Source: Actinomycetota bacterium (GTDB taxonomy: Bacteria > Actinomycetota > Rubrobacteria > Rubrobacterales > Rubrobacteraceae). From it: a stretch of DNA of 61,579 nt. Position 1 is the stretch's first letter. Each line of letters begins with the position of its first letter. Made by a program: the position numbers and the translations under genes. Below the pieces are notes generated by a model. The model searched no databases, was not told the DNA's origin, and worked only from the letters and a program-made list of their open reading frames with translations. Shown one piece after another: positions 1 through 61,579 of this stretch. The DNA lies in NCBI GenBank assembly GCA_004563715.1, contig SIRX01000150.1, positions 1 to 61,579 of the forward strand, in the 5' to 3' direction.

Positions 1-756
1 TCACACCAAGCGTTTAAAGGATTGGGAGGAGCGGTTGTTGGGATGTCTGTGCTTTCGGGTACTGGATCTCTGGCTTCTCCCGCAGCGGCTGAGGGGGCGC
101 ATTGGCTTTCTCAGGTCTCACCCATTTCCTCAACAGAACTCTCTGGGAAGCAGGCAGCAGCGGCCTGGACGCGCCTGACCCGCAGTCAGCACTTCAGGCA
201 TTTTCTCTCGTCCCATTCTATAGATGAGAACATCATGGCAGGGCGCATGCGAGGCAAGATGCTCGCAGGTGTGAGAACCGACAGTACAAATCTGCCCACG
301 AAGAACATAAAGGGCGTCCGCCATCGTCTCAAGGGTGGGGGGCAACTGCTAGCTTTGTCTTACAAGGAAGACGACACGCTGATGGTCTCCTACCGTTTCG
401 ACAAACCGGGCCAAGAACCTCAACAGTTTTCCCAACTAATCGAGGACAAAGATGGCGAAGATCTTGTCCAGGTACTGGCAGAAGCAGAAGACGATGATAT
501 TCTTGTTGCTCCCCAAGGTGAATTCACTGCGGCCTCGACATGTCGGAGGGATAGAGATTGCCCAGGTGCATGTCGAGTATGCCGCTGTGTTTCCTACAAT
601 AGAACTTGTGCTGCCAATTGTTGTGCCCCGTGCGCGTTCGCATGTAGAACCGGTTGGAGTTGCTTAGGCTGCGTCTTGGTATGGTGCCCAGTATGCATGT
701 CGCTCAACCGATGTTGTCGCAGCAAGCGCTGTCTGTGGCGTGACTCTTGTGCATAG
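1..756 (+). CDS. Secreted precursor with C-terminal 18-cysteine peptide (halocin C8-like layout), 5' end cut by window
   Basis: The frame is open to the window edge, and the first visible residues look like the end of a signal peptide: a hydrophobic Ala/Gly/Val stretch followed by SPAAAEGA, a plausible signal peptidase site. The true start is therefore probably upstream of the window. A middle domain of about 140 residues has no cysteine. The last ~75 residues hold 18 cysteines, including two CC pairs and a SCLGC segment. Signal, cysteine-free middle and compact cysteine-rich C terminus is the layout of the halocin C8 precursor, in which the C-terminal part is released as the bacteriocin and the middle part gives immunity. 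That match is architectural and from memory, not from a search. The 148-residue membrane protein begins 15 bases downstream, so the two are probably one transcript. GC is visibly lower than in the flanking genes, which suggests transfer. Confidence 0.6.
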   Translation, partial: SHQAFKGLGGAVVGMSVLSGTGSLASPAAAEGAHWLSQVSPISSTELSGKQAAAAWTRLTRSQHFRHFLSSHSIDENIMAGRMRGKMLAGVRTDSTNLPTKNIKGVRHRLKGGGQLLALSYKEDDTLMVSYRFDKPGQEPQQFSQLIEDKDGEDLVQVLAEAEDDDILVAPQGEFTAASTCRRDRDCPGACRVCRCVSYNRTCAANCCAPCAFACRTGWSCLGCVLVWCPVCMSLNRCCRSKRCLWRDSCA

Positions 757-771
757 GGTATCATAATCACT

Positions 772-1218
772 ATGTCGAGTCAGAGAGAACATCATTCGTC
801 TGCAAGTACGAGTCTGCTAAGGGCCATTCCTCGGCCGCTTATTGACCTAGCGGGAGTTGCACTGGCGATAACCTTAGTAATCCTAGCGTGGGATGACACC
901 GGAGCGGCGACGGGTGAAGTGCCGATGCGGGTCTTCCTCATCGGCTGGGCGGTAGCCGCTGTTATTATTTGGGTCGAGCTTCCCCTTCCTTTCACTTTCC
1001 TCGCGTCTCGCCGTGGGCAGTCTGTGTCCCGTCCGGTTGCGCCCCCTGTCGTCCAACATTTAGCGATAGGGATTGTGATTGGTCTCGCCTTCGGCACCAC
1101 AGACTGGACAGCACTACAGTTCGCCGGATGGTGGCAGTTCTGGTGGACGGTCCCACTGCTGCTGGCTTACGTTAGCCTGCTTGTTACCCGACGACGGGCT
1201 TCAAGGAACAGGTCGTAG
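772..1218 (+). CDS. Small four-helix membrane protein downstream of the cysteine-rich precursor
   Basis: This 148-residue protein has four predicted membrane segments at about residues 22-40, 51-73, 92-110 and 118-138, with a basic C terminus (RRRASRNRS). I recognise no named family. It starts 15 bases after the stop of the cysteine-rich precursor on the same strand, so it is probably co-transcribed and may serve in immunity, export or maturation of that peptide. That role rests only on position. The shared lower GC of the two genes argues that they arrived together. Confidence 0.6.
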   Translation: MSSQREHHSSASTSLLRAIPRPLIDLAGVALAITLVILAWDDTGAATGEVPMRVFLIGWAVAAVIIWVELPLPFTFLASRRGQSVSRPVAPPVVQHLAIGIVIGLAFGTTDWTALQFAGWWQFWWTVPLLLAYVSLLVTRRRASRNRS

Positions 1219-1272
1219 CCGGGACGTAGCTGTTCGCCAGCAACGGGGAGGCTAAACTTGTCGCGTTCGGCT

Positions 1273-1298
1273 GGGCTCTGAGCGTCAGCCCAGAGCCC
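1273..1298 (+). terminator. Hairpin after the cysteine-rich peptide pair
   Basis: Perfect 8-bp arms (GGGCTCTG and CAGAGCCC) are separated by 10 bases, 55 bases after the membrane-protein stop. There is no clear T-run, so it is terminator-like rather than a canonical intrinsic terminator. Confidence 0.35.
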
Positions 1299-1439
1299 AA
1301 TCGGGTTCCTGCCGCTACGACAGAAACGTGCGTCCGGGCCTCGAAATGTGGGGTAGGCGGATGTTATGCTGCAGCATGTTGGGTACGGTGATGGTAGCCT
1401 TGGTGCTTCCGTATCCGGCTGGCGGCGGAGGATATATAA

Positions 1440-2795
1440 TTGCGTACGAGGGAGGACAAGTACGGAGGTGGCAAGAAGCTGAACACCGCGGTTGGGAGGG
1501 TTCTCGGTGGACGCTACCGGATAGAAGGCGTGCTCGGGTCTGGCGGCATGGCCGTCGTCTACCGGGCGGAGGACGCTGTCCTGGGACGCACCGTTGCCTT
1601 GAAGACGCTCCACCGGCACTACGCCCGGGGCGAGTACTTCCGGCAGCGATTCAAGCAGGAGGCCCGGGCGATGGCTTCGCTGGACCACGAGAACATCGTC
1701 AAGATCTACGACATCTCCCAGGACGGCGACGTGCCGTTTATCGTGGCGGAGTGTGTGTACGGCCAGGACCTGGGGACGCTGCTCTCGGGTGGGGGCGGTG
1801 AAAAGCTCGACGAGCCGTTCGCCAGAAAGGTCGTCTCCCAGTTGCTCCAGGCGCTCTCCTACGCCCACCGGCGGGGTATTATCCACCGGGACATCAAGCC
1901 CTCGAACATCCTCATAGACGCCGAGGGGACCATCAAGGTCGCGGATTTCGGCATCGCCCGGATCGTGGAGGAGGAAGACGCCGAGGGCTCGGGCGAGATC
2001 ATCGGCAGCGCCCGGTACATGTCGCCGGAGCAGCTCCGCGGCGGAGAGGCCACGCCCCGGAGCGACATCTACTCGGTCGGCATCCTGCTGTACCACGCCT
2101 TGACGGGCAGCCCGCCGTTCTCCGGCAACTTGAAGAGCCTGGTACGCCAGCAGCTCCACGAGGACCCCACGCCGCCGCGCGAACTGAACAAGAAGGTCTC
2201 GATGCATACAGAGTCCGTCGTACTCCGGGCGCTGGCCAAGGACCCCGCAGACCGCTACCCGTCGGCGCGGGCCATGCTGGACGATCTGGAGTCCGGGACC
2301 GCCGACGAGGTGGTTCCCCAGACGATCGGCATCCCGCGGCGCGCCATCCGCCGCCGGGGCGGGATAGGCTTTCTCGCGGCCTCGGCCTTCGTTCTGCTGG
2401 TGATGATCGCCGCCCTCTGGTTCGGGGCGTCCGGGCTCGGCTACGTGGACCTCTCCGGGCTCCGGGGCGGGCAGGAGTCTCCGGACCGGGCGGCGCTGGT
2501 GGAGGGCAACGCCTCGGATGCCCCCGCCGCCCCCGACGTGGAGGCCGCGGCGCGGGCCGGTGAGGACGCCGACCTCGTCCCCGTCCCGAACGTCAACACC
2601 TACTTCGACTACTGGGCGGAGCAGACCCTCAACGATAGCGGTTTCAGGGTGAAGGTCGTCTACGAGTACCGGAACGGGTACGCCAACCGGGGCGTGACGT
2701 GGGCCACGGAGCCCGCCGTGGGGACCCTGGCGCCCGAGGGCTCGACGGTGACCGTCTACGCCACGCCCAAAGACCTCTACCAGCCGCAGCTCTAG
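1440..2795 (+). CDS. Membrane-anchored serine/threonine protein kinase with one PASTA domain (PknB-like)
   Basis: A Hanks-type kinase domain fills about residues 25-290. Visible motifs are the glycine loop GSGGMAVVY (33-41), Lys55 in VALK, the catalytic loop HRDIKPSN with Asp151, DFG at 169-171 and an MSPEQL segment after the activation loop. One transmembrane helix follows at about 310-335. The C terminus (about 390-447) is a single PASTA-like domain outside the membrane, the part that binds muropeptide or lipid II in PknB-type kinases; PknB usually carries several such domains. The TTG start has GGAGG 8 bases upstream, and a CTG 13 codons later is also possible. No phosphatase or cell-division partner gene is adjacent, so the pathway cannot be assigned. 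Confidence 0.9.
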   Translation: MRTREDKYGGGKKLNTAVGRVLGGRYRIEGVLGSGGMAVVYRAEDAVLGRTVALKTLHRHYARGEYFRQRFKQEARAMASLDHENIVKIYDISQDGDVPFIVAECVYGQDLGTLLSGGGGEKLDEPFARKVVSQLLQALSYAHRRGIIHRDIKPSNILIDAEGTIKVADFGIARIVEEEDAEGSGEIIGSARYMSPEQLRGGEATPRSDIYSVGILLYHALTGSPPFSGNLKSLVRQQLHEDPTPPRELNKKVSMHTESVVLRALAKDPADRYPSARAMLDDLESGTADEVVPQTIGIPRRAIRRRGGIGFLAASAFVLLVMIAALWFGASGLGYVDLSGLRGGQESPDRAALVEGNASDAPAAPDVEAAARAGEDADLVPVPNVNTYFDYWAEQTLNDSGFRVKVVYEYRNGYANRGVTWATEPAVGTLAPEGSTVTVYATPKDLYQPQL

Positions 2796-2809
2796 AAAGT
2801 TCCGGAACC

Positions 2810-3316
2810 CTAGAGCGCCCGCCGCCCGCCGTCTATCCGGTCGGCGATAACCGGGTAACGGTAGTCTTCACCCTGGCTCACCCTGTAGGCGGCGTAGAGC
2901 TGGTGGGCAAAGGGCAGGAGCCCGAGCACCAGGGCCAGGGGCGCCACCACGATGATGCCGAGGCCCAGCGTGAGCAGGGTGAACATGGTGCCGAGAAAGC
3001 CGCCGACGGTGCCGAGGACGAGCCACGCCACCTGGTACCACAGCGACTGCAGGGCGTGGAAGCCGATTCGGGGCGAGCGGTCCTTGTGGACGAGCCAAAC
3101 GATCAGGGGCGCCACCGGCAGGAAGCCGGTGAGCGGCCACGCGAGCACGCTCACGTGGGAGAGCGTGGACCAGGTGCGCTCGTCCTGGGGGCTCAACTCC
3201 CCGCCTGCGGGCTGGTAGGGGCTCGGAGCAGACCTCTCTCCGCGCTCGTTCTCGCGCGTCGGAACCTCCAGCTCGTCGCCGGGCTCCGGGCGCCGGCCGT
3301 AGTTCGGATCATCCAT
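2810..3316 (-). CDS. DUF4870 domain membrane protein
   Basis: This 168-residue protein has a polar, proline-rich N terminus (about 45 residues) followed by the DUF4870 pattern: a segment near WSTLSHVSVLAWPLTG, then VWLVHKDRSPRIGFHALQS and further hydrophobic helices, about three to four membrane segments in all. The family is widespread in bacteria and has no assigned biochemical role. The gene converges on the kinase gene with only 14 bases between stop codons. Confidence 0.85.
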   Translation of the reverse strand: MDDPNYGRRPEPGDELEVPTRENERGERSAPSPYQPAGGELSPQDERTWSTLSHVSVLAWPLTGFLPVAPLIVWLVHKDRSPRIGFHALQSLWYQVAWLVLGTVGGFLGTMFTLLTLGLGIIVVAPLALVLGLLPFAHQLYAAYRVSQGEDYRYPVIADRIDGGRRAL

Positions 3317-3377
3317 AGCGTCTTCTCCGATCGTTGTCGCCGTTATCGGTCACGGTTCCCCGGTTGCTGCGCCGGGA

Positions 3378-3887
3378 TCACGCCAGGTACACCCGCCGCC
3401 GGAGGATAGCCAGGTGGTGGAGGAGCAGTACCGCCACCGGCAGGGCGGCGTCTTCCGTTTCGTCGTATGTTACCTCGTATCTCCGGCCCGTCACGTTCCC
3501 CGAGACCCGGGCTGTCAGCCTGCCGTCTCCGGCGCGGACGGTGGCGGTGTTGCGGAGAAAGCTCGCGCGGGCCACATAGAGCCTGCCGGCGGCGCGAACC
3601 TCCAACACGTTGACGGCCGCGGGCTGGCTGGCCGAGACCTCCAGTCTACCCCCGGTCATCCGGTATCCGACGCCCGAGGCCCTCTCGATGGTTGCCGCAA
3701 ACCCGCCCACCACGAGCTCCGCCCCCCGGCGATCGCTGGTTCTGAGGCGCCCGAACGAAGCACCGTCCTTTCGCAGGTCGAACTCTCTCGCGAGCAGGCC
3801 ACGGGCCTGGGCCGTAAAAAAGCCTTCCAGGGCGTCCCTCGAGTCCTGCCAGGACGCGAGGCCGGAGATTTGGCGGGCCGGGTTCAT
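3378..3887 (-). CDS. Hypothetical protein, beta-rich with hydrophobic C-terminal segment
   Basis: 169 residues. After a short helical start (to about residue 38) the sequence alternates short strands and turns rich in Arg, Val and Gly, and it ends with a hydrophobic stretch and basic tail (LPVAVLLLHHLAILRRR). The pattern is reminiscent of tubby-like/LURP-one beta-barrel proteins, which bind membrane lipids. I cannot name a family with confidence. It lies 61 bases upstream of the DUF4870 gene on the same strand and may be transcribed with it. Confidence 0.6.
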   Translation of the reverse strand: MNPARQISGLASWQDSRDALEGFFTAQARGLLAREFDLRKDGASFGRLRTSDRRGAELVVGGFAATIERASGVGYRMTGGRLEVSASQPAAVNVLEVRAAGRLYVARASFLRNTATVRAGDGRLTARVSGNVTGRRYEVTYDETEDAALPVAVLLLHHLAILRRRVYLA

Positions 3888-3971
3888 GTTATCTTTCTAT
3901 ACGCGAGGGGAGCCCGCGAGGTTGCGGGCCCCGGAGATTGCGGCGAACGAGCAAAGAGAGCGTGAAGCACC

Positions 3972-4334
3972 ATGGAACTAAAGAACCTGGAGCAGATCCG
4001 GGCCGAGATCCTGCAGTCCTGGCTGAGGAACGCCTGGGTCTACCCGGTAGAGGGACCCAACGAGCAGACCTACTTGCGGCTGACCCCCGGCGGCCGGCTC
4101 AAGATGCGGCGGCGTATCGGGGAGCTGGAGAGCTCTTTGGGCGTCAGCGGCGGCGAGCTGGCGAAGCAGGAGGAGGCCGGAACCCTACCCGCCGAGCGCG
4201 ACAAACTGGAGCTCGCGATGATGGTCCAGTCATACACCTCCGAGCGCCGCTTTATCGAGAGCCAGGGCGGCTCCCTCGGAACGCCGGCCGTGCAGGTCGA
4301 GCCCGCCGGGCAGGACGACGAAGAGAACGAGTAA
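3972..4334 (+). CDS. Small hypothetical protein
   Basis: 120 residues, soluble and mostly charged helix, with an acidic tail (QDDEENE). No domain recognised. The ATG is preceded by a weak purine run. The stop codon is the first part of a strong bidirectional terminator hairpin, which supports a real transcription unit ending here. Confidence 0.55.
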   Translation: MELKNLEQIRAEILQSWLRNAWVYPVEGPNEQTYLRLTPGGRLKMRRRIGELESSLGVSGGELAKQEEAGTLPAERDKLELAMMVQSYTSERRFIESQGGSLGTPAVQVEPAGQDDEENE

Positions 4335-4366
4335 GCCGGGCGGGGTAACTTACCCCACCCGGCTTA
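4332..4366. terminator. Bidirectional terminator between convergent genes
   Basis: Near-perfect 17-bp arms (4332-4348 and 4350-4366, one mismatch) are separated by a single base, so the tip opens into a small loop. It lies between the small plus-strand gene and the minus-strand DUF4397 gene and can serve both. Confidence 0.8.
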
Positions 4367-4397
4367 CGGGCCGAGCAGCCCTGTGGAGCTGCTGTGG

Positions 4398-5195
4398 TTA
4401 GGCGGTCTGGCGCCGGAGCACGTAGAGGCCGACCATGCCGGCAGCCAGGGCCAGCGTGGCCGCGCCGAAGACCAGGGCCGGCGAGATACCGCCGGTGTCG
4501 GGCATCTCGGCCATGCCGCCGACGCTATCCACGGTAACGATAACGTCGAGGTTGCCGGCCGCGGCGGTACCCACGGCAAAGGCGCTGTAGGTCACGCCGG
4601 ACTCGACGGCGGCGTCGGCGGAGATCAGCGTGTCATCCGTACCGGCGGCGTTGACGTTTATCGTGTAGGAGCCGGCCGGAATCTCGGCGTAGGGCGAGGC
4701 GTTCGGGAACTCCAGGTCCTCCACCAGGGCGTCGCCACCGGCGGGCACGATGTCCACGGCGGGGGCGTCGGGCACGGCGTGGACGGCCCGGAGCTTCGCG
4801 TTGCCCTCTTCGGGCGCGGAGAGGTCGTCCTCGTAGACCTGCGCCGTGAGGGAACCGTCGCTCACGAGGCCTACGGCCCCGATGGTGTAGGCGCCGCCGG
4901 CGGCGACCTCGACGGACGCGTCGATGACCGGCGTCGAGGTGTCACCCGCCGGGTAGACCGTCACCTGGTGCGGGCCGGCCGGCAGGGGCAGGTAGGGAGA
5001 GACCGCGCCGTAGGGCACGTCCTGCAGGGCGTCCACCGGCGCGCCGTCCACGTAAACGTCCACGTTCGGGGCGTCGGACGCGAGGTGTGCAACCCGCACC
5101 ATCGCGTCGTCGCTCTGGGCGAAAGCCGGTACGGCCATCACCAGCGCCAGAAGCCCGGCGGTCATGACCGCTATCACTCTGGACAATCCTTTCAA
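4398..5195 (-). CDS. Secreted DUF4397 protein with sortase-like C-terminal anchor
   Basis: The TTG start used here has AGGAGG five bases upstream; a longer frame reaches 5237 but lacks such a site. The signal peptide ends near AFAQ (about residue 25). Two DUF4397-type repeats follow (about 28-140 and 145-230), each beginning with a V-HA-DAP-VD pattern. The C terminus is MPDTGG, a hydrophobic helix and RRQTA, which is an LPXTG-type sorting signal with Met in the first position. The protein is therefore probably exported and anchored to the wall or membrane. It is divergent from an ECF sigma/anti-sigma pair, an arrangement suggesting that the sigma factor controls it. Family function is not established. 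Confidence 0.85.
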   Translation of the reverse strand: MKGLSRVIAVMTAGLLALVMAVPAFAQSDDAMVRVAHLASDAPNVDVYVDGAPVDALQDVPYGAVSPYLPLPAGPHQVTVYPAGDTSTPVIDASVEVAAGGAYTIGAVGLVSDGSLTAQVYEDDLSAPEEGNAKLRAVHAVPDAPAVDIVPAGGDALVEDLEFPNASPYAEIPAGSYTINVNAAGTDDTLISADAAVESGVTYSAFAVGTAAAGNLDVIVTVDSVGGMAEMPDTGGISPALVFGAATLALAAGMVGLYVLRRQTA

Positions 5196-5252
5196 GAAAA
5201 CCTCCTCGGTTCGTGTTGCTTTTCTCTCTACAACCAAACATACGAGGCCGTG

Positions 5253-5276
5253 GGAACGTCCGGATTCAAGGTCGAG
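5253..5276 (+). promoter_or_regulatory. Candidate ECF-type promoter for the sigma/anti-sigma operon
   Basis: GGAAC at 5253-5257 and CGAG at 5273-5276 are 15 bases apart and 63 bases before the sigma start. GGAAC is the usual ECF -35 core; the -10 is only a fair match. It would fit autoregulation. Confidence 0.3.
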
Positions 5277-5338
5277 TAGAATTGGTCCGCAGAAGCTCGT
5301 GGCCGCCCCGGGTGGGGCGGCCCGACACGGGAGCGTGT

Positions 5339-5923
5339 TTGAACTACACTCAATTCAGCGACGAGGAGCTCGTGGTGATGATCCTGCGGGGCCGGGCCGA
5401 AGCCCTGGAGGCCCTTTACGACCGCTACGCCGGCCCCTCGTACTCCCTGGCCCTGCGCATCCTGGGCGACCGGGGGGCCGCCGAAGAGGTCGTCCAGGAC
5501 GCGTTCGTGACGCTCTGGCGGAAGGCGGGGACCTACGACCCGGTCTACGGCCGACTCTACTCGTGGCTCTTGCGGATTGTGCGCAACCGGGCCATAGACG
5601 AGCTGCGGCGCCAGCGGTCTCCCGTGCGCAACAGCCGGTCCTACCGACCGGACTCCGAGTCGCTCGCGGACCCCTCAGAGGCGGAGGCCATCCGGGCTAC
5701 GGAGCTGAGGTCCGTGGTGGGGGGAGCCCTGGAAGAGCTGCCCAACGACCAGCGCGAGGTGCTGGAGATGGCCTACCTGGAAGGCCTCTCGCAGCGCGAG
5801 ATCTCGGAGTACACTGGTGTACCGCTGGGGACGGTAAAGACCCGGACCCGGCTGGCGCTCAAGAAGTTGAGAAAATCTCTGGAGCCGCTAACGAGAGAAT
5901 CGGTGGACCTGGATGGCGTGTAA
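5339..5923 (+). CDS. ECF-type RNA polymerase sigma factor (SigK/sigma-70 family)
   Basis: The TTG at 5339 gives 194 residues, the normal ECF length; the longest frame begins at 5213 but its first 42 residues are unlike the family. Region 2 runs from about residue 10 to 80 (YDRYAGPSYSLALRILGD, then VVQDAFVTLWRKAG), and region 4 from about 125 to 180 with the helix-turn-helix SQREISEYTGVPLGTVKTR. There is no extra C-terminal domain. The stop overlaps the anti-sigma ATG by 11 bases, so the two are translationally coupled. The divergent DUF4397 surface protein is the likely target. Confidence 0.9.
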   Translation: MNYTQFSDEELVVMILRGRAEALEALYDRYAGPSYSLALRILGDRGAAEEVVQDAFVTLWRKAGTYDPVYGRLYSWLLRIVRNRAIDELRRQRSPVRNSRSYRPDSESLADPSEAEAIRATELRSVVGGALEELPNDQREVLEMAYLEGLSQREISEYTGVPLGTVKTRTRLALKKLRKSLEPLTRESVDLDGV

Positions 5924-6686
5924 CGAGCGCATAAGAGACCTGCTGCCGGACTACTACCTCGGCCAGCTTCCCGTCGAGGAGGCCGAGGAGGTCCGTCAGC
6001 ACCTCGCCGAGCACGGCGCCTGCCGCGAGGCCCTGGACGAGGTCGCGCAAGTCCTGGACCTCATGCCCTTCGCCATAGACGAGGCCGAGCCGCCGGCCGG
6101 CCTCAAGGAGCGGGTCATGAAACGGGCTCTCGAAGGGAACGGCCGCCAGGAGCCGCCCGCCCGGGAGGCTCCGCGGCGGGTCGCCCGGGCTCTCGCCTCC
6201 CGGCGCGGCCGCGACTGGCGGAGTGTAGCGCTTCTCGCGGCGGCCGCGATGCTGGTGGTGCTGCTCGGGCTGGGATGGGCTTACCTGGACCTCCAGCAGG
6301 ACAACCAGCGCCTGCAGGCCGAAGTGCGGGAGCTTCAGGAGAACAACCAGGTGCGGGAAGGGCTGGTGGCCGTCGCCGCGCAGGGGACCGGCCGGGCGCC
6401 GGAGGCCCGGGGTACGGCGGTTGTGGACCCGTCGGACGGACGGCTGGCGCTGGACGTCTACAACCTGCCGGAGCCGCCGGCCGGGCATTCCTACCGGGCC
6501 TGGCTCGTGGGCAGCGGAGACGAGGCCCTGTCCCTGGGGCCGATGGAGTTGAACGAGCGCGGCGACGGCCGGATGACCGGGGCCGTGTCGGAGCCCTTGG
6601 AGCGTTACGAGGTCCTGCAGTTGACCGTCGAGCCGGAGGACGCGGAGAGCATGTCCGGCCCGGTCTACCTGGAGGCTGGCCTGTAG
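5913..6686 (+). CDS. RskA-type membrane anti-sigma factor
   Basis: 257 residues: an N-terminal anti-sigma domain (1-45), one transmembrane helix (about 108-128, ALLAAAAMLVVLLGLGWAYL), a short coiled coil (LQQDNQRLQAEVRELQENN) and an extracellular RskA C-terminal domain. The zinc motif is altered. Families of this type usually show H-x3-C-x2-C, and here the stretch is HLAEHGAC, giving His-x3-His-x2-Cys. Zinc could still bind, or the domain may be metal-free. In this family the outer domain is cut in response to a signal and frees the sigma factor. It is coupled to the sigma gene by an 11-base overlap. Confidence 0.88.
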   Translation: MACNERIRDLLPDYYLGQLPVEEAEEVRQHLAEHGACREALDEVAQVLDLMPFAIDEAEPPAGLKERVMKRALEGNGRQEPPAREAPRRVARALASRRGRDWRSVALLAAAAMLVVLLGLGWAYLDLQQDNQRLQAEVRELQENNQVREGLVAVAAQGTGRAPEARGTAVVDPSDGRLALDVYNLPEPPAGHSYRAWLVGSGDEALSLGPMELNERGDGRMTGAVSEPLERYEVLQLTVEPEDAESMSGPVYLEAGL

Positions 6687-6744
6687 AGCCGGCGAAGAAC
6701 GACCTCGTGCCTGATCTCTACAGTGCCGGGATCTTCTGTTTTCC

Positions 6745-8772
6745 TCAAGCGGTAGTCTCCTCTGTTTTCTCGTCGGCCTGGTCTTCGGAACTTTCTTCGG
6801 CCTGTTTCTCGGGCTCGTCGTCCGCGCTCTCGCCGGCCTTACCGCTGAGGTACTGGAAGATACCGATGGCCACCACCAGGCCCAGGCCCACGAGGGAGAC
6901 CGTCAGGTCCGGGTACACCAGCATCAGCCCGCCGGCGACGAGCACGAGCCGCTCCACCACGCTGGAGGGGCCGACAAAATACGCCATTATCCCCCCGCTG
7001 ATAGCCGCCATCCCGAGCAGGGCTGTGGCCAGCGCCGGGGCCAGGGTCCAGAACGTGGCGTCCTCCAGGACGAGCACGGGGTTGGTGACGAAGATGTACG
7101 GGATTATGAACGCCGCGATCGCCAGTTTCACGGCGATGACACCGGTGCGCATGGGGTTGGCCCCGGCGATGCCGGCGCCCGCGTAGGCCGCGAGGCAGAC
7201 CGGCGGGGTGATGTCCGCCACGATGCCGAAGTAGAACACGAACATGTGGGCCGCGATGACCGCCACGTCGAACTGCTGCACCAGGATCGGGGCCGCCACC
7301 GTCGCGGTGACCACGTAGTTGGCCGTGGTCGGCAGGCCCATACCGAGGATGATGCAGGCGACCATCGTCATCAGCAAGACGAGGAAGAAGTTCCCGAAGG
7401 CCAGGTCCACGATGCCGCCGCCCAGCTTGCCTCCCAGGCCCGTCGTGGTCACGATGCCGGCCACGATGCCGGCGCAGGCGCAGGCGGCGATCACCGGCAG
7501 GGCCGCCCGCGCGCCGTTCTCGAGCAGCTTACCCATCTCCTTCAGCGACATCCGCGTGCTGCTGCGGATAAAGCTGATGGCGAAGGCGGTGCCTATGGCG
7601 TAGAGGGCTGCGTTCTGCGGCGAGCGTCCCGAGAGCAGCAGGTAGATGATGACCACCAGCGGCAGGATCAGGTCTATCCGCTTGAGCAGGCTCGCGATCG
7701 CGGGCAGCTGGTCCGCCGGCAGCCCCAGGATGCCCTGCCGACGGGCCTCGAAGTGGGTCCCGATAAACACGCCGGAGAAGTACAGGAGGGCCGGGATCAG
7801 CCCGATAACGATGATGTCGTTGTACGGGACGCCGGTGTACTCCGCCATGATGAACGCCGCCGCGCCCATGAGGGGCGGCATGATCTGGCCGCCCGTCGAG
7901 GCCGAAGCCTCGGCCGCCCCGGCGAACGCGGGCTTGAAACCGGCGTTCTTCATCATCGGGATGGTGAACGAGCCGGAGGTGACGGTGTTGGCCACCGAGC
8001 TGCCGGAGATAGCCCCCTGCAACCCGCTGGCCGTTACCGCCGCCTTGGCCGTGCCGCCCGTAAAGCGTCCCGTAGCCCCGAAGGCCAGGTCGTTGAAGAA
8101 CTGCCCGATGTTCGTCTTTACCAGCACCACCCCGAAAAAGAGGAACAGGTAGATAAAGGTCGAAGAGATCTGGATCGGAGTGCCGAAGACGGCGGTGCTG
8201 GTGAAGAACATCTCCGTGGAGAGCCGCTCCCAGGTAAAGCCCGGGTGGGCGAAGACGGGCAGGTACGGCCCGAAGAGCCCGTAGGCGAGCGCGAGCGAGG
8301 CGATGACCACGATGGGCACCCCGATGCACCGGCGCGTGCCCTCCAGGACCAGCAGTATCCCCAGCGCGGCCACGGTGTAGTCCAGCGTCGAGAAGCCAAC
8401 GACTATGCCCTGGGTCGTCAGGCGCTCGTAGTTTATGACTATGTAGGAGTTGGTCCAGATGGCCGCCCCGGCCAGTATCACGTCGTACCACGGGACGCCG
8501 GGCCGGCTGGCCAGGGACTGTTTCGCCGGGTAGAGGAGGAAGATGAGGCCGAACGCCGCCCCGACGTGGATGGCCCCCTGAACGAGCGAGGTGTAGGTTC
8601 CCTGCAGCGCCGTATAGAGCTGGAAGACGGTCAGGGCGCTCCCGAGGACGAGCACCACCCACTTCCAGAACCCGAGGTTCGTGCGGTAGGAGCTCTCCTG
8701 GTCGGGGCGTTGGGCGTCCTGCTGGTCCTCGCTGTGGGCCTGCTGCTCTTCCCGGGCTGCTCGCTCGCTCAT
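6745..8772 (-). CDS. TRAP transporter fused permease (DctQM-type, TAXI system)
   Basis: 675 residues, a typical length for fused TRAP permeases that join the small four-helix and large 12-helix subunits. The N terminus is polar, and the membrane domain starts near residue 33. Characteristic stretches include GGQIMPPLMGAAAFIMAEYTG and GMGLPTTANYVVTATVAAP of the TRAP large subunit. The last ~30 residues are a Glu/Asp-rich cytoplasmic tail (EEKTEETTA-like). The TAXI binding-protein gene lies 68 bases upstream on the same strand, so together they form a complete ion-driven uptake system. The substrate cannot be read from the sequence; TAXI systems are thought to take small organic acids or amino acids. 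Confidence 0.93.
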   Translation of the reverse strand: MSERAAREEQQAHSEDQQDAQRPDQESSYRTNLGFWKWVVLVLGSALTVFQLYTALQGTYTSLVQGAIHVGAAFGLIFLLYPAKQSLASRPGVPWYDVILAGAAIWTNSYIVINYERLTTQGIVVGFSTLDYTVAALGILLVLEGTRRCIGVPIVVIASLALAYGLFGPYLPVFAHPGFTWERLSTEMFFTSTAVFGTPIQISSTFIYLFLFFGVVLVKTNIGQFFNDLAFGATGRFTGGTAKAAVTASGLQGAISGSSVANTVTSGSFTIPMMKNAGFKPAFAGAAEASASTGGQIMPPLMGAAAFIMAEYTGVPYNDIIVIGLIPALLYFSGVFIGTHFEARRQGILGLPADQLPAIASLLKRIDLILPLVVIIYLLLSGRSPQNAALYAIGTAFAISFIRSSTRMSLKEMGKLLENGARAALPVIAACACAGIVAGIVTTTGLGGKLGGGIVDLAFGNFFLVLLMTMVACIILGMGLPTTANYVVTATVAAPILVQQFDVAVIAAHMFVFYFGIVADITPPVCLAAYAGAGIAGANPMRTGVIAVKLAIAAFIIPYIFVTNPVLVLEDATFWTLAPALATALLGMAAISGGIMAYFVGPSSVVERLVLVAGGLMLVYPDLTVSLVGLGLVVAIGIFQYLSGKAGESADDEPEKQAEESSEDQADEKTEETTA

Positions 8773-8840
8773 GGGCTTCCTCTTTTTCTGTAACCGGGGA
8801 GCCGGGGCTAGAGATCAGGCCGGCTCCCCGGTGGCGGACG

Positions 8841-9845
8841 CTACTCCTCCAGAACGCCTTCCTCCTGGAAGTACCTCTCGGCACCGGGGTGCAGCGGCAG
8901 GTCCCCGAGGCCGGTCAGCGCCTCGTCCAGCGTGATGAACTGGGCCTGGGCCAGCGTGATCTGATCGGCGTTCTCGTACATGGCCTTGGTGATCTCGTAC
9001 CCGACGTCCTCGCTCACCTGGTTTGTGGAACCGAACAGGCAGGCGAAGGCGGAGACCGTGTTTATGGGTTCTTCCAGGAAGTCGTAAGAGTCCTGGGGGA
9101 TCTCGTAGGCTTCGTAGCCGCTCTCCTCCTCGATGGTCTGGACGGCTTCCTCGTCGATGGAGAGCAGGCGCACCTCGCCGGTGGACGCCTGGAGCTCCTG
9201 GACGCTGGAAGCCGGGACGCCGAGCACCTCGATGGAGGCGTCGATGTTACCGTCCTGGAGCAGGGCCCGGGCGTCGGAGAAGCCTTCCTCGGTGGCGTTG
9301 TAGTCCTCGATGTCGTAGGCGCTCAGGACCAGTTCCGCCGCCGCCCGCGTCGCGCCGCCCGGGGGCCCGACCGCGATCCGCTGGCCTTCCAGGTCTTCGA
9401 CGGACTCGATGCCCGTGCGCTCCAGCGTGATGATCTGGACGGCCTCCGGGTAGAGCTGGCCCATAAAACCGGCGTTATCGACCGCCGCGCCCTCGAACTC
9501 ACCCTCTCCCGCCACGGCCTCCTCGGCGGTGTTGTTCTGCGCGAGGCCGAGCTGCATGTCGCCGCGCGCTATCTGGGCCAGGTTGTCCACCGAGGCGCCC
9601 GACTCGACGGAGCTCACGCTGAAATCTTCGACGTCGACGTTGTCTTCGAGGATGTTAGCCAGCTCCTGGCCGAGCGGGAAGTACACGCCGCCGGTGCTCC
9701 CCGTCCCGAGTTGTAGGCTCGTCTGGAAGTCTTCTTCTTGCTCCCCGTTACCGTTTTCATCGCCGCCCTGGGGCGCGCCGCAGGCGGCCAGGACCAGCGC
9801 CAGCACCGCGGCCAACATTACCGCTACCAGCGTTCTCCTCATCAA
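8841..9845 (-). CDS. TAXI-family TRAP transporter solute-binding lipoprotein
   Basis: 334 residues with a lipoprotein signal peptide: MMRR, a hydrophobic core and the lipobox LAAC with Cys22. The mature part matches the TAXI binding-protein fold: LGTGSTGGVYFPLGQELANIL near the N terminus, then AVGPPGGATRAAAELVLSAY in the middle. It delivers substrate to the permease encoded just downstream. AAGGAGGAAC lies before the ATG. The 5' leader contains a perfect 11-bp inverted repeat (9916-9948) and a shorter palindrome (9872-9885), so expression is probably regulated. Confidence 0.93.
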   Translation of the reverse strand: MMRRTLVAVMLAAVLALVLAACGAPQGGDENGNGEQEEDFQTSLQLGTGSTGGVYFPLGQELANILEDNVDVEDFSVSSVESGASVDNLAQIARGDMQLGLAQNNTAEEAVAGEGEFEGAAVDNAGFMGQLYPEAVQIITLERTGIESVEDLEGQRIAVGPPGGATRAAAELVLSAYDIEDYNATEEGFSDARALLQDGNIDASIEVLGVPASSVQELQASTGEVRLLSIDEEAVQTIEEESGYEAYEIPQDSYDFLEEPINTVSAFACLFGSTNQVSEDVGYEITKAMYENADQITLAQAQFITLDEALTGLGDLPLHPGAERYFQEEGVLEE

Positions 9846-9871
9846 GTTCCTCCTTCTTCGTGTTTACGATA

Positions 9872-9885
9872 CGCGAAGGTTCGCG
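9872..9885. promoter_or_regulatory. Short palindrome upstream of the TAXI gene
   Basis: CGCGAA-GG-TTCGCG lies 27 bases upstream of the TAXI start codon. Size and position fit an operator half-site pair; no regulator gene is adjacent. Confidence 0.3.
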
Positions 9886-9915
9886 AAATCATTTTTGCGA
9901 CCCTTTCTAGTGCGC

Positions 9916-9948
9916 TTTGCCGGAACTCCAGTTCCCCGTTCCGGCAAA
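9916..9948. promoter_or_regulatory. 11-bp inverted repeat in the TRAP-TAXI leader
   Basis: TTTGCCGGAAC (9916-9926) and GTTCCGGCAAA (9938-9948) are perfectly complementary with an 11-base loop. Inside the loop a second GTTCC (9931-9935) can pair with the same GGAAC, giving two mutually exclusive hairpins, the layout of an attenuator or ligand-responsive leader. It could equally be an operator or a terminator serving divergent transcription. Confidence 0.4.
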
Positions 9949-10175
9949 ACCTTTCCCCTGTTGTCGGCATTCTAACTACGGTGTCTTCTCCCGGTCAACG
10001 CCTGCGCGACGGATGCCGGAGAGGCTACCGGGATGGCATCCGGCGTGCTTTGGCCGATAGGACAAAGATTTTTCTGCGAATCGGAACGCTCTTGTGGTTG
10101 TGGAGTAAGCCCGGGAGAGACCTTGTGCGGGCGGAGGTGTAGAATCTGGCGGACGGCAAGTTCACGGAGGAGTTT

Positions 10176-10823
10176 TTGGACAGTCTCTTCGATGCTGTGG
10201 AGGGCGGCGAGAGCCGGGAGGAGCGGCTGGCGGAGCTGGCGCGGCAGGTCTCGGTGTGTACCCGGTGCGACCTGGCCCTTACCCGGACGAACACGGTCTT
10301 CGGGACCGGCGACCCGCACTCGCCGCTGATGCTGGTGGGCGAGGGGCCGGGCGAGAACGAGGACGCCACGGGCCTGCCGTTCGTGGGGAGGGCGGGCAAG
10401 CTCCTGGATGACATACTCGCCGCCGTGGACCTCACGCGCCAGGACGTCTACATAACCAACGTCGTCAAGTGCCGGGCCTCGGTCGCGGAGGGCGGGCGGA
10501 TGAAGAACCGCCAACCGAAGACCGGCGAGATCAACGCCTGCAACCCCTACCTCCAGGGGCAGCTGGAGGCGATCAAACCCGAGATCATCCTGTGCCTCGG
10601 TGCCCCGGCGGCCCGGACCCTGATCGACAAGAACTTCAAGATCACCAAGGACCGGGGCAAGTGGTACGACCTGGAGGGCGGCGTCAAGGCGATGGCGACC
10701 TTTCACCCGGCCTACATCCTGCGCCAGAGCGGCGAGGACCTGCGCAACACCAAGCGCCTAGTCTGGAAGGACGTGCAGGGTATCTACGCCGAGTACCAGA
10801 GCGCGCTGGAGGAGCGGCGCTAA
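10176..10823 (+). CDS. Family 4 (iron-sulfur) uracil-DNA glycosylase
   Basis: 215 residues. It removes uracil from DNA as the first step of base-excision repair. Motif GEGPGENED (55-63) is the family 4 water-activating loop, and FHPAYILR near the C terminus is the DNA-intercalation/binding motif. Four cysteines that can hold a 4Fe-4S cluster are Cys28, Cys31 (CTRC), Cys99 (VKCR) and Cys122 (NACNP). The TTG start has GGAGG just upstream. It is a single-gene unit as far as can be seen, facing the same way as the siroheme decarboxylase gene 127 bases downstream. Confidence 0.93.
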   Translation: MDSLFDAVEGGESREERLAELARQVSVCTRCDLALTRTNTVFGTGDPHSPLMLVGEGPGENEDATGLPFVGRAGKLLDDILAAVDLTRQDVYITNVVKCRASVAEGGRMKNRQPKTGEINACNPYLQGQLEAIKPEIILCLGAPAARTLIDKNFKITKDRGKWYDLEGGVKAMATFHPAYILRQSGEDLRNTKRLVWKDVQGIYAEYQSALEERR

Positions 10824-10950
10824 GAGCCGTACAAAACCCGGGGGCTCCGGGGCAAAATCGTAAAGAACTTCATACCGTACAAGGGCTGCGCCTGTTATGA
10901 TGCAAACGTGGAGAAGTAAGTAGCAAACCGTTAAGAAGGGCTCGTGGACC

Positions 10951-12012
10951 GTGGTTAGCACAACGACAAGCAGCCGGCTGATGGACGCCATCGACAAGGA
11001 CATACTAAACTTCATCCAGCGCGAGTTTCCGCTGGAGCGAGAGCCCTTCGAGGCTATCGGACGTGAGGTCGGCATCGCGGGTGACGAGGTGATCCGGCGC
11101 ATAGAGGCCCTCAAGCGCGGGAGGGTGATACGCCAGATTAGCGCGATCTTCGACACCCGCGTGCTGGGCTACCAGTCCACCCTGGTCGCCGCCCGGATAC
11201 CGAAGGAGACCCTCGCCGAAGGCGCGAAGGCCGTCAACTCCCACCCCGGCGTCTCCCACAATTACGAGCGCAACAACGATTTCAACCTCTGGTACACGGT
11301 CGCCGTCCCGCCGGATTCGCGCCTGGGTCTGGAGGGCACCGTGGACGTGCTCCACAGCATAAGCGGCGCGGAGAAGACCCGCATCCTGCCCACGCTGAAG
11401 CTGTTCAAGATCGGGGTCACCCTCGACATGAAGGAGGGCGCGACGGCCAAGAAGGAGGCCCCGCAGTACGGCGAGCACGACCGGCAGAAGGCCGACCGCA
11501 ACGTCGGCGAGGAGGACAAAGCCGCCATCCGGGCGCTGCAGGAGGACATCCCCCTGACCCCGCGTCCCTTCGACCTGTGGGGCGGCCAGGTCGGGCTCTC
11601 TTACGAGGAGCTCCTGGACCGGGCGCACGACCTGCAGGAGCGCAAGATCATGCGCCGCTTCTCCGCCGTGCTCTACCACCGCAAGGCGGGCTTCCGGGCG
11701 AACGCGATGGGCGTGTGGAAGGTCCCCGACGAGCGTATAGAAGAGGTCGGCAACACCTTCGCCCACTACCAGGCGGTCTCGCACTGCTACCAGCGTCCCA
11801 CCTACGAGGACTGGCCCTACTCGATATTCAGCATGGTCCACGGCCGCACGGTCGAGGAGTGCGAGGCCGTCCTCGACGCGATGGGCGCCGAGACGGGCCT
11901 CACCGAGCGGGACTCCCTCTACTCCACCCGCGAGTACAAGAAGACGCGGGTACGCTACTTCACCCCGGAGATGGAGGCCTGGGAGCGTCTCTACGCCGGT
12001 GTCTTGCGGTAG
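10951..12012 (+). CDS. Fused AhbA-AhbB-type siroheme decarboxylase (tandem Lrp/AsnC fold)
   Basis: 353 residues, made of two consecutive Lrp/AsnC-like units (about 10-165 and 185-350), each with a winged-helix part and an alpha-beta sandwich. The signature stretches of the haem-pathway members are present rather than those of amino-acid regulators: PGVSHNYERNNDFNLWYTV in the first half and AVSHCYQRPTYEDWPYSIF in the second. AhbA/AhbB and NirD/L/G/H convert siroheme to 12,18-didecarboxysiroheme on the way to haem or haem d1. Usually they are two proteins, though NirDL fusions are known. No other siroheme or haem d1 gene is in the window, so the pathway context is missing. The GTG start is 10 bases after a GGG run. 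Confidence 0.82.
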   Translation: MVSTTTSSRLMDAIDKDILNFIQREFPLEREPFEAIGREVGIAGDEVIRRIEALKRGRVIRQISAIFDTRVLGYQSTLVAARIPKETLAEGAKAVNSHPGVSHNYERNNDFNLWYTVAVPPDSRLGLEGTVDVLHSISGAEKTRILPTLKLFKIGVTLDMKEGATAKKEAPQYGEHDRQKADRNVGEEDKAAIRALQEDIPLTPRPFDLWGGQVGLSYEELLDRAHDLQERKIMRRFSAVLYHRKAGFRANAMGVWKVPDERIEEVGNTFAHYQAVSHCYQRPTYEDWPYSIFSMVHGRTVEECEAVLDAMGAETGLTERDSLYSTREYKKTRVRYFTPEMEAWERLYAGVLR

Positions 12013-12038
12013 ACAAACCACACCAGGCCCGAACGATA

Positions 12039-12075
12039 AGCCCGCTCTCGCCGGCGAGAGCGGGCTCTTCTGTTT
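12039..12075 (+). terminator. Intrinsic terminator after the siroheme decarboxylase gene
   Basis: Perfect 14-bp arms (12039-12052 and 12053-12066) are followed by a T-rich tail (CTTCTGTTT). This is the strongest canonical terminator in the window. Confidence 0.85.
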
Positions 12076-12150
12076 CGTCCCGGTTGGAGGAGGGTAAGGC
12101 AAGAACAGACCCTTGTCACAGCACTCTTCCGCAAAGAGGTGTTACGAACT

Positions 12151-12549
12151 ATGTCATCGAAGACCGACAACGGATACGAACTGCTAAAACTGGAGGACAC
12201 GGACCTGACGCTGGAGAACCCGGCGCACGACATCCGGGGCCGCGAGGTCTACAGCAACACCGGCGAGAAGATCGGCGAGGTCGAGGACCTCTACGTGGAC
12301 GACCAGGAGACGAAGGTGCGGTTCCTCGACGTGAGCGCGGGCGGCTTTCTCGGCATCGGCGAGAAGCATTTCCTGGTTCCGGTGGGCGTCGTTAGCGATG
12401 TGGAAGAAGGCCGGATAACGGTGGACCACAGCCGGCAGAAGATCCTGGACTCGCCGCCGCTGGACACGAACGCGGTGCCCGGCCCGAAGCAACAGTACGA
12501 GGTCAACACCCACTACCGGGACCTCCCCTTCTCGCCCTTCGGCGCCTGA
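12151..12549 (+). CDS. PRC-barrel domain protein
   Basis: 132 residues from the ATG at 12151, which has GAGGT 10 bases upstream (a GTG four codons earlier is also open). A PRC-barrel domain covers about residues 28-95: DIRGREVYSNTGEKIGEVEDLYVDD, followed by VRFLDVSAGGFLG. PRC barrels occur in the photosynthetic reaction-centre H subunit and in many stress or surface-associated bacterial proteins. No catalytic motif is visible. It stands between a terminator and a universal stress protein gene, so a stress-related role is plausible but unproven. Confidence 0.85.
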   Translation: MSSKTDNGYELLKLEDTDLTLENPAHDIRGREVYSNTGEKIGEVEDLYVDDQETKVRFLDVSAGGFLGIGEKHFLVPVGVVSDVEEGRITVDHSRQKILDSPPLDTNAVPGPKQQYEVNTHYRDLPFSPFGA

Positions 12550-12642
12550 GAGAAGCTCCCGGTTCACCACGCTCCGGCGGGTGTTTGGGCGTGTTTTCTG
12601 CGGGGTAGAGGCCTTGTAGAAGCAGAGGCAAAGGAGCACGCC

Positions 12643-13587
12643 ATGAGCTTTTTCCCGGCAAAGACCCTTCTGGCGACCGACGGTTCGAACGAGGCTGCCC
12701 GGGCTACCCGGGTTGCGCAAGAAACCTCGGCGAAGACCGGCTCCGAGCTGCACCTGGTTCACGTCAACGCGGTGCCGGGGAGCGCCGGCGCGCACCCCCT
12801 GGAGGCGCCGCTGGACCCCCGTTACGGTCCCTCCATGGTGCCGGAGTCGGTGGACCCCGGCGAGCAACGCAAGGAGGAGCCGGCGACCGAGATGGACCCG
12901 CGGGAGTTCCTGGAGCACCAGGCGGAGTTGATCCGGCAGTCGGGTGGAGAGGTCGCGGGGACCTACCACCGGATAGGCCGCCCGGCGGAGGAGGTCATCG
13001 GCCTCTCGGAGGAGATAGACGCCGACCTCGTAGTTACGGGGAGCCGGGGCCTAAGCCCGCTGAAACGCCTTATCCTGGGGAGTACCTCGGAGGTCGTCGT
13101 CCGCTACGCGCCCTGCTCCGTGCTGGTGGTGCGCGAGGGACGCCCGGACAGTTTCCCACGCAAAATCCTGCTGTCCACCGACGGTTCGGAAGAGGCGAGG
13201 CTGGCCGCCCGGGCGGCCGCTGAGCTGGCCGGAAAAACCGGTGCGGAGCTGAACACCGTCCACGTCACCCACGCCCCGGTAATGGCCGGGGTCTACGCCG
13301 AACAGCTCGACCGCGAGGCCGCCGAAACCGCCCGCGAGCTACTCGACGAACAGGCCGCGTTGATCAGGGACGCCGGGGCGGACGTGGCCGAGACCCACAC
13401 CCTCGTCGGCAGTCCGGCCGAGAAGATACTGGGCCTGGCCGAGGGCATAGATGCCGACCTGATCGTGGTGGGCAGCCGCGGGCTCAGCGAGATAAAACGC
13501 CTGGTCCTCGGGAGCGTCTCCGAGTCGGTGGTGCGGCACGCCCACTGCCCGGTCCTGGTGGTCCGGCAGAAACGAGACTCCGGGTAG
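12643..13587 (+). CDS. Tandem universal stress protein (UspA family)
   Basis: 314 residues with two Usp domains (about 1-160 and 168-312). Each ends with the ATP-binding signature GSRGL...LGS: GSRGLSPLKRLILGSTSE and GSRGLSEIKRLVLGSVSE. Each begins with a KILL/TLLATDGS-type strand carrying the conserved Asp. The protein is therefore the ATP-binding class, probably soluble. AAGGAG precedes the ATG. It is followed by a convergent dehalogenase gene 15 bases away. Confidence 0.93.
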   Translation: MSFFPAKTLLATDGSNEAARATRVAQETSAKTGSELHLVHVNAVPGSAGAHPLEAPLDPRYGPSMVPESVDPGEQRKEEPATEMDPREFLEHQAELIRQSGGEVAGTYHRIGRPAEEVIGLSEEIDADLVVTGSRGLSPLKRLILGSTSEVVVRYAPCSVLVVREGRPDSFPRKILLSTDGSEEARLAARAAAELAGKTGAELNTVHVTHAPVMAGVYAEQLDREAAETARELLDEQAALIRDAGADVAETHTLVGSPAEKILGLAEGIDADLIVVGSRGLSEIKRLVLGSVSESVVRHAHCPVLVVRQKRDSG

Positions 13588-13602
13588 AGTTCCCAGGCGC
13601 GG

Positions 13603-14331
13603 CTAAGCGCCGAGCTTCTCGGCGAGGTCCAGGAAGTCTTCAGCGGTCACGTCGAACGCCGGGTCCGGCGGCTCGGGCTGCACTCCGGGTCCGAACTCCA
13701 GGGAGCGGGGGACGTAGGCGGTGCGCAGGCCCGTCTCCGCGGCGGCCCGCAGGTCGTCCGGGTGGGCGGCGACCATCATCACCTTCTCCGGCGGAAGGTC
13801 GAAGAGGAACGCGGCCAGCAGGTAGGTCTCGGGGTCCGGCTTATAGCACCGGACCAGCTCGGCCGAGAGGATCAAGTCCCACGCCAGCCCCGCCCTTTTC
13901 GCCATGTTCGTCAGCAGCGCCACGTTCCCGTTGGAGAGCGGGGCGACTACGTGGCGGCGCTTCAGCCGCGCGAGACCGGGGACGGCGTCCGGCCACGGGT
14001 CGAGCCGGTGCCACACCCGGTTCAGGTGGTCCTTCTCCTCCCCGGAGAGGCCCGTCACGCCGAACTCCTCCAGCACCTCCTCCAGCGAGGTGCGGTGGAG
14101 GGCGTCGAGGTTTGTCCAGGGGACTTCCCCGCGCCGCACCCGGTCCATCGAGGGCTGGTACTTCCCCCTCCAGGCGTCGGCGAAGGCGGCCCAGTCCACG
14201 TCAAGGTTATTTCGGCGTCCCAGTTCCTCGCCCTCCCGGATGATGCTCCCGCGCCAGTCCACGACCGTGCCGAAGACGTCGAAGAGCAGTATCTCGGGTA
14301 GCGTCTCGTTGGGACTATCTGGTATCTGCAT
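13603..14331 (-). CDS. Haloacid dehalogenase, type II (HAD superfamily)
   Basis: 242 residues. HAD motif I is FDVFGTVVDW with the nucleophilic Asp18, motif II is PLSNGN, motif III is CYKPDPETY with Lys, and motif IV is AAHPDDLRAA. The spacing and the VFGTVVDWR stretch match (S)-2-haloacid dehalogenases, which hydrolyse 2-haloalkanoic acids to hydroxy acids. Many annotated members act on other substrates, so the reaction is family-based. The gene stands alone, convergent with the stress protein gene. Confidence 0.85.
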   Translation of the reverse strand: MQIPDSPNETLPEILLFDVFGTVVDWRGSIIREGEELGRRNNLDVDWAAFADAWRGKYQPSMDRVRRGEVPWTNLDALHRTSLEEVLEEFGVTGLSGEEKDHLNRVWHRLDPWPDAVPGLARLKRRHVVAPLSNGNVALLTNMAKRAGLAWDLILSAELVRCYKPDPETYLLAAFLFDLPPEKVMMVAAHPDDLRAAAETGLRTAYVPRSLEFGPGVQPEPPDPAFDVTAEDFLDLAEKLGA

Positions 14332-14408
14332 GACCTCCCCGAGCTAGCTCCGACCCGACTCTCACGGGGGCATTCTACCGATTGGCTCGGCAGGGCCGGT
14401 GGGCAGGA

Positions 14409-14414
14409 TAATAT
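14409..14414 (+). promoter_or_regulatory. -10 element close to the HNH nuclease start
   Basis: TAATAT ends 10 bases before the ATG at 14425, which would give a very short or absent leader. No good -35 lies 16-18 bases upstream. Confidence 0.35.
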
Positions 14415-14424
14415 ATTGGGCACG

Positions 14425-15408
14425 ATGGAGGGCGGAGCAACAGCGAAGTACGCGGGACGATTCAGTCGGCTACGCACGGATACAAGCCGCGCCCGGTGGC
14501 CGGATCCCACACGCAACCGGGCCCCGCACAAGCCTCTGCTGCTTCTATGCGTGCTGGACCTCTTCGAGAGAGGTAGCATCCAGTCTAACCTGATCGAACT
14601 GACGCCCGACCTGGGCGACCTGTTCAACCGTTACTGGGCACTCGTTATGCCGTTCGACCGTCGGGGCAACCTGGCGCTTCCATTCTTCCACCTCCGCAGC
14701 GACGGTTTCTGGCATCTGATCCCAAGACCTGGCAAAGAAGAGTTCCTGACGCATGCGTCCCAGATACGATCTCTGGCCCAGCTTCGGGAGTCCGTGGACG
14801 GGGCTCGTCTGGACGAGGACCTGTACGCATTGCTCCAGGCTTCGGAGTCTCGCGCGGTTTTGCGGGCCGTCCTGATCGAGACCTACTTCGCCCCCGAACT
14901 GAGGCCCGCGCTGGCGGAGCAGGGCGCGGTGAACCGGGAGGCGTTCCGCTACAGTGAGGAGCTGTTGCAAAAAGACTACGCGGAGGTCGCGGAAGCGCTC
15001 TCGGAGGAGAGGTGCCGGCCCGCGGCGCGAGATCAGGGCTTTCGCCGGGCCGTGGTCACGGCCTACAGCCACCGTTGCGCCCTGTGTGGCGTCCGGGTGC
15101 TGACGCTGGACGGGCACACCGCCGTCGAGGCTTCGCACATAAAGCCGTGGAGCGTCAGCCGCGACGACCGACCCGCCAACGGCATTTCTCTGTGCCGGCT
15201 CTGCCACTGGAGCTTCGACGAAGGGCTGCTCCGGGTCTCTACCCGCTACGAGATTGCGGCGTCTCCCCAACTGGCGGTGGACGGCAACCTGCCCGGCTAC
15301 CTGACCAGCCTCGAAGGGCGTGGCATCGTTCGCCCCGTGGAGAGGGCTTACTGGCCCGATCCCGAATCGCTGCGCTGGCACCACGAGAACGTGTTCCGGA
15401 CGCGGTGA
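14425..15408 (+). CDS. HNH endonuclease with N-terminal sulfur-binding-type domain (candidate type IV, phosphorothioate-DNA restriction)
   Basis: About 327 residues from the ATG at 14425 (a TTG three codons earlier is also open). The N-terminal ~150 residues match the pattern of sulfur-binding domains in ScoMcrA-like enzymes: an Arg-rich start, APHKPLLLLCVLDL, then FNRYW and LPFFHLRSDGFWHL. The C-terminal nuclease is a Cys4 HNH: CALC (CxxC), HIKPW with the catalytic His, NGISLCRLCHWSFD with Asn, CxxC and His. Such enzymes cut DNA carrying phosphorothioate or methylated bases. There is no cognate modification gene next to it, as expected for a modification-dependent (type IV) system. The family reading is from motif memory. 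Confidence 0.78.
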   Translation: MEGGATAKYAGRFSRLRTDTSRARWPDPTRNRAPHKPLLLLCVLDLFERGSIQSNLIELTPDLGDLFNRYWALVMPFDRRGNLALPFFHLRSDGFWHLIPRPGKEEFLTHASQIRSLAQLRESVDGARLDEDLYALLQASESRAVLRAVLIETYFAPELRPALAEQGAVNREAFRYSEELLQKDYAEVAEALSEERCRPAARDQGFRRAVVTAYSHRCALCGVRVLTLDGHTAVEASHIKPWSVSRDDRPANGISLCRLCHWSFDEGLLRVSTRYEIAASPQLAVDGNLPGYLTSLEGRGIVRPVERAYWPDPESLRWHHENVFRTR

Positions 15409-15477
15409 CCGGAGAGCCGGGACCCGGACGATCCTGTACCCTGACGGTGCGACGGAGCCGACGGGAGGTGCAGCAAC

Positions 15478-16389
15478 ATGTTCTCGGGACTGATGCCGGC
15501 GATGGTCACGCCCTTCGACGAGCGGGGCGAACCCGACCTGCGGGCGGCGGAGGCGGTGGTGGACCGCTTTGTGGAGGCTGGGGTGGACGGCATCTCGGCG
15601 CTGGGCAGCACGGGAGAGTTCTCGCACCTGGACGGGGCGGAGCGGCGGCGCTTCGCCGGGGAACTGGCGGGCATCGTCGCCGGGAGGGTGCCCCTGATCG
15701 TCGGCGTGGGGGCAACCGGCACCCGGGAGGCCGTGGCGCTGACCCGGCACGCGGCGGAGGCTGGGGCGGACGGGGTGCTGGCCGTCTCGCCGTTCTACTG
15801 GAAGGTCGGGGAGGAGGCCCTGTTCCGCCACTTCGCGGCGGTGGCGGAGGCCGCCGACATCCCGGTGCTGGTCTACAACTTCCCGATGCTTACGGGGATA
15901 GACCTCTCCCCGGCGCTGGTGGCGCGGATAGCCCGCGAGTGCCCGAACGCGCGGGGTATAAAGGACACGGTCAAGGAGTCCTCCCACAGCGCCGCCGTGA
16001 TCCGTGCGGCCAAGGAGGTGCGGCCGGACTTCACGGTGCTGGCGGGGTTCGAGGACCAGATCCTGCCGACCATGCTGGCCGGTGGCGACGGCTCCATCTG
16101 CGGGCTCGCCAACGTCGCCCCGGAGCTTTTCGTCGAACTGGTGCGGGCGGCTGGTAGCGGCGACCTCCACACGGCGGCGCGGCTGCACCGGCGGGTACTC
16201 TCGCTCACGACGCTGGCGGCTCTGAGCGACCCGCCGATAGGGGCGATAAAGGCCGCCATGAACGTCCTCGGCGTCCCGATCTCACCCGCCGTCCGCGGCC
16301 CGGCCCTGCCCGCCCCCGGGGAAGCCCGCGAGGAGATAGAGGCCGCGCTCCGCGAGGCGGGGGTGCTGGCTGCGCAGGGAGCCGGATAG
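15478..16389 (+). CDS. Dihydrodipicolinate synthase (DapA) family aldolase/lyase
   Basis: 303 residues, a class I aldolase TIM barrel. Visible residues are GSTGEF at 43-48, the Tyr in VYNFP, the Schiff-base Lys in GIKDTVKESS and a conserved Gly-rich GGDGSICGL. The extra residues that define true DapA (lysine pathway) cannot be confirmed, and no lysine genes are nearby. It may act on another 2-keto acid, for example as a KDG-type or N-acetylneuraminate-type lyase. GGAGGTG precedes the ATG. Confidence 0.85.
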   Translation: MFSGLMPAMVTPFDERGEPDLRAAEAVVDRFVEAGVDGISALGSTGEFSHLDGAERRRFAGELAGIVAGRVPLIVGVGATGTREAVALTRHAAEAGADGVLAVSPFYWKVGEEALFRHFAAVAEAADIPVLVYNFPMLTGIDLSPALVARIARECPNARGIKDTVKESSHSAAVIRAAKEVRPDFTVLAGFEDQILPTMLAGGDGSICGLANVAPELFVELVRAAGSGDLHTAARLHRRVLSLTTLAALSDPPIGAIKAAMNVLGVPISPAVRGPALPAPGEAREEIEAALREAGVLAAQGAG

Positions 16390-16502
16390 AGCCGGGAGTT
16401 TCAGGAGATCCGGGAAGTTCTTCAGGTCCGTAGTACCGGACGGCTGGTGTTGTGCTTCCGCGGGGCGCATAATGCCGGGGTCGGCGAACGAGGAGGGGTC
16501 GG

Positions 16503-17297
16503 ATGACGGTACGGGTCGGGGCGCAGGTTCAGCCGCAGCACGCGAGCTACGCGCAGATGCGCGACGCGTGGCTCCGGGTGGAGGCGTTGGGGGCGGACAC
16601 GCTCTTTAACTGGGACCACTTCTACCCGCTCTCGGGCGACCCGGAGGGCAAGCACTTCGAGTGCTGGACCCTGCTCGGGGCGATGGCCGAGGTCACGGAA
16701 AGGGTGGAGTTCGGGGCGCTCGTGACGTGCAACTCCTACCGCAACCCGAACCTGCTGGCGGACATGGCCCGCACCGTGGACCACGTTTCGGGGGGACGCC
16801 TGATCCTGGGTATCGGCAGCGGCTGGTTCCAGAAAGACTACGACGAGTACGGTTACGAGTTCGGGACGGCGCCGGGGCGGCTGCGCGACCTGGACGCGGC
16901 GATGCCGGTGATCGAGGATCGGCTCGGCAAGCTCAACCCGCCGCCGACCCGCGAGGTCCCTATTCTCATCGGCGGCGGGGGCGAGAAGGTCACGCTGCGC
17001 ATCGTCGCCCAGCACGCCCACATCTGGAACGGCTTCGGCGACCCCGAGCAGGCCGGCCGCAAGAGCCGCATCCTGGACGGGTGGTGCGAAAAGGTCGGGC
17101 GCGACCCGCGCGAGATAGAGCGCTCCATCCTCATAAACGCGCGCAACATCTCCCGGGCCGGCGAGTACGTCGAGAACGGCATCACCCACCTGATGCTCGG
17201 CTTCGGCGGCCCGGACTACGACCTGAGCCCGCTGGAAGAGTTGATCTCCTGGCGCGACGAGTACAACGCGCGCAACGGGGAGGCCGCGGCGAGCTAG
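16503..17297 (+). CDS. LLM class F420-dependent oxidoreductase
   Basis: 264 residues in a luciferase-like TIM barrel. Family patterns include [14 protein letters not shown] at 30-43, [20 protein letters not shown] at about 100-118 and [24 protein letters not shown], the cofactor-binding region. Proteins of this subgroup use the deazaflavin F420, common in actinobacteria; the substrate is unknown. GAGGAGG lies before the ATG. Its stop codon overlaps that of the convergent cystathionine gamma-synthase gene by 4 bases. Confidence 0.9.
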
Positions 17298-18451
17298 GAG
17301 CTGATCGCCCGGTCCAGGTCGGCGACGAGGTCTTCTTTATCCTCGATGCCGACCGAGAGGCGCAAGAGGCCGTCGGTGACGCCGCGCTCCTCGCGCTCCT
17401 CGCGCGGGATGGCGGCGTGGGTCATGGTTGCCGGGTGCGTGATCAGGGACTCCACCCCGCCCAGCGACTCGGCGAAGGAGAAGACCTCCGTCTTCTGCAC
17501 CGCCGCGTACGCCGCCTCCGCCCCGCCCTCCAGGGTAAAGGAGACCATCCCGGAGAAGCCGGTCATCTGCCTCTTGGCCAGCTCGTGCTGCGGGTGTGCC
17601 GGGAGCCCGGGGTAGTTGACGGTCGCGACCTGCGGGTGGCCTTGCAGGAACTCCGCCACCGCCAGGGCGTTCTCCTCGTGCTGGCGCATCCGGACGGCCA
17701 GGGTCTTGAGGCCGCGCAGCACGATCCAGGCGTCGAATGCCCCCGGCACCGCGCCGGCGGCGTTCTGGTAGAACTTGATCGCCTCGTGCATCCCCTCGTG
17801 GGAGGTGGCGACCGCCCCGCCGACCACGTCCGAGTGGCCGCCCATGTACTTGGTCGTGGAGTGGACCACGACGTCCGCCCCCAGAGAGAGCGGCCTCTGG
17901 AAGTACGGCGAGGCGAAGGTGTTGTCCACCGCCACGACCGCCCCGCGCTCGTGCGCCATCCCGGAGAGTTCCCGGATGTCCGAGAGGGTCAGCATGGGGT
18001 TGGTGGGCGTCTCGACCCAGAGCAGCTTCGTCTCCGGCCGGAGCGCCTTCTCGACCGCCGCCGGGTCGCTCGTGTCTACGTAGGTGAAGTCGAGCTTGTT
18101 GCCCCTTTTCAGGACCTTGTCGAAGAGGCGGTAGGAGCCGCCGTAGAGGTCGTCCCCGGCCACGACGTGGTCGCCGGGAGACAGCAGGCTCATCACGGCG
18201 GTCGTGGCGGCGAGCCCGGAGGCGAAGGCGAGCCCGTACTCAGCCCCTTCGAGCGCGGCGACGCACTCTTCGAGCGCCGCGCGGGTGGGGTTCCCGCTGC
18301 GGCTGTACTCGTAGCCCTTGTGTTGCCCCGGCGCTTCCTGGGTGTAGGTGGAGGTCTGGTAGATCGGGACTATCGTGGCGCCGGTGGCCGGGTCGGCTTC
18401 CTGGCCGGCGTGGATGGCCCGCGTGGCGAAGCCCCGGTCGGCGAACTTCAA
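17294..18451 (-). CDS. Cystathionine gamma-synthase/gamma-lyase (PLP, transsulfuration)
   Basis: 385 residues from the TTG at 18451, which has AGGAGG four bases upstream; the longer frame to 18523 lies inside the neighbouring gene. It is a fold-type I PLP enzyme: YSRSGNPTR near residue 60, the PLP lysine in [11 protein letters not shown], and SLGGVESL near the C terminus. Enzymes of this class make or split cystathionine. Next to a cystathionine beta-synthase, the gamma-lyase direction (cysteine from homocysteine) is likely. The start codon overlaps the stop of the upstream gene (TTGA), so the pair is translationally coupled. Confidence 0.92.
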
Positions 18452-19470
18452 TCTTCCTCCTCGAAGACGCGGTGCGGTTTCGTAAGGTCCTCCGGGCTCA
18501 CCCCGCCGTGCTCCAGGAGCCATTCGTCATCGAAGACCTTGGAGACGTAGTTGCGCCCGGTGTCCGGCAGCAGCACGACGACCACGGCGCTCTCCGGCAG
18601 CCCCCTCGCCGCCCGCACCGCCGCGACCGCCGCCATCCCGCACGAGCCCCCGACAAAGAGGCCCTCCTCGGCCATCAGGCGGCGGGTCATCAGGAACGAC
18701 TCGCGGTCGTCCACCTGGATGACCTCGTCTACGACCGCGGGGTCGTGGTTGCCCGGGTAAAAGTCCTCGCCGACGCCCTCGACGGCGTAGGAGTGGACGT
18801 TGCCGGGGTCGGAGAAGATGGAGCCCTCGGGGTCGGCCCCAACGACCTTTACTTCCGGGTTCTGCTCCTTGAGGTAGTGCCCGGCGCCGGTGATGGTGCC
18901 GCAGGTGCCCATGCCGGCGACGAAGTGGGTGACGCGGCCTGCGGTCTGGCGCCAGACCTCGGGTCCGGTCGTCTCGTAGTGGGCGAGGGGGTTGGCCGGG
19001 TTCTCGTACTGGCCGGGCTTGAAGCCGCCCGGGATCTCGCGGGCCAGCCTCTCGGCGACCGCGTAGTAGCTCTCCGGGTCCTCGGGGGTGAGGCCCGTGG
19101 GGGTGACGACGACCTCCGCGCCGAGGGCCCGCAGCAGGTCCTGCTTCTCCCGGCTGGTCTTGTCCGGCATCACGCAGATGCACTTGTAGCCCCTGACCGC
19201 CGCCGCCAGGGCGAGCCCCGCCCCCGTGTTGCCGCTCGTCGGCTCGACGATGGTGCCGCCGGGCTTGAGGAGGCCCGCCTTCTCGGCGACCTCGATCATC
19301 TTCACCGCCGGCCGGTCTTTTACGGAGCCGCCGGGGTTGAAGTACTCGGCCTTGGCGAGGAGGCAAGCGCTGATGCCTTCATCAGCCTCGATGCGCCCGA
19401 GCCGGACGAGCGGCGTGTCGCCCACGGCCTCCAGTACGTTCTCGTAGTATTCCATGCCGGAGGTGTCCAT
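18448..19470 (-). CDS. Cystathionine beta-synthase / cysteine synthase-type PLP enzyme
   Basis: 340 residues from the ATG at 19470; a longer frame runs upstream to 19725 through sequence used by the divergent hydrolase gene. It is fold-type II: AVGDTPLVRL at the N terminus, the PLP lysine in NPGGSVKDRP, EPTSGNTGAGLA and the phosphate loop GMGTCGTITGAG. The C-terminal CBS (Bateman) regulatory module of eukaryotic enzymes is absent. With the overlapping gamma-synthase/lyase gene it forms a reverse transsulfuration pair that makes cystathionine from homocysteine and serine. A cysteine synthase activity cannot be excluded. Confidence 0.9.
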   Translation of the reverse strand: MDTSGMEYYENVLEAVGDTPLVRLGRIEADEGISACLLAKAEYFNPGGSVKDRPAVKMIEVAEKAGLLKPGGTIVEPTSGNTGAGLALAAAVRGYKCICVMPDKTSREKQDLLRALGAEVVVTPTGLTPEDPESYYAVAERLAREIPGGFKPGQYENPANPLAHYETTGPEVWRQTAGRVTHFVAGMGTCGTITGAGHYLKEQNPEVKVVGADPEGSIFSDPGNVHSYAVEGVGEDFYPGNHDPAVVDEVIQVDDRESFLMTRRLMAEEGLFVGGSCGMAAVAAVRAARGLPESAVVVVLLPDTGRNYVSKVFDDEWLLEHGGVSPEDLTKPHRVFEEED

Positions 19471-19512
19471 GACCGTAATGTACCACCGCCGGACCCGCGG
19501 AGGACCCTCGCG

Positions 19513-19518
19513 TATACT
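19513..19518 (+). promoter_or_regulatory. -10 element of a probable leaderless promoter
   Basis: TATACT ends 7 bases before the hydrolase ATG, so transcription would start at or next to the start codon. This is common in actinobacteria. No clear -35 is visible. Confidence 0.4.
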
Positions 19519-19525
19519 GGCCCTC

Positions 19526-20428
19526 ATGCAGAGCACCTTCTGGACCCCCGAACGCGTCCCCGGCGAGGTGGAGCTGGCGGTCTGGCGCGCCGGGGCGGGC
19601 GCGCCGCTCGTCTGCATCCACGGCATCACCGCCCAGCACCGGGCCTTCAACGCCCTCGCCCGCCATCTCGGGGAGGAGTACGAGCTCGTCGGCGTGGACC
19701 TCCGGGGCCGGGGCGACTCGGACAAGCCCGGCTCCGGCTACGGCCTGGAGGCGCATGCGGAGGACATAACGCGGGTGCTCGACCACCTGGGGCTGGAGCG
19801 AGCCGCGCTGGTGGGCCACTCGATGGGCGCCTTCGTCGCCCTCCAGGCCGCCCTCTCCCATCCCGGGCGCGTAAAAGCTCTCGTCCTCCTCGACGGCGGC
19901 TGGCCGCGGCCGGAGACCCCGCCGGAGGCGTTGACCGAGGAGCAGGAGCGGGAGGCTGAGGAGACCCGGAAGGGCCTCGAACGGGCGTACCGCCGGCTGG
20001 AGATGGTCTTCGAGACCCCGGACGACTACCTGGACTTCTGGTTCCCGGACCGGGGCCTGACGCTGGACGACCTGCCGCCGGACCTCGCCGACTACTACCG
20101 CTACGACCTCGGGGAGGTAGAGGGCGGATACCAGCCCAAGGCGTCGCTGGCGGCCGCGCAGGAGGACGCGCCCGGGGTTACGGAGCGCGCCCCGACCGCC
20201 GGAGAGCTGCGCGGCGTGCGGGCTCCCGTGGCCCTCGCCCGGCCGACGGCGGGCTTCTTCCCGGACGCTCCGCCCCTGATCTCCGCTGAGGCCCGCCTCA
20301 TGATGAGCGAGGTGCTCGACTTCCGCTCCGACACCGTCCTGGAGGGGGCCACGCACTACACCATGATGTTCGACCCTCACGCGGCCGCCGTCGCCCGCGC
20401 TATCCGGGACTTCCTCGAAAGCCTGTAG
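19526..20428 (+). CDS. Alpha/beta-hydrolase
   Basis: 300 residues from the ATG at 19526. The earlier in-frame start at 19454 would overlap the divergent PLP gene. Motifs: oxyanion-hole HGITAQHRAF near residue 36, DLRGRGDSD, the nucleophile elbow GHSMGAF with Ser, and the catalytic His in GATHYTMMF near the C terminus. An inserted helical lid lies in the middle (about 140-220, Glu/Arg-rich). Substrate unknown; the fold covers esterases, lactonases and epoxide hydrolases. The next gene follows after 2 bases, suggesting one operon. Confidence 0.88.
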   Translation: MQSTFWTPERVPGEVELAVWRAGAGAPLVCIHGITAQHRAFNALARHLGEEYELVGVDLRGRGDSDKPGSGYGLEAHAEDITRVLDHLGLERAALVGHSMGAFVALQAALSHPGRVKALVLLDGGWPRPETPPEALTEEQEREAEETRKGLERAYRRLEMVFETPDDYLDFWFPDRGLTLDDLPPDLADYYRYDLGEVEGGYQPKASLAAAQEDAPGVTERAPTAGELRGVRAPVALARPTAGFFPDAPPLISAEARLMMSEVLDFRSDTVLEGATHYTMMFDPHAAAVARAIRDFLESL

Positions 20429-20430
20429 CG

Positions 20431-20991
20431 GTGTCGCGGATCGAGGAGATCCTGGACTTCTGGTTTGGCGGCGAGCAAGGTTTCCGTGAGGTCTGGTTCC
20501 GGCGGGACGAGAACTTCGACCGGGAGATCCGGGAGCGTTTCGCCGGGGACTACGAGAGGGCCGCGGCGGGCGAGCTGGACGGCTGGATGGCGTCGTCCCG
20601 GGGTTGCCTCGCCCTGGTCCTGCTACTCGACCAGTTTCCGCGCAACCTGTTACGCGGCGACCCCCGCGCCTTCGCCACGGACGAAAAGGCGCGCGCGGTG
20701 GCGGACCACGCGGTCTCGACGGGCCTGGACCGGGGCCTCGCGCCCATCGGGCGGATGTTCGTCTACCTGCCGTTCGAGCACAGCGAGAGCGTCGAGGACC
20801 AGCGGCGCTCGGTGGAGCTGTTCCTGGCGCTGGACGCCGAGCTCGAGGTGCCCGAGGTGCTCGACTACGCCGTCCGGCATCGGGAGGTGATCGAGCGCTT
20901 CGGCCGCTTCCCGCACCGCAACGAGGTCCTGGGCCGGGCCTCCACGCCCGAGGAAGAGGAGTTCTTGAAAGAACCAGGCTCCTCTTTCTAG
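20431..20991 (+). CDS. DUF924 family protein
   Basis: 186 residues with a GTG start 2 bases after the hydrolase stop. Family patterns are ILDFWFGG at the N terminus, VLLLDQFPRNLLRGDPRAFATDEKA at about 63-87, FVYLPFEHSES and FGRFPHRNEVLGR. DUF924 is an all-helical, TPR-like fold of unknown role, found in bacteria and fungi. Close spacing suggests co-expression with the hydrolase. Confidence 0.88.
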   Translation: MSRIEEILDFWFGGEQGFREVWFRRDENFDREIRERFAGDYERAAAGELDGWMASSRGCLALVLLLDQFPRNLLRGDPRAFATDEKARAVADHAVSTGLDRGLAPIGRMFVYLPFEHSESVEDQRRSVELFLALDAELEVPEVLDYAVRHREVIERFGRFPHRNEVLGRASTPEEEEFLKEPGSSF

Positions 20992-21003
20992 CTTACGCGA
21001 ACG

Positions 21004-21648
21004 CTACGCGGCCGGGAGCAGGACGTAGAGCGAGATGGCGAGGTAGTGGAGGACGCTGCCGCCGATGACGAACAGGTGCCAGACGGCGTGGGAGTAGGGG
21101 ACCCGCCGGTTGTGGTAGAAGACCGTGCCCACCGTGTAGACCACGCCCCCGGCGAGCAGCAGCCAGAGCGCGCCCGGCGGCACCGCTTCGATAATGGGTT
21201 TGGCGGCCACCACGCACAGCCAGCCCATGAGCACGTACACCGCGGTCGAGAGCCTGTCCAGCCGCCCCGTGAAGAACACCTTGAACACGATGCCGGCGAC
21301 GGTCAGCCCCCAGACGAGCGTGAAGAGCGTCCAGCCCCAGGGGCCGCGCAGGCTCACCAGGGCGAACGGCGTGTAGCTGCCGGCGATCAGGAGGTATATG
21401 GCGCAGTGGTCGAAGACGCGCAGGGCCTTTTTGGCCCGGTCGTCCCGGAAGCTGTGGTAGAGCGTCGAGGCGGTGTAGAGCGTGACGAGGGTTGCCCCGT
21501 AGACGGCGGAGCTGACCACTTGCCAGGCGTCCCCGTGAAGGGCGGTCAGCACGACGAGCAGCAGCGCCCCCACCAGGCTCGCCCCCAGCCCGACGCCGTG
21601 GGTGACGCCGTTGGCGATCTCCTCGGAGGGCGTGTACCGCTCCCGCAC
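21004..21648 (-). CDS. Hemolysin III family (PAQR/TrhA) membrane protein
   Basis: 214 residues from the GTG at 21648, where the family-typical N terminus (RERYTPSEEIANGVTHG) begins; the frame extends to 21726 but the extra residues are Arg/Pro-rich and atypical. There are seven predicted helices. Conserved residues of the metal site are visible: STLYHSF with His, FDHCAIYLLIAGSYTPF with Asp/His, and PYSHAVWHLFV with two His near the end. Members are linked to membrane homeostasis or reported hemolysin-like activity. It is convergent with the DUF924 gene at 13 bases. Confidence 0.9.
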   Translation of the reverse strand: MRERYTPSEEIANGVTHGVGLGASLVGALLLVVLTALHGDAWQVVSSAVYGATLVTLYTASTLYHSFRDDRAKKALRVFDHCAIYLLIAGSYTPFALVSLRGPWGWTLFTLVWGLTVAGIVFKVFFTGRLDRLSTAVYVLMGWLCVVAAKPIIEAVPPGALWLLLAGGVVYTVGTVFYHNRRVPYSHAVWHLFVIGGSVLHYLAISLYVLLPAA

Positions 21649-21850
21649 GGGCCTACCAGGCCCCCGCCGGGAGGCCCATCCGCAGCGGAGCGAACGTGGC
21701 CGGTGCCTGAACCATCCTGCCGGCATTCTACACGCCGGCCGCCGGCCTGGGATGGGCCGGTTAAAAAGTTAACGGGAAAACCTTTTGCAACGATTAATAA
21801 TACGCTGGTCACAGAAAGATCTACACTCGGGACAAGGAACGGGAGCCGGT

Positions 21851-22006
21851 TTGGGAACAGAACTTCTACAGTTTGCGGGGGTTGGCCTGGTGTTCGGCGT
21901 CGTCGTGTTGCTGTGGCTCCGCATTATCTACCTTCCGGCCCGGACGATGGAGCGTTGGGAGGGGCGGAAGCCGGGGCGCGGCAGGCACGGCGGAGGACCG
22001 CGTTAG
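21851..22006 (+). CDS. Small single-pass membrane protein
   Basis: 51 residues from a TTG with GGGAG five bases upstream. One hydrophobic segment (about residues 5-24, LQFAGVGLVFGVVVLLWLRI) is followed by a basic Arg/Gly tail. Its end overlaps the convergent gene by 4 bases. There is no family. It is supported by the ribosome-binding site, by the amino-acid pattern and by lying in an otherwise empty 350-base gap. Confidence 0.5.
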   Translation: MGTELLQFAGVGLVFGVVVLLWLRIIYLPARTMERWEGRKPGRGRHGGGPR

Positions 22007-22434
22007 CCGGGGCCCCGGTAACCTGTCTGGCGGGCCTTGTCCGGGCGGCTTTCGACCGCTTGTAGCAGGAGCTCGTCGAGGGTTCTGCTGGTGCCCTGGG
22101 CTTCGTAGGCTTCGAGCACCTCGTCGAACTCCAGCACGAGGTCCCTGGTACCCAGGTCGCCCAGAAAAGCGGCTGCGGCCTCCTCGTCCAGGCGTTCCTG
22201 CTCCGCGAACTCCTTTATGGAAGCGGAGATCACGGCCATCAGTAGGCGCTGCGATCCCTGCTCGTCGGTAACGGCCGGTTGGGAAAATGCCTGTTCCCGG
22301 AACTGGCGGCCGAAGATCCGGGCGGCGGCCGCGATCCGGCGCCGGTCCTCCGGAGACCGCGGGCCCCAGGCCCGGCGCATCGTCTCCTCCCGAAGTTCGG
22401 CCAGGCGGGCGAGATCCGGGTCTTCTGCGTTCAC
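22003..22434 (-). CDS. Hypothetical helical protein
   Basis: 143 residues from the GTG at 22434, which has GGGAGG four bases upstream; the frame reaches 22470 without a better site. The sequence is Ala/Glu/Arg-rich and helical, with no membrane segment and no recognised domain. It starts 95 bases from the divergent PAS-GGDEF gene, so the two may share a promoter region. Confidence 0.6.
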   Translation of the reverse strand: MNAEDPDLARLAELREETMRRAWGPRSPEDRRRIAAAARIFGRQFREQAFSQPAVTDEQGSQRLLMAVISASIKEFAEQERLDEEAAAAFLGDLGTRDLVLEFDEVLEAYEAQGTSRTLDELLLQAVESRPDKARQTGYRGPG

Positions 22435-22529
22435 GGGGCCTCCCGGTGGAGCTGGCGTCGGCGCCCCCATGTTAGCAGGAGCCGGTTAGGACGCTAAAGA
22501 AAGCCCGCTCGCCCGCCGATAACCCGCGC

Positions 22530-23912
22530 GTGGCGTCAAAGAGAGAATCAGCAGCCGTGGAGCCTGGTAAGAGTTGGAAGGCGATGGCGTTCGCCGGGGG
22601 GGTAGCCGCGGCGGGGGCGTTCTTGCAGGGGGCGGTGGCAAATCGGCTGCGGCGTAGGGCGCGGCGGCTGCAGGGCCTTTTGGACAACGCCCCGGACGCT
22701 GTCTTCGTCCACGACCTGCGGGGCCGCATCCTCGATGTCAACCGGGGCGCCTGCGAGAGCCTGGGATACGAGAAGTGGGAGCTGTGCGCCCTGGGCGTGG
22801 TGGACATAGAACAGAGCTTCGTCTCCGAGAGGCTCCAGGAGCTCTGGGACAGCGTGGTCCCCGGGGCCCCCGTCACCGTCGAGGGGGTTCACCGGCGGAA
22901 GGACGGCACCACGTTCCCCGTCGAAGTGCGGGTGGGCTTGCTGGAACCGGCCGGAGAGGGCCGGCTGTTTGCCCTGGCCCGCGACGTTACGGAGCTCCGG
23001 CGGACCGAAGAGGCTTTGCGCGAGAGCGAGCGGCGCTTCCGGCAGTTCTTCGAGAACTCCGGTGACGCCCTTTTCGTCCACGACGCGCGGGGCCGCATCC
23101 TGGACTGCAACGCCGAGGCCTGCCGGTCGCTGGGCTACACGCGGGAGGAGTTGCTCTCTATCGGTGTTCGGGACGTGGTCACCGGGTTGCTCTCCGAAGA
23201 AGAGCGGCGGGCCCGCGGCAGGGACCGGCTGTGGGAGAAGGTCATGCGCGGCGAGCCGGGCAGGATCCTCGGCTACGATCAGAACACGCACCGGCGCAAG
23301 GACGGCTCCACTTTTCCGGTCGAGGTCGGCGTGGGGGCGATAGAGTACGAGGGAGAGCGCGCCATCTTCGCCGCCGCCCGCGACATAACCGCGCGCAAAG
23401 AGCTGGAGAACGACCTGCGTCACAGGGCCTTCCACGACCCCCTGACCAAACTGCCGAACAGGGCCCTGTTCTTCGACCGCCTGGAGCACGCCCTCGCCCA
23501 GGCGGACCGGCGCCGGACCTCCGTCGCGCTCCTTTTCCTGGATCTGGACGACCTGAAAGGAATAAACGACTCTTTGGGCCACGAGGCCGGCGACCAGTTG
23601 CTGATCTCGGTCGGACGCCGCATCTCCACCTGCATAAGGGCCGCGGACACGGTGGCCCGCCTCGCCGGGGACGAGTTCACCGTGCTGCTCGAGGACCTGA
23701 ACGAGGACCAGGAGGCGGCGCGCGTCGCCGAGAGGATCCTGGAGGTCCTCCAGCCGTCGTTCCGGCTCCGGGGACGCGAGGTGAACGTTACCGCGAGCAT
23801 CGGCATAGCCTGCTCCGCCTCGTCCGAAACCAACCCGGACGAGCTTCTCAACCGGGCGGACGAGGCGATGTACCGGGCCAAGCAGGGTGGCAAGGCCCGG
23901 TACGGCTTCTAG
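22530..23912 (+). CDS. PAS-PAS-GGDEF diguanylate cyclase
   Basis: 460 residues: an N-terminal hydrophobic segment (about 11-31), PAS 1 (about 45-165), PAS 2 (about 170-290) and a GGDEF domain (295-458). The two PAS domains resemble each other closely (DNAPDAVFVHDLRGRILDVN and ENSGDALFVHDARGRILDCN), pointing to an internal duplication. The signature is AGDEF rather than GGDEF (ARLAGDEFTVLL); an Ala in the first place is often compatible with activity. No RxxD inhibitory site was identified. It should make c-di-GMP in response to a redox or small-ligand signal. The GTG start has no clear ribosome-binding site. Confidence 0.9.
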   Translation: MASKRESAAVEPGKSWKAMAFAGGVAAAGAFLQGAVANRLRRRARRLQGLLDNAPDAVFVHDLRGRILDVNRGACESLGYEKWELCALGVVDIEQSFVSERLQELWDSVVPGAPVTVEGVHRRKDGTTFPVEVRVGLLEPAGEGRLFALARDVTELRRTEEALRESERRFRQFFENSGDALFVHDARGRILDCNAEACRSLGYTREELLSIGVRDVVTGLLSEEERRARGRDRLWEKVMRGEPGRILGYDQNTHRRKDGSTFPVEVGVGAIEYEGERAIFAAARDITARKELENDLRHRAFHDPLTKLPNRALFFDRLEHALAQADRRRTSVALLFLDLDDLKGINDSLGHEAGDQLLISVGRRISTCIRAADTVARLAGDEFTVLLEDLNEDQEAARVAERILEVLQPSFRLRGREVNVTASIGIACSASSETNPDELLNRADEAMYRAKQGGKARYGF

Positions 23913-23930
23913 GGCTCTATCGAAGTCCGG

Positions 23931-24329
23931 TTAGCCGGAGGAACCGTTGCCCCACCCGAGAAACCTGGGGCCCTGGCGTCCCTTCTTCTGGTCCTCGACG
24001 ATGTGCAGGGTATTGGGCGGGGTGGGGTTCCGGATCACCTCCAGGTTGCCCTCCGGGTCGTAGACCTGGATCGCGACGCACAGATATTCGCCGGGGATGT
24101 GCTGGTCGTTGACCCTCAGCGTGGTCTCCACGGTGGCCCGTTTCTGCCGCTCCCCGTTGCCCCGCAGCTCCAGGGTGTCGTTCGGCGCCAGGCCGCGCGG
24201 ACCTATGCTGCCCGCCCGCTTCACCCGCCAGAAAACAGCCCTGACGTGGGCTATGCCGGCCTCGTCCTCCAGCGTGATCGGGACCCGTATAGTTTCGTCA
24301 ATGCTGTACCTGGCCGTTTGCTTGGACAA
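23931..24329 (-). CDS. Hypothetical beta-sandwich-like protein
   Basis: 132 residues from a TTG with AGGAGG six bases upstream. It alternates predicted strands with hydrophilic turns (TIRVPITLEDEAGIAHVRAVFWRV, then ATVETTLRVNDQHIPGEYLCVAIQVYDPEG), like an Ig-type or C2-type sandwich. There is no signal peptide and I know no family name. It is convergent with the diguanylate cyclase gene at 18 bases. Confidence 0.65.
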   Translation of the reverse strand: MSKQTARYSIDETIRVPITLEDEAGIAHVRAVFWRVKRAGSIGPRGLAPNDTLELRGNGERQKRATVETTLRVNDQHIPGEYLCVAIQVYDPEGNLEVIRNPTPPNTLHIVEDQKKGRQGPRFLGWGNGSSG

Positions 24330-24538
24330 ATCGAACCTCCTGTTTTCAAATCTGTGGAGCTAGCCACGTCAAATGCCGCTATCGAACAGAATGTCTTCTA
24401 GAAGGTCAGATTTTACCGTCTGGAACGCGGATTTCCTATGCTGGCGGTATATTGTTCGCACGTCGTTGCCAACCGGGGGCGGTGGGGCGAAAGATGATCG
24501 CTCCTCCACCCCCGGACGGGGGCTCGGGAACCTCCGTT

Positions 24539-26005
24539 CTATCCGGCTTCCGGCAACGACAGGATTACGGTCTTCAACTCGGTGAGGGCTTCCATGGCGT
24601 ACCGGCCCCCGACTCGTCCGAGGCCCGAGAGGGAGCCGGACCGGCCGCCGAACGGCAGGTGGCTCTCCCAGTGGTTGGTCGTGGCGTTGACGTTTACCCA
24701 CCCGCTCCGCGCCGACTCGGCGAAGCGCAGGCCCCGGGCGAGGTCCCTCGTGAACACCGCGGAGAGCAGCCCGTAGGGTGAGGAGTTGATAATGCGCAGC
24801 GCCTCGGAGTCGTCCCGGATGGCCGTGACCGGGACCACGGGCCCGAAGGTCTCCTCTTCGGCGACCAGCATCCCCCCGGTAACGCCGTCGAGCACGGTCG
24901 GCTCGTAGTAGAGCCGGGTGGGGAAGCCTCCGGCCCGGCCCCCGCCGGAGAGGAGACGCGCCCCCTTCTCCACCGCATCGGCCACGTGCCGGTCCATCTT
25001 CCCTGCGGTCTCCTCGTTGTTGAGCGGGCCGAGCGTGGTTTCCGGGTCGAACGGGTCGCCGAGGCGTATCCGTCGCCTGGCCGCTGAGCTCAGGTGTTCG
25101 AGAAAGGCGTCTTGCACCCTCTCCTGCACGAGAAAGCGCTCCCCGGCGGTGCAGCTCTGGCCGGCGCACAGGAAAGCCGCCGTGAGGCTGGCCTCCGCCG
25201 CGGCTTCGAGGTCGGCGTCTTCGAGGACCACCAGCGGCCCGTTGCCGCCCATCTCCAGCAGCAGCGCCTTGCCCGCCGCCCGGGCCGCAACCTTGCGCCC
25301 GGCCTCCACCGACCCTATAAACGCCACCGCCTGCGTGCCGGGGTTGGCGGCGATCTCGTCGCCTACGACAGAGCCGGGCCCGGTGACGACGTTGAAGACG
25401 CCGGGGGGCAACTCCGCGTCCGCGATGCACCGGGCCAGCTCCAGGGAGCAGACGGGGGTGGCGGAGGCGGGTGCCCAGACGACGGCGTTGCCGGCGGCCA
25501 GGGCTGGTGCGAGCGCCTCGGCGGGCATGGTGTACGGCCAGTTCCAGGGGGTTATGACGCCGACCACCCCGAGCGGGACCCGGTAGAGTAGAACCCGCTT
25601 CCCGGCGTCCACCGAGGGCGGCATCGCGCCGCCGAGGCGCACCGCGTCGGCGGCGGCCATCTCGAAGTACTCGACCAGCTCGTCCACCTCATCGTAGGAC
25701 TCGGCGTGCAGCGGCTTGCCCTGGTCGAGCGTCAGCGTCCGGGCCAGCTCGTCGCGGCGCTCCAGGATTGTCTCTGCTACCCGCTCCATCGCGGCGGCCC
25801 GCTCGAAGGCCGAGCGAGCCGCCCAGACGGGCTGGGCTTCGTTCGCAGCTGCGATGGCCCGGCGGACGTCGTCCTGGGTGCCCGCGGGCACGGCCCCGAT
25901 CACTTCTCCGGTCGCCGGGCTAACGGCCTCAGTCCGGGCCCCGGACTCCGTCCCGGACCATTCGCCTGCGACGTACATGTCGTAGTGCTTTGCCTTTGTT
26001 TCCAT
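24539..26005 (-). CDS. NAD(P)-dependent aldehyde dehydrogenase
   Basis: 488 residues from the ATG at 26005, which overlaps the stop of the alcohol dehydrogenase gene (TGATG). Aldehyde dehydrogenase motifs: TPWNWPYTMPAEALAPALAAGNAVVW, the general base Glu in LLEMGGNGPLVV, and the catalytic Cys in FLCAGQSCTAGERF, followed by a C-terminal EEETFGPVVPV. It oxidises an aldehyde to the acid. As the last gene of a coupled trio with an alcohol dehydrogenase and a sulfatase homologue, it probably takes the aldehyde made by that dehydrogenase. Confidence 0.93.
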   Translation of the reverse strand: METKAKHYDMYVAGEWSGTESGARTEAVSPATGEVIGAVPAGTQDDVRRAIAAANEAQPVWAARSAFERAAAMERVAETILERRDELARTLTLDQGKPLHAESYDEVDELVEYFEMAAADAVRLGGAMPPSVDAGKRVLLYRVPLGVVGVITPWNWPYTMPAEALAPALAAGNAVVWAPASATPVCSLELARCIADAELPPGVFNVVTGPGSVVGDEIAANPGTQAVAFIGSVEAGRKVAARAAGKALLLEMGGNGPLVVLEDADLEAAAEASLTAAFLCAGQSCTAGERFLVQERVQDAFLEHLSSAARRRIRLGDPFDPETTLGPLNNEETAGKMDRHVADAVEKGARLLSGGGRAGGFPTRLYYEPTVLDGVTGGMLVAEEETFGPVVPVTAIRDDSEALRIINSSPYGLLSAVFTRDLARGLRFAESARSGWVNVNATTNHWESHLPFGGRSGSLSGLGRVGGRYAMEALTELKTVILSLPEAG

Positions 26006-27174
26006 CACTTCCCCCAGGAAAAGACGTTGCGGTAAATCTCCTCGTAGTCTGCGGTCGTGACCTCGCGCGGGTTCCCTACCGTCTGCGGGTCCTCGAAGGC
26101 TATCCTGGCGAGCAGGGGGATCTCCTCCTCCGAGAAGCCGAGCTCCTCCATCGTGGGTATCCCCACGTCCTCGGTAAGCCGGTACAGCTCCTCGATCCCG
26201 GCCTGCGCCGCCTCCAGCGGCGGGAGCCCGTGAACGTCGGCGCCGAGGGCCTGGGCGATCCTCGCGTACCGCTCGGGGGCCGCCGGGGCGTTGAACTCGC
26301 AGACCGGGCCGAGCACCCGGGCGGTGAGCGCCCCGTGCGGGCAGTCGTGGACGCCGCCGGCCGACTGGCTCATGGCGTGGGCCGCGCCCGCGCTCTCCGT
26401 GCCGTAGGCGAGCCCGCCGAAGGTGGCCGCGTGGGCCATGTTGGTGCGGGCTTCGAGGTTGGACCCGTCCTCATGGGCTATCCGCAGCCACCTCGCGGTA
26501 AGCTCGATGGCGGCGAGGGCCACGGCGTCGTTGAACGGCTGGTGGTAGTCGCAGGTGTAGCACTCGATGCCGTGCGAGAGCGCGTCCATCCCCGTGGCGG
26601 CGGTGATCGCCGGCGGCAGCCCGAGGGTTAGCTCCGGGTCCACGAGCGCCACGTGCGCCCCGATAAGCGGCGTGCCCCCGACGTTGAACTTGATGCCGCG
26701 CTTGTGGTCCGTGATGACCGCCCAGAGCGTTACCTCGCTCCCGGTTCCGGCCGTGGTCGGCACCGTGACGAGCGGCGGCACTCGGCGGGTCACGGGCTTG
26801 CCGCCGTACTCGTAGTCCAGGATGGACCCGCCGTTGGACACCTCGACGCCGACGCCCTTGGCGGTGTCCATCGAGCTGCCGCCGCCGAGGGCCACGAGCC
26901 CGTCGCACCCCGCCGCCCGGTAGGCGAGGCCCGCTTCGCCCACGAGCTTCACGTCCGGGTTGGCCCGGACGCCGTCGAAGACCACGGCGTTCTCCAGGTA
27001 CTGTAGCGCCCGGTCGGCGAGCCCGGCGGCGACCACGCCGCCGTCGGTGACGAGCAACGGCTTCGTCACCCCCAGCTCCCGCGCCAGCTCACCCAGGCGG
27101 GAGACGGCCCCCGGCCCGTGCACCATCCGGGTCGGTACCTCGACGGTACGGACGGTCTCGACCTCCACGTTCAT
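26005..27174 (-). CDS. Iron-containing alcohol dehydrogenase
   Basis: 389 residues from the ATG at 27174, overlapping the sulfatase stop (ATGA). Group III signatures: the NAD loop GGGSSMDTAKG at about 92-102, PTTAGTGSEVT, and the metal site Asp in ATGMDALSHGIECY plus His in MSQSAGGVHDCPHGALTA. The last has a PHG pair like the metal-binding His of this family. It interconverts an alcohol and an aldehyde or ketone. It is coupled by overlapping codons to both neighbours, so the three products are needed together. Confidence 0.93.
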   Translation of the reverse strand: MNVEVETVRTVEVPTRMVHGPGAVSRLGELARELGVTKPLLVTDGGVVAAGLADRALQYLENAVVFDGVRANPDVKLVGEAGLAYRAAGCDGLVALGGGSSMDTAKGVGVEVSNGGSILDYEYGGKPVTRRVPPLVTVPTTAGTGSEVTLWAVITDHKRGIKFNVGGTPLIGAHVALVDPELTLGLPPAITAATGMDALSHGIECYTCDYHQPFNDAVALAAIELTARWLRIAHEDGSNLEARTNMAHAATFGGLAYGTESAGAAHAMSQSAGGVHDCPHGALTARVLGPVCEFNAPAAPERYARIAQALGADVHGLPPLEAAQAGIEELYRLTEDVGIPTMEELGFSEEEIPLLARIAFEDPQTVGNPREVTTADYEEIYRNVFSWGK

Positions 27175-28670
27175 CCGGCCTCCTCTCTGAGGTCTTCCCA
27201 ACCTTCCACGTCCGGCACGCCCATCGGGACACCGGGCTCGTCCCGGAAGTAGCCCGGCGCGAACCTCCGCAGGGCTTTCTCGCGGGGTTTTACGTACGCC
27301 TCCGGTGTTCCCTGCTGCCGCAGGAAGGCGATGGCCGCCTCGCCCAGGGCGGCTCCCTCCCCGATACGGCCGTCCCACACGTTCGACTGCTCACGCGGGT
27401 CCTCCATCAGGTCGTAGAGCTCGGGTGCGTGGGAGGGGCCGCCCAGGAGCAGGGTCCGCTCCGGCGTGGTGACCGTGAGCGGCATGTAGCTGGCGATGCG
27501 CCGGCGCCGGGAGTCGATCGCGGTGGTGAACTCGCCCTCCGCGAAGTACAGCGGCCAGGAGCTGACCACGAACGGCCGGTGCTCGGCCCTCTCGCCCCGG
27601 ATCACGCCGGCGAACGATTCGCCCTGCATGGGCAGCGGCCGCTCCAGGCCCGCCAACTCCAGGACCGTGGGCGTCAGGTCCGGCGCGGTGGTCATCGCCT
27701 GCCGGCGCCCCGGAGAAACGCCCGGGACCCGCGCGATCAGGGGCACGTTCGTTAGCTCCCGGTACAGCGGCGAAGGGGCGACGGTGAGCAGCCACGACCG
27801 GCTCAGCCACTCGGGGACCACCGAGCCCTCGGAGATGACGGCGTCGTTGTCGTTGATCCACTCGGCCTTGCCAAAGTAGCCGTGCTCCCCGAAGTAGAAG
27901 CCGTGGTCGGAGAGGAAGAAGACTATCGTGTCGTCCCTGAGCCCCAGCACGTCTAGCTTGTTCAGGAGCCGTCCGACCCAGAGGTCCACCATCGTCACCT
28001 CGCCGCAATAGGTGTCGTGGGCGAGCCGCACGTCTTCCTCGGTAAGCCCGGCCTCCCTATACCGGCCGTAGGCCGGGTAGATCCGGCGCCCCCCGTAATC
28101 CGGCCGGTACAGCGCGGTGTAGTACTCCGGCGCGTCCCAGGGCTCGTGCGGGTCCCAGGTGTCCACGTAGAGGAAGAACGGCTCTCTATAATGCCGCTCC
28201 AGCCAGCGCTCGGCCTCCGTGACCGTGCGCGCCACGAGCCGATCTCCTTCTTCCCGCCACGTCGAGCGGTAGTCCGAGCGCTCGTGCGGCCGCGTGTCGT
28301 CTCCCTGGCCCCGGACCCAGATAAAGTCGTCGAAGCCCCGGTCGTAGCCGAACCCCCCCCGGATAAAGTACGGGGTGTCCACGACGCCCATCGTCACGTA
28401 GCCGGCCTCGGAGAGCAGGCCCGGCAGGGTCGGCAGGTGGGCCGGCAACGGCTCCCACCCCATGAAAGTGTAGGAGAAGTTTCCCGTCAGGATGTCCGCC
28501 CGGGCGGGCATCGTGGGGAAAGAGGAGATCACATACCGGTCGAAGACGACCGCCGAGCGCGCGAAGGCGTCGAGGTTCGGGGTGCGTATCCGCGGGTTTC
28601 TGTAAGCCCCCAGGTGGTCGCGCCGGAAGGTGTCGGAGACTATTACCAGGATGTTCGGACGAGCTACCAT
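27171..28670 (-). CDS. Sulfatase-family (alkaline phosphatase superfamily) hydrolase with Thr at the nucleophile position
   Basis: 499 residues, no signal peptide. Superfamily motifs: NILVIVSDTFRRDHLGAY at the N terminus with a metal Asp, DTWDPHEPW, and LSDHGFYFGEHGYFGK with the metal Asp/His. The position that carries the modified Cys (or Ser) in true sulfatases (CxPxR) is here TMPAR, with Thr53. Thr is the nucleophile in phosphodiesterase branches of the superfamily, so this may be a phosphodiester, phosphonate or other ester hydrolase rather than a sulfatase. AAGGAGGG precedes the ATG. It is the first gene of a coupled trio with alcohol and aldehyde dehydrogenases. Confidence 0.88.
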   Translation of the reverse strand: MVARPNILVIVSDTFRRDHLGAYRNPRIRTPNLDAFARSAVVFDRYVISSFPTMPARADILTGNFSYTFMGWEPLPAHLPTLPGLLSEAGYVTMGVVDTPYFIRGGFGYDRGFDDFIWVRGQGDDTRPHERSDYRSTWREEGDRLVARTVTEAERWLERHYREPFFLYVDTWDPHEPWDAPEYYTALYRPDYGGRRIYPAYGRYREAGLTEEDVRLAHDTYCGEVTMVDLWVGRLLNKLDVLGLRDDTIVFFLSDHGFYFGEHGYFGKAEWINDNDAVISEGSVVPEWLSRSWLLTVAPSPLYRELTNVPLIARVPGVSPGRRQAMTTAPDLTPTVLELAGLERPLPMQGESFAGVIRGERAEHRPFVVSSWPLYFAEGEFTTAIDSRRRRIASYMPLTVTTPERTLLLGGPSHAPELYDLMEDPREQSNVWDGRIGEGAALGEAAIAFLRQQGTPEAYVKPREKALRRFAPGYFRDEPGVPMGVPDVEGWEDLREEAG

Positions 28671-29196
28671 GCATAGCCCTCCTTCTCGTTATGCTTTTTT
28701 CTCGCTGCTAGTCCGTGTGTCCGAAAGAGATGATGCTGGGAGGCGCGCGGCGGCCCGCCCGGTACTGGCCGCCTTCCTGGCGTCCCTGGTCGCCGGGAGC
28801 GCCGTCGTCCCGCTCCCGCGCGCAACCTATACGCCGGATGCCGGAGAACCCACTCGGTGGATACAACCGTGAGCTACAAAGCCCCGAGACCCCGCGCGGG
28901 CCTTTTATCCAGCTCTCTGCGGAGAGAAGAAATTTGTTATCCCGCAGCCAGCCGGCCCCGCCCCGGAGAGACCGAGCCGAGACCGCCACCCGGGATCACC
29001 CTCTGTTGCGCAATACAACAATGTTTCTCATACAAAAACAAGTACCACATGATACTTGTTTCGTCAACGGGCTGGCGGCGAAATTTTCGGGTGTCGCCCC
29101 GGTGGCGCGTTGCGTCTGGGCCGGGGGTGGTTGGGTTATCCTTGTTCTGTCGGGTCTTTCGCCGGGCTTCGCCGGGGGAGTTGGTCTGGAGGTTTT
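28671..29196. other. 526-base divergent regulatory region
   Basis: This lies between the sulfatase-homologue operon (minus) and the GH31 gene (plus). It holds a perfect 8-bp inverted repeat (29037-29060) and a TTGCGCAA palindrome (29006-29013) in an AT-richer patch at about 29005-29075. I see no gene with a ribosome-binding site in the rest. Confidence 0.5.
29037..29060. promoter_or_regulatory. Inverted-repeat operator candidate before the GH31 gene
   Basis: AACAAGTA and TACTTGTT are perfectly complementary with an 8-base spacer, 137 bases before the GH31 start. Size and symmetry fit a GntR- or LacI-type site. No regulator gene is adjacent. Confidence 0.45.
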
Positions 29197-31455
29197 GTGA
29201 GGTCGAGCAGGTGGGTTGTTGTCTGGGCCGCCATGATCTTCTGCGCGGTAGCCGTGTACGTGGTGTTGGGGGGGGCGGGAGGGATAGCTGCGGGCTCTCT
29301 GGTTTCGGTGGACCCGGGCGTGGCCGGAGCTTACCGGGTCGGCGAGTTCGTGGTGACCCTGAACGAAGGCGATGCCGGAGCCGTTATCAGGGTCGTCCGC
29401 CACGACCAGCCGGGACGGACGCTCTGGCGGAGCATCCCAGGGCAAAGTTTCGTGACGGCGGCGCGGGGGCAGGAGAGCGTCCGGGATTCCCACGCCCACT
29501 TCACCGTGGAGGATGAGATCGAAGAGCGGCTGATCGACCAGAGCGTGGACCGGATAGAGGAGGGAGGAGAGGAACTGGTTATATCCGGGCGGCTCGCCGG
29601 CGGGGAAGAAGCGGCTGGCTACACGCTCTCGTTCGCACCCGCTTCCGACGGTCGGCTCCTCTTCGTGGCCGAGGTCGAAGAACCGTACAACCGGGTGTAC
29701 CTGACCTACGCTTCCTCGTCCGGGGAACGCTTTTTCGGCTTCGGAACCCAGTACACGTACTTCGATCTCAAGGGCCGGAAGGTACCCATCTTCGTCCAGG
29801 AGCAGGGCATAGGACGGGGGGCGCAGCCCATCACGCTGGCCGCCGACCTGCAAGCCGGGGCCGGCGGCGACTGGCACACCAGCTACGCCCTCGCGCCGCA
29901 CTACATCACCAGCGAGTTACGGTCGCTGTTCCTGGAGAACTACGAGTACTCGGCGTTCGACCTGCGGGACGAGGATCTGGTCCAGGTGGAGGTGTTCTCC
30001 GGCCGGATGGCGGGCCAGATCGTCGCGGGAGACTCGCCCGCCGAGCTGATAGAAGCGTACACGGAGTACGCTGGCCGGATGCCCCCGCTGCCGGACTGGA
30101 TAGCGAGCGGCGCCGTCGTCGGGGTGCAGGGCGGCACCCGGGAGGCACGCCGCGTCTACGACCGGCTCCGGGCGTTCGATACGCCCGTCGCGGCCCTCTG
30201 GTTGCAGGACTGGGTGGGCCAGCGGGAGACCAGCTTCGGCACCCGGTTGTGGTGGAACTGGGAGCTGGACGAGGACCACTACCCCGGATGGGACCGGCTC
30301 TTGGCCGACCTCGACCGGGACGGGGTGCGGGTAATGAGCTACATCAACCCCTGGCTGGCCGACCCCGCGGAGAAAGGCGGAGCCCGCCGAAGTTTCTTCG
30401 AGGAGGCGGAGCGCGAAGGGTACCTGGTCCAAAACCAGCGGGGTGAGATCTACATGCTGGATCAGACCGACTTCTCCGCCGCCCTCGTGGACCTCACCAA
30501 CCCGGCGGCCCGGGAGTGGATGAAAGACATCCTCAAGGAGGACCTCTTGGGGAGCGGCGTCTCCGGGTGGATGGCGGACTTCGGCGAGGGGTTACCCTAC
30601 GACGCGGTGTTGCATTCGGGGGAGAGCCCCAGGACCTACCACAACCGCTATCCCGAGGAATGGGCAAAGGTGAACCGCGAGGCCGTAGAGGAGGCCGGTC
30701 TCGGGGGAGAAGCCGTCTTCTTCGTCCGGTCCGGGTTTACCAGGAGCCCCGCCTACAGCACCCTGTTCTGGCTCGGGGACCAGATGGTTACCTGGGACGA
30801 ACACGACGGCATAAAGACCGCGGTGGTGGGCCTGCTCTCCAGCGGCATCTCCGGCTACAGCCTCAACCACTCCGACATCGGCGGCTACACCACCATAGAC
30901 AGCTTCCCGCTCCGCTACCACCGCTCCAAGGAGCTACTGCTGCGCTGGACGGAGCTTGCCGCGTTCACGCCCGTGTTCCGCACCCACGAGGGCAACCGGC
31001 CCGGGGTCAACCACCAGGTCCACACCGACGAGGAGACCCTCCGGCACTTCTCCCGCTTCGCGAAGGTCTACGCCGCCTGGGGACCTTACCGGGAGGAGCT
31101 GATGCAGCAGGCCGCCGAGACCGGGCTGCCGGTCGTGCGCCACCCGTTTATCCACTACCCGGACGACCCGGAAGTCTATGGGCTCCGCTACCAGTTCATG
31201 GTCGGGACCGAGTTCATGGTAGCCCCGGTCCTCGACCGGGGGGCCGAGTCGGTCGAGGTGTACCTGCCGGCGGGGCGCTGGGTACACCTGTGGACAGGAG
31301 AGGTTTATGGCTCCGGCGGTACCGGTACGGGCGTTTACGAAACGGTGGAGGCGCCGGTGGGGGAGCCCGCCGTTTTCTACCGGGAGGGCTCGGAGGCCGG
31401 GATACGGCTCCGGACGGAGTTGGAGGGTGGGGACCTTATCGAGCAAGCCGGATAG
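29197..31455 (+). CDS. Exported GH31 glycosidase, probable sulfoquinovosidase (YihQ-like)
   Basis: 752 residues from the GTG at 29197 with GGAGG four bases upstream. An N-terminal hydrophobic segment (about 6-32) indicates export or membrane anchoring. The catalytic nucleophile is Asp461 in GWMADFGE and the acid/base Asp528 in WLGDQ. Measured from these, the residues I recall as sulfoquinovose-binding in E. coli YihQ fall at identical spacing: Gln337 (WLQDW), Arg350 and Trp353 (TRLWWNW), Tyr564 (GGYTT). It should release sulfoquinovose from sulfolipid head groups or related glycosides. YihQ is cytoplasmic, so an exported form is notable. It is divergent from the sulfatase-like/alcohol/aldehyde dehydrogenase operon. 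Confidence 0.85.
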   Translation: MRSSRWVVVWAAMIFCAVAVYVVLGGAGGIAAGSLVSVDPGVAGAYRVGEFVVTLNEGDAGAVIRVVRHDQPGRTLWRSIPGQSFVTAARGQESVRDSHAHFTVEDEIEERLIDQSVDRIEEGGEELVISGRLAGGEEAAGYTLSFAPASDGRLLFVAEVEEPYNRVYLTYASSSGERFFGFGTQYTYFDLKGRKVPIFVQEQGIGRGAQPITLAADLQAGAGGDWHTSYALAPHYITSELRSLFLENYEYSAFDLRDEDLVQVEVFSGRMAGQIVAGDSPAELIEAYTEYAGRMPPLPDWIASGAVVGVQGGTREARRVYDRLRAFDTPVAALWLQDWVGQRETSFGTRLWWNWELDEDHYPGWDRLLADLDRDGVRVMSYINPWLADPAEKGGARRSFFEEAEREGYLVQNQRGEIYMLDQTDFSAALVDLTNPAAREWMKDILKEDLLGSGVSGWMADFGEGLPYDAVLHSGESPRTYHNRYPEEWAKVNREAVEEAGLGGEAVFFVRSGFTRSPAYSTLFWLGDQMVTWDEHDGIKTAVVGLLSSGISGYSLNHSDIGGYTTIDSFPLRYHRSKELLLRWTELAAFTPVFRTHEGNRPGVNHQVHTDEETLRHFSRFAKVYAAWGPYREELMQQAAETGLPVVRHPFIHYPDDPEVYGLRYQFMVGTEFMVAPVLDRGAESVEVYLPAGRWVHLWTGEVYGSGGTGTGVYETVEAPVGEPAVFYREGSEAGIRLRTELEGGDLIEQAG

Positions 31456-31457
31456 TG

Positions 31458-33413
31458 CTAGGGAAGCGGAATCGTCACCGTAACCGAGGTCCCTTTGTTC
31501 GGCTCGCTCCAGCTTCCGAGTTCGCCCCCCAGGGCCAGGGCTCGCTCCCGCATACCGGAACGCCCAGTGCCTTCGGGGGTAGCGCTCGGATCGAAACCCC
31601 GCCCGTCGTCGGAAACGCGGACCCGCAACTCGTTGCCGCTGCCGCTCAAGACTACGCTGGCGTGATGGGCGCCGGAATGACGGCGGACGTTGACCAGGGC
31701 TTCCTGTACGATGCGCAAAAGCTCCCGGCTTACCGGCTCGGGGATGTCTTGCGGGAACTCTGCTTCCACGCGCAGGGTTAGTTCGCACTCCGGGATCAAC
31801 TGCCGGTTGTACTCCACCAGCGACTGTACCTCGCGTATCAGCGGCTTCCCGCTATCCCGGCGCAGGTCGTAGATGGTCTCGCGCAGTCCGGCTATCGCCT
31901 GCCGAAGGGCGTCGAGCGCCGCCTCGACCCCGTTTTCCTGCGCCGCCGCGGGTTCCTGTTCGATCTGGACGGCCTGTATCGTTTGCAGGGCGCCTGAGAT
32001 GTCCTGCAACACCAGGTCGTGCAGGTCACGGGCGATCCGCCGCCGCTCGCCCTCCCGGATCTCCAGCAGCGCCTCTTCGGCCCGCTTGCGTCCGGTGAGG
32101 TCTACCCCTTGCGCGAAGATGCCAGAGATTGACCCGTCGGCATCGCGCAGGGGCTGGTACACGAAGTCCACGTAGCGCTCCTCGAGCGGTTGGCCGGGTT
32201 GCCGCTGGAGCATGATGCGCTCGTCAGCCCCGACGAACGTCTTTCCCGTTCGGTACACGCGGTCCAGGATCTCGAAAAAGCCCTGCCCTTCGACTTCCGG
32301 GAGGGCTTCCCGCATCGGCTTTCCGAGAACGTTCCGGTTGCCGACGAGCTTGAGGTAGAGATCGTTGGCCCGCTCGATGACGTGCTCCGGCCCTCGCAAG
32401 ACGCACATGAGCGAAGGGGCTTCGTTGAATATATCCGCGAGTCGCTGGCGCTCAGCCTGCACCTCTCTCAGCAGGCGCTCGCGCTCTTTTCCAGCCTGTA
32501 TGCGCTCGGTGATGTCCTGGACCACGCCGATAGCGAACTGCCGGTCTGTCTCGGAGGCCTGCACCAGAAAGCGTGTCAGGCGTCCCCAGACCACCTGGCC
32601 GTTTTTGCGTACGTAGCGTTTCTCTAGCTCGTAGGAGTCGCGTTCTCCAGCCACCAGCTCCCGGTAGAGGCGCCTGTCCGCCCCCGCATCTTCGGGGTGG
32701 GTTCTCTCGCTGAAGTGCGTGTCGAAGAGTTGTTGCTCGTCGTAGCCGACCAGCTCTTGCAGCGCCGGGTTGCTGGCTACTATCCGGCCGTCGGGATCGG
32801 CGATGGCTATACCTATTGGCGCCCCCTCGAAGAGCGCCCTGAAGCGCGCCTCGCTTTCTCGAAGCTCCTTTAGCGCCCGGTTGTGCTCGTCTACCAGCGC
32901 CTTACGGGCCTCGAACCCCATAGCGTGCGCCACGGCGATGGAAGCCATGCCGGCCATGACCTGCAGCGCGTGAACATCGTCCTCTCCAAAAGCGCAGGTT
33001 CTGGTAGAGAACACCTGCAAGATCCCCGAGATCCCAGGCCCGCGCCGCAGGGGTGCGACGATTATCGAGCGGACGCCTGCGTGCCGGGCTGCCTCGCGGT
33101 CCACGCGCGCGTCTGTCTCAGCGTCGTCGGAACGCAGGACCTCGCCGCTGCTGAAGCACTCTTCGGAGAGGCTGCTGCCGGCCTCGCGCCGCACATCCAG
33201 ATGGGGGTCTACAGTGCCGCTTCCGGCGCGGTACACGAGTTCGTCTTCCTCGACCAGTGCTATAGTCGCCCCGCAGGCGCCGGTCAGCGCCCGTGTGCGC
33301 CGCACGATGACGGCCATGGTCTTCTCCAGATCAGGCTCAGCGGCCGCAAGCTCCTGCTGTATCGCCAAGATAGACGGGAGGAGTCCGGCTTCGTTGCGGT
33401 GTGTGTTCTCCAT
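31458..33413 (-). CDS. GAF-PAS-PAS sensor histidine kinase (NarL/LuxR-partner type)
   Basis: 651 residues from the ATG at 33413 with GAGGTGA upstream; the frame continues to 33563 without a better start. Order: GAF (about 25-175), PAS 1 (about 185-305), PAS 2 (about 320-440), HisKA_3 dimerisation domain with the phospho-acceptor His in ARDLHDLVLQD, and an HATPase domain with N box LLRIVQEALVNVRRH and G box VSDDGRGFD. There is no membrane segment, so it senses a cytoplasmic ligand or redox state. The usual NarL-type response regulator is not encoded nearby; the neighbours are c-di-GMP genes. Confidence 0.92.
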   Translation of the reverse strand: MENTHRNEAGLLPSILAIQQELAAAEPDLEKTMAVIVRRTRALTGACGATIALVEEDELVYRAGSGTVDPHLDVRREAGSSLSEECFSSGEVLRSDDAETDARVDREAARHAGVRSIIVAPLRRGPGISGILQVFSTRTCAFGEDDVHALQVMAGMASIAVAHAMGFEARKALVDEHNRALKELRESEARFRALFEGAPIGIAIADPDGRIVASNPALQELVGYDEQQLFDTHFSERTHPEDAGADRRLYRELVAGERDSYELEKRYVRKNGQVVWGRLTRFLVQASETDRQFAIGVVQDITERIQAGKERERLLREVQAERQRLADIFNEAPSLMCVLRGPEHVIERANDLYLKLVGNRNVLGKPMREALPEVEGQGFFEILDRVYRTGKTFVGADERIMLQRQPGQPLEERYVDFVYQPLRDADGSISGIFAQGVDLTGRKRAEEALLEIREGERRRIARDLHDLVLQDISGALQTIQAVQIEQEPAAAQENGVEAALDALRQAIAGLRETIYDLRRDSGKPLIREVQSLVEYNRQLIPECELTLRVEAEFPQDIPEPVSRELLRIVQEALVNVRRHSGAHHASVVLSGSGNELRVRVSDDGRGFDPSATPEGTGRSGMRERALALGGELGSWSEPNKGTSVTVTIPLP

Positions 33414-33522
33414 ATACTTCACCTCTTTTGGAGGGTCGTTTGGGGTACGGTGAACCGCCGAAGAATCCCCGCCCGTTACAGGTAGTCTAGCCGGAAACAT
33501 AGTTGAGTTACAGGCCATCTTT

Positions 33523-33536
33523 CTACCAGGTGGTAG
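33523..33536. promoter_or_regulatory. Palindrome upstream of the histidine kinase
   Basis: CTACCA-GG-TGGTAG lies 110 bases before the kinase start, in the gap to the HD-GYP gene. It could be a regulator site; nothing else supports it. Confidence 0.25.
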
Positions 33537-33609
33537 CGCATTCTGTCCAGATAAACCCGGCAAGGGGCTCCAGAAAAAGAGCCATGAGGTACGCGAATGT
33601 AGACGTGTG

Positions 33610-33632
33610 CTCTGGCCGCTCGTCCGCCAGAG
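33610..33632 (-). terminator. Hairpin after the GAF-GGDEF-HD-GYP gene
   Basis: Perfect 7-bp arms (CTCTGGC and GCCAGAG) with a 9-base loop, about 28 bases past the minus-strand stop. No T-run follows on that strand. Confidence 0.4.
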
Positions 33633-33659
33633 GTGGTCCGGGCGGGTTTATGCGCGACC

Positions 33660-35309
33660 TTAACTGGTGTTGCTCGCGGGCTGCTCGTCCACACGCCGCA
33701 GGACTTCAGCGAGCGCAGCGGTAACGTCGGGGTCGAACTGGGTGCCGGAATTGTGCAGGATCTCCTCCAGCGCTGCGCTGCGGGCTATCTTCGGGCGGTA
33801 GGGTTTGTCGTGGATCATGGTGCTGAACGTGTCTGCGGCGCACACGATGCGGGCCGGAAGCGGTATTTCGTCCCCGGCGAGCCCGTCGGGGTAGCCCCCG
33901 CCGTCGAAGCGCTCGTGGTGGTGCTTGACCGCCGGTGTCGCGGCCGACAGCCCGGCCTCCTCCAGAATCCTGGCACCCAGCTCGGGATGGCTCCGGATGA
34001 TCTCGTACTCCTCGCGGTCGAGCCGGCCGGGCTTGCGCAGTATGGAGTCGGGGATGCCGATCTTGCCGATGTCGTGCAGCAGCGCCCCCACGGCGAGCAG
34101 GTCTATCTCGGTCTCCGGCAGCGACATCTGGTACCCGATGCTCGTCGAGAGTTGCGAGACGTCCTTCATGTGGAAGCCCAGGTAGGGATCACGAACCTCG
34201 GCGGCTTTTATCAAGGTCAGGACCGTCTGCTCTTCCTGTATCCGGGGCTTCCGGTCTCGCAGGGTCTCCGAAAGCTCGGTTATGGGGCCGCCGAAAATGT
34301 TCTCGGGCCGGGAGGCCGCCTCGGAGGCCGCCTCGGAGGCGGCTTCCAGCAGCGCGATGTTCGGGCCTCCGGCTTCCTCCGGTTTGATCGTCACGAACCC
34401 CACGGACACGTCGATGGGGGCTGCGAAGTCGCTGGTCAAAGCCGCTATCGTCTGCCGCAGGCGGACGGCGGTCTGACGGGTCCGGGAGCTGCCCCTCTTC
34501 AACACCGCCAGCCCGTGTCCTTGCCAAAAAACCCAGCGGAACTTCTCCTCCAGATCCAGGCTGATCCTGGCCAGGAGGGCGTCCCAGGCCCCGGGGCCGT
34601 ACACCCGGTTGTAGTCCTGCGGGCGGCGGGGCTTTGCCACGAACAGCGTCATGGTGTTGTTCTGCAAGAACTCCCGGTCCAGCACGCGCGTAAGCGAGGT
34701 CTCACCGGGCAGCCCCGAAACGGGGTCACGTCCGCCGGGGGCGTTTCTCTCGGCCAGGTCGAGGGCCTGCGCAGCCTGCTCGGCTACCTGGCTGAGCGTG
34801 TGCTCTTCCTGGACGCCTACGGTATTCCCTCCGACGATCAGGGCCCCTATACCCTGCCCTTCCGGTGAAATTATGGGGATCGCCACGAGCCCTTCTATGC
34901 CCTCCAGCACCTCCTCGTCGCGCAAGACCTCATGGGTGTTGCTGCTCCACAGGACGAGGCGTTGGATCTTGGGGTGCCACCAGGTGGGGTAGGCGTCGAG
35001 GCCGGCCTCGGCCGAAGTGCCGTGCCGTGACCCGCGCAGCAGGGCCGCGTGTGCGTACGGGGCGTCGACCAACTCCCGAGCCGTGCGCGCCGTCCACTGC
35101 AAGATGCCGTCGGAGTCCATAACCTTCAGGACCGCCGCGAGGTTCGATAGCAGCGTGGACATCTGCTTTTCATGCCTATTGGGGTCAACGCTTTCGGGGG
35201 GGCTATCGGATTTGTAGGGCTTCCGGCGCGGGAGCCAGGCGGCCAGGGAAGCGACCGCTACCGAGATCAGCAAGATGAGCCCTGCTCCCGCCATCACCTC
35301 GGGGGCCAC
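33660..35309 (-). CDS. Membrane-anchored GAF - degenerate GGDEF - HD-GYP protein
   Basis: 549 residues: one transmembrane helix (about 7-27), GAF (about 45-185), a GGDEF-fold region that starts like the family (DPVSGLPGE) but has lost the signature (FWQGHGLAVL where GGDEF should be), and an intact HD-GYP domain (about 360-545) with LLHDIGKIGIPD and HHERFDGGGYPDGLAG. It should hydrolyse c-di-GMP, with the GAF and dead GGDEF parts regulating it. A linker carries three EAAS repeats coded by a 12-base tandem repeat (34311-34346). A good promoter lies 165 bases upstream. Confidence 0.92.
   Translation of the reverse strand: MAPEVMAGAGLILLISVAVASLAAWLPRRKPYKSDSPPESVDPNRHEKQMSTLLSNLAAVLKVMDSDGILQWTARTARELVDAPYAHAALLRGSRHGTSAEAGLDAYPTWWHPKIQRLVLWSSNTHEVLRDEEVLEGIEGLVAIPIISPEGQGIGALIVGGNTVGVQEEHTLSQVAEQAAQALDLAERNAPGGRDPVSGLPGETSLTRVLDREFLQNNTMTLFVAKPRRPQDYNRVYGPGAWDALLARISLDLEEKFRWVFWQGHGLAVLKRGSSRTRQTAVRLRQTIAALTSDFAAPIDVSVGFVTIKPEEAGGPNIALLEAASEAASEAASRPENIFGGPITELSETLRDRKPRIQEEQTVLTLIKAAEVRDPYLGFHMKDVSQLSTSIGYQMSLPETEIDLLAVGALLHDIGKIGIPDSILRKPGRLDREEYEIIRSHPELGARILEEAGLSAATPAVKHHHERFDGGGYPDGLAGDEIPLPARIVCAADTFSTMIHDKPYRPKIARSAALEEILHNSGTQFDPDVTAALAEVLRRVDEQPASNTS
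34311..34346. repeat. 12-base tandem repeat inside the HD-GYP gene
   Basis: Three copies of a GGAGGCCGCCTC-type unit (the last with two changes) encode EAAS x3 in the linker before the HD-GYP domain. This could vary in length between strains. Confidence 0.7.
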
Positions 35310-35473
35310 GAAAGCCTCCCTGGTGCGGCAACCGCGGCACGTCCGTCTATCGCTCGCGCAAAGCTCATCAAGCGCTTTCCAATACCATCACACTGCACAT
35401 AAGGCTGGTAGGCGAGGGCTTTTGCACCAAGCGCACCCAAAACACCCCACCAGCTACGAAACCAACCATAAAA

Positions 35474-35501
35474 TTATTACGGTTTCGGGCACACTTGTCA
35501 A
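35474..35501 (-). promoter_or_regulatory. Promoter of the GAF-GGDEF-HD-GYP gene
   Basis: On the minus strand there is a perfect -35 TTGACA (35496-35501), a 16-base spacer and TAATAA as -10 (35474-35479) in an AT-rich patch, giving a leader of about 155 bases. Confidence 0.65.
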
Positions 35502-35537
35502 CTGGTTCTCGCAAAGACAAAGTGGGGATGCTCCGGA

Positions 35538-36950
35538 TCACAGCTTTCTTACCGGTGCTACGGGAGCGGTCGCCTGCGGGGCGGACGACACTGCCGAATC
35601 CGGGAAGATAAAACGGTCGTCGTCAGCCATACGGTACCCGTCGGATTCGGTATCCAGAATCCTCAGGAAAGCCCGGACCACCACCTCGTCGAACTCGGTT
35701 CCGGCGCCGGCGATAAGTTTGGTTCGCGCCTCGGCAAAGCCCAGACCCGGACGGCGGGGCTGGTCCAGCACCATAGCGGCGTAGGCCTGCGACACCGCCA
35801 GGATCTTTGCCTCCAGCGGGATCCAGGCCCCCCGCAGCCGGTCCGGATACCCACGGCCGTCGGGACGTTCGTGGTGCCAGCGTACCCAACTAGCCATCTC
35901 CTTGAACTCCGGGACCGCCGCGAGGGTCCGTTCGCCGCGTTCCGAATGTTCGGCGAGCTTGCTCCGGCCGATCGAGTTGAGCTTGCCGGTCTCCACGAGC
36001 AACTCGTCGGGAAGACCGAACAGGCCGACGTTGTGGATCAGGGCCGCCAGATGCACCTGCTTTACCCGCAGCTCCCCGAGCTTCATCTCGCGGGCCAGGT
36101 CCGTGGCGAAGACCGCCGTGGCCGCCGCATGCCGGTCGGTGTACCCGTCTCGCTGTCCCATCTCCCGGATGATCATGGTCCCAAACGCCACGTTGGAGCT
36201 CGTGAGCGACTCCTCCAGCGAACGGACCCGCGACCGCAACTCCTGTATCTCTCGTACCTGCTCGCGCGAGCGGTAAACGAGGAATTGACTGCCCATAGCT
36301 CCTGCGCCTACCACTACCGTCGCCAGCGGGCCATACGCTACTAGAACCAGCGCGCCTACTCCCGCAGTGAGCACGTTGATGGCGTCTGAGAGCAAGTAGG
36401 GTTGCCAGTTCTCCTCCCAAGTTTCACTGAATGACTGGCCGTATTTGACCTTGAGCAGACCACTATCTATGGCTTCGTTCGTTAGTATCAACGTCACTCC
36501 GGCCGCGAGTGCCCCATAGAAGATGCTTGTAAATTCGAAGACACTTGTGAGATTTTCTCTTTGTACGGTTAGCAAAGGTTTTGAGACGAAAGAGAATGCT
36601 ATGCCGGCCAAGTAGATAATTGTAATGTTCTGACCGGCCTCGTAACCGGTGCGTAGCCAGTCACGGCGTCCTGCGATAATAGAAGCAGGCAAAGCAGCCA
36701 AAACAGCCCAGGTTGGTCCTAACACTACGACTGCCAATATTAGCCCTACGTCCCAAGTTCCTAAGCTGGTATGTTCGCCAATGCGCACCGTAAGAAATGT
36801 GCTCAACAGCACAAAGGCAGCAAGGACTATTGTTCCTACGACGAGCCGAGAATCAAACTCGACCCCGTACCAGTATATCCAGGAGGAGGCTAGAGCAAAG
36901 GCGCAGATCAATAGAGCGCCTACATAAATCCTAAGATGTATCTCGCTCAA
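35538..36950 (-). CDS. Multi-pass membrane HD-GYP-like protein with degenerate HD motif, downstream of the hexapeptide array
   Basis: 470 residues from the TTG at 36950 (AGGTAG three bases upstream). The N-terminal ~235 residues form about six to seven membrane helices resembling a MASE-type sensor. A short coiled coil (about 238-258) leads into an HD-GYP domain (about 265-440). The GYP part is intact (HHERPDGRGYPD), but the metal-binding HD reads LIHNVGLFGLPD: Asp is Asn, and the usual Lys after DIG is Leu. It is therefore more likely a c-di-GMP sensor or a crippled phosphodiesterase. Upstream lie a 12-bp inverted repeat next to its ribosome-binding site and an array of MARRSW mini-ORFs, so it is probably regulated during translation. 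The N-terminal half is lower in GC than the C-terminal half. Confidence 0.88.
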   Translation of the reverse strand: MSEIHLRIYVGALLICAFALASSWIYWYGVEFDSRLVVGTIVLAAFVLLSTFLTVRIGEHTSLGTWDVGLILAVVVLGPTWAVLAALPASIIAGRRDWLRTGYEAGQNITIIYLAGIAFSFVSKPLLTVQRENLTSVFEFTSIFYGALAAGVTLILTNEAIDSGLLKVKYGQSFSETWEENWQPYLLSDAINVLTAGVGALVLVAYGPLATVVVGAGAMGSQFLVYRSREQVREIQELRSRVRSLEESLTSSNVAFGTMIIREMGQRDGYTDRHAAATAVFATDLAREMKLGELRVKQVHLAALIHNVGLFGLPDELLVETGKLNSIGRSKLAEHSERGERTLAAVPEFKEMASWVRWHHERPDGRGYPDRLRGAWIPLEAKILAVSQAYAAMVLDQPRRPGLGFAEARTKLIAGAGTEFDEVVVRAFLRILDTESDGYRMADDDRFIFPDSAVSSAPQATAPVAPVRKL

Positions 36951-36960
36951 GGTCTACCTG

Positions 36961-37015
36961 GTACGGAGCCTGCGTGCATAACGTCGTATTGTGCCACAAG
37001 ACACAGGCTCCGTAC
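36961..37015 (-). promoter_or_regulatory. 12-bp inverted repeat adjoining the HD-GYP ribosome-binding site
   Basis: GTACGGAGCCTG (36961-36972) and CAGGCTCCGTAC (37004-37015) are perfectly complementary around a 31-base loop. On the transcript the hairpin begins 20 bases after the stop of the last MARRSW mini-ORF. It ends one base before the AGGTAG of the HD-GYP gene, so it could block ribosome access. Confidence 0.65.
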
Positions 37016-37034
37016 ATAGGAAAAGAGTTGGTTC

Positions 37035-37055
37035 TTACCAGCTTCTGCGAGCCAC
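37035..37055 (-). CDS. Mini-ORF 1, hexapeptide MARRSW
   Basis: GTG start, TAA stop, coding Met-Ala-Arg-Arg-Ser-Trp. GAGAGGTGA (37063-37071) ends seven bases before the start. It is the copy nearest the HD-GYP gene; its stop lies 20 bases before the 12-bp inverted repeat. Codons used are GCT, CGC, AGA, AGC and TGG. Confidence 0.7.
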   Translation of the reverse strand: MARRSW

Positions 37056-37121
37056 TGATTACTCACCTCTCATTCTATCTACTGTTCGCTTCCAATCGGC
37101 CTTGTATGCTTACTTGCCTGG

Positions 37122-37142
37122 TTACCAACTCCTGCGAGCCAT
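37122..37142 (-). CDS. Mini-ORF 2, hexapeptide MARRSW
   Basis: ATG start, TAA stop. GGGTGGTGA (37150-37158) ends seven bases before the start. Codons GCT, CGC, AGG, AGT and TGG: Arg4 and Ser5 use different synonymous codons from copy 1. Confidence 0.7.
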   Translation of the reverse strand: MARRSW

Positions 37143-37197
37143 CGATTGTTCACCACCCTTTCAAAAATTGTTTTTTCTCCTATGCTTACTTATCGAA

Positions 37198-37218
37198 CTA
37201 CCAACTCCGGCGGGCCAC
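37198..37218 (-). CDS. Mini-ORF 3, hexapeptide MARRSW
   Basis: GTG start, TAG stop. GGGAGGTGA (37225-37233) ends six bases before the start. Codons GCC, CGC, CGG, AGT and TGG: the Arg4 codon differs from copies 1 and 2 in its first base yet stays Arg. Confidence 0.7.
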   Translation of the reverse strand: MARRSW

Positions 37219-37270
37219 AGAGGTTCACCTCCCTACAAACGTTTCGGTCTCGACCGTTACCCGACTCGCC

Positions 37271-37291
37271 TCACCAGGACCTGCGCGCCAT
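37271..37291 (-). CDS. Mini-ORF 4, hexapeptide MARRSW
   Basis: ATG start, TGA stop. AGGGGGTGA (37299-37307) ends seven bases before the start. Codons GCG, CGC, AGG, TCC and TGG: Ser5 uses the other serine codon family, which needs two base changes. Confidence 0.7.
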   Translation of the reverse strand: MARRSW

Positions 37292-37349
37292 TGACTTCTC
37301 ACCCCCTCTCCAATACCCTTCTTATTTGTGGGGTCTGTTCGTTACCAAG

Positions 37350-37370
37350 TTACCAAGCTCTGCGGACTAT
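37350..37370 (-). pseudogene. Decayed mini-ORF 5 (IVRRAW with ATA at the start position)
   Basis: Same length, with Arg-Arg and Trp-stop kept, but the start is ATA and two residues differ. GGTGA lies 10 bases upstream. It is either inactive or started poorly. Confidence 0.5.
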
Positions 37371-37445
37371 TAATCTCTCATCACCTTGACGCTCGACTCG
37401 GTTTTCTATTGGGCATACTCGCCCATAGTCCTCGGCTACCAATCA

Positions 37446-37463
37446 TCACAGGACCTCAGCTAT
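37446..37463 (-). pseudogene. Decayed mini-ORF 6
   Basis: ATA-GCT-GAG-GTC-CTG-TGA aligns with copy 4 after a 3-base and a 1-base gap, which destroys the peptide. The purine-rich stretch upstream has no proper GGTGA. Confidence 0.4.
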
Positions 37464-37603
37464 ATCTACCCCCCTCAGTAGGGTCTATTGACATGCATGC
37501 TACTTGATCTGATGGGTGGAGGTAAGGGTATTTTTCACGAAACTCTGCTTCTTTGGCGTGATTCTGTCTGTGTAGCGTGTTTTTTTGTGGAGATTTTCGC
37601 TTG

Positions 37604-38809
37604 TCAGCCGTGCTGGCTGCGGGTTTTCGCTGAACCTGCGGCTATAAAGAGCAGGATGAGCACGCCCGCCACGGCGGTTGCTGAGCCCGCGAAGAGGTAC
37701 GTCGTGCGGGGGCCGACGGCGTCCACGATCAGGCCCCCGGCGGGGTACGCCACGGCTTCCGCGACGCTGTACCCCATGAACCTCACGGAGAACACCCGGC
37801 CCAGCAGCGCGTCGGGGACCCGTCTCTGCAGTATGGTGTCGGTCGCCACGTTGTCTATGCCGTTCGCGACGCCGGCTATCGTCAGCGCCCCCAGGGCCAG
37901 GGCGAAGGTCGGCGACAGGCCGGTGGCGAACAGCGCCAGCGCCCAAACGAAGATGCCCGTGAAGTAGAGGAAGATCAGGTTTACCCGGTTGTTCAGAATG
38001 GCCGTCAGGGCGCTGCCGGCTACCATTCCCGCCCCCCACAGGCTCACGAGCAGCCCGTAACCGGTGTCTCCCGCGTCGAAGGTGTCACGGGCCAGGAAGA
38101 CCTCGGCCGGTATCGTCAGGTCGGTCACCAGCATCGTGAGGAACGCTCCCACCACGATAGCCAGGGGTATCCGGGCGCCGGCCAGGTAGCCGAAGCCGGT
38201 CTTCAACTCCCGCACGAAGCTCTCTTCGTCGTCCCTCTGCGGACGGGGGAGGGGTATCAGGGCGAGGAAGCCCGCGGAGATCAGGTACGTCACGGCGTTC
38301 AGAACAAACGCCACGTCCACGCCGTACGCGGACACCATCAACCCCCCCAGAGCCGGTCCCAGCATCATCGAGAGGCTGAAGGTGCCGCTGATCAAGGCGT
38401 TGGCCCGGATAAGCTCCTCACTGGAGACGATGCTCGGGAAGGCGGCCCGGATGGTGGGGTTGAAAACGGCCCGGGCCAGACCCATCAGGAAGACCAGCAC
38501 GTACAGGACCACGAGCTCCCGGGTAAAGACCACCGAGACGATCAGGCCCGCGCGGCAAATGTCGCTCACCACCAGGATAGCCCGCCGGTCCAGGCGGTCC
38601 GCCAGAACGCCGGCCAGCGGGCTGAGGAGGGTCGGCAGGAGCCGGGCTACCAGCAAGCCCCCGACCGCCGAAGCGCTCCCGGTGATCTCGGCCACCAGGA
38701 TCACCAGCGCCACCATGGAGATGGCGTCGCCCACGAAAGACAGCCCCTGGCCTGCCCAGAGTTTGAGGAAGCGTGAGTTGTTCAGCAGCGAGCGGCGGCC
38801 GCTCTCCAA
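37604..38809 (-). CDS. MFS transporter (macrolide-efflux-like, 12 helices)
   Basis: 401 residues from a TTG with GGAGGTAACGT upstream. The N terminus (FLKLWAGQGLSFVGDAISMVAL) and the loop LADRLDRRAILVVSD are typical of the MefA/drug-efflux branch of the major facilitator superfamily. The second half carries the related VPDALLGRVFSV loop. Twelve hydrophobic segments are visible. The substrate is unknown; the branch exports hydrophobic drugs or antibiotics by proton antiport. It is upstream of, and on the same strand as, the MARRSW array and HD-GYP gene, so read-through transcription is possible. Confidence 0.9.
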   Translation of the reverse strand: MESGRRSLLNNSRFLKLWAGQGLSFVGDAISMVALVILVAEITGSASAVGGLLVARLLPTLLSPLAGVLADRLDRRAILVVSDICRAGLIVSVVFTRELVVLYVLVFLMGLARAVFNPTIRAAFPSIVSSEELIRANALISGTFSLSMMLGPALGGLMVSAYGVDVAFVLNAVTYLISAGFLALIPLPRPQRDDEESFVRELKTGFGYLAGARIPLAIVVGAFLTMLVTDLTIPAEVFLARDTFDAGDTGYGLLVSLWGAGMVAGSALTAILNNRVNLIFLYFTGIFVWALALFATGLSPTFALALGALTIAGVANGIDNVATDTILQRRVPDALLGRVFSVRFMGYSVAEAVAYPAGGLIVDAVGPRTTYLFAGSATAVAGVLILLFIAAGSAKTRSQHG

Positions 38810-39108
38810 ACGTTACCTCCAGGCGTAGAAGGCTCCGGAGACGAATGATACACCCGTACGATATACAGGTCTTGTCTCTGGATTTTGTTCGTTCAAGTAC
38901 TACACGCTTCTATCAGATACAGTGTCGAGGCGACAAAATACTGCATTTGGGTGATACGCCGGGCTTCGTCCGGATGTACGCTGGTACGAAATGCCAGCTC
39001 GAGAAGGGGCAACATGGTAGGGCTGAAGTATGGTGCGGGCAAACCTGGTTACAGGCAAACTTCGCGTGTGACGGAAGCATGCGAAAGGTAACGAATGGGG
39101 TGAAGGGC
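38810..39108. other. 299-base divergent intergenic region
   Basis: This lies between the MFS gene (minus) and the GGDEF-EAL gene (plus). It contains small hairpins (CCGG...CCGG near 38960, GCTGG...CCAGC near 38980-39000, CCTG...CAGG near 39045) and two GGCAAAC direct repeats near 39037 and 39053. No gene and no recognised riboswitch fold. Confidence 0.4.
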
Positions 39109-41250
39109 ATGCTGCTGTACGGAGACCAGGACGAACAGGTTGCTTCCGGCGGAGAAGCCGGGCGAGGCTTGTTCGAGGCGCTGGTTCGCAACGCCTCCGA
39201 CGGTATAGCCGTCCTGGACGCCAGGGGCGGGATCCGTTACGTGGGTGACTCGCTGAGCAGGTCCCTGGGGTACAGTCCGGCGCAGGTCCTCGGTCGCAAC
39301 GGTTCCGGGCTGGCCGGGTTGATCCACCCGGCTGACCAGCCTGCTTTCGAAGAGATACTGACAGGCGTCCTGGAGAAGCCCGGGGAGGTGTTGCGAACCG
39401 ACCTGCGCCTCTGCCGCGCGGACAGGACCTGGGTCTGGATGGAGGCGTCCGTCCAGAACTTGCTGGAGGACAGAGACGTGGCCGGTGTGGCGCTCAACTT
39501 GCGGGACATAGTGGAGCGCAAGAGGGCCGAGGAGGCCTACCGGCGAGGCGAGGAACGGTTCCGGTCCCTGGTACACAGCGCGCAGGACATTATCTGCGTG
39601 GCCGACGCGGAGGCCCGGGTGCGCTACCTGAGCCCCGCTTTCGAACGGGTGCTGGGCCGGGACCCTGAAGACCGGTTGGGTAAGAGCTGCTTCGAACACG
39701 TACATCCGGAGGACGCAGGTCGGGCGCGGGCCGCTTTCGATCTCCTGCTCGAAGACCCTTCCAGTGAGCCTGCAGCGGAGATCCGGGTGGGTCACGAAGA
39801 CGGCTCCTGGCGCTACCTGGAGATAGTCGGGCGCAACCTGCTCTCTGATCCCAACGTAGAGGGCATCGTGCTCAACGCCCGGGACATCACCGGGCGAAAA
39901 GCGTTCGAAGAGCAACTCGTCCACCGGGCCTTCCACGACGCGTTGACCGGTTTGCCCAACCGGGCGCTGTTCGCCGACCGGCTCGGGCACGCCATAAAAC
40001 GCGCCGGCCGCCGGGAGGGCGCGGTCGCGGTCCTGTTCCTGGACCTGGACGGGTTCAAGCTCATAAACGACTCTATGGGTCACGACGTTGGCGACGAGTT
40101 GCTCGTCGCGGTGGGCCGGCGTCTCAAGAAGATACTGCGTCCCGAGGACACTGTTGCCCGGCTCGGCGGCGACGAGTTCGCGGTGCTGCTCGAAGACGCC
40201 AGAGGACCTGAGGACGCCAAGGAGGTCACCGAGCGCATCCTGGGCGAGTTGGAGAAGCCTTTCGATCTCCCGGGCCAACGGGTGTTTGTCAGCGCCAGCA
40301 TCGGGATAGCCGTCGGTGGTTGCGACCCAAACCGTCCGGCGGAACTCCTGAGAAAGGCCGACCTGGCGATGTACCGGGCCAAAGACCACGGCCGCGGGCG
40401 TTACAGCTGCTTCGATACCAGCCTCGACGTTCGCATCCGGGAGCGGCTGGGCCTGGAGAACGACCTGCGGCGCGCCCTCGAGCGCGCCGAGTTCGAAGTC
40501 CATTACCAGCCGACGGTGCGGCTCGCATCGGGCACCGTCTCCGGCGTGGAAGCCCTGCTGCGCTGGCGGCACCCCGAGAGAGGCCTTCTCGAACCCCGGG
40601 AGTTTGTCCGGACGGCGGAGGAGATGGACCTCATGCTTCCCATCGGGGAGTGGGTCGTCAGAGAGGTCTGCCGCCAGCTGCGGGCGTGGCAGCAGCGTCG
40701 CCCCACGCGCCCGCCGCTCAAAGCGAGCGTCAACCTCTCCGGGAGGCAGCTGGCGGACCCCGGTCTGGTGCGAACGATCTCCGAGCTTTTGCAGGGAACC
40801 GGGCTGGAGCCCGGCACGCTCTACCTGGAGATAACCGAGAGCGTTTTCATGGACGACCCGTCTTCGAACCTGCACGTTTTCCGGGCGTTGAAGCAACTGG
40901 GGGCGCGGCTGGTGCTGGACAACTTCGGAACCGGGTACTCCTCGCTGGCCTACCTCAAGTGGTTGCCCATAGACGCCGTAAAGATCGACCGCACTTTCGT
41001 CCGCTGCCTGGATGAAGACCCGGAGTACGCGCTTCTGGTCTCGGCGATGATCCAGCTCTCCCACGCCTTGCGCAAGGAGGTTTTCGCGGGTGGGGTGGAG
41101 ACCGCCGGCCAGCTGACCTGCTTGCTCGACATGGGCTGCGACGTGGTGCAGGGGGACTACTTCTGGCCCCCGCTCCCGGCCGCGGCGACGCACGAGGTCT
41201 TCGCCCCGGACCGCACCGCCCCGGTAAACCGTCCGCCCCCGGCCGGGTAA
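39109..41250 (+). CDS. PAS-PAS-GGDEF-EAL c-di-GMP protein
   Basis: 713 residues from the ATG at 39109 (GGGTGAAGG upstream); the frame is open back to 38773 through non-family sequence. PAS 1 (about 20-135), PAS 2 (about 145-265), GGDEF (about 270-430) with the intact signature ARLGGDEFAVLL, and EAL (about 440-700) with EALLRW, SVNLSGRQL, EITESVF, KIDRTFV and GGVETAGQ. The metal motif that reads DDFGTG in active enzymes is DNFGTG here, so phosphodiesterase activity may be low and the protein may act mainly as a cyclase or sensor. No membrane segment, so it is cytoplasmic. Confidence 0.92.
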   Translation: MLLYGDQDEQVASGGEAGRGLFEALVRNASDGIAVLDARGGIRYVGDSLSRSLGYSPAQVLGRNGSGLAGLIHPADQPAFEEILTGVLEKPGEVLRTDLRLCRADRTWVWMEASVQNLLEDRDVAGVALNLRDIVERKRAEEAYRRGEERFRSLVHSAQDIICVADAEARVRYLSPAFERVLGRDPEDRLGKSCFEHVHPEDAGRARAAFDLLLEDPSSEPAAEIRVGHEDGSWRYLEIVGRNLLSDPNVEGIVLNARDITGRKAFEEQLVHRAFHDALTGLPNRALFADRLGHAIKRAGRREGAVAVLFLDLDGFKLINDSMGHDVGDELLVAVGRRLKKILRPEDTVARLGGDEFAVLLEDARGPEDAKEVTERILGELEKPFDLPGQRVFVSASIGIAVGGCDPNRPAELLRKADLAMYRAKDHGRGRYSCFDTSLDVRIRERLGLENDLRRALERAEFEVHYQPTVRLASGTVSGVEALLRWRHPERGLLEPREFVRTAEEMDLMLPIGEWVVREVCRQLRAWQQRRPTRPPLKASVNLSGRQLADPGLVRTISELLQGTGLEPGTLYLEITESVFMDDPSSNLHVFRALKQLGARLVLDNFGTGYSSLAYLKWLPIDAVKIDRTFVRCLDEDPEYALLVSAMIQLSHALRKEVFAGGVETAGQLTCLLDMGCDVVQGDYFWPPLPAAATHEVFAPDRTAPVNRPPPAG

Positions 41251-41298
41251 CATACGCGGTAGTTCCGGCCCGCAGGCCCCGCGAACGAGAGGAGCTTT

Positions 41299-42183
41299 GT
41301 GCGGTTTCCCGGAGAACGCTGCACGGACGAACAACGCACGGCGCTTCGCGGGCTCGCGGCGGTTGCCGCCGGCGGGGCGCTGGCCGGTGCGGGTGCCTTC
41401 CTGTACGCCCGCGAGGTGGAGCCCCGGTTGCTGGAGGTTCGGCCCGTAACGGTTACCCTACCCCGTCTGGCCCCGGAGTTCGACGGCTACCGGGTGGTGC
41501 AGCTAGGGGATATACACCTCGACGAGTGGACCAAACCCCAGCGTCTGGGCCGGATCGTGAGCCTGGTGAACGCCCAGAACCCGGACCTTATCGCCCTCAC
41601 GGGAGACTTTCTGAGCTACTCTGCGGACCCCGGATTGTCCGGACGTCTGGCCGGGGCGCTGGGGGGCCTGCGGGCGAGGGACGGCGTGGTGGCTGTCATG
41701 GGCAACCACGACTACCTGACCGGCGTGGACGTGGTGCGGCGGTGCCTCCGGGAAGCTGGCGTCACCGAGCTTCGTAACGGCGTGCTCACGCTGGAGTGCG
41801 GCGACGCGGCGCTGCACGTCGTCGGGGTAGACGACGTAATGGAGGGCGCGAGCCGCCTGGATCTGGTGCTGGGGCGGCTGCCGGCCGGGGGTGCGGCGGT
41901 GCTCCTGGTCCACGAGCCGGACTTCGCCGACGTCGCGTCGGCCACCGGCCGGTTCGACCTGCAGCTCTCCGGCCACTCTCACGGAGGCCAGGTGGCCGTC
42001 CCGGTCCTCCGACGGCTCGTCCTCCCACCCTACTCGCAGCGGTACACCAGCGGTCTTTACGAGGTTGGCGGCATGGTCCTGTACACCAACCGGGGCCTCG
42101 GTTGCGTGGATCTCCGCGCGCGCTTGCTCTGCCGGCCGGAGGTAACCGTTCTCTCCCTGCACGCTGGCGGCGGCACCGGGTAG
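41299..42183 (+). CDS. Metallophosphoesterase (YaeI/calcineurin-like)
   Basis: 294 residues from a GTG with GAGGAG five bases upstream. The N terminus has a Tat-less hydrophobic stretch (about 17-37, GLAAVAAGGALAGAGAFLY) that may anchor it. Binuclear metal motifs are all present: GDIHLD, GDFL, GNHDY, a His in LLVHEPDF, and SGHSHGGQV. The family cleaves phosphodiesters or phosphomonoesters such as lipid intermediates at the membrane; the substrate here is unknown. It follows the GGDEF-EAL gene by 48 bases and may be co-transcribed. Confidence 0.9.
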   Translation: MRFPGERCTDEQRTALRGLAAVAAGGALAGAGAFLYAREVEPRLLEVRPVTVTLPRLAPEFDGYRVVQLGDIHLDEWTKPQRLGRIVSLVNAQNPDLIALTGDFLSYSADPGLSGRLAGALGGLRARDGVVAVMGNHDYLTGVDVVRRCLREAGVTELRNGVLTLECGDAALHVVGVDDVMEGASRLDLVLGRLPAGGAAVLLVHEPDFADVASATGRFDLQLSGHSHGGQVAVPVLRRLVLPPYSQRYTSGLYEVGGMVLYTNRGLGCVDLRARLLCRPEVTVLSLHAGGGTG

Positions 42184-42293
42184 AAACCCCGGCACCGACG
42201 GCGTATTCGGCGAAATGCGCGAACCCGAAGGTGACGTACCTGGCCATCCCGCCGGCAGTGTCGCGGGCGGCCGGGGTGAGGAACCGCCGGACC

Positions 42294-42461
42294 CTAGAAC
42301 CCGGGGATCGGCACCTCGTCGAAGTCTTCCTTGCCCGCGCCGCACTCGGGGCACTGCTCCGGCGGTGCGCCCTCTACCCGGTAACCGCACCTGGTGCAGC
42401 CCCAGTTGAGGGTAACGTACTCCCCCTGTCGGCCGTTCTGGCCTCCGTTTCCTTCGGTCAC
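42294..42461 (-). CDS. Small rubredoxin-like zinc-ribbon protein
   Basis: 55 residues from a GTG with AAGGAG seven bases upstream. Two CxxC knuckles are visible: CTRC at 22-25 and CPEC at 37-40, with the intervening GYRVEGAPP and the tail [14 protein letters not shown]. This is the rubredoxin-like fold that binds one iron or zinc and often serves as an electron carrier or as a tail domain of rubrerythrins. It is a stand-alone gene, upstream on the same strand as nothing recognisable. No partner oxidoreductase is adjacent. Confidence 0.82.
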
Positions 42462-42506
42462 GACAACGCTCCTTCCCGTCCGGGGCAGAACCGCCCCCGG
42501 CCACGT

Positions 42507-43040
42507 CTAACTGCTCGATCTGTCCACAGAATACTTGTAAGCCTGGTGCAGAAAGTCCGAGATCGCGAGCGTCGAGAAGACCCCGGCCACGAAGCGGGTG
42601 GTGCGGGGAAAGAGCACGAAGCCATAGCTGAGGAAGGCTGCGACCCACATCCCGAGGCAGAAGTGGCAGGTGATCAGGTCGCCCAACGCCTTCTGGAGTC
42701 CTTCCCCGCGCGGCTTCTCGTCCAGGTTCGTCGGGCTCTTTACCTCCTCCAGCTCGGTGACGGGGGCCCGGATAAAGCTCGTCACGGAGGCGTTGCTGAT
42801 CAGCCAGCTCAGCTTGTGGGTCGCCGTCCCCAGGAGCGCCAGGTCCAGAAGTCCCGTCCGCCGGGGCAGGGGACGGCCCATAAGGCGCGAGGCCAGCAGG
42901 AACAAGGCGAAGACGGCGCTGAACACCCCGACCAAGGTGGCGTAGGCGCCCAGAGGAACCTCGTCCTCCGTATCGTAGCTCTCGAAAAGATCTTCCGGCG
43001 AGTCGCTGTCGGTCAGCCGGGATACCGGATTGTCGGCCAT
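42507..43040 (-). CDS. DUF1360 membrane protein
   Basis: 177 residues with an acidic N terminus and about four hydrophobic segments. Family patterns are LLGTATHKLSWLISNASVTSFIRAPVT and LGDLITCHFCLGMWVA, with the conserved CxxC; spore-coat-associated homologues in Bacillus (YjcZ/YdaO-like neighbours) are annotated with this domain, but no function is established. It is divergent from the trehalose/glycogen cluster. Confidence 0.88.
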   Translation of the reverse strand: MADNPVSRLTDSDSPEDLFESYDTEDEVPLGAYATLVGVFSAVFALFLLASRLMGRPLPRRTGLLDLALLGTATHKLSWLISNASVTSFIRAPVTELEEVKSPTNLDEKPRGEGLQKALGDLITCHFCLGMWVAAFLSYGFVLFPRTTRFVAGVFSTLAISDFLHQAYKYSVDRSSS

Positions 43041-43138
43041 CTCATACCTCTGGAGTAGCTTTCCTACCCTCGCATTCTACCCGCGCAGCTTTTCGTCACA
43101 CATCCCGGAAAACCCCGGAGCCGCCTCCGGGACCTCTG

Positions 43139-43168
43139 TTGCGTGGCCGTGGCCGATACGGTTATTCT
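43139..43168 (+). promoter_or_regulatory. Promoter of the glgE-led cluster
   Basis: -35 TTGCGT (43139-43144), an 18-base spacer and -10 TATTCT (43163-43168), 48 bases before the glgE ATG. A perfect 7-bp hairpin (CCCGGAG/CTCCGGG) lies just upstream. Confidence 0.5.
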
Positions 43169-43215
43169 AGTCGCCGGGTCGTTGAGAGACTGGGCGCCGG
43201 AGAGCCGGAGGGTTT

Positions 43216-45165
43216 ATGACGGACAGGTACGAGAACATTGTCATCGAGGGCGTCTCGCCCGAGCTGGACTGCGGACGCTACCCGGTGAAACGGGAGATCG
43301 GCGACCGGCTGGAGGTCTGGGCGGACATCTTCAAGGACGGCCACGACGTCATCGCGGCGGTGGTGAAGCACCGCCGCAAGGGCGGACCAGAGTGGTCGGA
43401 AAGCCCGATGGAGCTGCGCAACCCGGGCCTCGACCTCTGGACCGGCTCCTTCGACCTCCCGAGGAACGCCCGCTTCGAGTACACCATAGAAGCCTGGACG
43501 GACCACTTCGAGACGTGGCGCCGGGAGGTGCGGGCGAAGGTCGAGGCCGGCCAGCGGGTCGAACTGGAGCTGCTGGAGGGCCGGGAGCTGGTGGAGGACG
43601 CCGCCCGGCGCTCCGGCGAGAAACGATTGGAGGCCGCGCTCAAGGAGCTGGACGTCGCCAACTACGACGAGGCGCTAGCCCTGCTGCTCTCCGAGCCTCT
43701 GAAGGAACTCATGGACTGCCACCCGGACCGCTCGGCTTCCACGGTGTACAAGACGCTGGAGGTGGTCGTGGACCGGGTCGCGGCCCGCTACGGGGCCTGG
43801 TACGAGATCTTCCCCCGCTCCCAGGGGACCGCGCCGGGCCGGGGCGCGACCTTCCGGGAGGCCGAGGCCCGGCTGCCGGAGATCGCGGAGATGGGCTTCG
43901 ACGTGCTGTACATGACCCCGATACACCCCATCGGCACGGCCCACCGCAAGGGACGCAACAACGTCCTCGTGGCGGCCCCGGACGACCCCGGCAGCCCCTA
44001 CGCTATCGGGAGCGAGGAGGGCGGCCACAAGGCGGTCCACCCGGAACTGGGCACGCTGGAGGACTTCCGGCACTTCGTGGGGGCGTGCCGGGAGCACGGG
44101 ATGGAGGTCGCCCTGGACTTCGCGATCCAGTGCTCCCCCGACCACCCGCTCATAGAGGAGCACCCCGAGTGGTTCCGGTTCCGGCCCGACGGAACCATAA
44201 AGTACGCCGAGAACCCGCCCAAGAAGTACCAGGACATCGTCAACGTGGACTGGCACACGGAGGACTGGAAAGCGCTCTGGCAGGAATGGCTCGACGTGGT
44301 GCTCTTCTGGGTCGAGCAGGGCGTCAAGGCGTTCCGGGTGGACAACCCGCACACCAAGCCGTTACCGTTCTGGGAGTGGCTGATCCGGGAGGTGCAGGAG
44401 GAGCACCCGGAGGTGATCTTCCTCTCCGAAGCCTTCACCCGCCCGCGCCGCCTGGAGGGCCTCGCGAAGCTGGGCTTTACCCAGTCCTACACGTACTTCA
44501 CCTGGCGCAACACGAAGTGGGAGCTTACCGAGTACCTGACGGAGCTGACCCGCGGCGGCCCCCAGGAGTACCTGCGGCCCAACTTCTTCGCCAACACCCA
44601 CGACATCCTGCCGCACATCCTGCAGTTCGGCGGACGGCCCGCTTTCCAAATGCGCCTGGTGCTGGCGGCGACGCTCTCCCCGGCCTACGGTATCTACAAC
44701 GGCTTCGAGCTGTGCGAGAACACGCCGCGGGGCGAGCCCGGCACCACCGTCTACTACCAGGACTCGGAGGTGTACGAGTACAAGGTCTGGGACTGGGACC
44801 GGCCCGGCAACATCAAGGACTACGTCCGGCGGATCAACGGGATCCGGCGCCAGAACCCCGCCCTCCAGGAGCTGACGAACCTGACCTTCCACCACGCCGA
44901 CAACGTGAACGTCCTCTTCTACTCCAAGACGAGCGGCGAGAACACCGTGCTCGTGGCGGTGAACCTGAACCCGTTCGAGACCCACGCCGCCCACCTGGAC
45001 CTGCCGCTGGACGCTCTGGGGATAGGCGAGGACGAGGAGTACGTGGTCGAGGAGCTGTTCTCCGGGCGGGTGCTGCCGGGTCGACGGGGCCGCTCTTTCT
45101 GGGTGCGGCTCACGCCGCAAGAGAACGTCGCGGAGATCTTCCACGTTAGAAAGGCGGGTGCGTAA
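43216..45165 (+). CDS. glgE: Alpha-1,4-glucan:maltose-1-phosphate maltosyltransferase (GlgE)
   Basis: 649 residues, the usual GlgE length, with GGAGGG before the ATG. It transfers maltose from alpha-maltose 1-phosphate to the end of a glucan. An N-terminal beta-sandwich and helical domain (about 1-190) are followed by a GH13_3 barrel. Visible sites are VLYMTPIHPIG, the nucleophile Asp in KAFRVDNPHTKP, the acid/base Glu in FLSEAFTRP, and ANTHDILP with the third carboxylate. It is first in the cluster; its stop touches the TTG of the TreS-maltokinase gene, which makes its substrate. Confidence 0.97.
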   Translation: MTDRYENIVIEGVSPELDCGRYPVKREIGDRLEVWADIFKDGHDVIAAVVKHRRKGGPEWSESPMELRNPGLDLWTGSFDLPRNARFEYTIEAWTDHFETWRREVRAKVEAGQRVELELLEGRELVEDAARRSGEKRLEAALKELDVANYDEALALLLSEPLKELMDCHPDRSASTVYKTLEVVVDRVAARYGAWYEIFPRSQGTAPGRGATFREAEARLPEIAEMGFDVLYMTPIHPIGTAHRKGRNNVLVAAPDDPGSPYAIGSEEGGHKAVHPELGTLEDFRHFVGACREHGMEVALDFAIQCSPDHPLIEEHPEWFRFRPDGTIKYAENPPKKYQDIVNVDWHTEDWKALWQEWLDVVLFWVEQGVKAFRVDNPHTKPLPFWEWLIREVQEEHPEVIFLSEAFTRPRRLEGLAKLGFTQSYTYFTWRNTKWELTEYLTELTRGGPQEYLRPNFFANTHDILPHILQFGGRPAFQMRLVLAATLSPAYGIYNGFELCENTPRGEPGTTVYYQDSEVYEYKVWDWDRPGNIKDYVRRINGIRRQNPALQELTNLTFHHADNVNVLFYSKTSGENTVLVAVNLNPFETHAAHLDLPLDALGIGEDEEYVVEELFSGRVLPGRRGRSFWVRLTPQENVAEIFHVRKAGA

Positions 45166-48100
45166 TTGTCTGAAGTCCCCCGCGAGGACCCGCTCTGGTA
45201 CAAGGACGCCATTATCTACCACCTGCACGTCAAGGCGTTCTACGACTCGGACAACAACGGCATCGGGGACTTCAAGGGCCTCACGCAGCGCCTGGAGTAC
45301 ATCCGGGACCTGGGGGTGACCGCGATCTGGGTGATGCCCTTCTACCCCTCGCCGATGCGTGACGACGGCTACGACATCTCCGAGTACAAGAACGTTCACT
45401 CCGACTACGGCACCCGCCGCGACTTCCGGGCCTTTGTGCGCAAGGCGCACGATCTGGGCCTGAAGGTCATTATAGAGCTGGTCATCAACCACACCTCGGA
45501 CCAGCACCCCTGGTTCCAGCGCGCCCGCAAGGCCCCCAAGGGCTCCGCCCGGCGCAACTACTACGTGTGGAGCGACACCCCTGACCGCTACGAGGACGCC
45601 CGCATCATCTTTACCGACACCGAGCGCTCCAACTGGGCCTGGGACGAGGAGGCCGGGCAGTACTACTGGCACCGCTTCTTCTCCCACCAGCCGGACCTCA
45701 ACCACGACAACCCGCAGGTCTTCAAGGCGATCATGGGCGTGATGAAGTTCTGGCTCGACGCCGGCGTGGACGGCCTGCGCCTGGACGCGATCCCCTACCT
45801 GATCGAGCGCGAGGGCACCGACTGCGAGAACCTCCCCGAGACCCACGAGGTCCTGAAACGCATGCGCGCCGAGCTGGACACCCGCTACGAGAACCGGATG
45901 TTCCTCGCGGAGGCGAACCAGTGGCCGGAGGACGTGCTGCCGTACTTCGGGGACGGGGACGAGTGCCACATGGCGTTCCACTTCCCGCTGATGCCCCGCA
46001 TCTACATGGCCGTCGCCCAGGAAGACCGGCATCCCATCGTGGAGATCATGCAGCAGACCCCGGAGATACCGGACAACTGCCAGTGGGGCGTCTTCCTGCG
46101 CAACCACGACGAGCTGACCCTGGAGATGGTCACCGACCGGGAGCGGGACTATATGTACCAGGTCTACGCTAACGACCCCCGCGCCCGCATCAACCTCGGC
46201 ATCCGGCGCCGCCTCGCCCCCCTGATGGAGAACGACCGGCCCCGCATAGAGCTGCTGAACAGCCTCCTCATGTCCATGCCCGGTACGCCCATCATCTACT
46301 ACGGCGACGAGCTGGGGATGGGGGACAACATCTTTCTCGGCGACCGCGACGCCGTCCGAACCCCGATGCAGTGGACCTCCGACCGCAACGCGGGCTTCTC
46401 CCGCGCCGACCCCGCCGGCCTCTACCTGCCGCCCATCATGGACCCGGTCTACGGCTACGAGGCCCTCAACGTCGAGTCCCAGAGCCGGAGCCCCGGCTCC
46501 TTGCTGAACTGGATGAAGCGTATCATTGCCGTGCGTAAAGCACACAAGGCTTTCGGGCGGGGCACGTTGCAGTTCCTGCACCCCGGCAACCGGAAGGTGC
46601 TGGCGTACCTGCGGGAGCGCGAGGACGAGTCGATCCTATGCGTGGCGAACCTCAGCCGGTCGGCGCAGCCGGTGGAGCTGGATCTCGCGCGCTACGCGGG
46701 CCGGGTTCCGGTGGAGATGCTCGGCGGGACGAGCTTTCCGCCGGTGGGCGAGTTGCCGTACTTTCTCACGCTGCCGCCGCACGGCTTCTACTGGTTCCGC
46801 CTGGCGACGGAGGCTGCGGCCCCGAGCTGGCACGAGGACAGCCCGCGCTACCCGGAGCCGCCGGTGGTCGTGCTGCCCGCCGGCCGCGAGCCGGTCCGCC
46901 GGACCCGCAGGACGCCGCTGCGCTTCCCGGAGCGGCAGGTGTCGCAGCTAGAGCGGGAGGCGCTTCCCGGCTACCTCGGCGTGCGACGGTGGTTCGCGGG
47001 CAAGGGCGGGGACATAGAGCGGGTCGAGGTCGTCTCGCAGGTGCAGGTCGGGCCGGAGTGGCTGCTGGCGCTGCTGCGGGTCCACGGCGGGGAGGAGAAC
47101 GAGCCCCAGGTCTACTTTCTGCCGCTCGCGGCGGCCTGGGAGGACGAGCGGGGGGACGGCATCCCCGCCCTCATGCCCTACACGGTGGCGAAGCTCCGGC
47201 GGAGAAACCGGGTCGGGGTGCTCTTCGACGCCCTGGCCGACGAGGACTTCTGCCGCAGCCTGGTGGCGGCGATGGGCGAGGAGCGGGAGCTGGAGGCCGG
47301 GGAGGGCGTGATCCGCTTTTCCAGCACCGGCGTTCTGGAGGAACTGGTAGACGACGAGCCGCTGAGCGTGCGCCGCGCCGGGGTCGAGCAGACCAACACC
47401 TCCGTTATCCTGGGCGAGCGCCTGATCCTGAAGGCGTACCGGCGGCTCCAAAAGGGCGTCAACCCGGACCTGGAGGTCGGACGCTACCTCACGGAGGAGT
47501 CGTACTTCGCCAACACGCCGCCGCTCGCCGGGGCCATCGAGTACGAGGGGTCCGACGGCGGGGTTACCACCCTCGCGCTCCTGCAGGGGTTTGTCGGGAA
47601 CCAGGGGGACGGGTGGTCGTACACCCTGGACTACCTGACCCGGTACCTGGAGGAGCGGCTCGTTACCTCCTGGAGCATCGAGGAAGATGGTGTGGAGCCC
47701 GAGCGCGAGGCGGAGGGCACATTCTTTATGAACCTGATGCACACCCTGGGGCTCCGCACCGGCGAGCTGCACGAGGCGTTCGCCGCCCCGACCGACAACC
47801 CCGACTTCGCGCCCGAGCCGGCCTCGCGCAAGGAGGTCGAAAGCTGGAGAAAGAGCATCGTCCGGGAGCTGGACCGCACCTTGAAGGCGCTGGAGCGCCG
47901 CCGGGGGCGGCTGCCGGAGTCGGTGGGGGAGGAGGTGGACCGGCTGCTGGGGCTGCGGGAGGCCGCCGAAGAGCGCGTAAAGTCGCTAGCGGGCGACGTA
48001 GAGGAGGTCAAGACCCGGCACCACGGGGACTACCACCTGGGGCAGGTCCTCGTGGTCAACAACGACTTCCAGATCATAGACTTTGAGGGGGAGCCGGCCC

Positions 48101-48483
48101 GGCCGCTCGCCGAGCGGCGCATGAAGCACTCGCCCCTGCGGGACGTGGCGGGGATGCTGCGCTCGTTCAACTACGCGGCCGAGTCGGCGATCATGGAGGT
48201 CGGCGCGGAGCGCGAGGACCAGCTGGAGGAGCTGGAGCAGTGGGTGCGCTCCTGGGAGGCGGACGTGCGGGAGGCCTTTCTCGAAGGCTACGCGGAGGGC
48301 GCCCGCGAGGCGGCCTCCTACCCCGGGGACGAAGATCACGCCCGGCAGCTCATAGACCTCTTCACGCTGGAGAAAGCCCTGTACGAGATCCGCTACGAGC
48401 TGGACAACCGCCCGGACTGGGTCGGCATCCCCATAAAGGGCGTGCTGGACATCCTGGGAGAGCCGGCGCAGAAGGAGAGCTAA
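45166..48483 (+). CDS. treS: Trehalose synthase fused to maltokinase (TreS-Mak)
   Basis: 1105 residues, two enzymes in one chain. Residues 1-550 are a GH13_16 trehalose synthase that interconverts trehalose and maltose: [19 protein letters not shown], nucleophile Asp in [11 protein letters not shown], acid/base Glu in [11 protein letters not shown], and [10 protein letters not shown]. Residues from about 590 are maltokinase (Pep2), which phosphorylates maltose to maltose 1-phosphate: a [11 protein letters not shown]-terminal motif and the kinase-type active site [11 protein letters not shown] plus IIDFEGEP. The product feeds GlgE directly upstream. The TTG start abuts the glgE stop, and the gene overlaps glgB (TAATG). 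Such fusions are known in some actinobacteria and proteobacteria. Confidence 0.95.
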
Positions 48484-50666
48484 TGACGAACGAAGAGATG
48501 CTTCAGGCCCTGGTTGCGGGAGACCACGGCGACCCGTTCGCCGTGCTCGGGATGCACGAGGAGGCCGGCGGCCTCGTGGTCCGCACTTTCCAGCCCGGCG
48601 CCCGCTCCGTAACGGTCGTCTCCACCACCGGGGACCTTCTGGGAGAGTTGGAGCCGGTCCACCCGGAGGGGCTCTTTGCCGGCCCCGTCTCGACAAAGAA
48701 GCGTGTGCCCTACCGGCTGCGGGCCGATTGGGGCGAGGGCGCGGTGGAGCTGGAGGACCCATACCGCTTCCCGCCGGTCCTGAGCGAGCAGGACCTGTAC
48801 CTCTTTGGGGAGGGCAACCACCACCACCTCTACGAGAAGCTCGGCGCCCACCCGACCACGCTGGAGGGCGTCGAGGGGGTGAGCTTCGCCGTCTGGGCGC
48901 CGAACGCCCGGCGCGTCTCGGTGGTGGGCGGCTTCAACTTCTGGGACGGTCGGCGGCACGTTATGAGGAAGCATCCCGGGATCGGGGTGTGGGAGATCTT
49001 CGTCCCCGGCATCGGCGAGGGGGAGGTGTACAAGTACGAGATCAAAGGCCCCGACGGCGCCCTGCTGCCCCAGAAGGCCGACCCCTTCGGCTTCCGGGCC
49101 GAGAGGCTCCCCGGCACCGGCTCCGTCGTCCACAACCCCCACCGCTACGAGTGGCAAGACTCGGAGTGGATGGAGAGCCGGGAGGCGAAGAACGCCCTCG
49201 ACGCCCCGATGTCGACCTACGAGGTCCACCTCGGCTCCTGGCGGCGGCGCGAAGACGGCACCTACCTATCATACGAAGAACTGGCCGAGCAACTGGTCGC
49301 CTACGTCTCCGAGATAGGCTACACCCACGTCGAGTTCCTGCCGCCGACCGAGTACCCGTTCGACGGCTCCTGGGGCTACCAGCCGCTCGGGCTCTACGCC
49401 CCCACGAGCCGCTTCGGGTCCCCCGACGAGTTCAAGGGCCTGGTGGACGCCTTCCACCGGGCCGGCATCGGCGTGATCATCGACTGGGTCCCGGCCCACT
49501 TCCCGGAGGACGCCCACGGCCTCGGCCTCTTCGACGGCACCCACCTCTACGAGCACGCCGACCCCCGTCAGGGACGCCACCCGGACTGGGGCACGCTCAT
49601 CTTCAATTACGGCCGCAACGAGGTCCGCAACTACCTCACGGCCAACGCCCTGTTCTGGCTCCGGGAGTACCACATAGACGGCCTGCGGGTGGACGCCGTG
49701 GCCTCCATGCTCTACCTGGACTACTCCCGTGAGGAGGGCGAGTGGCTACCCAACGAGCGGGGCGGCAACGAGAACCTGGAGGCCATAGCCTTCCTGCAAA
49801 AGACCAACGAGCTCGTCTACGAGCACGCCCCCGGCGCCGTAACGATAGCGGAGGAGTCCACCGCCTGGCCGATGGTCAGCCGCCCGGTGTACATGGGGGG
49901 CCTCGGTTTCGGCTACAAGTGGAACATGGGTTGGATGCACGACTCCCTGGAGTACATGCAGGAAGACCCCATAAACCGCTCCTACCACCACGACAAGCTT
50001 ACCTTCTCGCTCGTCTACGCCTTCAACGAGAACTTCGTGCTGCCGCTCAGCCACGACGAGGTCGTCCACGGCAAGCGCTCGGTCATCGGGCGCATGCCGG
50101 GCGACGAGTGGCAGCGGTTCGCTAACCTGCGCGCCTACTACGGCTTTATGTACGCCCACCCCGGCAAGCAGCTCCTGTTCATGGGGGGTGAGATCGCCCA
50201 GGAGCGCGAGTGGAACCACGACGTCGGCCTCGACTGGCACCTGCTCGACGAGCCGCCCCACGCCGGCGTGCGGGACCTCGTGCGTGACCTCAACGCCCTC
50301 TACAAGGAGACACCCGCCCTCCACGAGGTGGACTACGAGCCCGAGGGCTTTGAGTGGATCGAGGGCGGAGACCGGCAGAACAGCGTGGTCTCCTTCCTGC
50401 GGCGCCCCGCCCGGGGCCGCGACGAGGACTACGCGGTCGTCGTGTGCAACTTCACCCCGGTCGTCCGGGAGGACTACCGGATCGGGGTTCCCGGAGAAGG
50501 CGTCTTTATCGAGGCGCTAAACACCGACGACGGCGTCTACGGCGGGAGCGGCGTGAACAACGGCGGCCCGGTGGAGGCCGAGGAGGTTCCGGCTCACGGA
50601 CGGCCGTATTCGCTCTCCCTGCGCCTGCCGCCGCTCGCCACCCTGATCCTGACGCCGTCGAGGTAG
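48483..50666 (+). CDS. glgB: 1,4-alpha-glucan branching enzyme (GlgB)
   Basis: 727 residues from an ATG overlapping the TreS-Mak stop by one base. It makes alpha-1,6 branches in glucan. N-terminal CBM48-type modules (about 1-210, with [25 protein letters not shown]) lead into a GH13_9 barrel: nucleophile Asp in [18 protein letters not shown], acid/base Glu in IAEESTAWP, and SHDEVVHGK. The extended N terminus (an extra domain before CBM48) matches the long GlgB class. In the GlgE pathway it branches the linear chains that GlgE extends. Confidence 0.97.
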
Positions 50667-50813
50667 GCCCCATATAGTTCGTGCTTGCTCCCCGGCCCGT
50701 CTCCGCCGCGGCAGCGGGCCGGGTTTAGCCCGGGGTTCCATGAGGTAGACTTACGCGGTCCGGCCGCGCTTACGCGCTCCAGACTACCAGACTTGAAACC
50801 TAGTAGAGACTTG

Positions 50814-52978
<2,165 letters not shown>

Positions 52979-52982
<4 letters not shown>

Positions 52983-54784
52983 GGCGCCGCCACCCGCTGT
53001 CCTTCGGGGCCGAGGTGCTGGACGGCGGCAACACGCGCTTTACCCTGTGGGCGCCCGTGGCCGACGGCGTGGAATTGCTCATCGAAGGCCAGGAGCCCGA
53101 ACGCATGAAGCGGGGCGAGGAGGGTGTCTTCCACCTGACCACCGAGGCCCCGCCGGGGAGCCGCTACCGGTACCGGATCAACGGTGAGGAGGAGGTGCCG
53201 GACCCCGCCTCCCGCTACCAGCCCGGGGACGTCCACGGCCCGAGCCAGGTCGTGGACCCGGAGGCGTTTGAGTGGCGGGACGGGGACTGGCGGGGCCGTC
53301 CCTGGGAGGAGACCGTCCTCTACGAGCTGCACGTCGGCAGCTTCAGCCCGGAGGGCACCTTCGCCGGGGCGCGCGAAAAGCTCGACCACCTCGTGGACCT
53401 GGGCGTCACCGCCGTAGAGCTCATGCCGCTCGCGGACTTCCCGGGCCGGCGCAACTGGGGCTACGACGGCGTGCTGCCCTACGCCCCGGACAGCTCCTAC
53501 GGGACGCCGGAGGACCTCAAGGAACTGGTCCAGGCCGCCCACGAAAAAGGGCTCATGGTCTTTCTCGACGTGGTCTACAACCACTTCGGCCCGGAGGGCA
53601 ACTACCTCAACGTCTACGCCCCGCAGTTCTTCACCGGGCGGCACACGACCCCTTGGGGCGCGGCCGTCAACTTCGACGGCGAGGGAAGCCGCCAGGTCCG
53701 AGAGTACGTCATCCACAACGCGCTGTACTGGATCGAGGAGTACCACATAGACGGCCTGCGCCTGGACGCGGTGCACGCCATCTACGACGACTCCGGGGAG
53801 CACGTGCTCGCCGAGCTCGCCCGGCGGGTCCAGGACGGCCCCGGCCGCGACCGGCACGTCCACCTCGTGCTGGAGAACGACGCCAACAACGCCTCCTACC
53901 TGCGCGGGGAGCCGTCCTACACCGCCCAGTGGGACGACGACGTGCACCACGCCTTCCACGCCACCGTCACGGGCGAGGGCGCCGGCTACTACGCTGACTA
54001 CGCGGACGCCCCCGTACAGAAGCTGGGCCGGTGCCTCGCGGAGGGCTTCGCCTACCAGGGCGAGCCCTCGCTCCACCGGGAGGGCGAGAAGCGGGGCGAG
54101 CCCAGCGCGGACCTGCCGCCGACCAGCTTCGTCTCGTTTATCCAGAACCACGATCAGGTCGGCAACCGGGCTTTTGGAGACAGGATCTCCACCCTCGCGC
54201 CGTTCGAGGCCGTTCGGGCCGCGGCGGCCATCTACCTGCTCGCTCCCCAGGTGCCGATGCTCTTTATGGGGGAGGAGTGGGGCTCGGAGCAGCCCTTTCC
54301 GTTCTTCTGCGACTTCGAGGAGGACCTGGCGCCGCTCGTAACCCAGGGACGCCGGGAGGAGTTCGCCAGCTTCCCGGAGTTCTCCGACCCCGAGACCCGG
54401 GAGCGTATCCCCGACCCGGGCGCCGAGGAGACGTTCCGCATGGCGGTCCTCGACTGGGACGACCCGGCGGAGCTGGGCCACCGGCGCTGGCTGGAGCACT
54501 ACAGGGAGCTACTTAGGATCCGGCAAACGGAGATAACACCCCGCCTGGTGAACATACCGGGCGGCGAGGCCGCCTACCGGCTCGTCGGGGACCGGGGTTT
54601 GCGGGCACAGTGGACGCTCGGCGACGGCTCGCTGCTCACCCTGCTCGCCAACCTGGGCGAGGAACCGCTGGCGGGCTTCGAGGACGTGCCCGGCACGCCG
54701 CTGTACGCTACGGAAGGCGTCCCGGAAGAAGGCCGGGAGCTTCCGGGATGGTCCGTGGCGTGGTATTTGAGGACCGGCGGTTGA
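52979..54784 (+). CDS. treZ: Malto-oligosyltrehalose trehalohydrolase (TreZ)
   Basis: 601 residues. It releases trehalose from the maltooligosyl-trehalose made by TreY. An N-terminal beta domain (about 1-100) and GH13_10 barrel: nucleophile Asp in [13 protein letters not shown], acid/base Glu in LVLENDANN, and [18 protein letters not shown] overlap with glgX upstream and TTGA overlap with treY downstream place all three under one translation-coupled unit, which turns debranched glycogen into trehalose. Confidence 0.97.
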
Positions 54785-57621
54785 GGGTCCCGCGCGCAAC
54801 CTACCGGCTCCAGCTGAACGAGGACTTCACCTTCGCGGACGCCGCGGATCTGGTCCCGTACCTGGCGAGGCTGGGCGTGAGCGACCTGTACGCCTCGCCG
54901 TACATGAAGGCCCGGCCCGGCAGCACCCACGGCTACGACATAACGGACCACAATGCCCTGAACCCCGAGATCGGGGCCGAAGAGGATCACGAGCGCCTTG
55001 TGGCGGCGCTGCACGGACGCGGTATGGGCCACCTCCTCGACTGGGTACCGAACCACATGGGCGTCGGCGCGGACAACGGGTGGTGGCTGGAGGTGCTGGA
55101 GAACGGTCCCGCCTCACCGTACGCCCGCTTTTTCGACGTCGACTGGTACCCGGCCAACCGGCGCCAGCTCCACGGCAAGGTGCTGCTCCCCGTGCTCGGC
55201 GACCACTACCGCGCCGTGTTGGAGAACGGAGAGCTGGAGCTGAAGTTCGACGAGGTGGAAGGCTCCTTTTCCGTCTTCTACTACGAGCACCGCTTTCCGC
55301 TGGACCCCAAGACCTACCCGGTCCTGCTGGAAGGCCTGGAGGGCCTGCCGGCGGACGAGCGCGCGGTGGAGTTGGAGAGCCTCGCCGCCGCCTTCGGCAA
55401 GCTGCCGGGGCGCGAGGTGGCCGACGAGGAGAGCGTGGCCGAGCGGGAACGGGACGCCGCGATCCACAAGGCCCGCCTCGCCCGGCTGGGTGCCGAGTCC
55501 CAGGAGATAAAGCGCGCCGTCGCGGGGCGGGTGGACCGGATCGACGGTGCGCCAGGAGACCCGGAGAGCTTCGAGACGCTGCACGGGTTACTGGAGCAGC
55601 AGGCGCACCGGCTCGTCTACTGGCGGGTAGCGAGCGACGAGATCAACTACCGGCGCTTCTTCAGCGTCAACGACCTGGCCGGCATCCGCGTCGAGGACGA
55701 GCGGGTCTTCGAGGAGACCCACCGCTTCGTCCTGAACCTTATCGAGAAGGGCAGGGTGGACGGCCTGCGCCTGGACCACCCGGACGGCCTCTACGACCCC
55801 GCCGGCTACTTCCGCCGCCTCCAGGAGGCGGCCTCGGAGGCTCTGGGGGCTTCCGGCGAGGAGCAGCCGCTCTACGTGCTGGTGGAGAAGATACTCGCGC
55901 CCCACGAGGCGCTGCCGGAGGACTGGCCGGTGGCGGGAACCACGGGTTACGAGTTCGCCAACCTGGTCAACGGCCTGCTCGTGGACCCGGCGGGCGAGGC
56001 CGGGATGGAGCGGGCTTACCGGCGCTTTCTCGGGCGGAGCGTGGACTTCGAGGAGCTGCTCTACGGGTGCAAGAAGGACGTAATGCGGGGTGAGCTCGCC
56101 AGCGAGCTGAACGTCCTCGCCCGGCGCCTGCTGCGGATATCCGAGTACGGGCGGCGGGCGTTCGACTTCACCATAAACGTCCTGCGGGACGCGCTCGCCG
56201 AGGTGGTCGCCCACTTCCCCGTCTACCGCACCTACATAACCTCCGGGGGGCTCTCGGAGCAGGACCGGCGTTACGTGGAGTGGGCCGTGGCGCGGGCCAG
56301 GAAGCAGAGCACCGCCGCCGATACGGCCGTCTTCGACTTTATCCGGGCCGTGCTGCTCCTGGAGGCTGAAGGTCCGGAGGAGTACCGGGCGCTGGTCGCG
56401 GCGTTCGTGATGAAGTTCCAGCAGTACACGGGGCCGGTGATGGCGAAGGGGATGGAGGACACGGCGCTCTACGTCTACAACCGGCTCGTCTCGCTCAACG
56501 AGGTGGGGGGAGAGCCGGAGCGGTTCGGCGTCTCGGTCTCCGCCTTCCACCACCTGACCGCCGAGCGCGCGAAGCGCTGGCCGCACGCGATGCTCTCCAC
56601 CTCCACGCACGACACCAAGCGCAGCGAGGACGTGCGGGCCAGGATCAACGTCCTCTCCGAGATCCCCAACGAGTGGCGGGCGCAGCTCGTCCGGTGGGCC
56701 AGGATCAACCGCTCCCGCCGCCGCGAGGTGGACGGCCGTGAGGCGCCGAGCCGCAACGACGAGTACCTGCTCTACCAGACGCTCCTGGGGGCGTGGCCGC
56801 TGGAGGAACCGGACGAAGAGGGGCTCGCCGCCTTCCGGGAACGCGTCCTGGCGTACATGGAGAAGGCGCTGCGGGAGGGCAAGGTGCACACGTCCTGGAT
56901 CAACGTGAACGAGGAGTACGAGGCGGCGGTCTCATCCTTCGTGGAAGCCCTGCTCTCGTCCACCGAGAACAACCTGTTCCTGGAGGAGTTCACGCCCTTC
57001 GCCCGCCGGATAGCCCGGCTCGGGGCGTTGAACAGCCTGTCGCAGACCCTGATCAAGCTGACAGCCCCCGGCGTCCCGGACGTCTACCAGGGCAACGAGC
57101 TCTGGGACTTCTCCCTCGTGGACCCGGACAACCGCCGTCCCGTGGACTACGCCCTCCGCCGGAAGCTCCTCGCGGAGGTAGAGGACGCCGGCCCGGACGA
57201 GGCCCGCGCCCTGCTCGACGGCTGGCGGGACGGACGGCCCAAGCTCCACCTGACGCGGCGCGCGCTCGTCCTGCGCGCGGAGAAGCCAGCCCTCTTCGAG
57301 CGCGGCGAGTACGTCCCGCTGGAGGTCTCGGGACCGCTATCCGGCCACCTCGTCGCCTTCGCCCGGCGCCTCGGAGACGAGGTGACGATCACCGCCGCAC
57401 CCCGCCTGTACGCGGCGCTCACCGCCGACACCGGCCCGCTGATGCCCGATCCTGAGCGCTGGTCCGGCACCCGCGTGGACGTCTCGGGCCTGCCCGCGGG
57501 TCCGTACCACAACGCGCTGACCGGCGAGGCCGTAGCCGCTGGGGAGCGGGACGGCGGGTCTTTGCTGCCCGTGGAGAAGCTGCTCGGGAGCTTCCCGGTG
57601 GCGCTGCTCGCTCGCAGCTAG
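54781..57621 (+). CDS. treY: Maltooligosyltrehalose synthase (TreY)
   Basis: 946 residues from the TTG at 54781, which overlaps the treZ stop (TTGA) and has GAGGA seven bases upstream; it gives the family-typical start [13 protein letters not shown]. An ATG at 54748 is an alternative. The enzyme turns the reducing-end alpha-1,4 bond of a maltooligosaccharide into the alpha,alpha-1,1 bond of trehalose. GH13_26 sites: LLDWVPNHMGVG, nucleophile Asp in DGLRLDHPDGLYDP, the Glu in VLVEKILAPHE, and STSTHDTKRSEDVRAR. The usual large insertions of TreY are present. Confidence 0.97.
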   Translation: MRVPRATYRLQLNEDFTFADAADLVPYLARLGVSDLYASPYMKARPGSTHGYDITDHNALNPEIGAEEDHERLVAALHGRGMGHLLDWVPNHMGVGADNGWWLEVLENGPASPYARFFDVDWYPANRRQLHGKVLLPVLGDHYRAVLENGELELKFDEVEGSFSVFYYEHRFPLDPKTYPVLLEGLEGLPADERAVELESLAAAFGKLPGREVADEESVAERERDAAIHKARLARLGAESQEIKRAVAGRVDRIDGAPGDPESFETLHGLLEQQAHRLVYWRVASDEINYRRFFSVNDLAGIRVEDERVFEETHRFVLNLIEKGRVDGLRLDHPDGLYDPAGYFRRLQEAASEALGASGEEQPLYVLVEKILAPHEALPEDWPVAGTTGYEFANLVNGLLVDPAGEAGMERAYRRFLGRSVDFEELLYGCKKDVMRGELASELNVLARRLLRISEYGRRAFDFTINVLRDALAEVVAHFPVYRTYITSGGLSEQDRRYVEWAVARARKQSTAADTAVFDFIRAVLLLEAEGPEEYRALVAAFVMKFQQYTGPVMAKGMEDTALYVYNRLVSLNEVGGEPERFGVSVSAFHHLTAERAKRWPHAMLSTSTHDTKRSEDVRARINVLSEIPNEWRAQLVRWARINRSRRREVDGREAPSRNDEYLLYQTLLGAWPLEEPDEEGLAAFRERVLAYMEKALREGKVHTSWINVNEEYEAAVSSFVEALLSSTENNLFLEEFTPFARRIARLGALNSLSQTLIKLTAPGVPDVYQGNELWDFSLVDPDNRRPVDYALRRKLLAEVEDAGPDEARALLDGWRDGRPKLHLTRRALVLRAEKPALFERGEYVPLEVSGPLSGHLVAFARRLGDEVTITAAPRLYAALTADTGPLMPDPERWSGTRVDVSGLPAGPYHNALTGEAVAAGERDGGSLLPVEKLLGSFPVALLARS

Positions 57622-57629
57622 CTTCAGCT

Positions 57630-57649
57630 CCGGGGCCTGACGGCCCCGG
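57630..57649 (+). terminator. GC hairpin after treY
   Basis: Perfect 8-bp arms (CCGGGGCC/GGCCCCGG) with a 4-base loop, 8 bases after the treY stop. There is no T-run, so it may attenuate rather than stop transcription. Confidence 0.5.
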
Positions 57650-57693
57650 GGTGGGCGCCCGGCTGGTGGTCCTGGAGGAAGGCGGGACATAGA

Positions 57694-58866
57694 ATGGCGC
57701 CTGTGCGCTCGATGATACCGATCCGGGACCCATTACAGGCCGCCCGGCTCGCGGTGCTCGCGGTCTTTTTCCTGAACGGGGTCGCGCTGGCGAGCTGGGT
57801 GGTGCGGATACCGGCGGTTCAGAGGGAGCTCTCGCTGGGAGAAGGGGCGCTAGGGCTCGCGTTGCTCGGGATGGCTCTCGGGGCGCTGGTCTCCATGCCG
57901 CTCACGGGGGCGCTGACCTCCCGCCTGGGGAGCCGGCCGGTGGTCGGCGGGGCGGCGCTGGCGCTCGCGCTCGCGCTGGTATTGCCGGCGCTGGCCCCGG
58001 GGCTGCCCTCCCTGGCGGCCGCGCTCTTCGTGCTCGGCGCCTCGAACGGGGCGCTGGACGTCTCGATGAACTCGCAGGCCGTGGCGGTCGAGAAGGGTTA
58101 CGGGCGGCCGATCATGGCCTCCTTCCATGCCGCCTTCAGCTTCGGCGGGCTCGCGGGCGCGACGGCCGGCGGGGTGGTCGCCGCCGCCGGGGTCGGGGTG
58201 CTGGCCCACCTCTCTGCGGTAGCCGGGCTGGCGCTCGCGGCCGCCCTCGTCGCCTACCGGGCGTTAGTGCCGGCGAGCGCGGACGCCGGGGAGGACGGGG
58301 CGCCGGCCTTCGCCCGTCCCAACCGGGCGCTGCTGGGGCTCGGGATCATCTCCTTCTGCGTCCTGCTCGGGGAAGGAGCCATGGCCGACTGGAGCGCGGT
58401 CTACCTGGACGGCACGCTCGGTACGGGCCCCGGCTTCGCGGCGGCCGGCTACGCGGCGTTCTCGCTCGCTATGGCGCTCGGGCGGCTTTTCGGGGACAGG
58501 TTCACGGCCCGTTTCGGGGCTGTCCGCGTCGTCCGCCTCGGGGCGGCGGTCGCGGCTACCGGGCTCGGGGCCGCGCTGGCGGCCGGTCATCCGTACGCCG
58601 CGCTCGCCGGTTTCGCCTGCGCGGGGATAGGGTTCTCGATCATCTTCCCCGCCGCCCTGAGCGCCGCCGGCCGCACGAAGGAGATGGCTGCCGGACCCGC
58701 GCTCGCCGCCGTCGCCACCACCGGGTACACGGGCTTTCTGGCCGGGCCGCCCATCATAGGGTTTATCGCCGAGCTGGTCGGTCTGGGTGGCGCCCTGTAC
58801 GTCGTCGTGGTCCTCAGCGCCGCCATCGTGTTCCTGGCCGGCGCCGTGGGGACCGGAAAGGGATAG
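57694..58866 (+). CDS. MFS transporter (YfcJ/FucP-like branch)
   Basis: 390 residues with 12 hydrophobic segments and many small residues (Ala, Gly, Leu). Branch patterns are LNGVALASWVVRIPAVQRELSLGEGALGLALLG near the N terminus and SNGALDVSMNSQAVAVEKGYGRPIMASFHAAFSFGGLAG, which mark the sugar/fucose-permease-like MFS proteins common in actinobacteria. The ATG follows GGAGGAAGG. Its place between treY and a GH13 alpha-glucosidase suggests a saccharide substrate, but that is inference. Confidence 0.88.
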   Translation: MAPVRSMIPIRDPLQAARLAVLAVFFLNGVALASWVVRIPAVQRELSLGEGALGLALLGMALGALVSMPLTGALTSRLGSRPVVGGAALALALALVLPALAPGLPSLAAALFVLGASNGALDVSMNSQAVAVEKGYGRPIMASFHAAFSFGGLAGATAGGVVAAAGVGVLAHLSAVAGLALAAALVAYRALVPASADAGEDGAPAFARPNRALLGLGIISFCVLLGEGAMADWSAVYLDGTLGTGPGFAAAGYAAFSLAMALGRLFGDRFTARFGAVRVVRLGAAVAATGLGAALAAGHPYAALAGFACAGIGFSIIFPAALSAAGRTKEMAAGPALAAVATTGYTGFLAGPPIIGFIAELVGLGGALYVVVVLSAAIVFLAGAVGTGKG

Positions 58867-58896
58867 GAACGGCGTTCCGGCGGCCAGACCGCTAAC

Positions 58897-60513
58897 ATGG
58901 TGTACGTGAGAGAAGCCAGCGTAAGGAACCCGTGGTGGCAGCGCGGCGTCGTCTACCAGGTCTACCCGCGTTCCTTCGCGGACTCCAACGGCGACGGCGT
59001 GGGAGACCTGCCCGGCATTACGGGCCGGCTCGGTTACCTGCGGTGGCTCGGGGTGGAGGCCGTCTGGATCTCCCCGTTCTACCCGTCGCCTATGGCGGAC
59101 TTCGGCTACGACGTCTCCGACTACACCGGCGTTCACCCCGTGTTCGGCACCCTGGAAGACTTCGACGACCTGGTGGCCGAGGCGCACCGCCTGGGCCTCA
59201 AGGTCATCGTGGACTACGTGCCCAACCACACCTCCGAGGAGCACCCCTGGTTCGTCGAGTCGCGCTCCTCGCGCCGCAACCCGAAGCGCGACTGGTACAT
59301 CTGGCGTGACCCGAAAGCGGACGGCGCGCCGCCCAACAACTGGCTCGCGACCTTCGGCGGCGGGGCGTGGGAGTGGGACGAGGAGACGGAACAGTACTAC
59401 TATCACGCTTACCTCAAGGAGCAGCCGGACCTCAACTGGCGCAACCCGGAGGTGCGCGGGGCCATGTACGACGTGCTCCGGTTCTGGTTGGACCGGGGCG
59501 CGGACGGCTTTCGGGTGGACGCCCTGCGCCAGCTCGTAAAGGACGAGCGGTTCCGCGATAACCCGCCGAACCCGGATCACCGCCCGGGAGACAGCCCCTA
59601 CGACGCCCTGCTGCCGGTCTACTCCACCGACAGGCCCGAGGTGCACGGGATCGTCCGCGAGATGCGCGGGGTGCTCGACGAGTACGGGGAGGACCGGCTC
59701 CTGATCGGAGAGCTGTACCTGCCCATCGAGCGGCTCGTCGCCTACTATGGCGAGGACGGCTCTGGGGTCCAACTGCCCACCAACATGCACCTCATATCCA
59801 CGCCCTGGAAGGCCCGCGAGATCGCCGCGCTCATCGAGGCTTACGAGGCCGCCCTGCCGCCCGGCGGATGGCCCAACTGGGTGCTCGGTAACCACGACCG
59901 GAGCCGCGTGGCCAGCCGCGTCGGCCCCGGCCAGGCCCGCGTCGCTGCCATGCTCCTCCTGACCCTGCGCGGCACGCCCACCCTCTACTACGGGGACGAG
60001 CTCGGCATGCGCGACGTGGAGATACCTCCCCACCGCGTGCGGGACCCCTGGGAGAAAAACGTCCCCGGCATCGGCCTCGGACGCGACCCGGAGCGCACCC
60101 CGATGCAGTGGGACGGCTCACCCAACGCCGGCTTCTGCCCCTCGGGCGTGGAGCCGTGGCTACCACCGGCGGACGATTCCCCGGTGGTAAACGTAGAGTG
60201 CCAGCGAGAAGCTCCTGACTCTCTCCTGAACCTGTACCGGCGCCTGCTCTCCCTGCGCCGCGCCGAACCCGCGCTCTCGAGCGGCGACTACGCCCTCGTC
60301 GCAGCGACCGACGAGGTGCTGGCCTACCAACGTCAGCACGAGGGACGGCGTTTTATCGTCGTCCTCAACCTGGGCCCCCGAGAACCGTGCCTGAAGATGC
60401 CCGGTCTCCGGGGCCGCGTGGCGTTAGGCACCCTCCTGGAGCGGCAGGGTGCCGAGGTGGTGAAGGAGGTTACGCTGCGGGGAAACGAGGGGCTCGTGAT
60501 CGAGGCGCGATAG
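58897..60513 (+). CDS. GH13 alpha-glucosidase (oligo-1,6-glucosidase/maltase type)
   Basis: 538 residues. It starts VRNPWWQRGVVYQVYPRSFADSNGDGVGDL, the hallmark of the GH13 alpha-glucosidase group. Active-site residues: nucleophile Asp in DGFRVDALRQ, acid/base Glu in LLIGELYLP, and LGNHDRSRVASR with the third Asp. It cleaves terminal alpha-glucosidic bonds of short oligosaccharides, and possibly sucrose or isomaltose. The gene ends the trehalose/glycogen cluster and converges with the dam-type gene 47 bases away. No signal peptide, so it is cytoplasmic. Confidence 0.95.
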   Translation: MVYVREASVRNPWWQRGVVYQVYPRSFADSNGDGVGDLPGITGRLGYLRWLGVEAVWISPFYPSPMADFGYDVSDYTGVHPVFGTLEDFDDLVAEAHRLGLKVIVDYVPNHTSEEHPWFVESRSSRRNPKRDWYIWRDPKADGAPPNNWLATFGGGAWEWDEETEQYYYHAYLKEQPDLNWRNPEVRGAMYDVLRFWLDRGADGFRVDALRQLVKDERFRDNPPNPDHRPGDSPYDALLPVYSTDRPEVHGIVREMRGVLDEYGEDRLLIGELYLPIERLVAYYGEDGSGVQLPTNMHLISTPWKAREIAALIEAYEAALPPGGWPNWVLGNHDRSRVASRVGPGQARVAAMLLLTLRGTPTLYYGDELGMRDVEIPPHRVRDPWEKNVPGIGLGRDPERTPMQWDGSPNAGFCPSGVEPWLPPADDSPVVNVECQREAPDSLLNLYRRLLSLRRAEPALSSGDYALVAATDEVLAYQRQHEGRRFIVVLNLGPREPCLKMPGLRGRVALGTLLERQGAEVVKEVTLRGNEGLVIEAR

Positions 60514-60560
60514 CAACAAACATCCGACTTCATAACCGTGCAATGCAGGCGCTTGGGTAT

Positions 60561-61418
60561 TTACCGAGATTTCTCTATTTTGAACAGTTCTTCCTGTTCA
60601 GTGCGCTTTTCTGGTGCGTAGTTTGTGATCAGTAGCTCGCTAATGTCCCGGTTTCGAGAGTTCAAATTGATCTCCCGGCGGTTCCTGATAGCGGTTACGT
60701 AATAACCTTCGAATAGTCCACGAATGAAGCTTGTGTTGCTGTTGCTGACGGCCCAGCGTACACCTCTCAGATCAAGCTCGCGGCAGAAAGCTGCTAAGCG
60801 GAAATGATCGTTCGCCCGGAACTGATCTTTGGTGTAGCGGCTGAAGTCAGAATAGCCACCCAGCTTGTAGTAGGGCGGGTCCAGGTACACGAAGTCCCGA
60901 TTTGTTATGTCGTGTAGGCACAACTCGAAGTCGCCCGGGCGGATATTTACGTTCCGCAAGACCTCAGCCACCGCCCGTAGGTTGTCGGGATCATAGTAAC
61001 GACGGTCGTACTGGCCATAGGGCACGTTGAACCGGCCCTGCCGGTTTACGCGAAACAGGCCACGGAAACATGTCTTGTTCAAGTAGATGAGGTGGGCCGC
61101 ACGCCGGAAGAGAGGAAGCTCTGCGGGCCGAATGCTCCGGATCCTTATGTACTCCTCTTTCGTGTTCTCTAGGCTGTCCAGGATTTCCGCTACCCGGACA
61201 TGATCCTCTCGAATGGCTTTGTAGGCGTCGATCAGCCACTCGTTCGCGTCACCAATAACAGCCTGCAACGGCTGGAGTGTGAACAAAACACTCCCCCCAC
61301 CCACGAAAGGCTCGAAGTAGCGATCGAAGTCCGAAGGAAAATACTCAACCAGACGGCTCGCGATACCCTGCTTGCCACCCGCCCACTTTAAAACCGGACT
61401 TACCCTTGCTCGAATCAT
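60561..61418 (-). CDS. dam: DNA adenine methylase (Dam/M.DpnIIA type)
   Basis: 285 residues from the ATG at 61418; an ATG two codons upstream and a TTG at 61430 are alternatives. N6-adenine methyltransferase of the alpha group: SAM motif YFEPFVGGGSVLF near the N terminus, target-recognition domain in the middle, and catalytic DPPY in VYLDPPYYKLGGY. The substrate is probably GATC, from the resemblance to Dam/DpnM (inference). GC is clearly lower than in the flanking carbohydrate genes. It is divergent from a truncated XRE regulator, the layout of a restriction-modification or phage-derived locus; no nuclease gene is visible before the window ends. Confidence 0.9.
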   Translation of the reverse strand: MIRARVSPVLKWAGGKQGIASRLVEYFPSDFDRYFEPFVGGGSVLFTLQPLQAVIGDANEWLIDAYKAIREDHVRVAEILDSLENTKEEYIRIRSIRPAELPLFRRAAHLIYLNKTCFRGLFRVNRQGRFNVPYGQYDRRYYDPDNLRAVAEVLRNVNIRPGDFELCLHDITNRDFVYLDPPYYKLGGYSDFSRYTKDQFRANDHFRLAAFCRELDLRGVRWAVSNSNTSFIRGLFEGYYVTAIRNRREINLNSRNRDISELLITNYAPEKRTEQEELFKIEKSR

Positions 61419-61426
61419 ATGCATCC

Positions 61427-61454
61427 ACAATACTCATATTCTGTAGACTTTCAA
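61427..61454 (-). promoter_or_regulatory. Promoter of the adenine methylase gene
   Basis: Minus-strand -35 TTGAAA (61449-61454), 16-base spacer and -10 TATTGT (61427-61432). The -10 ends 9 bases before the ATG at 61418, so the transcript would be nearly leaderless. Confidence 0.5.
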
Positions 61455-61477
61455 GTATCATTCTGTACCTTTCGGTC

Positions 61478-61579
61478 ATGGTTCCAAAGAGTCGGGAATG
61501 CCTGGAGTTCGGAAAGGTGGTACGTATGTACCGCGAGCAAGCCGGGTACTCGCAGGAAGGATTAGCCAACAAAGCAAAG
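61478..61579 (+). CDS. XRE-family helix-turn-helix regulator, 3' end cut by window
   Basis: 34 residues are visible before the window ends. FGKVVRMYREQAGYSQEGLA is the first part of an HTH_3 (Cro/C1-type) domain. It is divergent from the adenine methylase, 60 bases apart, so it may control it as a controller (C) protein does in restriction-modification systems. The rest of the protein and any nuclease lie outside the window. Confidence 0.75.
   Translation, partial: MVPKSRECLEFGKVVRMYREQAGYSQEGLANKAK

Follow-up and report, generated by a model that had tools for sequence, protein, structure and literature searches.

What four adjacent genes of seven codons each (stop included) are for, when all four encode the same Met-Ala-Arg-Arg-Ser-Trp peptide (MARRSW), is the question raised by the minus strand at positions 37035–37303 of the window, the whole stretch of 61,579 nucleotides of Rubrobacteraceae DNA that was analysed. 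Each unit of this array carries GGTGA 6–7 bases 5' of its start codon, and the first-pass annotation was exact to the letter both on the mini-ORFs and on the start, stop, Ala, Arg4 and Ser codons by which the units differ (Table 1). It had also listed two decayed copies further upstream within 37035–37463, one of which is retained here as a degenerate fifth copy that has lost its start codon; the other (~37440–37460) has TGGTAG without a corresponding frame ahead of it and was not counted. With two mismatches tolerated, the window contains 7 matches to the MARRSW motif compared with 1.2 in shuffled sequence (7 was reached by 0 of 100 shuffles), and all four exact matches are the array units. 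A MARRSW-like pattern searched for in 150 genomes was found only as the four array units of the source genome, with no match in the 149 relatives scanned, and an Rfam search of the window returned no family. Overlapping the array on the plus strand (36974–37389) are antisense ORFs 106 and 132 aa long; the synonymous pattern between units fits the minus-strand frame.

Table 1. Features of the window in and around the MARRSW array.
Feature	Coordinates	Strand	Basis or detail
GAF + HD-GYP protein, intact HDIGK, likely operon partner	33660–35309	−	Pfam domains, position
Receptor candidate, 470 aa, N-terminal multi-helix membrane domain and degenerate HD-GYP domain	35538–36950	−	HD_5/HD Pfam match, predicted fold
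Inverted repeat GTACGGAGCCTG / CAGGCTCCGTAC around the putative −10	36961–37015	−	Score 37.5, 0/40 shuffles
Putative extended −10 of the receptor gene, TGG-CACAAT (36993–36988)	36988–36996	−	Read from sequence
Unit 1, GGTGA ribosome-binding site and mini-ORF MARRSW	37035–37067	−	ORF 37035–37055, GTG GCT CGC AGA AGC TGG TAA
Unit 2, GGTGA and mini-ORF MARRSW	37122–37154	−	ORF 37122–37142, ATG GCT CGC AGG AGT TGG TAA
Unit 3, GGTGA and mini-ORF MARRSW	37198–37229	−	ORF 37198–37218, GTG GCC CGC CGG AGT TGG TAG
Unit 4, GGTGA and mini-ORF MARRSW	37271–37303	−	ORF 37271–37291, ATG GCG CGC AGG TCC TGG TGA
Degenerate fifth copy, GGTGA and xVRRAW, start codon lost	37350–37385	−	Frame 37350–37370, ATA GTC CGC AGA GCT TGG TAA
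MFS transporter gene, upstream of the array	37604–38809	−	Conserved neighbour in the window's clade only

The gene directly 3' of the array encodes a candidate membrane receptor, and 40 Rubrobacteraceae genomes were searched for its relatives, which were present in 35; the upstream sequence of each was read. The named genomes with relatives are those of Rubrobacter and other Rubrobacteraceae, phylum Actinomycetota. In total, 34 arrays (76 units) lie directly upstream of this one receptor family, with at least two copies in 28 of the 34, and unit spacing within arrays is fairly regular, mostly 72–117 nt. Each array has its own peptide, including MGRKAW (from a second array in the source genome), MFWARKSW, MARKIW, MTEGVRGW and MTFGQRHGW; the Rubrobacter taiwanensis locus encodes MTGFGKNRLW, and copy number is four at the MSEGKIHAW array and five at the MPRIASW array. 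Trp is the last residue in all 34 arrays, and every array found by a search that did not require Trp still ended in it. Genome-wide pattern searches of 23 Rubrobacteraceae genomes placed clustered units at receptor loci only, same-genus genomes that lack the receptor have only scattered single pattern matches, and a scan of IMG/VR gave three single chance-like matches and no array. Of the conservation in other strains, whose absence the first-pass annotation had named as one ground for refutation, half holds: relatives lack the exact MARRSW sequence, which is private to the source genome, yet share the array together with its position and design. No recognisable array precedes 8 of the 43 Rubrobacteraceae receptor loci (L023, L024, L026, L027, L033, L041, L053 and L054); several of these array-less receptors also have a missing or altered KLNS stretch in the HD domain, which suggests that the peptide and part of the output were lost together. 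At another locus (L059, 2508–4402), five PRIASW copies accompany a receptor gene broken by a frameshift or stop.

Between the units of the 28 multi-copy arrays pN/pS is 0.20, and the 20 nt 3' of the stop are 29% identical, which is approximately random. The last five residues are identical in 93–100% of unit pairs within arrays, alongside many synonymous differences, and agreement falls further towards the N-terminus, to 84% at the sixth residue and 70% at the seventh. Between loci, positions −2 to −6 are only 13–25% identical, so that the peptide varies by locus while start, stop and Shine-Dalgarno sequence are retained. The Shine-Dalgarno match of the units has a mean of 7.6 nt compared with 5.0 nt in shuffled sequence, and folding of the units revealed no RNA structure (mean z +0.16). 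Selection on the translated product, proposed earlier from the home array alone, is strongly supported by these comparisons. Coding selection, the lack of RNA structure and the long anti-Shine-Dalgarno matches together indicate that the peptide is the product and that its working part is about five residues, which for MARRSW would probably be ARRSW.

The receptor candidate had been described as a c-di-GMP-type gene, a description that holds for its HD_5/HD domains but not for its catalytic HD motif, which is degenerate (HNVGL). It resembles HD-GYP c-di-GMP phosphodiesterases in domain match and fold but lacks their HDxGK motif. None of the 39 Rubrobacteraceae receptors examined has this motif, which most of the 73 outgroup proteins, from other Actinomycetota families, still have; a family-wide shift of the receptor HD-GYP domain to a pseudo-enzyme is probable. 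Foldseek matched the AlphaFold models of both the window receptor (pLDDT 88) and an outgroup membrane domain (pLDDT 86) to the solved ECF S-components RibU, FolT, BioY and ThiT, the best matches having probabilities of mostly 0.97–1.00 and target TM scores of 0.46–0.66, with best E-values of only 0.02–0.1. The two models thus predict the multi-helix membrane fold of ECF S-components, a fold that binds small ligands, and the membrane domain can be described as MASE9/5TM-LYT-like. MASE9 (PF20972) scores above cut-off in several outgroup receptors, whereas in the Rubrobacteraceae it gives weak matches in 4 of 38 receptors and none in the window receptor; we know of no MASE9 ligand. A scan of GTDB contigs with a single receptor protein found no relative, and an alignment-based scan returned mostly other HD-GYP proteins together with the named Rubrobacter records.

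The peptides of genomes with two or three arrays differ from each other, and in a partial Mantel test on 30 linked peptide-receptor pairs, peptide distance correlated with membrane-domain distance when the HD domain was controlled for (partial r 0.27, permutation p 0.0002), whereas the converse, peptide distance against the HD domain given the membrane domain, did not (r −0.10, p 0.92). That the peptide tracks the membrane domain is suggestive only, since this domain evolves faster and relatedness may account for some of the signal.

The gene neighbourhood varies by clade, and the receptor alone is constant beside the arrays. The adjacent GAF-HD-GYP gene and the upstream MFS gene, which resembles macrolide exporters, are confined to the same clade, and in another clade the array has a glycosyltransferase-like gene as neighbour. 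Comparison of the neighbourhoods of all clades revealed no transporter, peptidase or modifying enzyme that adjoins all arrays, and a reading as a modified peptide (RiPP) or as a peptide with a dedicated exporter was dropped for this reason. Pfam detected no TPR domain among the locus neighbours, which are HD-GYP, GAF-HD-GYP, PAS-histidine kinase and MFS proteins.

Receptors of the outgroup families have, in the corresponding position (~50–400 nt upstream, same strand), a small ORF that resembles a Sec-leadered propeptide, for example MRAKLFGAMTALVMLLAASGGRWTW, MKTKIIVLLTSLAALVLGGGAGWRW and MKRIFLLLTTLATLVLSGGAAARW. One of these ORFs, MKKLMRVLIVLGSLVGICSTVRW, is present in two tandem copies and has a close relative with three, and another, MKLRLVAMASTLVALFQVAGAHFKW, occurs in two copies that differ in H or Q. 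The propeptides are 20–29 residues long and end in basic/aromatic tails (...GGAGWRW, ...STVRW), the predicted mature tail being the 4–6 residues past a small-x-small site judged by eye, a length that agrees with the five residues conserved inside the Rubrobacter arrays. A strict scan for ORFs with a charged and hydrophobic leader recovered 35 of the 73 outgroup loci compared with 0.4 in shuffles and 1 in antisense, and a propeptide profile, trained on loci from the same 73-locus set on which it was counted, matched 47 of 73 loci in sense (23 of the 47 Trp-ended) and 0 of 73 in antisense. The other 26 loci have no propeptide match, and three of them carry leaderless W-ended mini-ORFs; one other family has the leaderless single forms MSVKAW, MRVSGW and MRFVGW. 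A Sec leader (charged N-terminus, hydrophobic stretch and small-x-small site) is absent from the Rubrobacteraceae arrays. The output of the outgroup receptors is an intact HD-GYP domain or a histidine kinase, and three leadered loci (L249, L253 and L258) encode sensor histidine kinases (HisKA_3; two with MASE9 matches) in place of HD-GYP below a leadered peptide ORF, which argues that it is the sensor domain, rather than the output, that the peptide accompanies.

Taken together, it is quite probable that the adjacent MASE9/ECF-S-type receptor has as its ligands leaderless peptides made by the minicistrons of the array. One of the earlier suggestions, that the units serve as genes for a short signalling peptide, accommodates the coding selection, the linkage of array and receptor and the leadered homologues alike. 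The array would form a small, separately transcribed unit of leaderless minicistrons that contribute one peptide copy each, with several identical cistrons raising the peptide dose, and the peptide would bind the ECF-S/MASE9-type membrane domain of the neighbouring receptor and thereby control the HD-GYP-type output, with c-di-GMP as the presumed currency. As the output domain is degenerate in the Rubrobacteraceae, the receptor probably works through a partner, for which the neighbouring GAF-HD-GYP protein is a candidate, and paralogous receptors with peptides of their own would keep the channels apart. The peptide would act outside the cell or at the membrane, which supposes export of the leaderless form and signalling between cells; the array neighbourhoods revealed no route by which a leaderless peptide could be exported.

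Since a corresponding peptide gene occupies this position in relatives across the phylum, the pairs would constitute an undescribed peptide-signal/receptor family, of which the leaderless tandem array would be a variant. We consider there to be a reasonably good case for a phylum-wide class of secreted or leaderless basic/aromatic ligands, 4–6 residues long, of the orphan MASE9/ECF-S sensor, which would directly control HD-GYP or histidine-kinase outputs, tandem leaderless minicistrons having replaced the leadered propeptide in the Rubrobacteraceae. In this family the leader would have been lost and the copies multiplied, a direction suggested by the wider spread of the leadered form.

The peptide could instead act on the adjacent receptor from within the cell or the membrane, as a private self-signal or activity tag that is never exported, with the leadered homologues serving as small membrane partners. 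The lack of a leader and of a conserved export gene in the Rubrobacteraceae would fit, as would the leadered homologues, which are short hydrophobic ORFs whose cleavage is predicted by eye only; we nevertheless regard this as improbable, for the five conserved C-terminal residues correspond to what is predicted to be the mature segment of the leadered homologues, and ECF S-components are established to take up their ligands from outside.

The first-pass annotation had offered a different role, in which the units are serial ribosome-stalling leaders. Such leaders would pause at the Trp-stop, or on Arg or Trp shortage or a drug, and would control the receptor in cis. The interval between array and receptor gene bears on this directly. 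At the home locus the receptor start lies ~85 nt 3' of the last MARRSW unit, and the putative extended −10 in this interval corresponds to TGC-nAnAAT in clade relatives. An extended −10 (TGC-N0-2-NANRAT) is present between array and receptor at 19 of 33 loci compared with 1.8 in shuffles, the home locus, which has TGG, falling outside the 19, and at two loci the −10 hexamer ends 7 nt ahead of the receptor start codon. As many receptor genes thus have a putative promoter of their own 3' of the array, the array is probably a transcription unit apart from the receptor and unlikely to be its cis-acting leader, although read-through from the array may occur. Ahead of 16 arrays (1.3 expected) there is a GTAGCA-type motif, clear in one clade only, where it may be the promoter of the array itself; a simple sigma-70 and terminator scan detected no promoter in the home stretch and a single 9-of-12 match at L009. 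The arms of the inverted repeat around the putative −10 co-vary between clade genomes (also L012, L013, L014, L016, L017, L025 and L034), and because they change together, an RNA stem is as likely as the operator for which the repeat was first taken. Its 3' arm lies within the 5' UTR of the receptor gene, which it could mask in transcripts that read through.

Like attenuators such as TnaC and the erm leaders, the units are short ORFs with strong ribosome-binding sites upstream of a gene, and the basic residues near the C-terminus, the Trp before the stop in every array and the likeness of the upstream MFS gene to macrolide exporters, though it is located before the array, would suit a stalling leader. 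Unlike attenuators, they have no unit structure and no alternative structures for attenuation, they occur as many identical copies with a promoter 3' of the ORFs, and their peptides vary, even between arrays of one genome, so that no common arrest motif exists beyond Trp; homologous loci, moreover, have at the same place Sec-leadered ORFs that often lack a terminal Trp. Stalling leaders are thus a very unlikely explanation. It is hardly credible that the units are repeated regulatory DNA or RNA elements, such as protein-binding sites, with an accidental peptide reading, as the regular tandem spacing and the overlapping antisense ORFs might hint, given that unit changes are synonymous in the minus-strand frame (AGC/TCC for serine and AGG/CGG for arginine among them), that structure is lacking, that start, stop and Shine-Dalgarno sequence persist where locus sequences differ, and that the pN/pS value contradicts it.

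Among known systems, a peptide ligand of the adjacent receptor is closest in gene form to the leaderless communication peptides, such as SIP/RopB of Streptococcus pyogenes and relatives, in which an ultrasmall ORF (8 aa in SIP) lies beside the gene for its receptor, a cytosolic RRNPPA transcription factor of Firmicutes (PMC10518010); the words 'tandem' and 'Actinobacteria' are absent from that paper. Both have a leaderless ultrasmall ORF with a ribosome-binding site next to a receptor and codes that differ between receptors, whereas the arrays described here have an integral membrane HD-GYP receptor candidate of Actinomycetota in place of a TPR receptor, and a basic, Trp-ended peptide encoded by up to five separate cistrons. 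Phr pheromones are short C-terminal peptides of 5–6 residues with basic residues. In Rap systems, tandem copies occur within one exported, protease-cut Phr propeptide (PMC11343458), so that several peptide copies per locus are common to both systems, while each Rubrobacteraceae copy is a separate leaderless minicistron with its own ribosome-binding site. A literature search, which had most subscription journals and preprints outside its coverage and did not query MASE9 by name, returned no tandem mini-ORF arrays, MASE9 ligands or HD-GYP-paired peptides. Neither of these two systems defines the present case, in which receptor class and gene design would be new; peptide signalling in general is well known.

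If correct, the ligand reading would provide a widespread orphan membrane sensor with a class of ligands and would link short peptides as signals to c-di-GMP-type outputs in Actinomycetota. Of the 342 genera of this phylum, a 2016 review lists only 25 as reported to use quorum sensing, with experimental evidence for nine (PMC4748050). It would also mean that genes of seven codons, too small for annotation pipelines, are retained in tandem under selection. As the peptides can be deduced from genome sequence, many peptide-receptor pairs would lend themselves to direct tests with synthetic peptides.

The surroundings of the home array (31458–41250) are rich in signalling genes. They encode a PAS/GAF histidine kinase, the GAF-HD-GYP protein and the degenerate HD-GYP protein and, on the plus strand at 38773–41250, a PAS protein that has GGDEF and EAL-like motifs.
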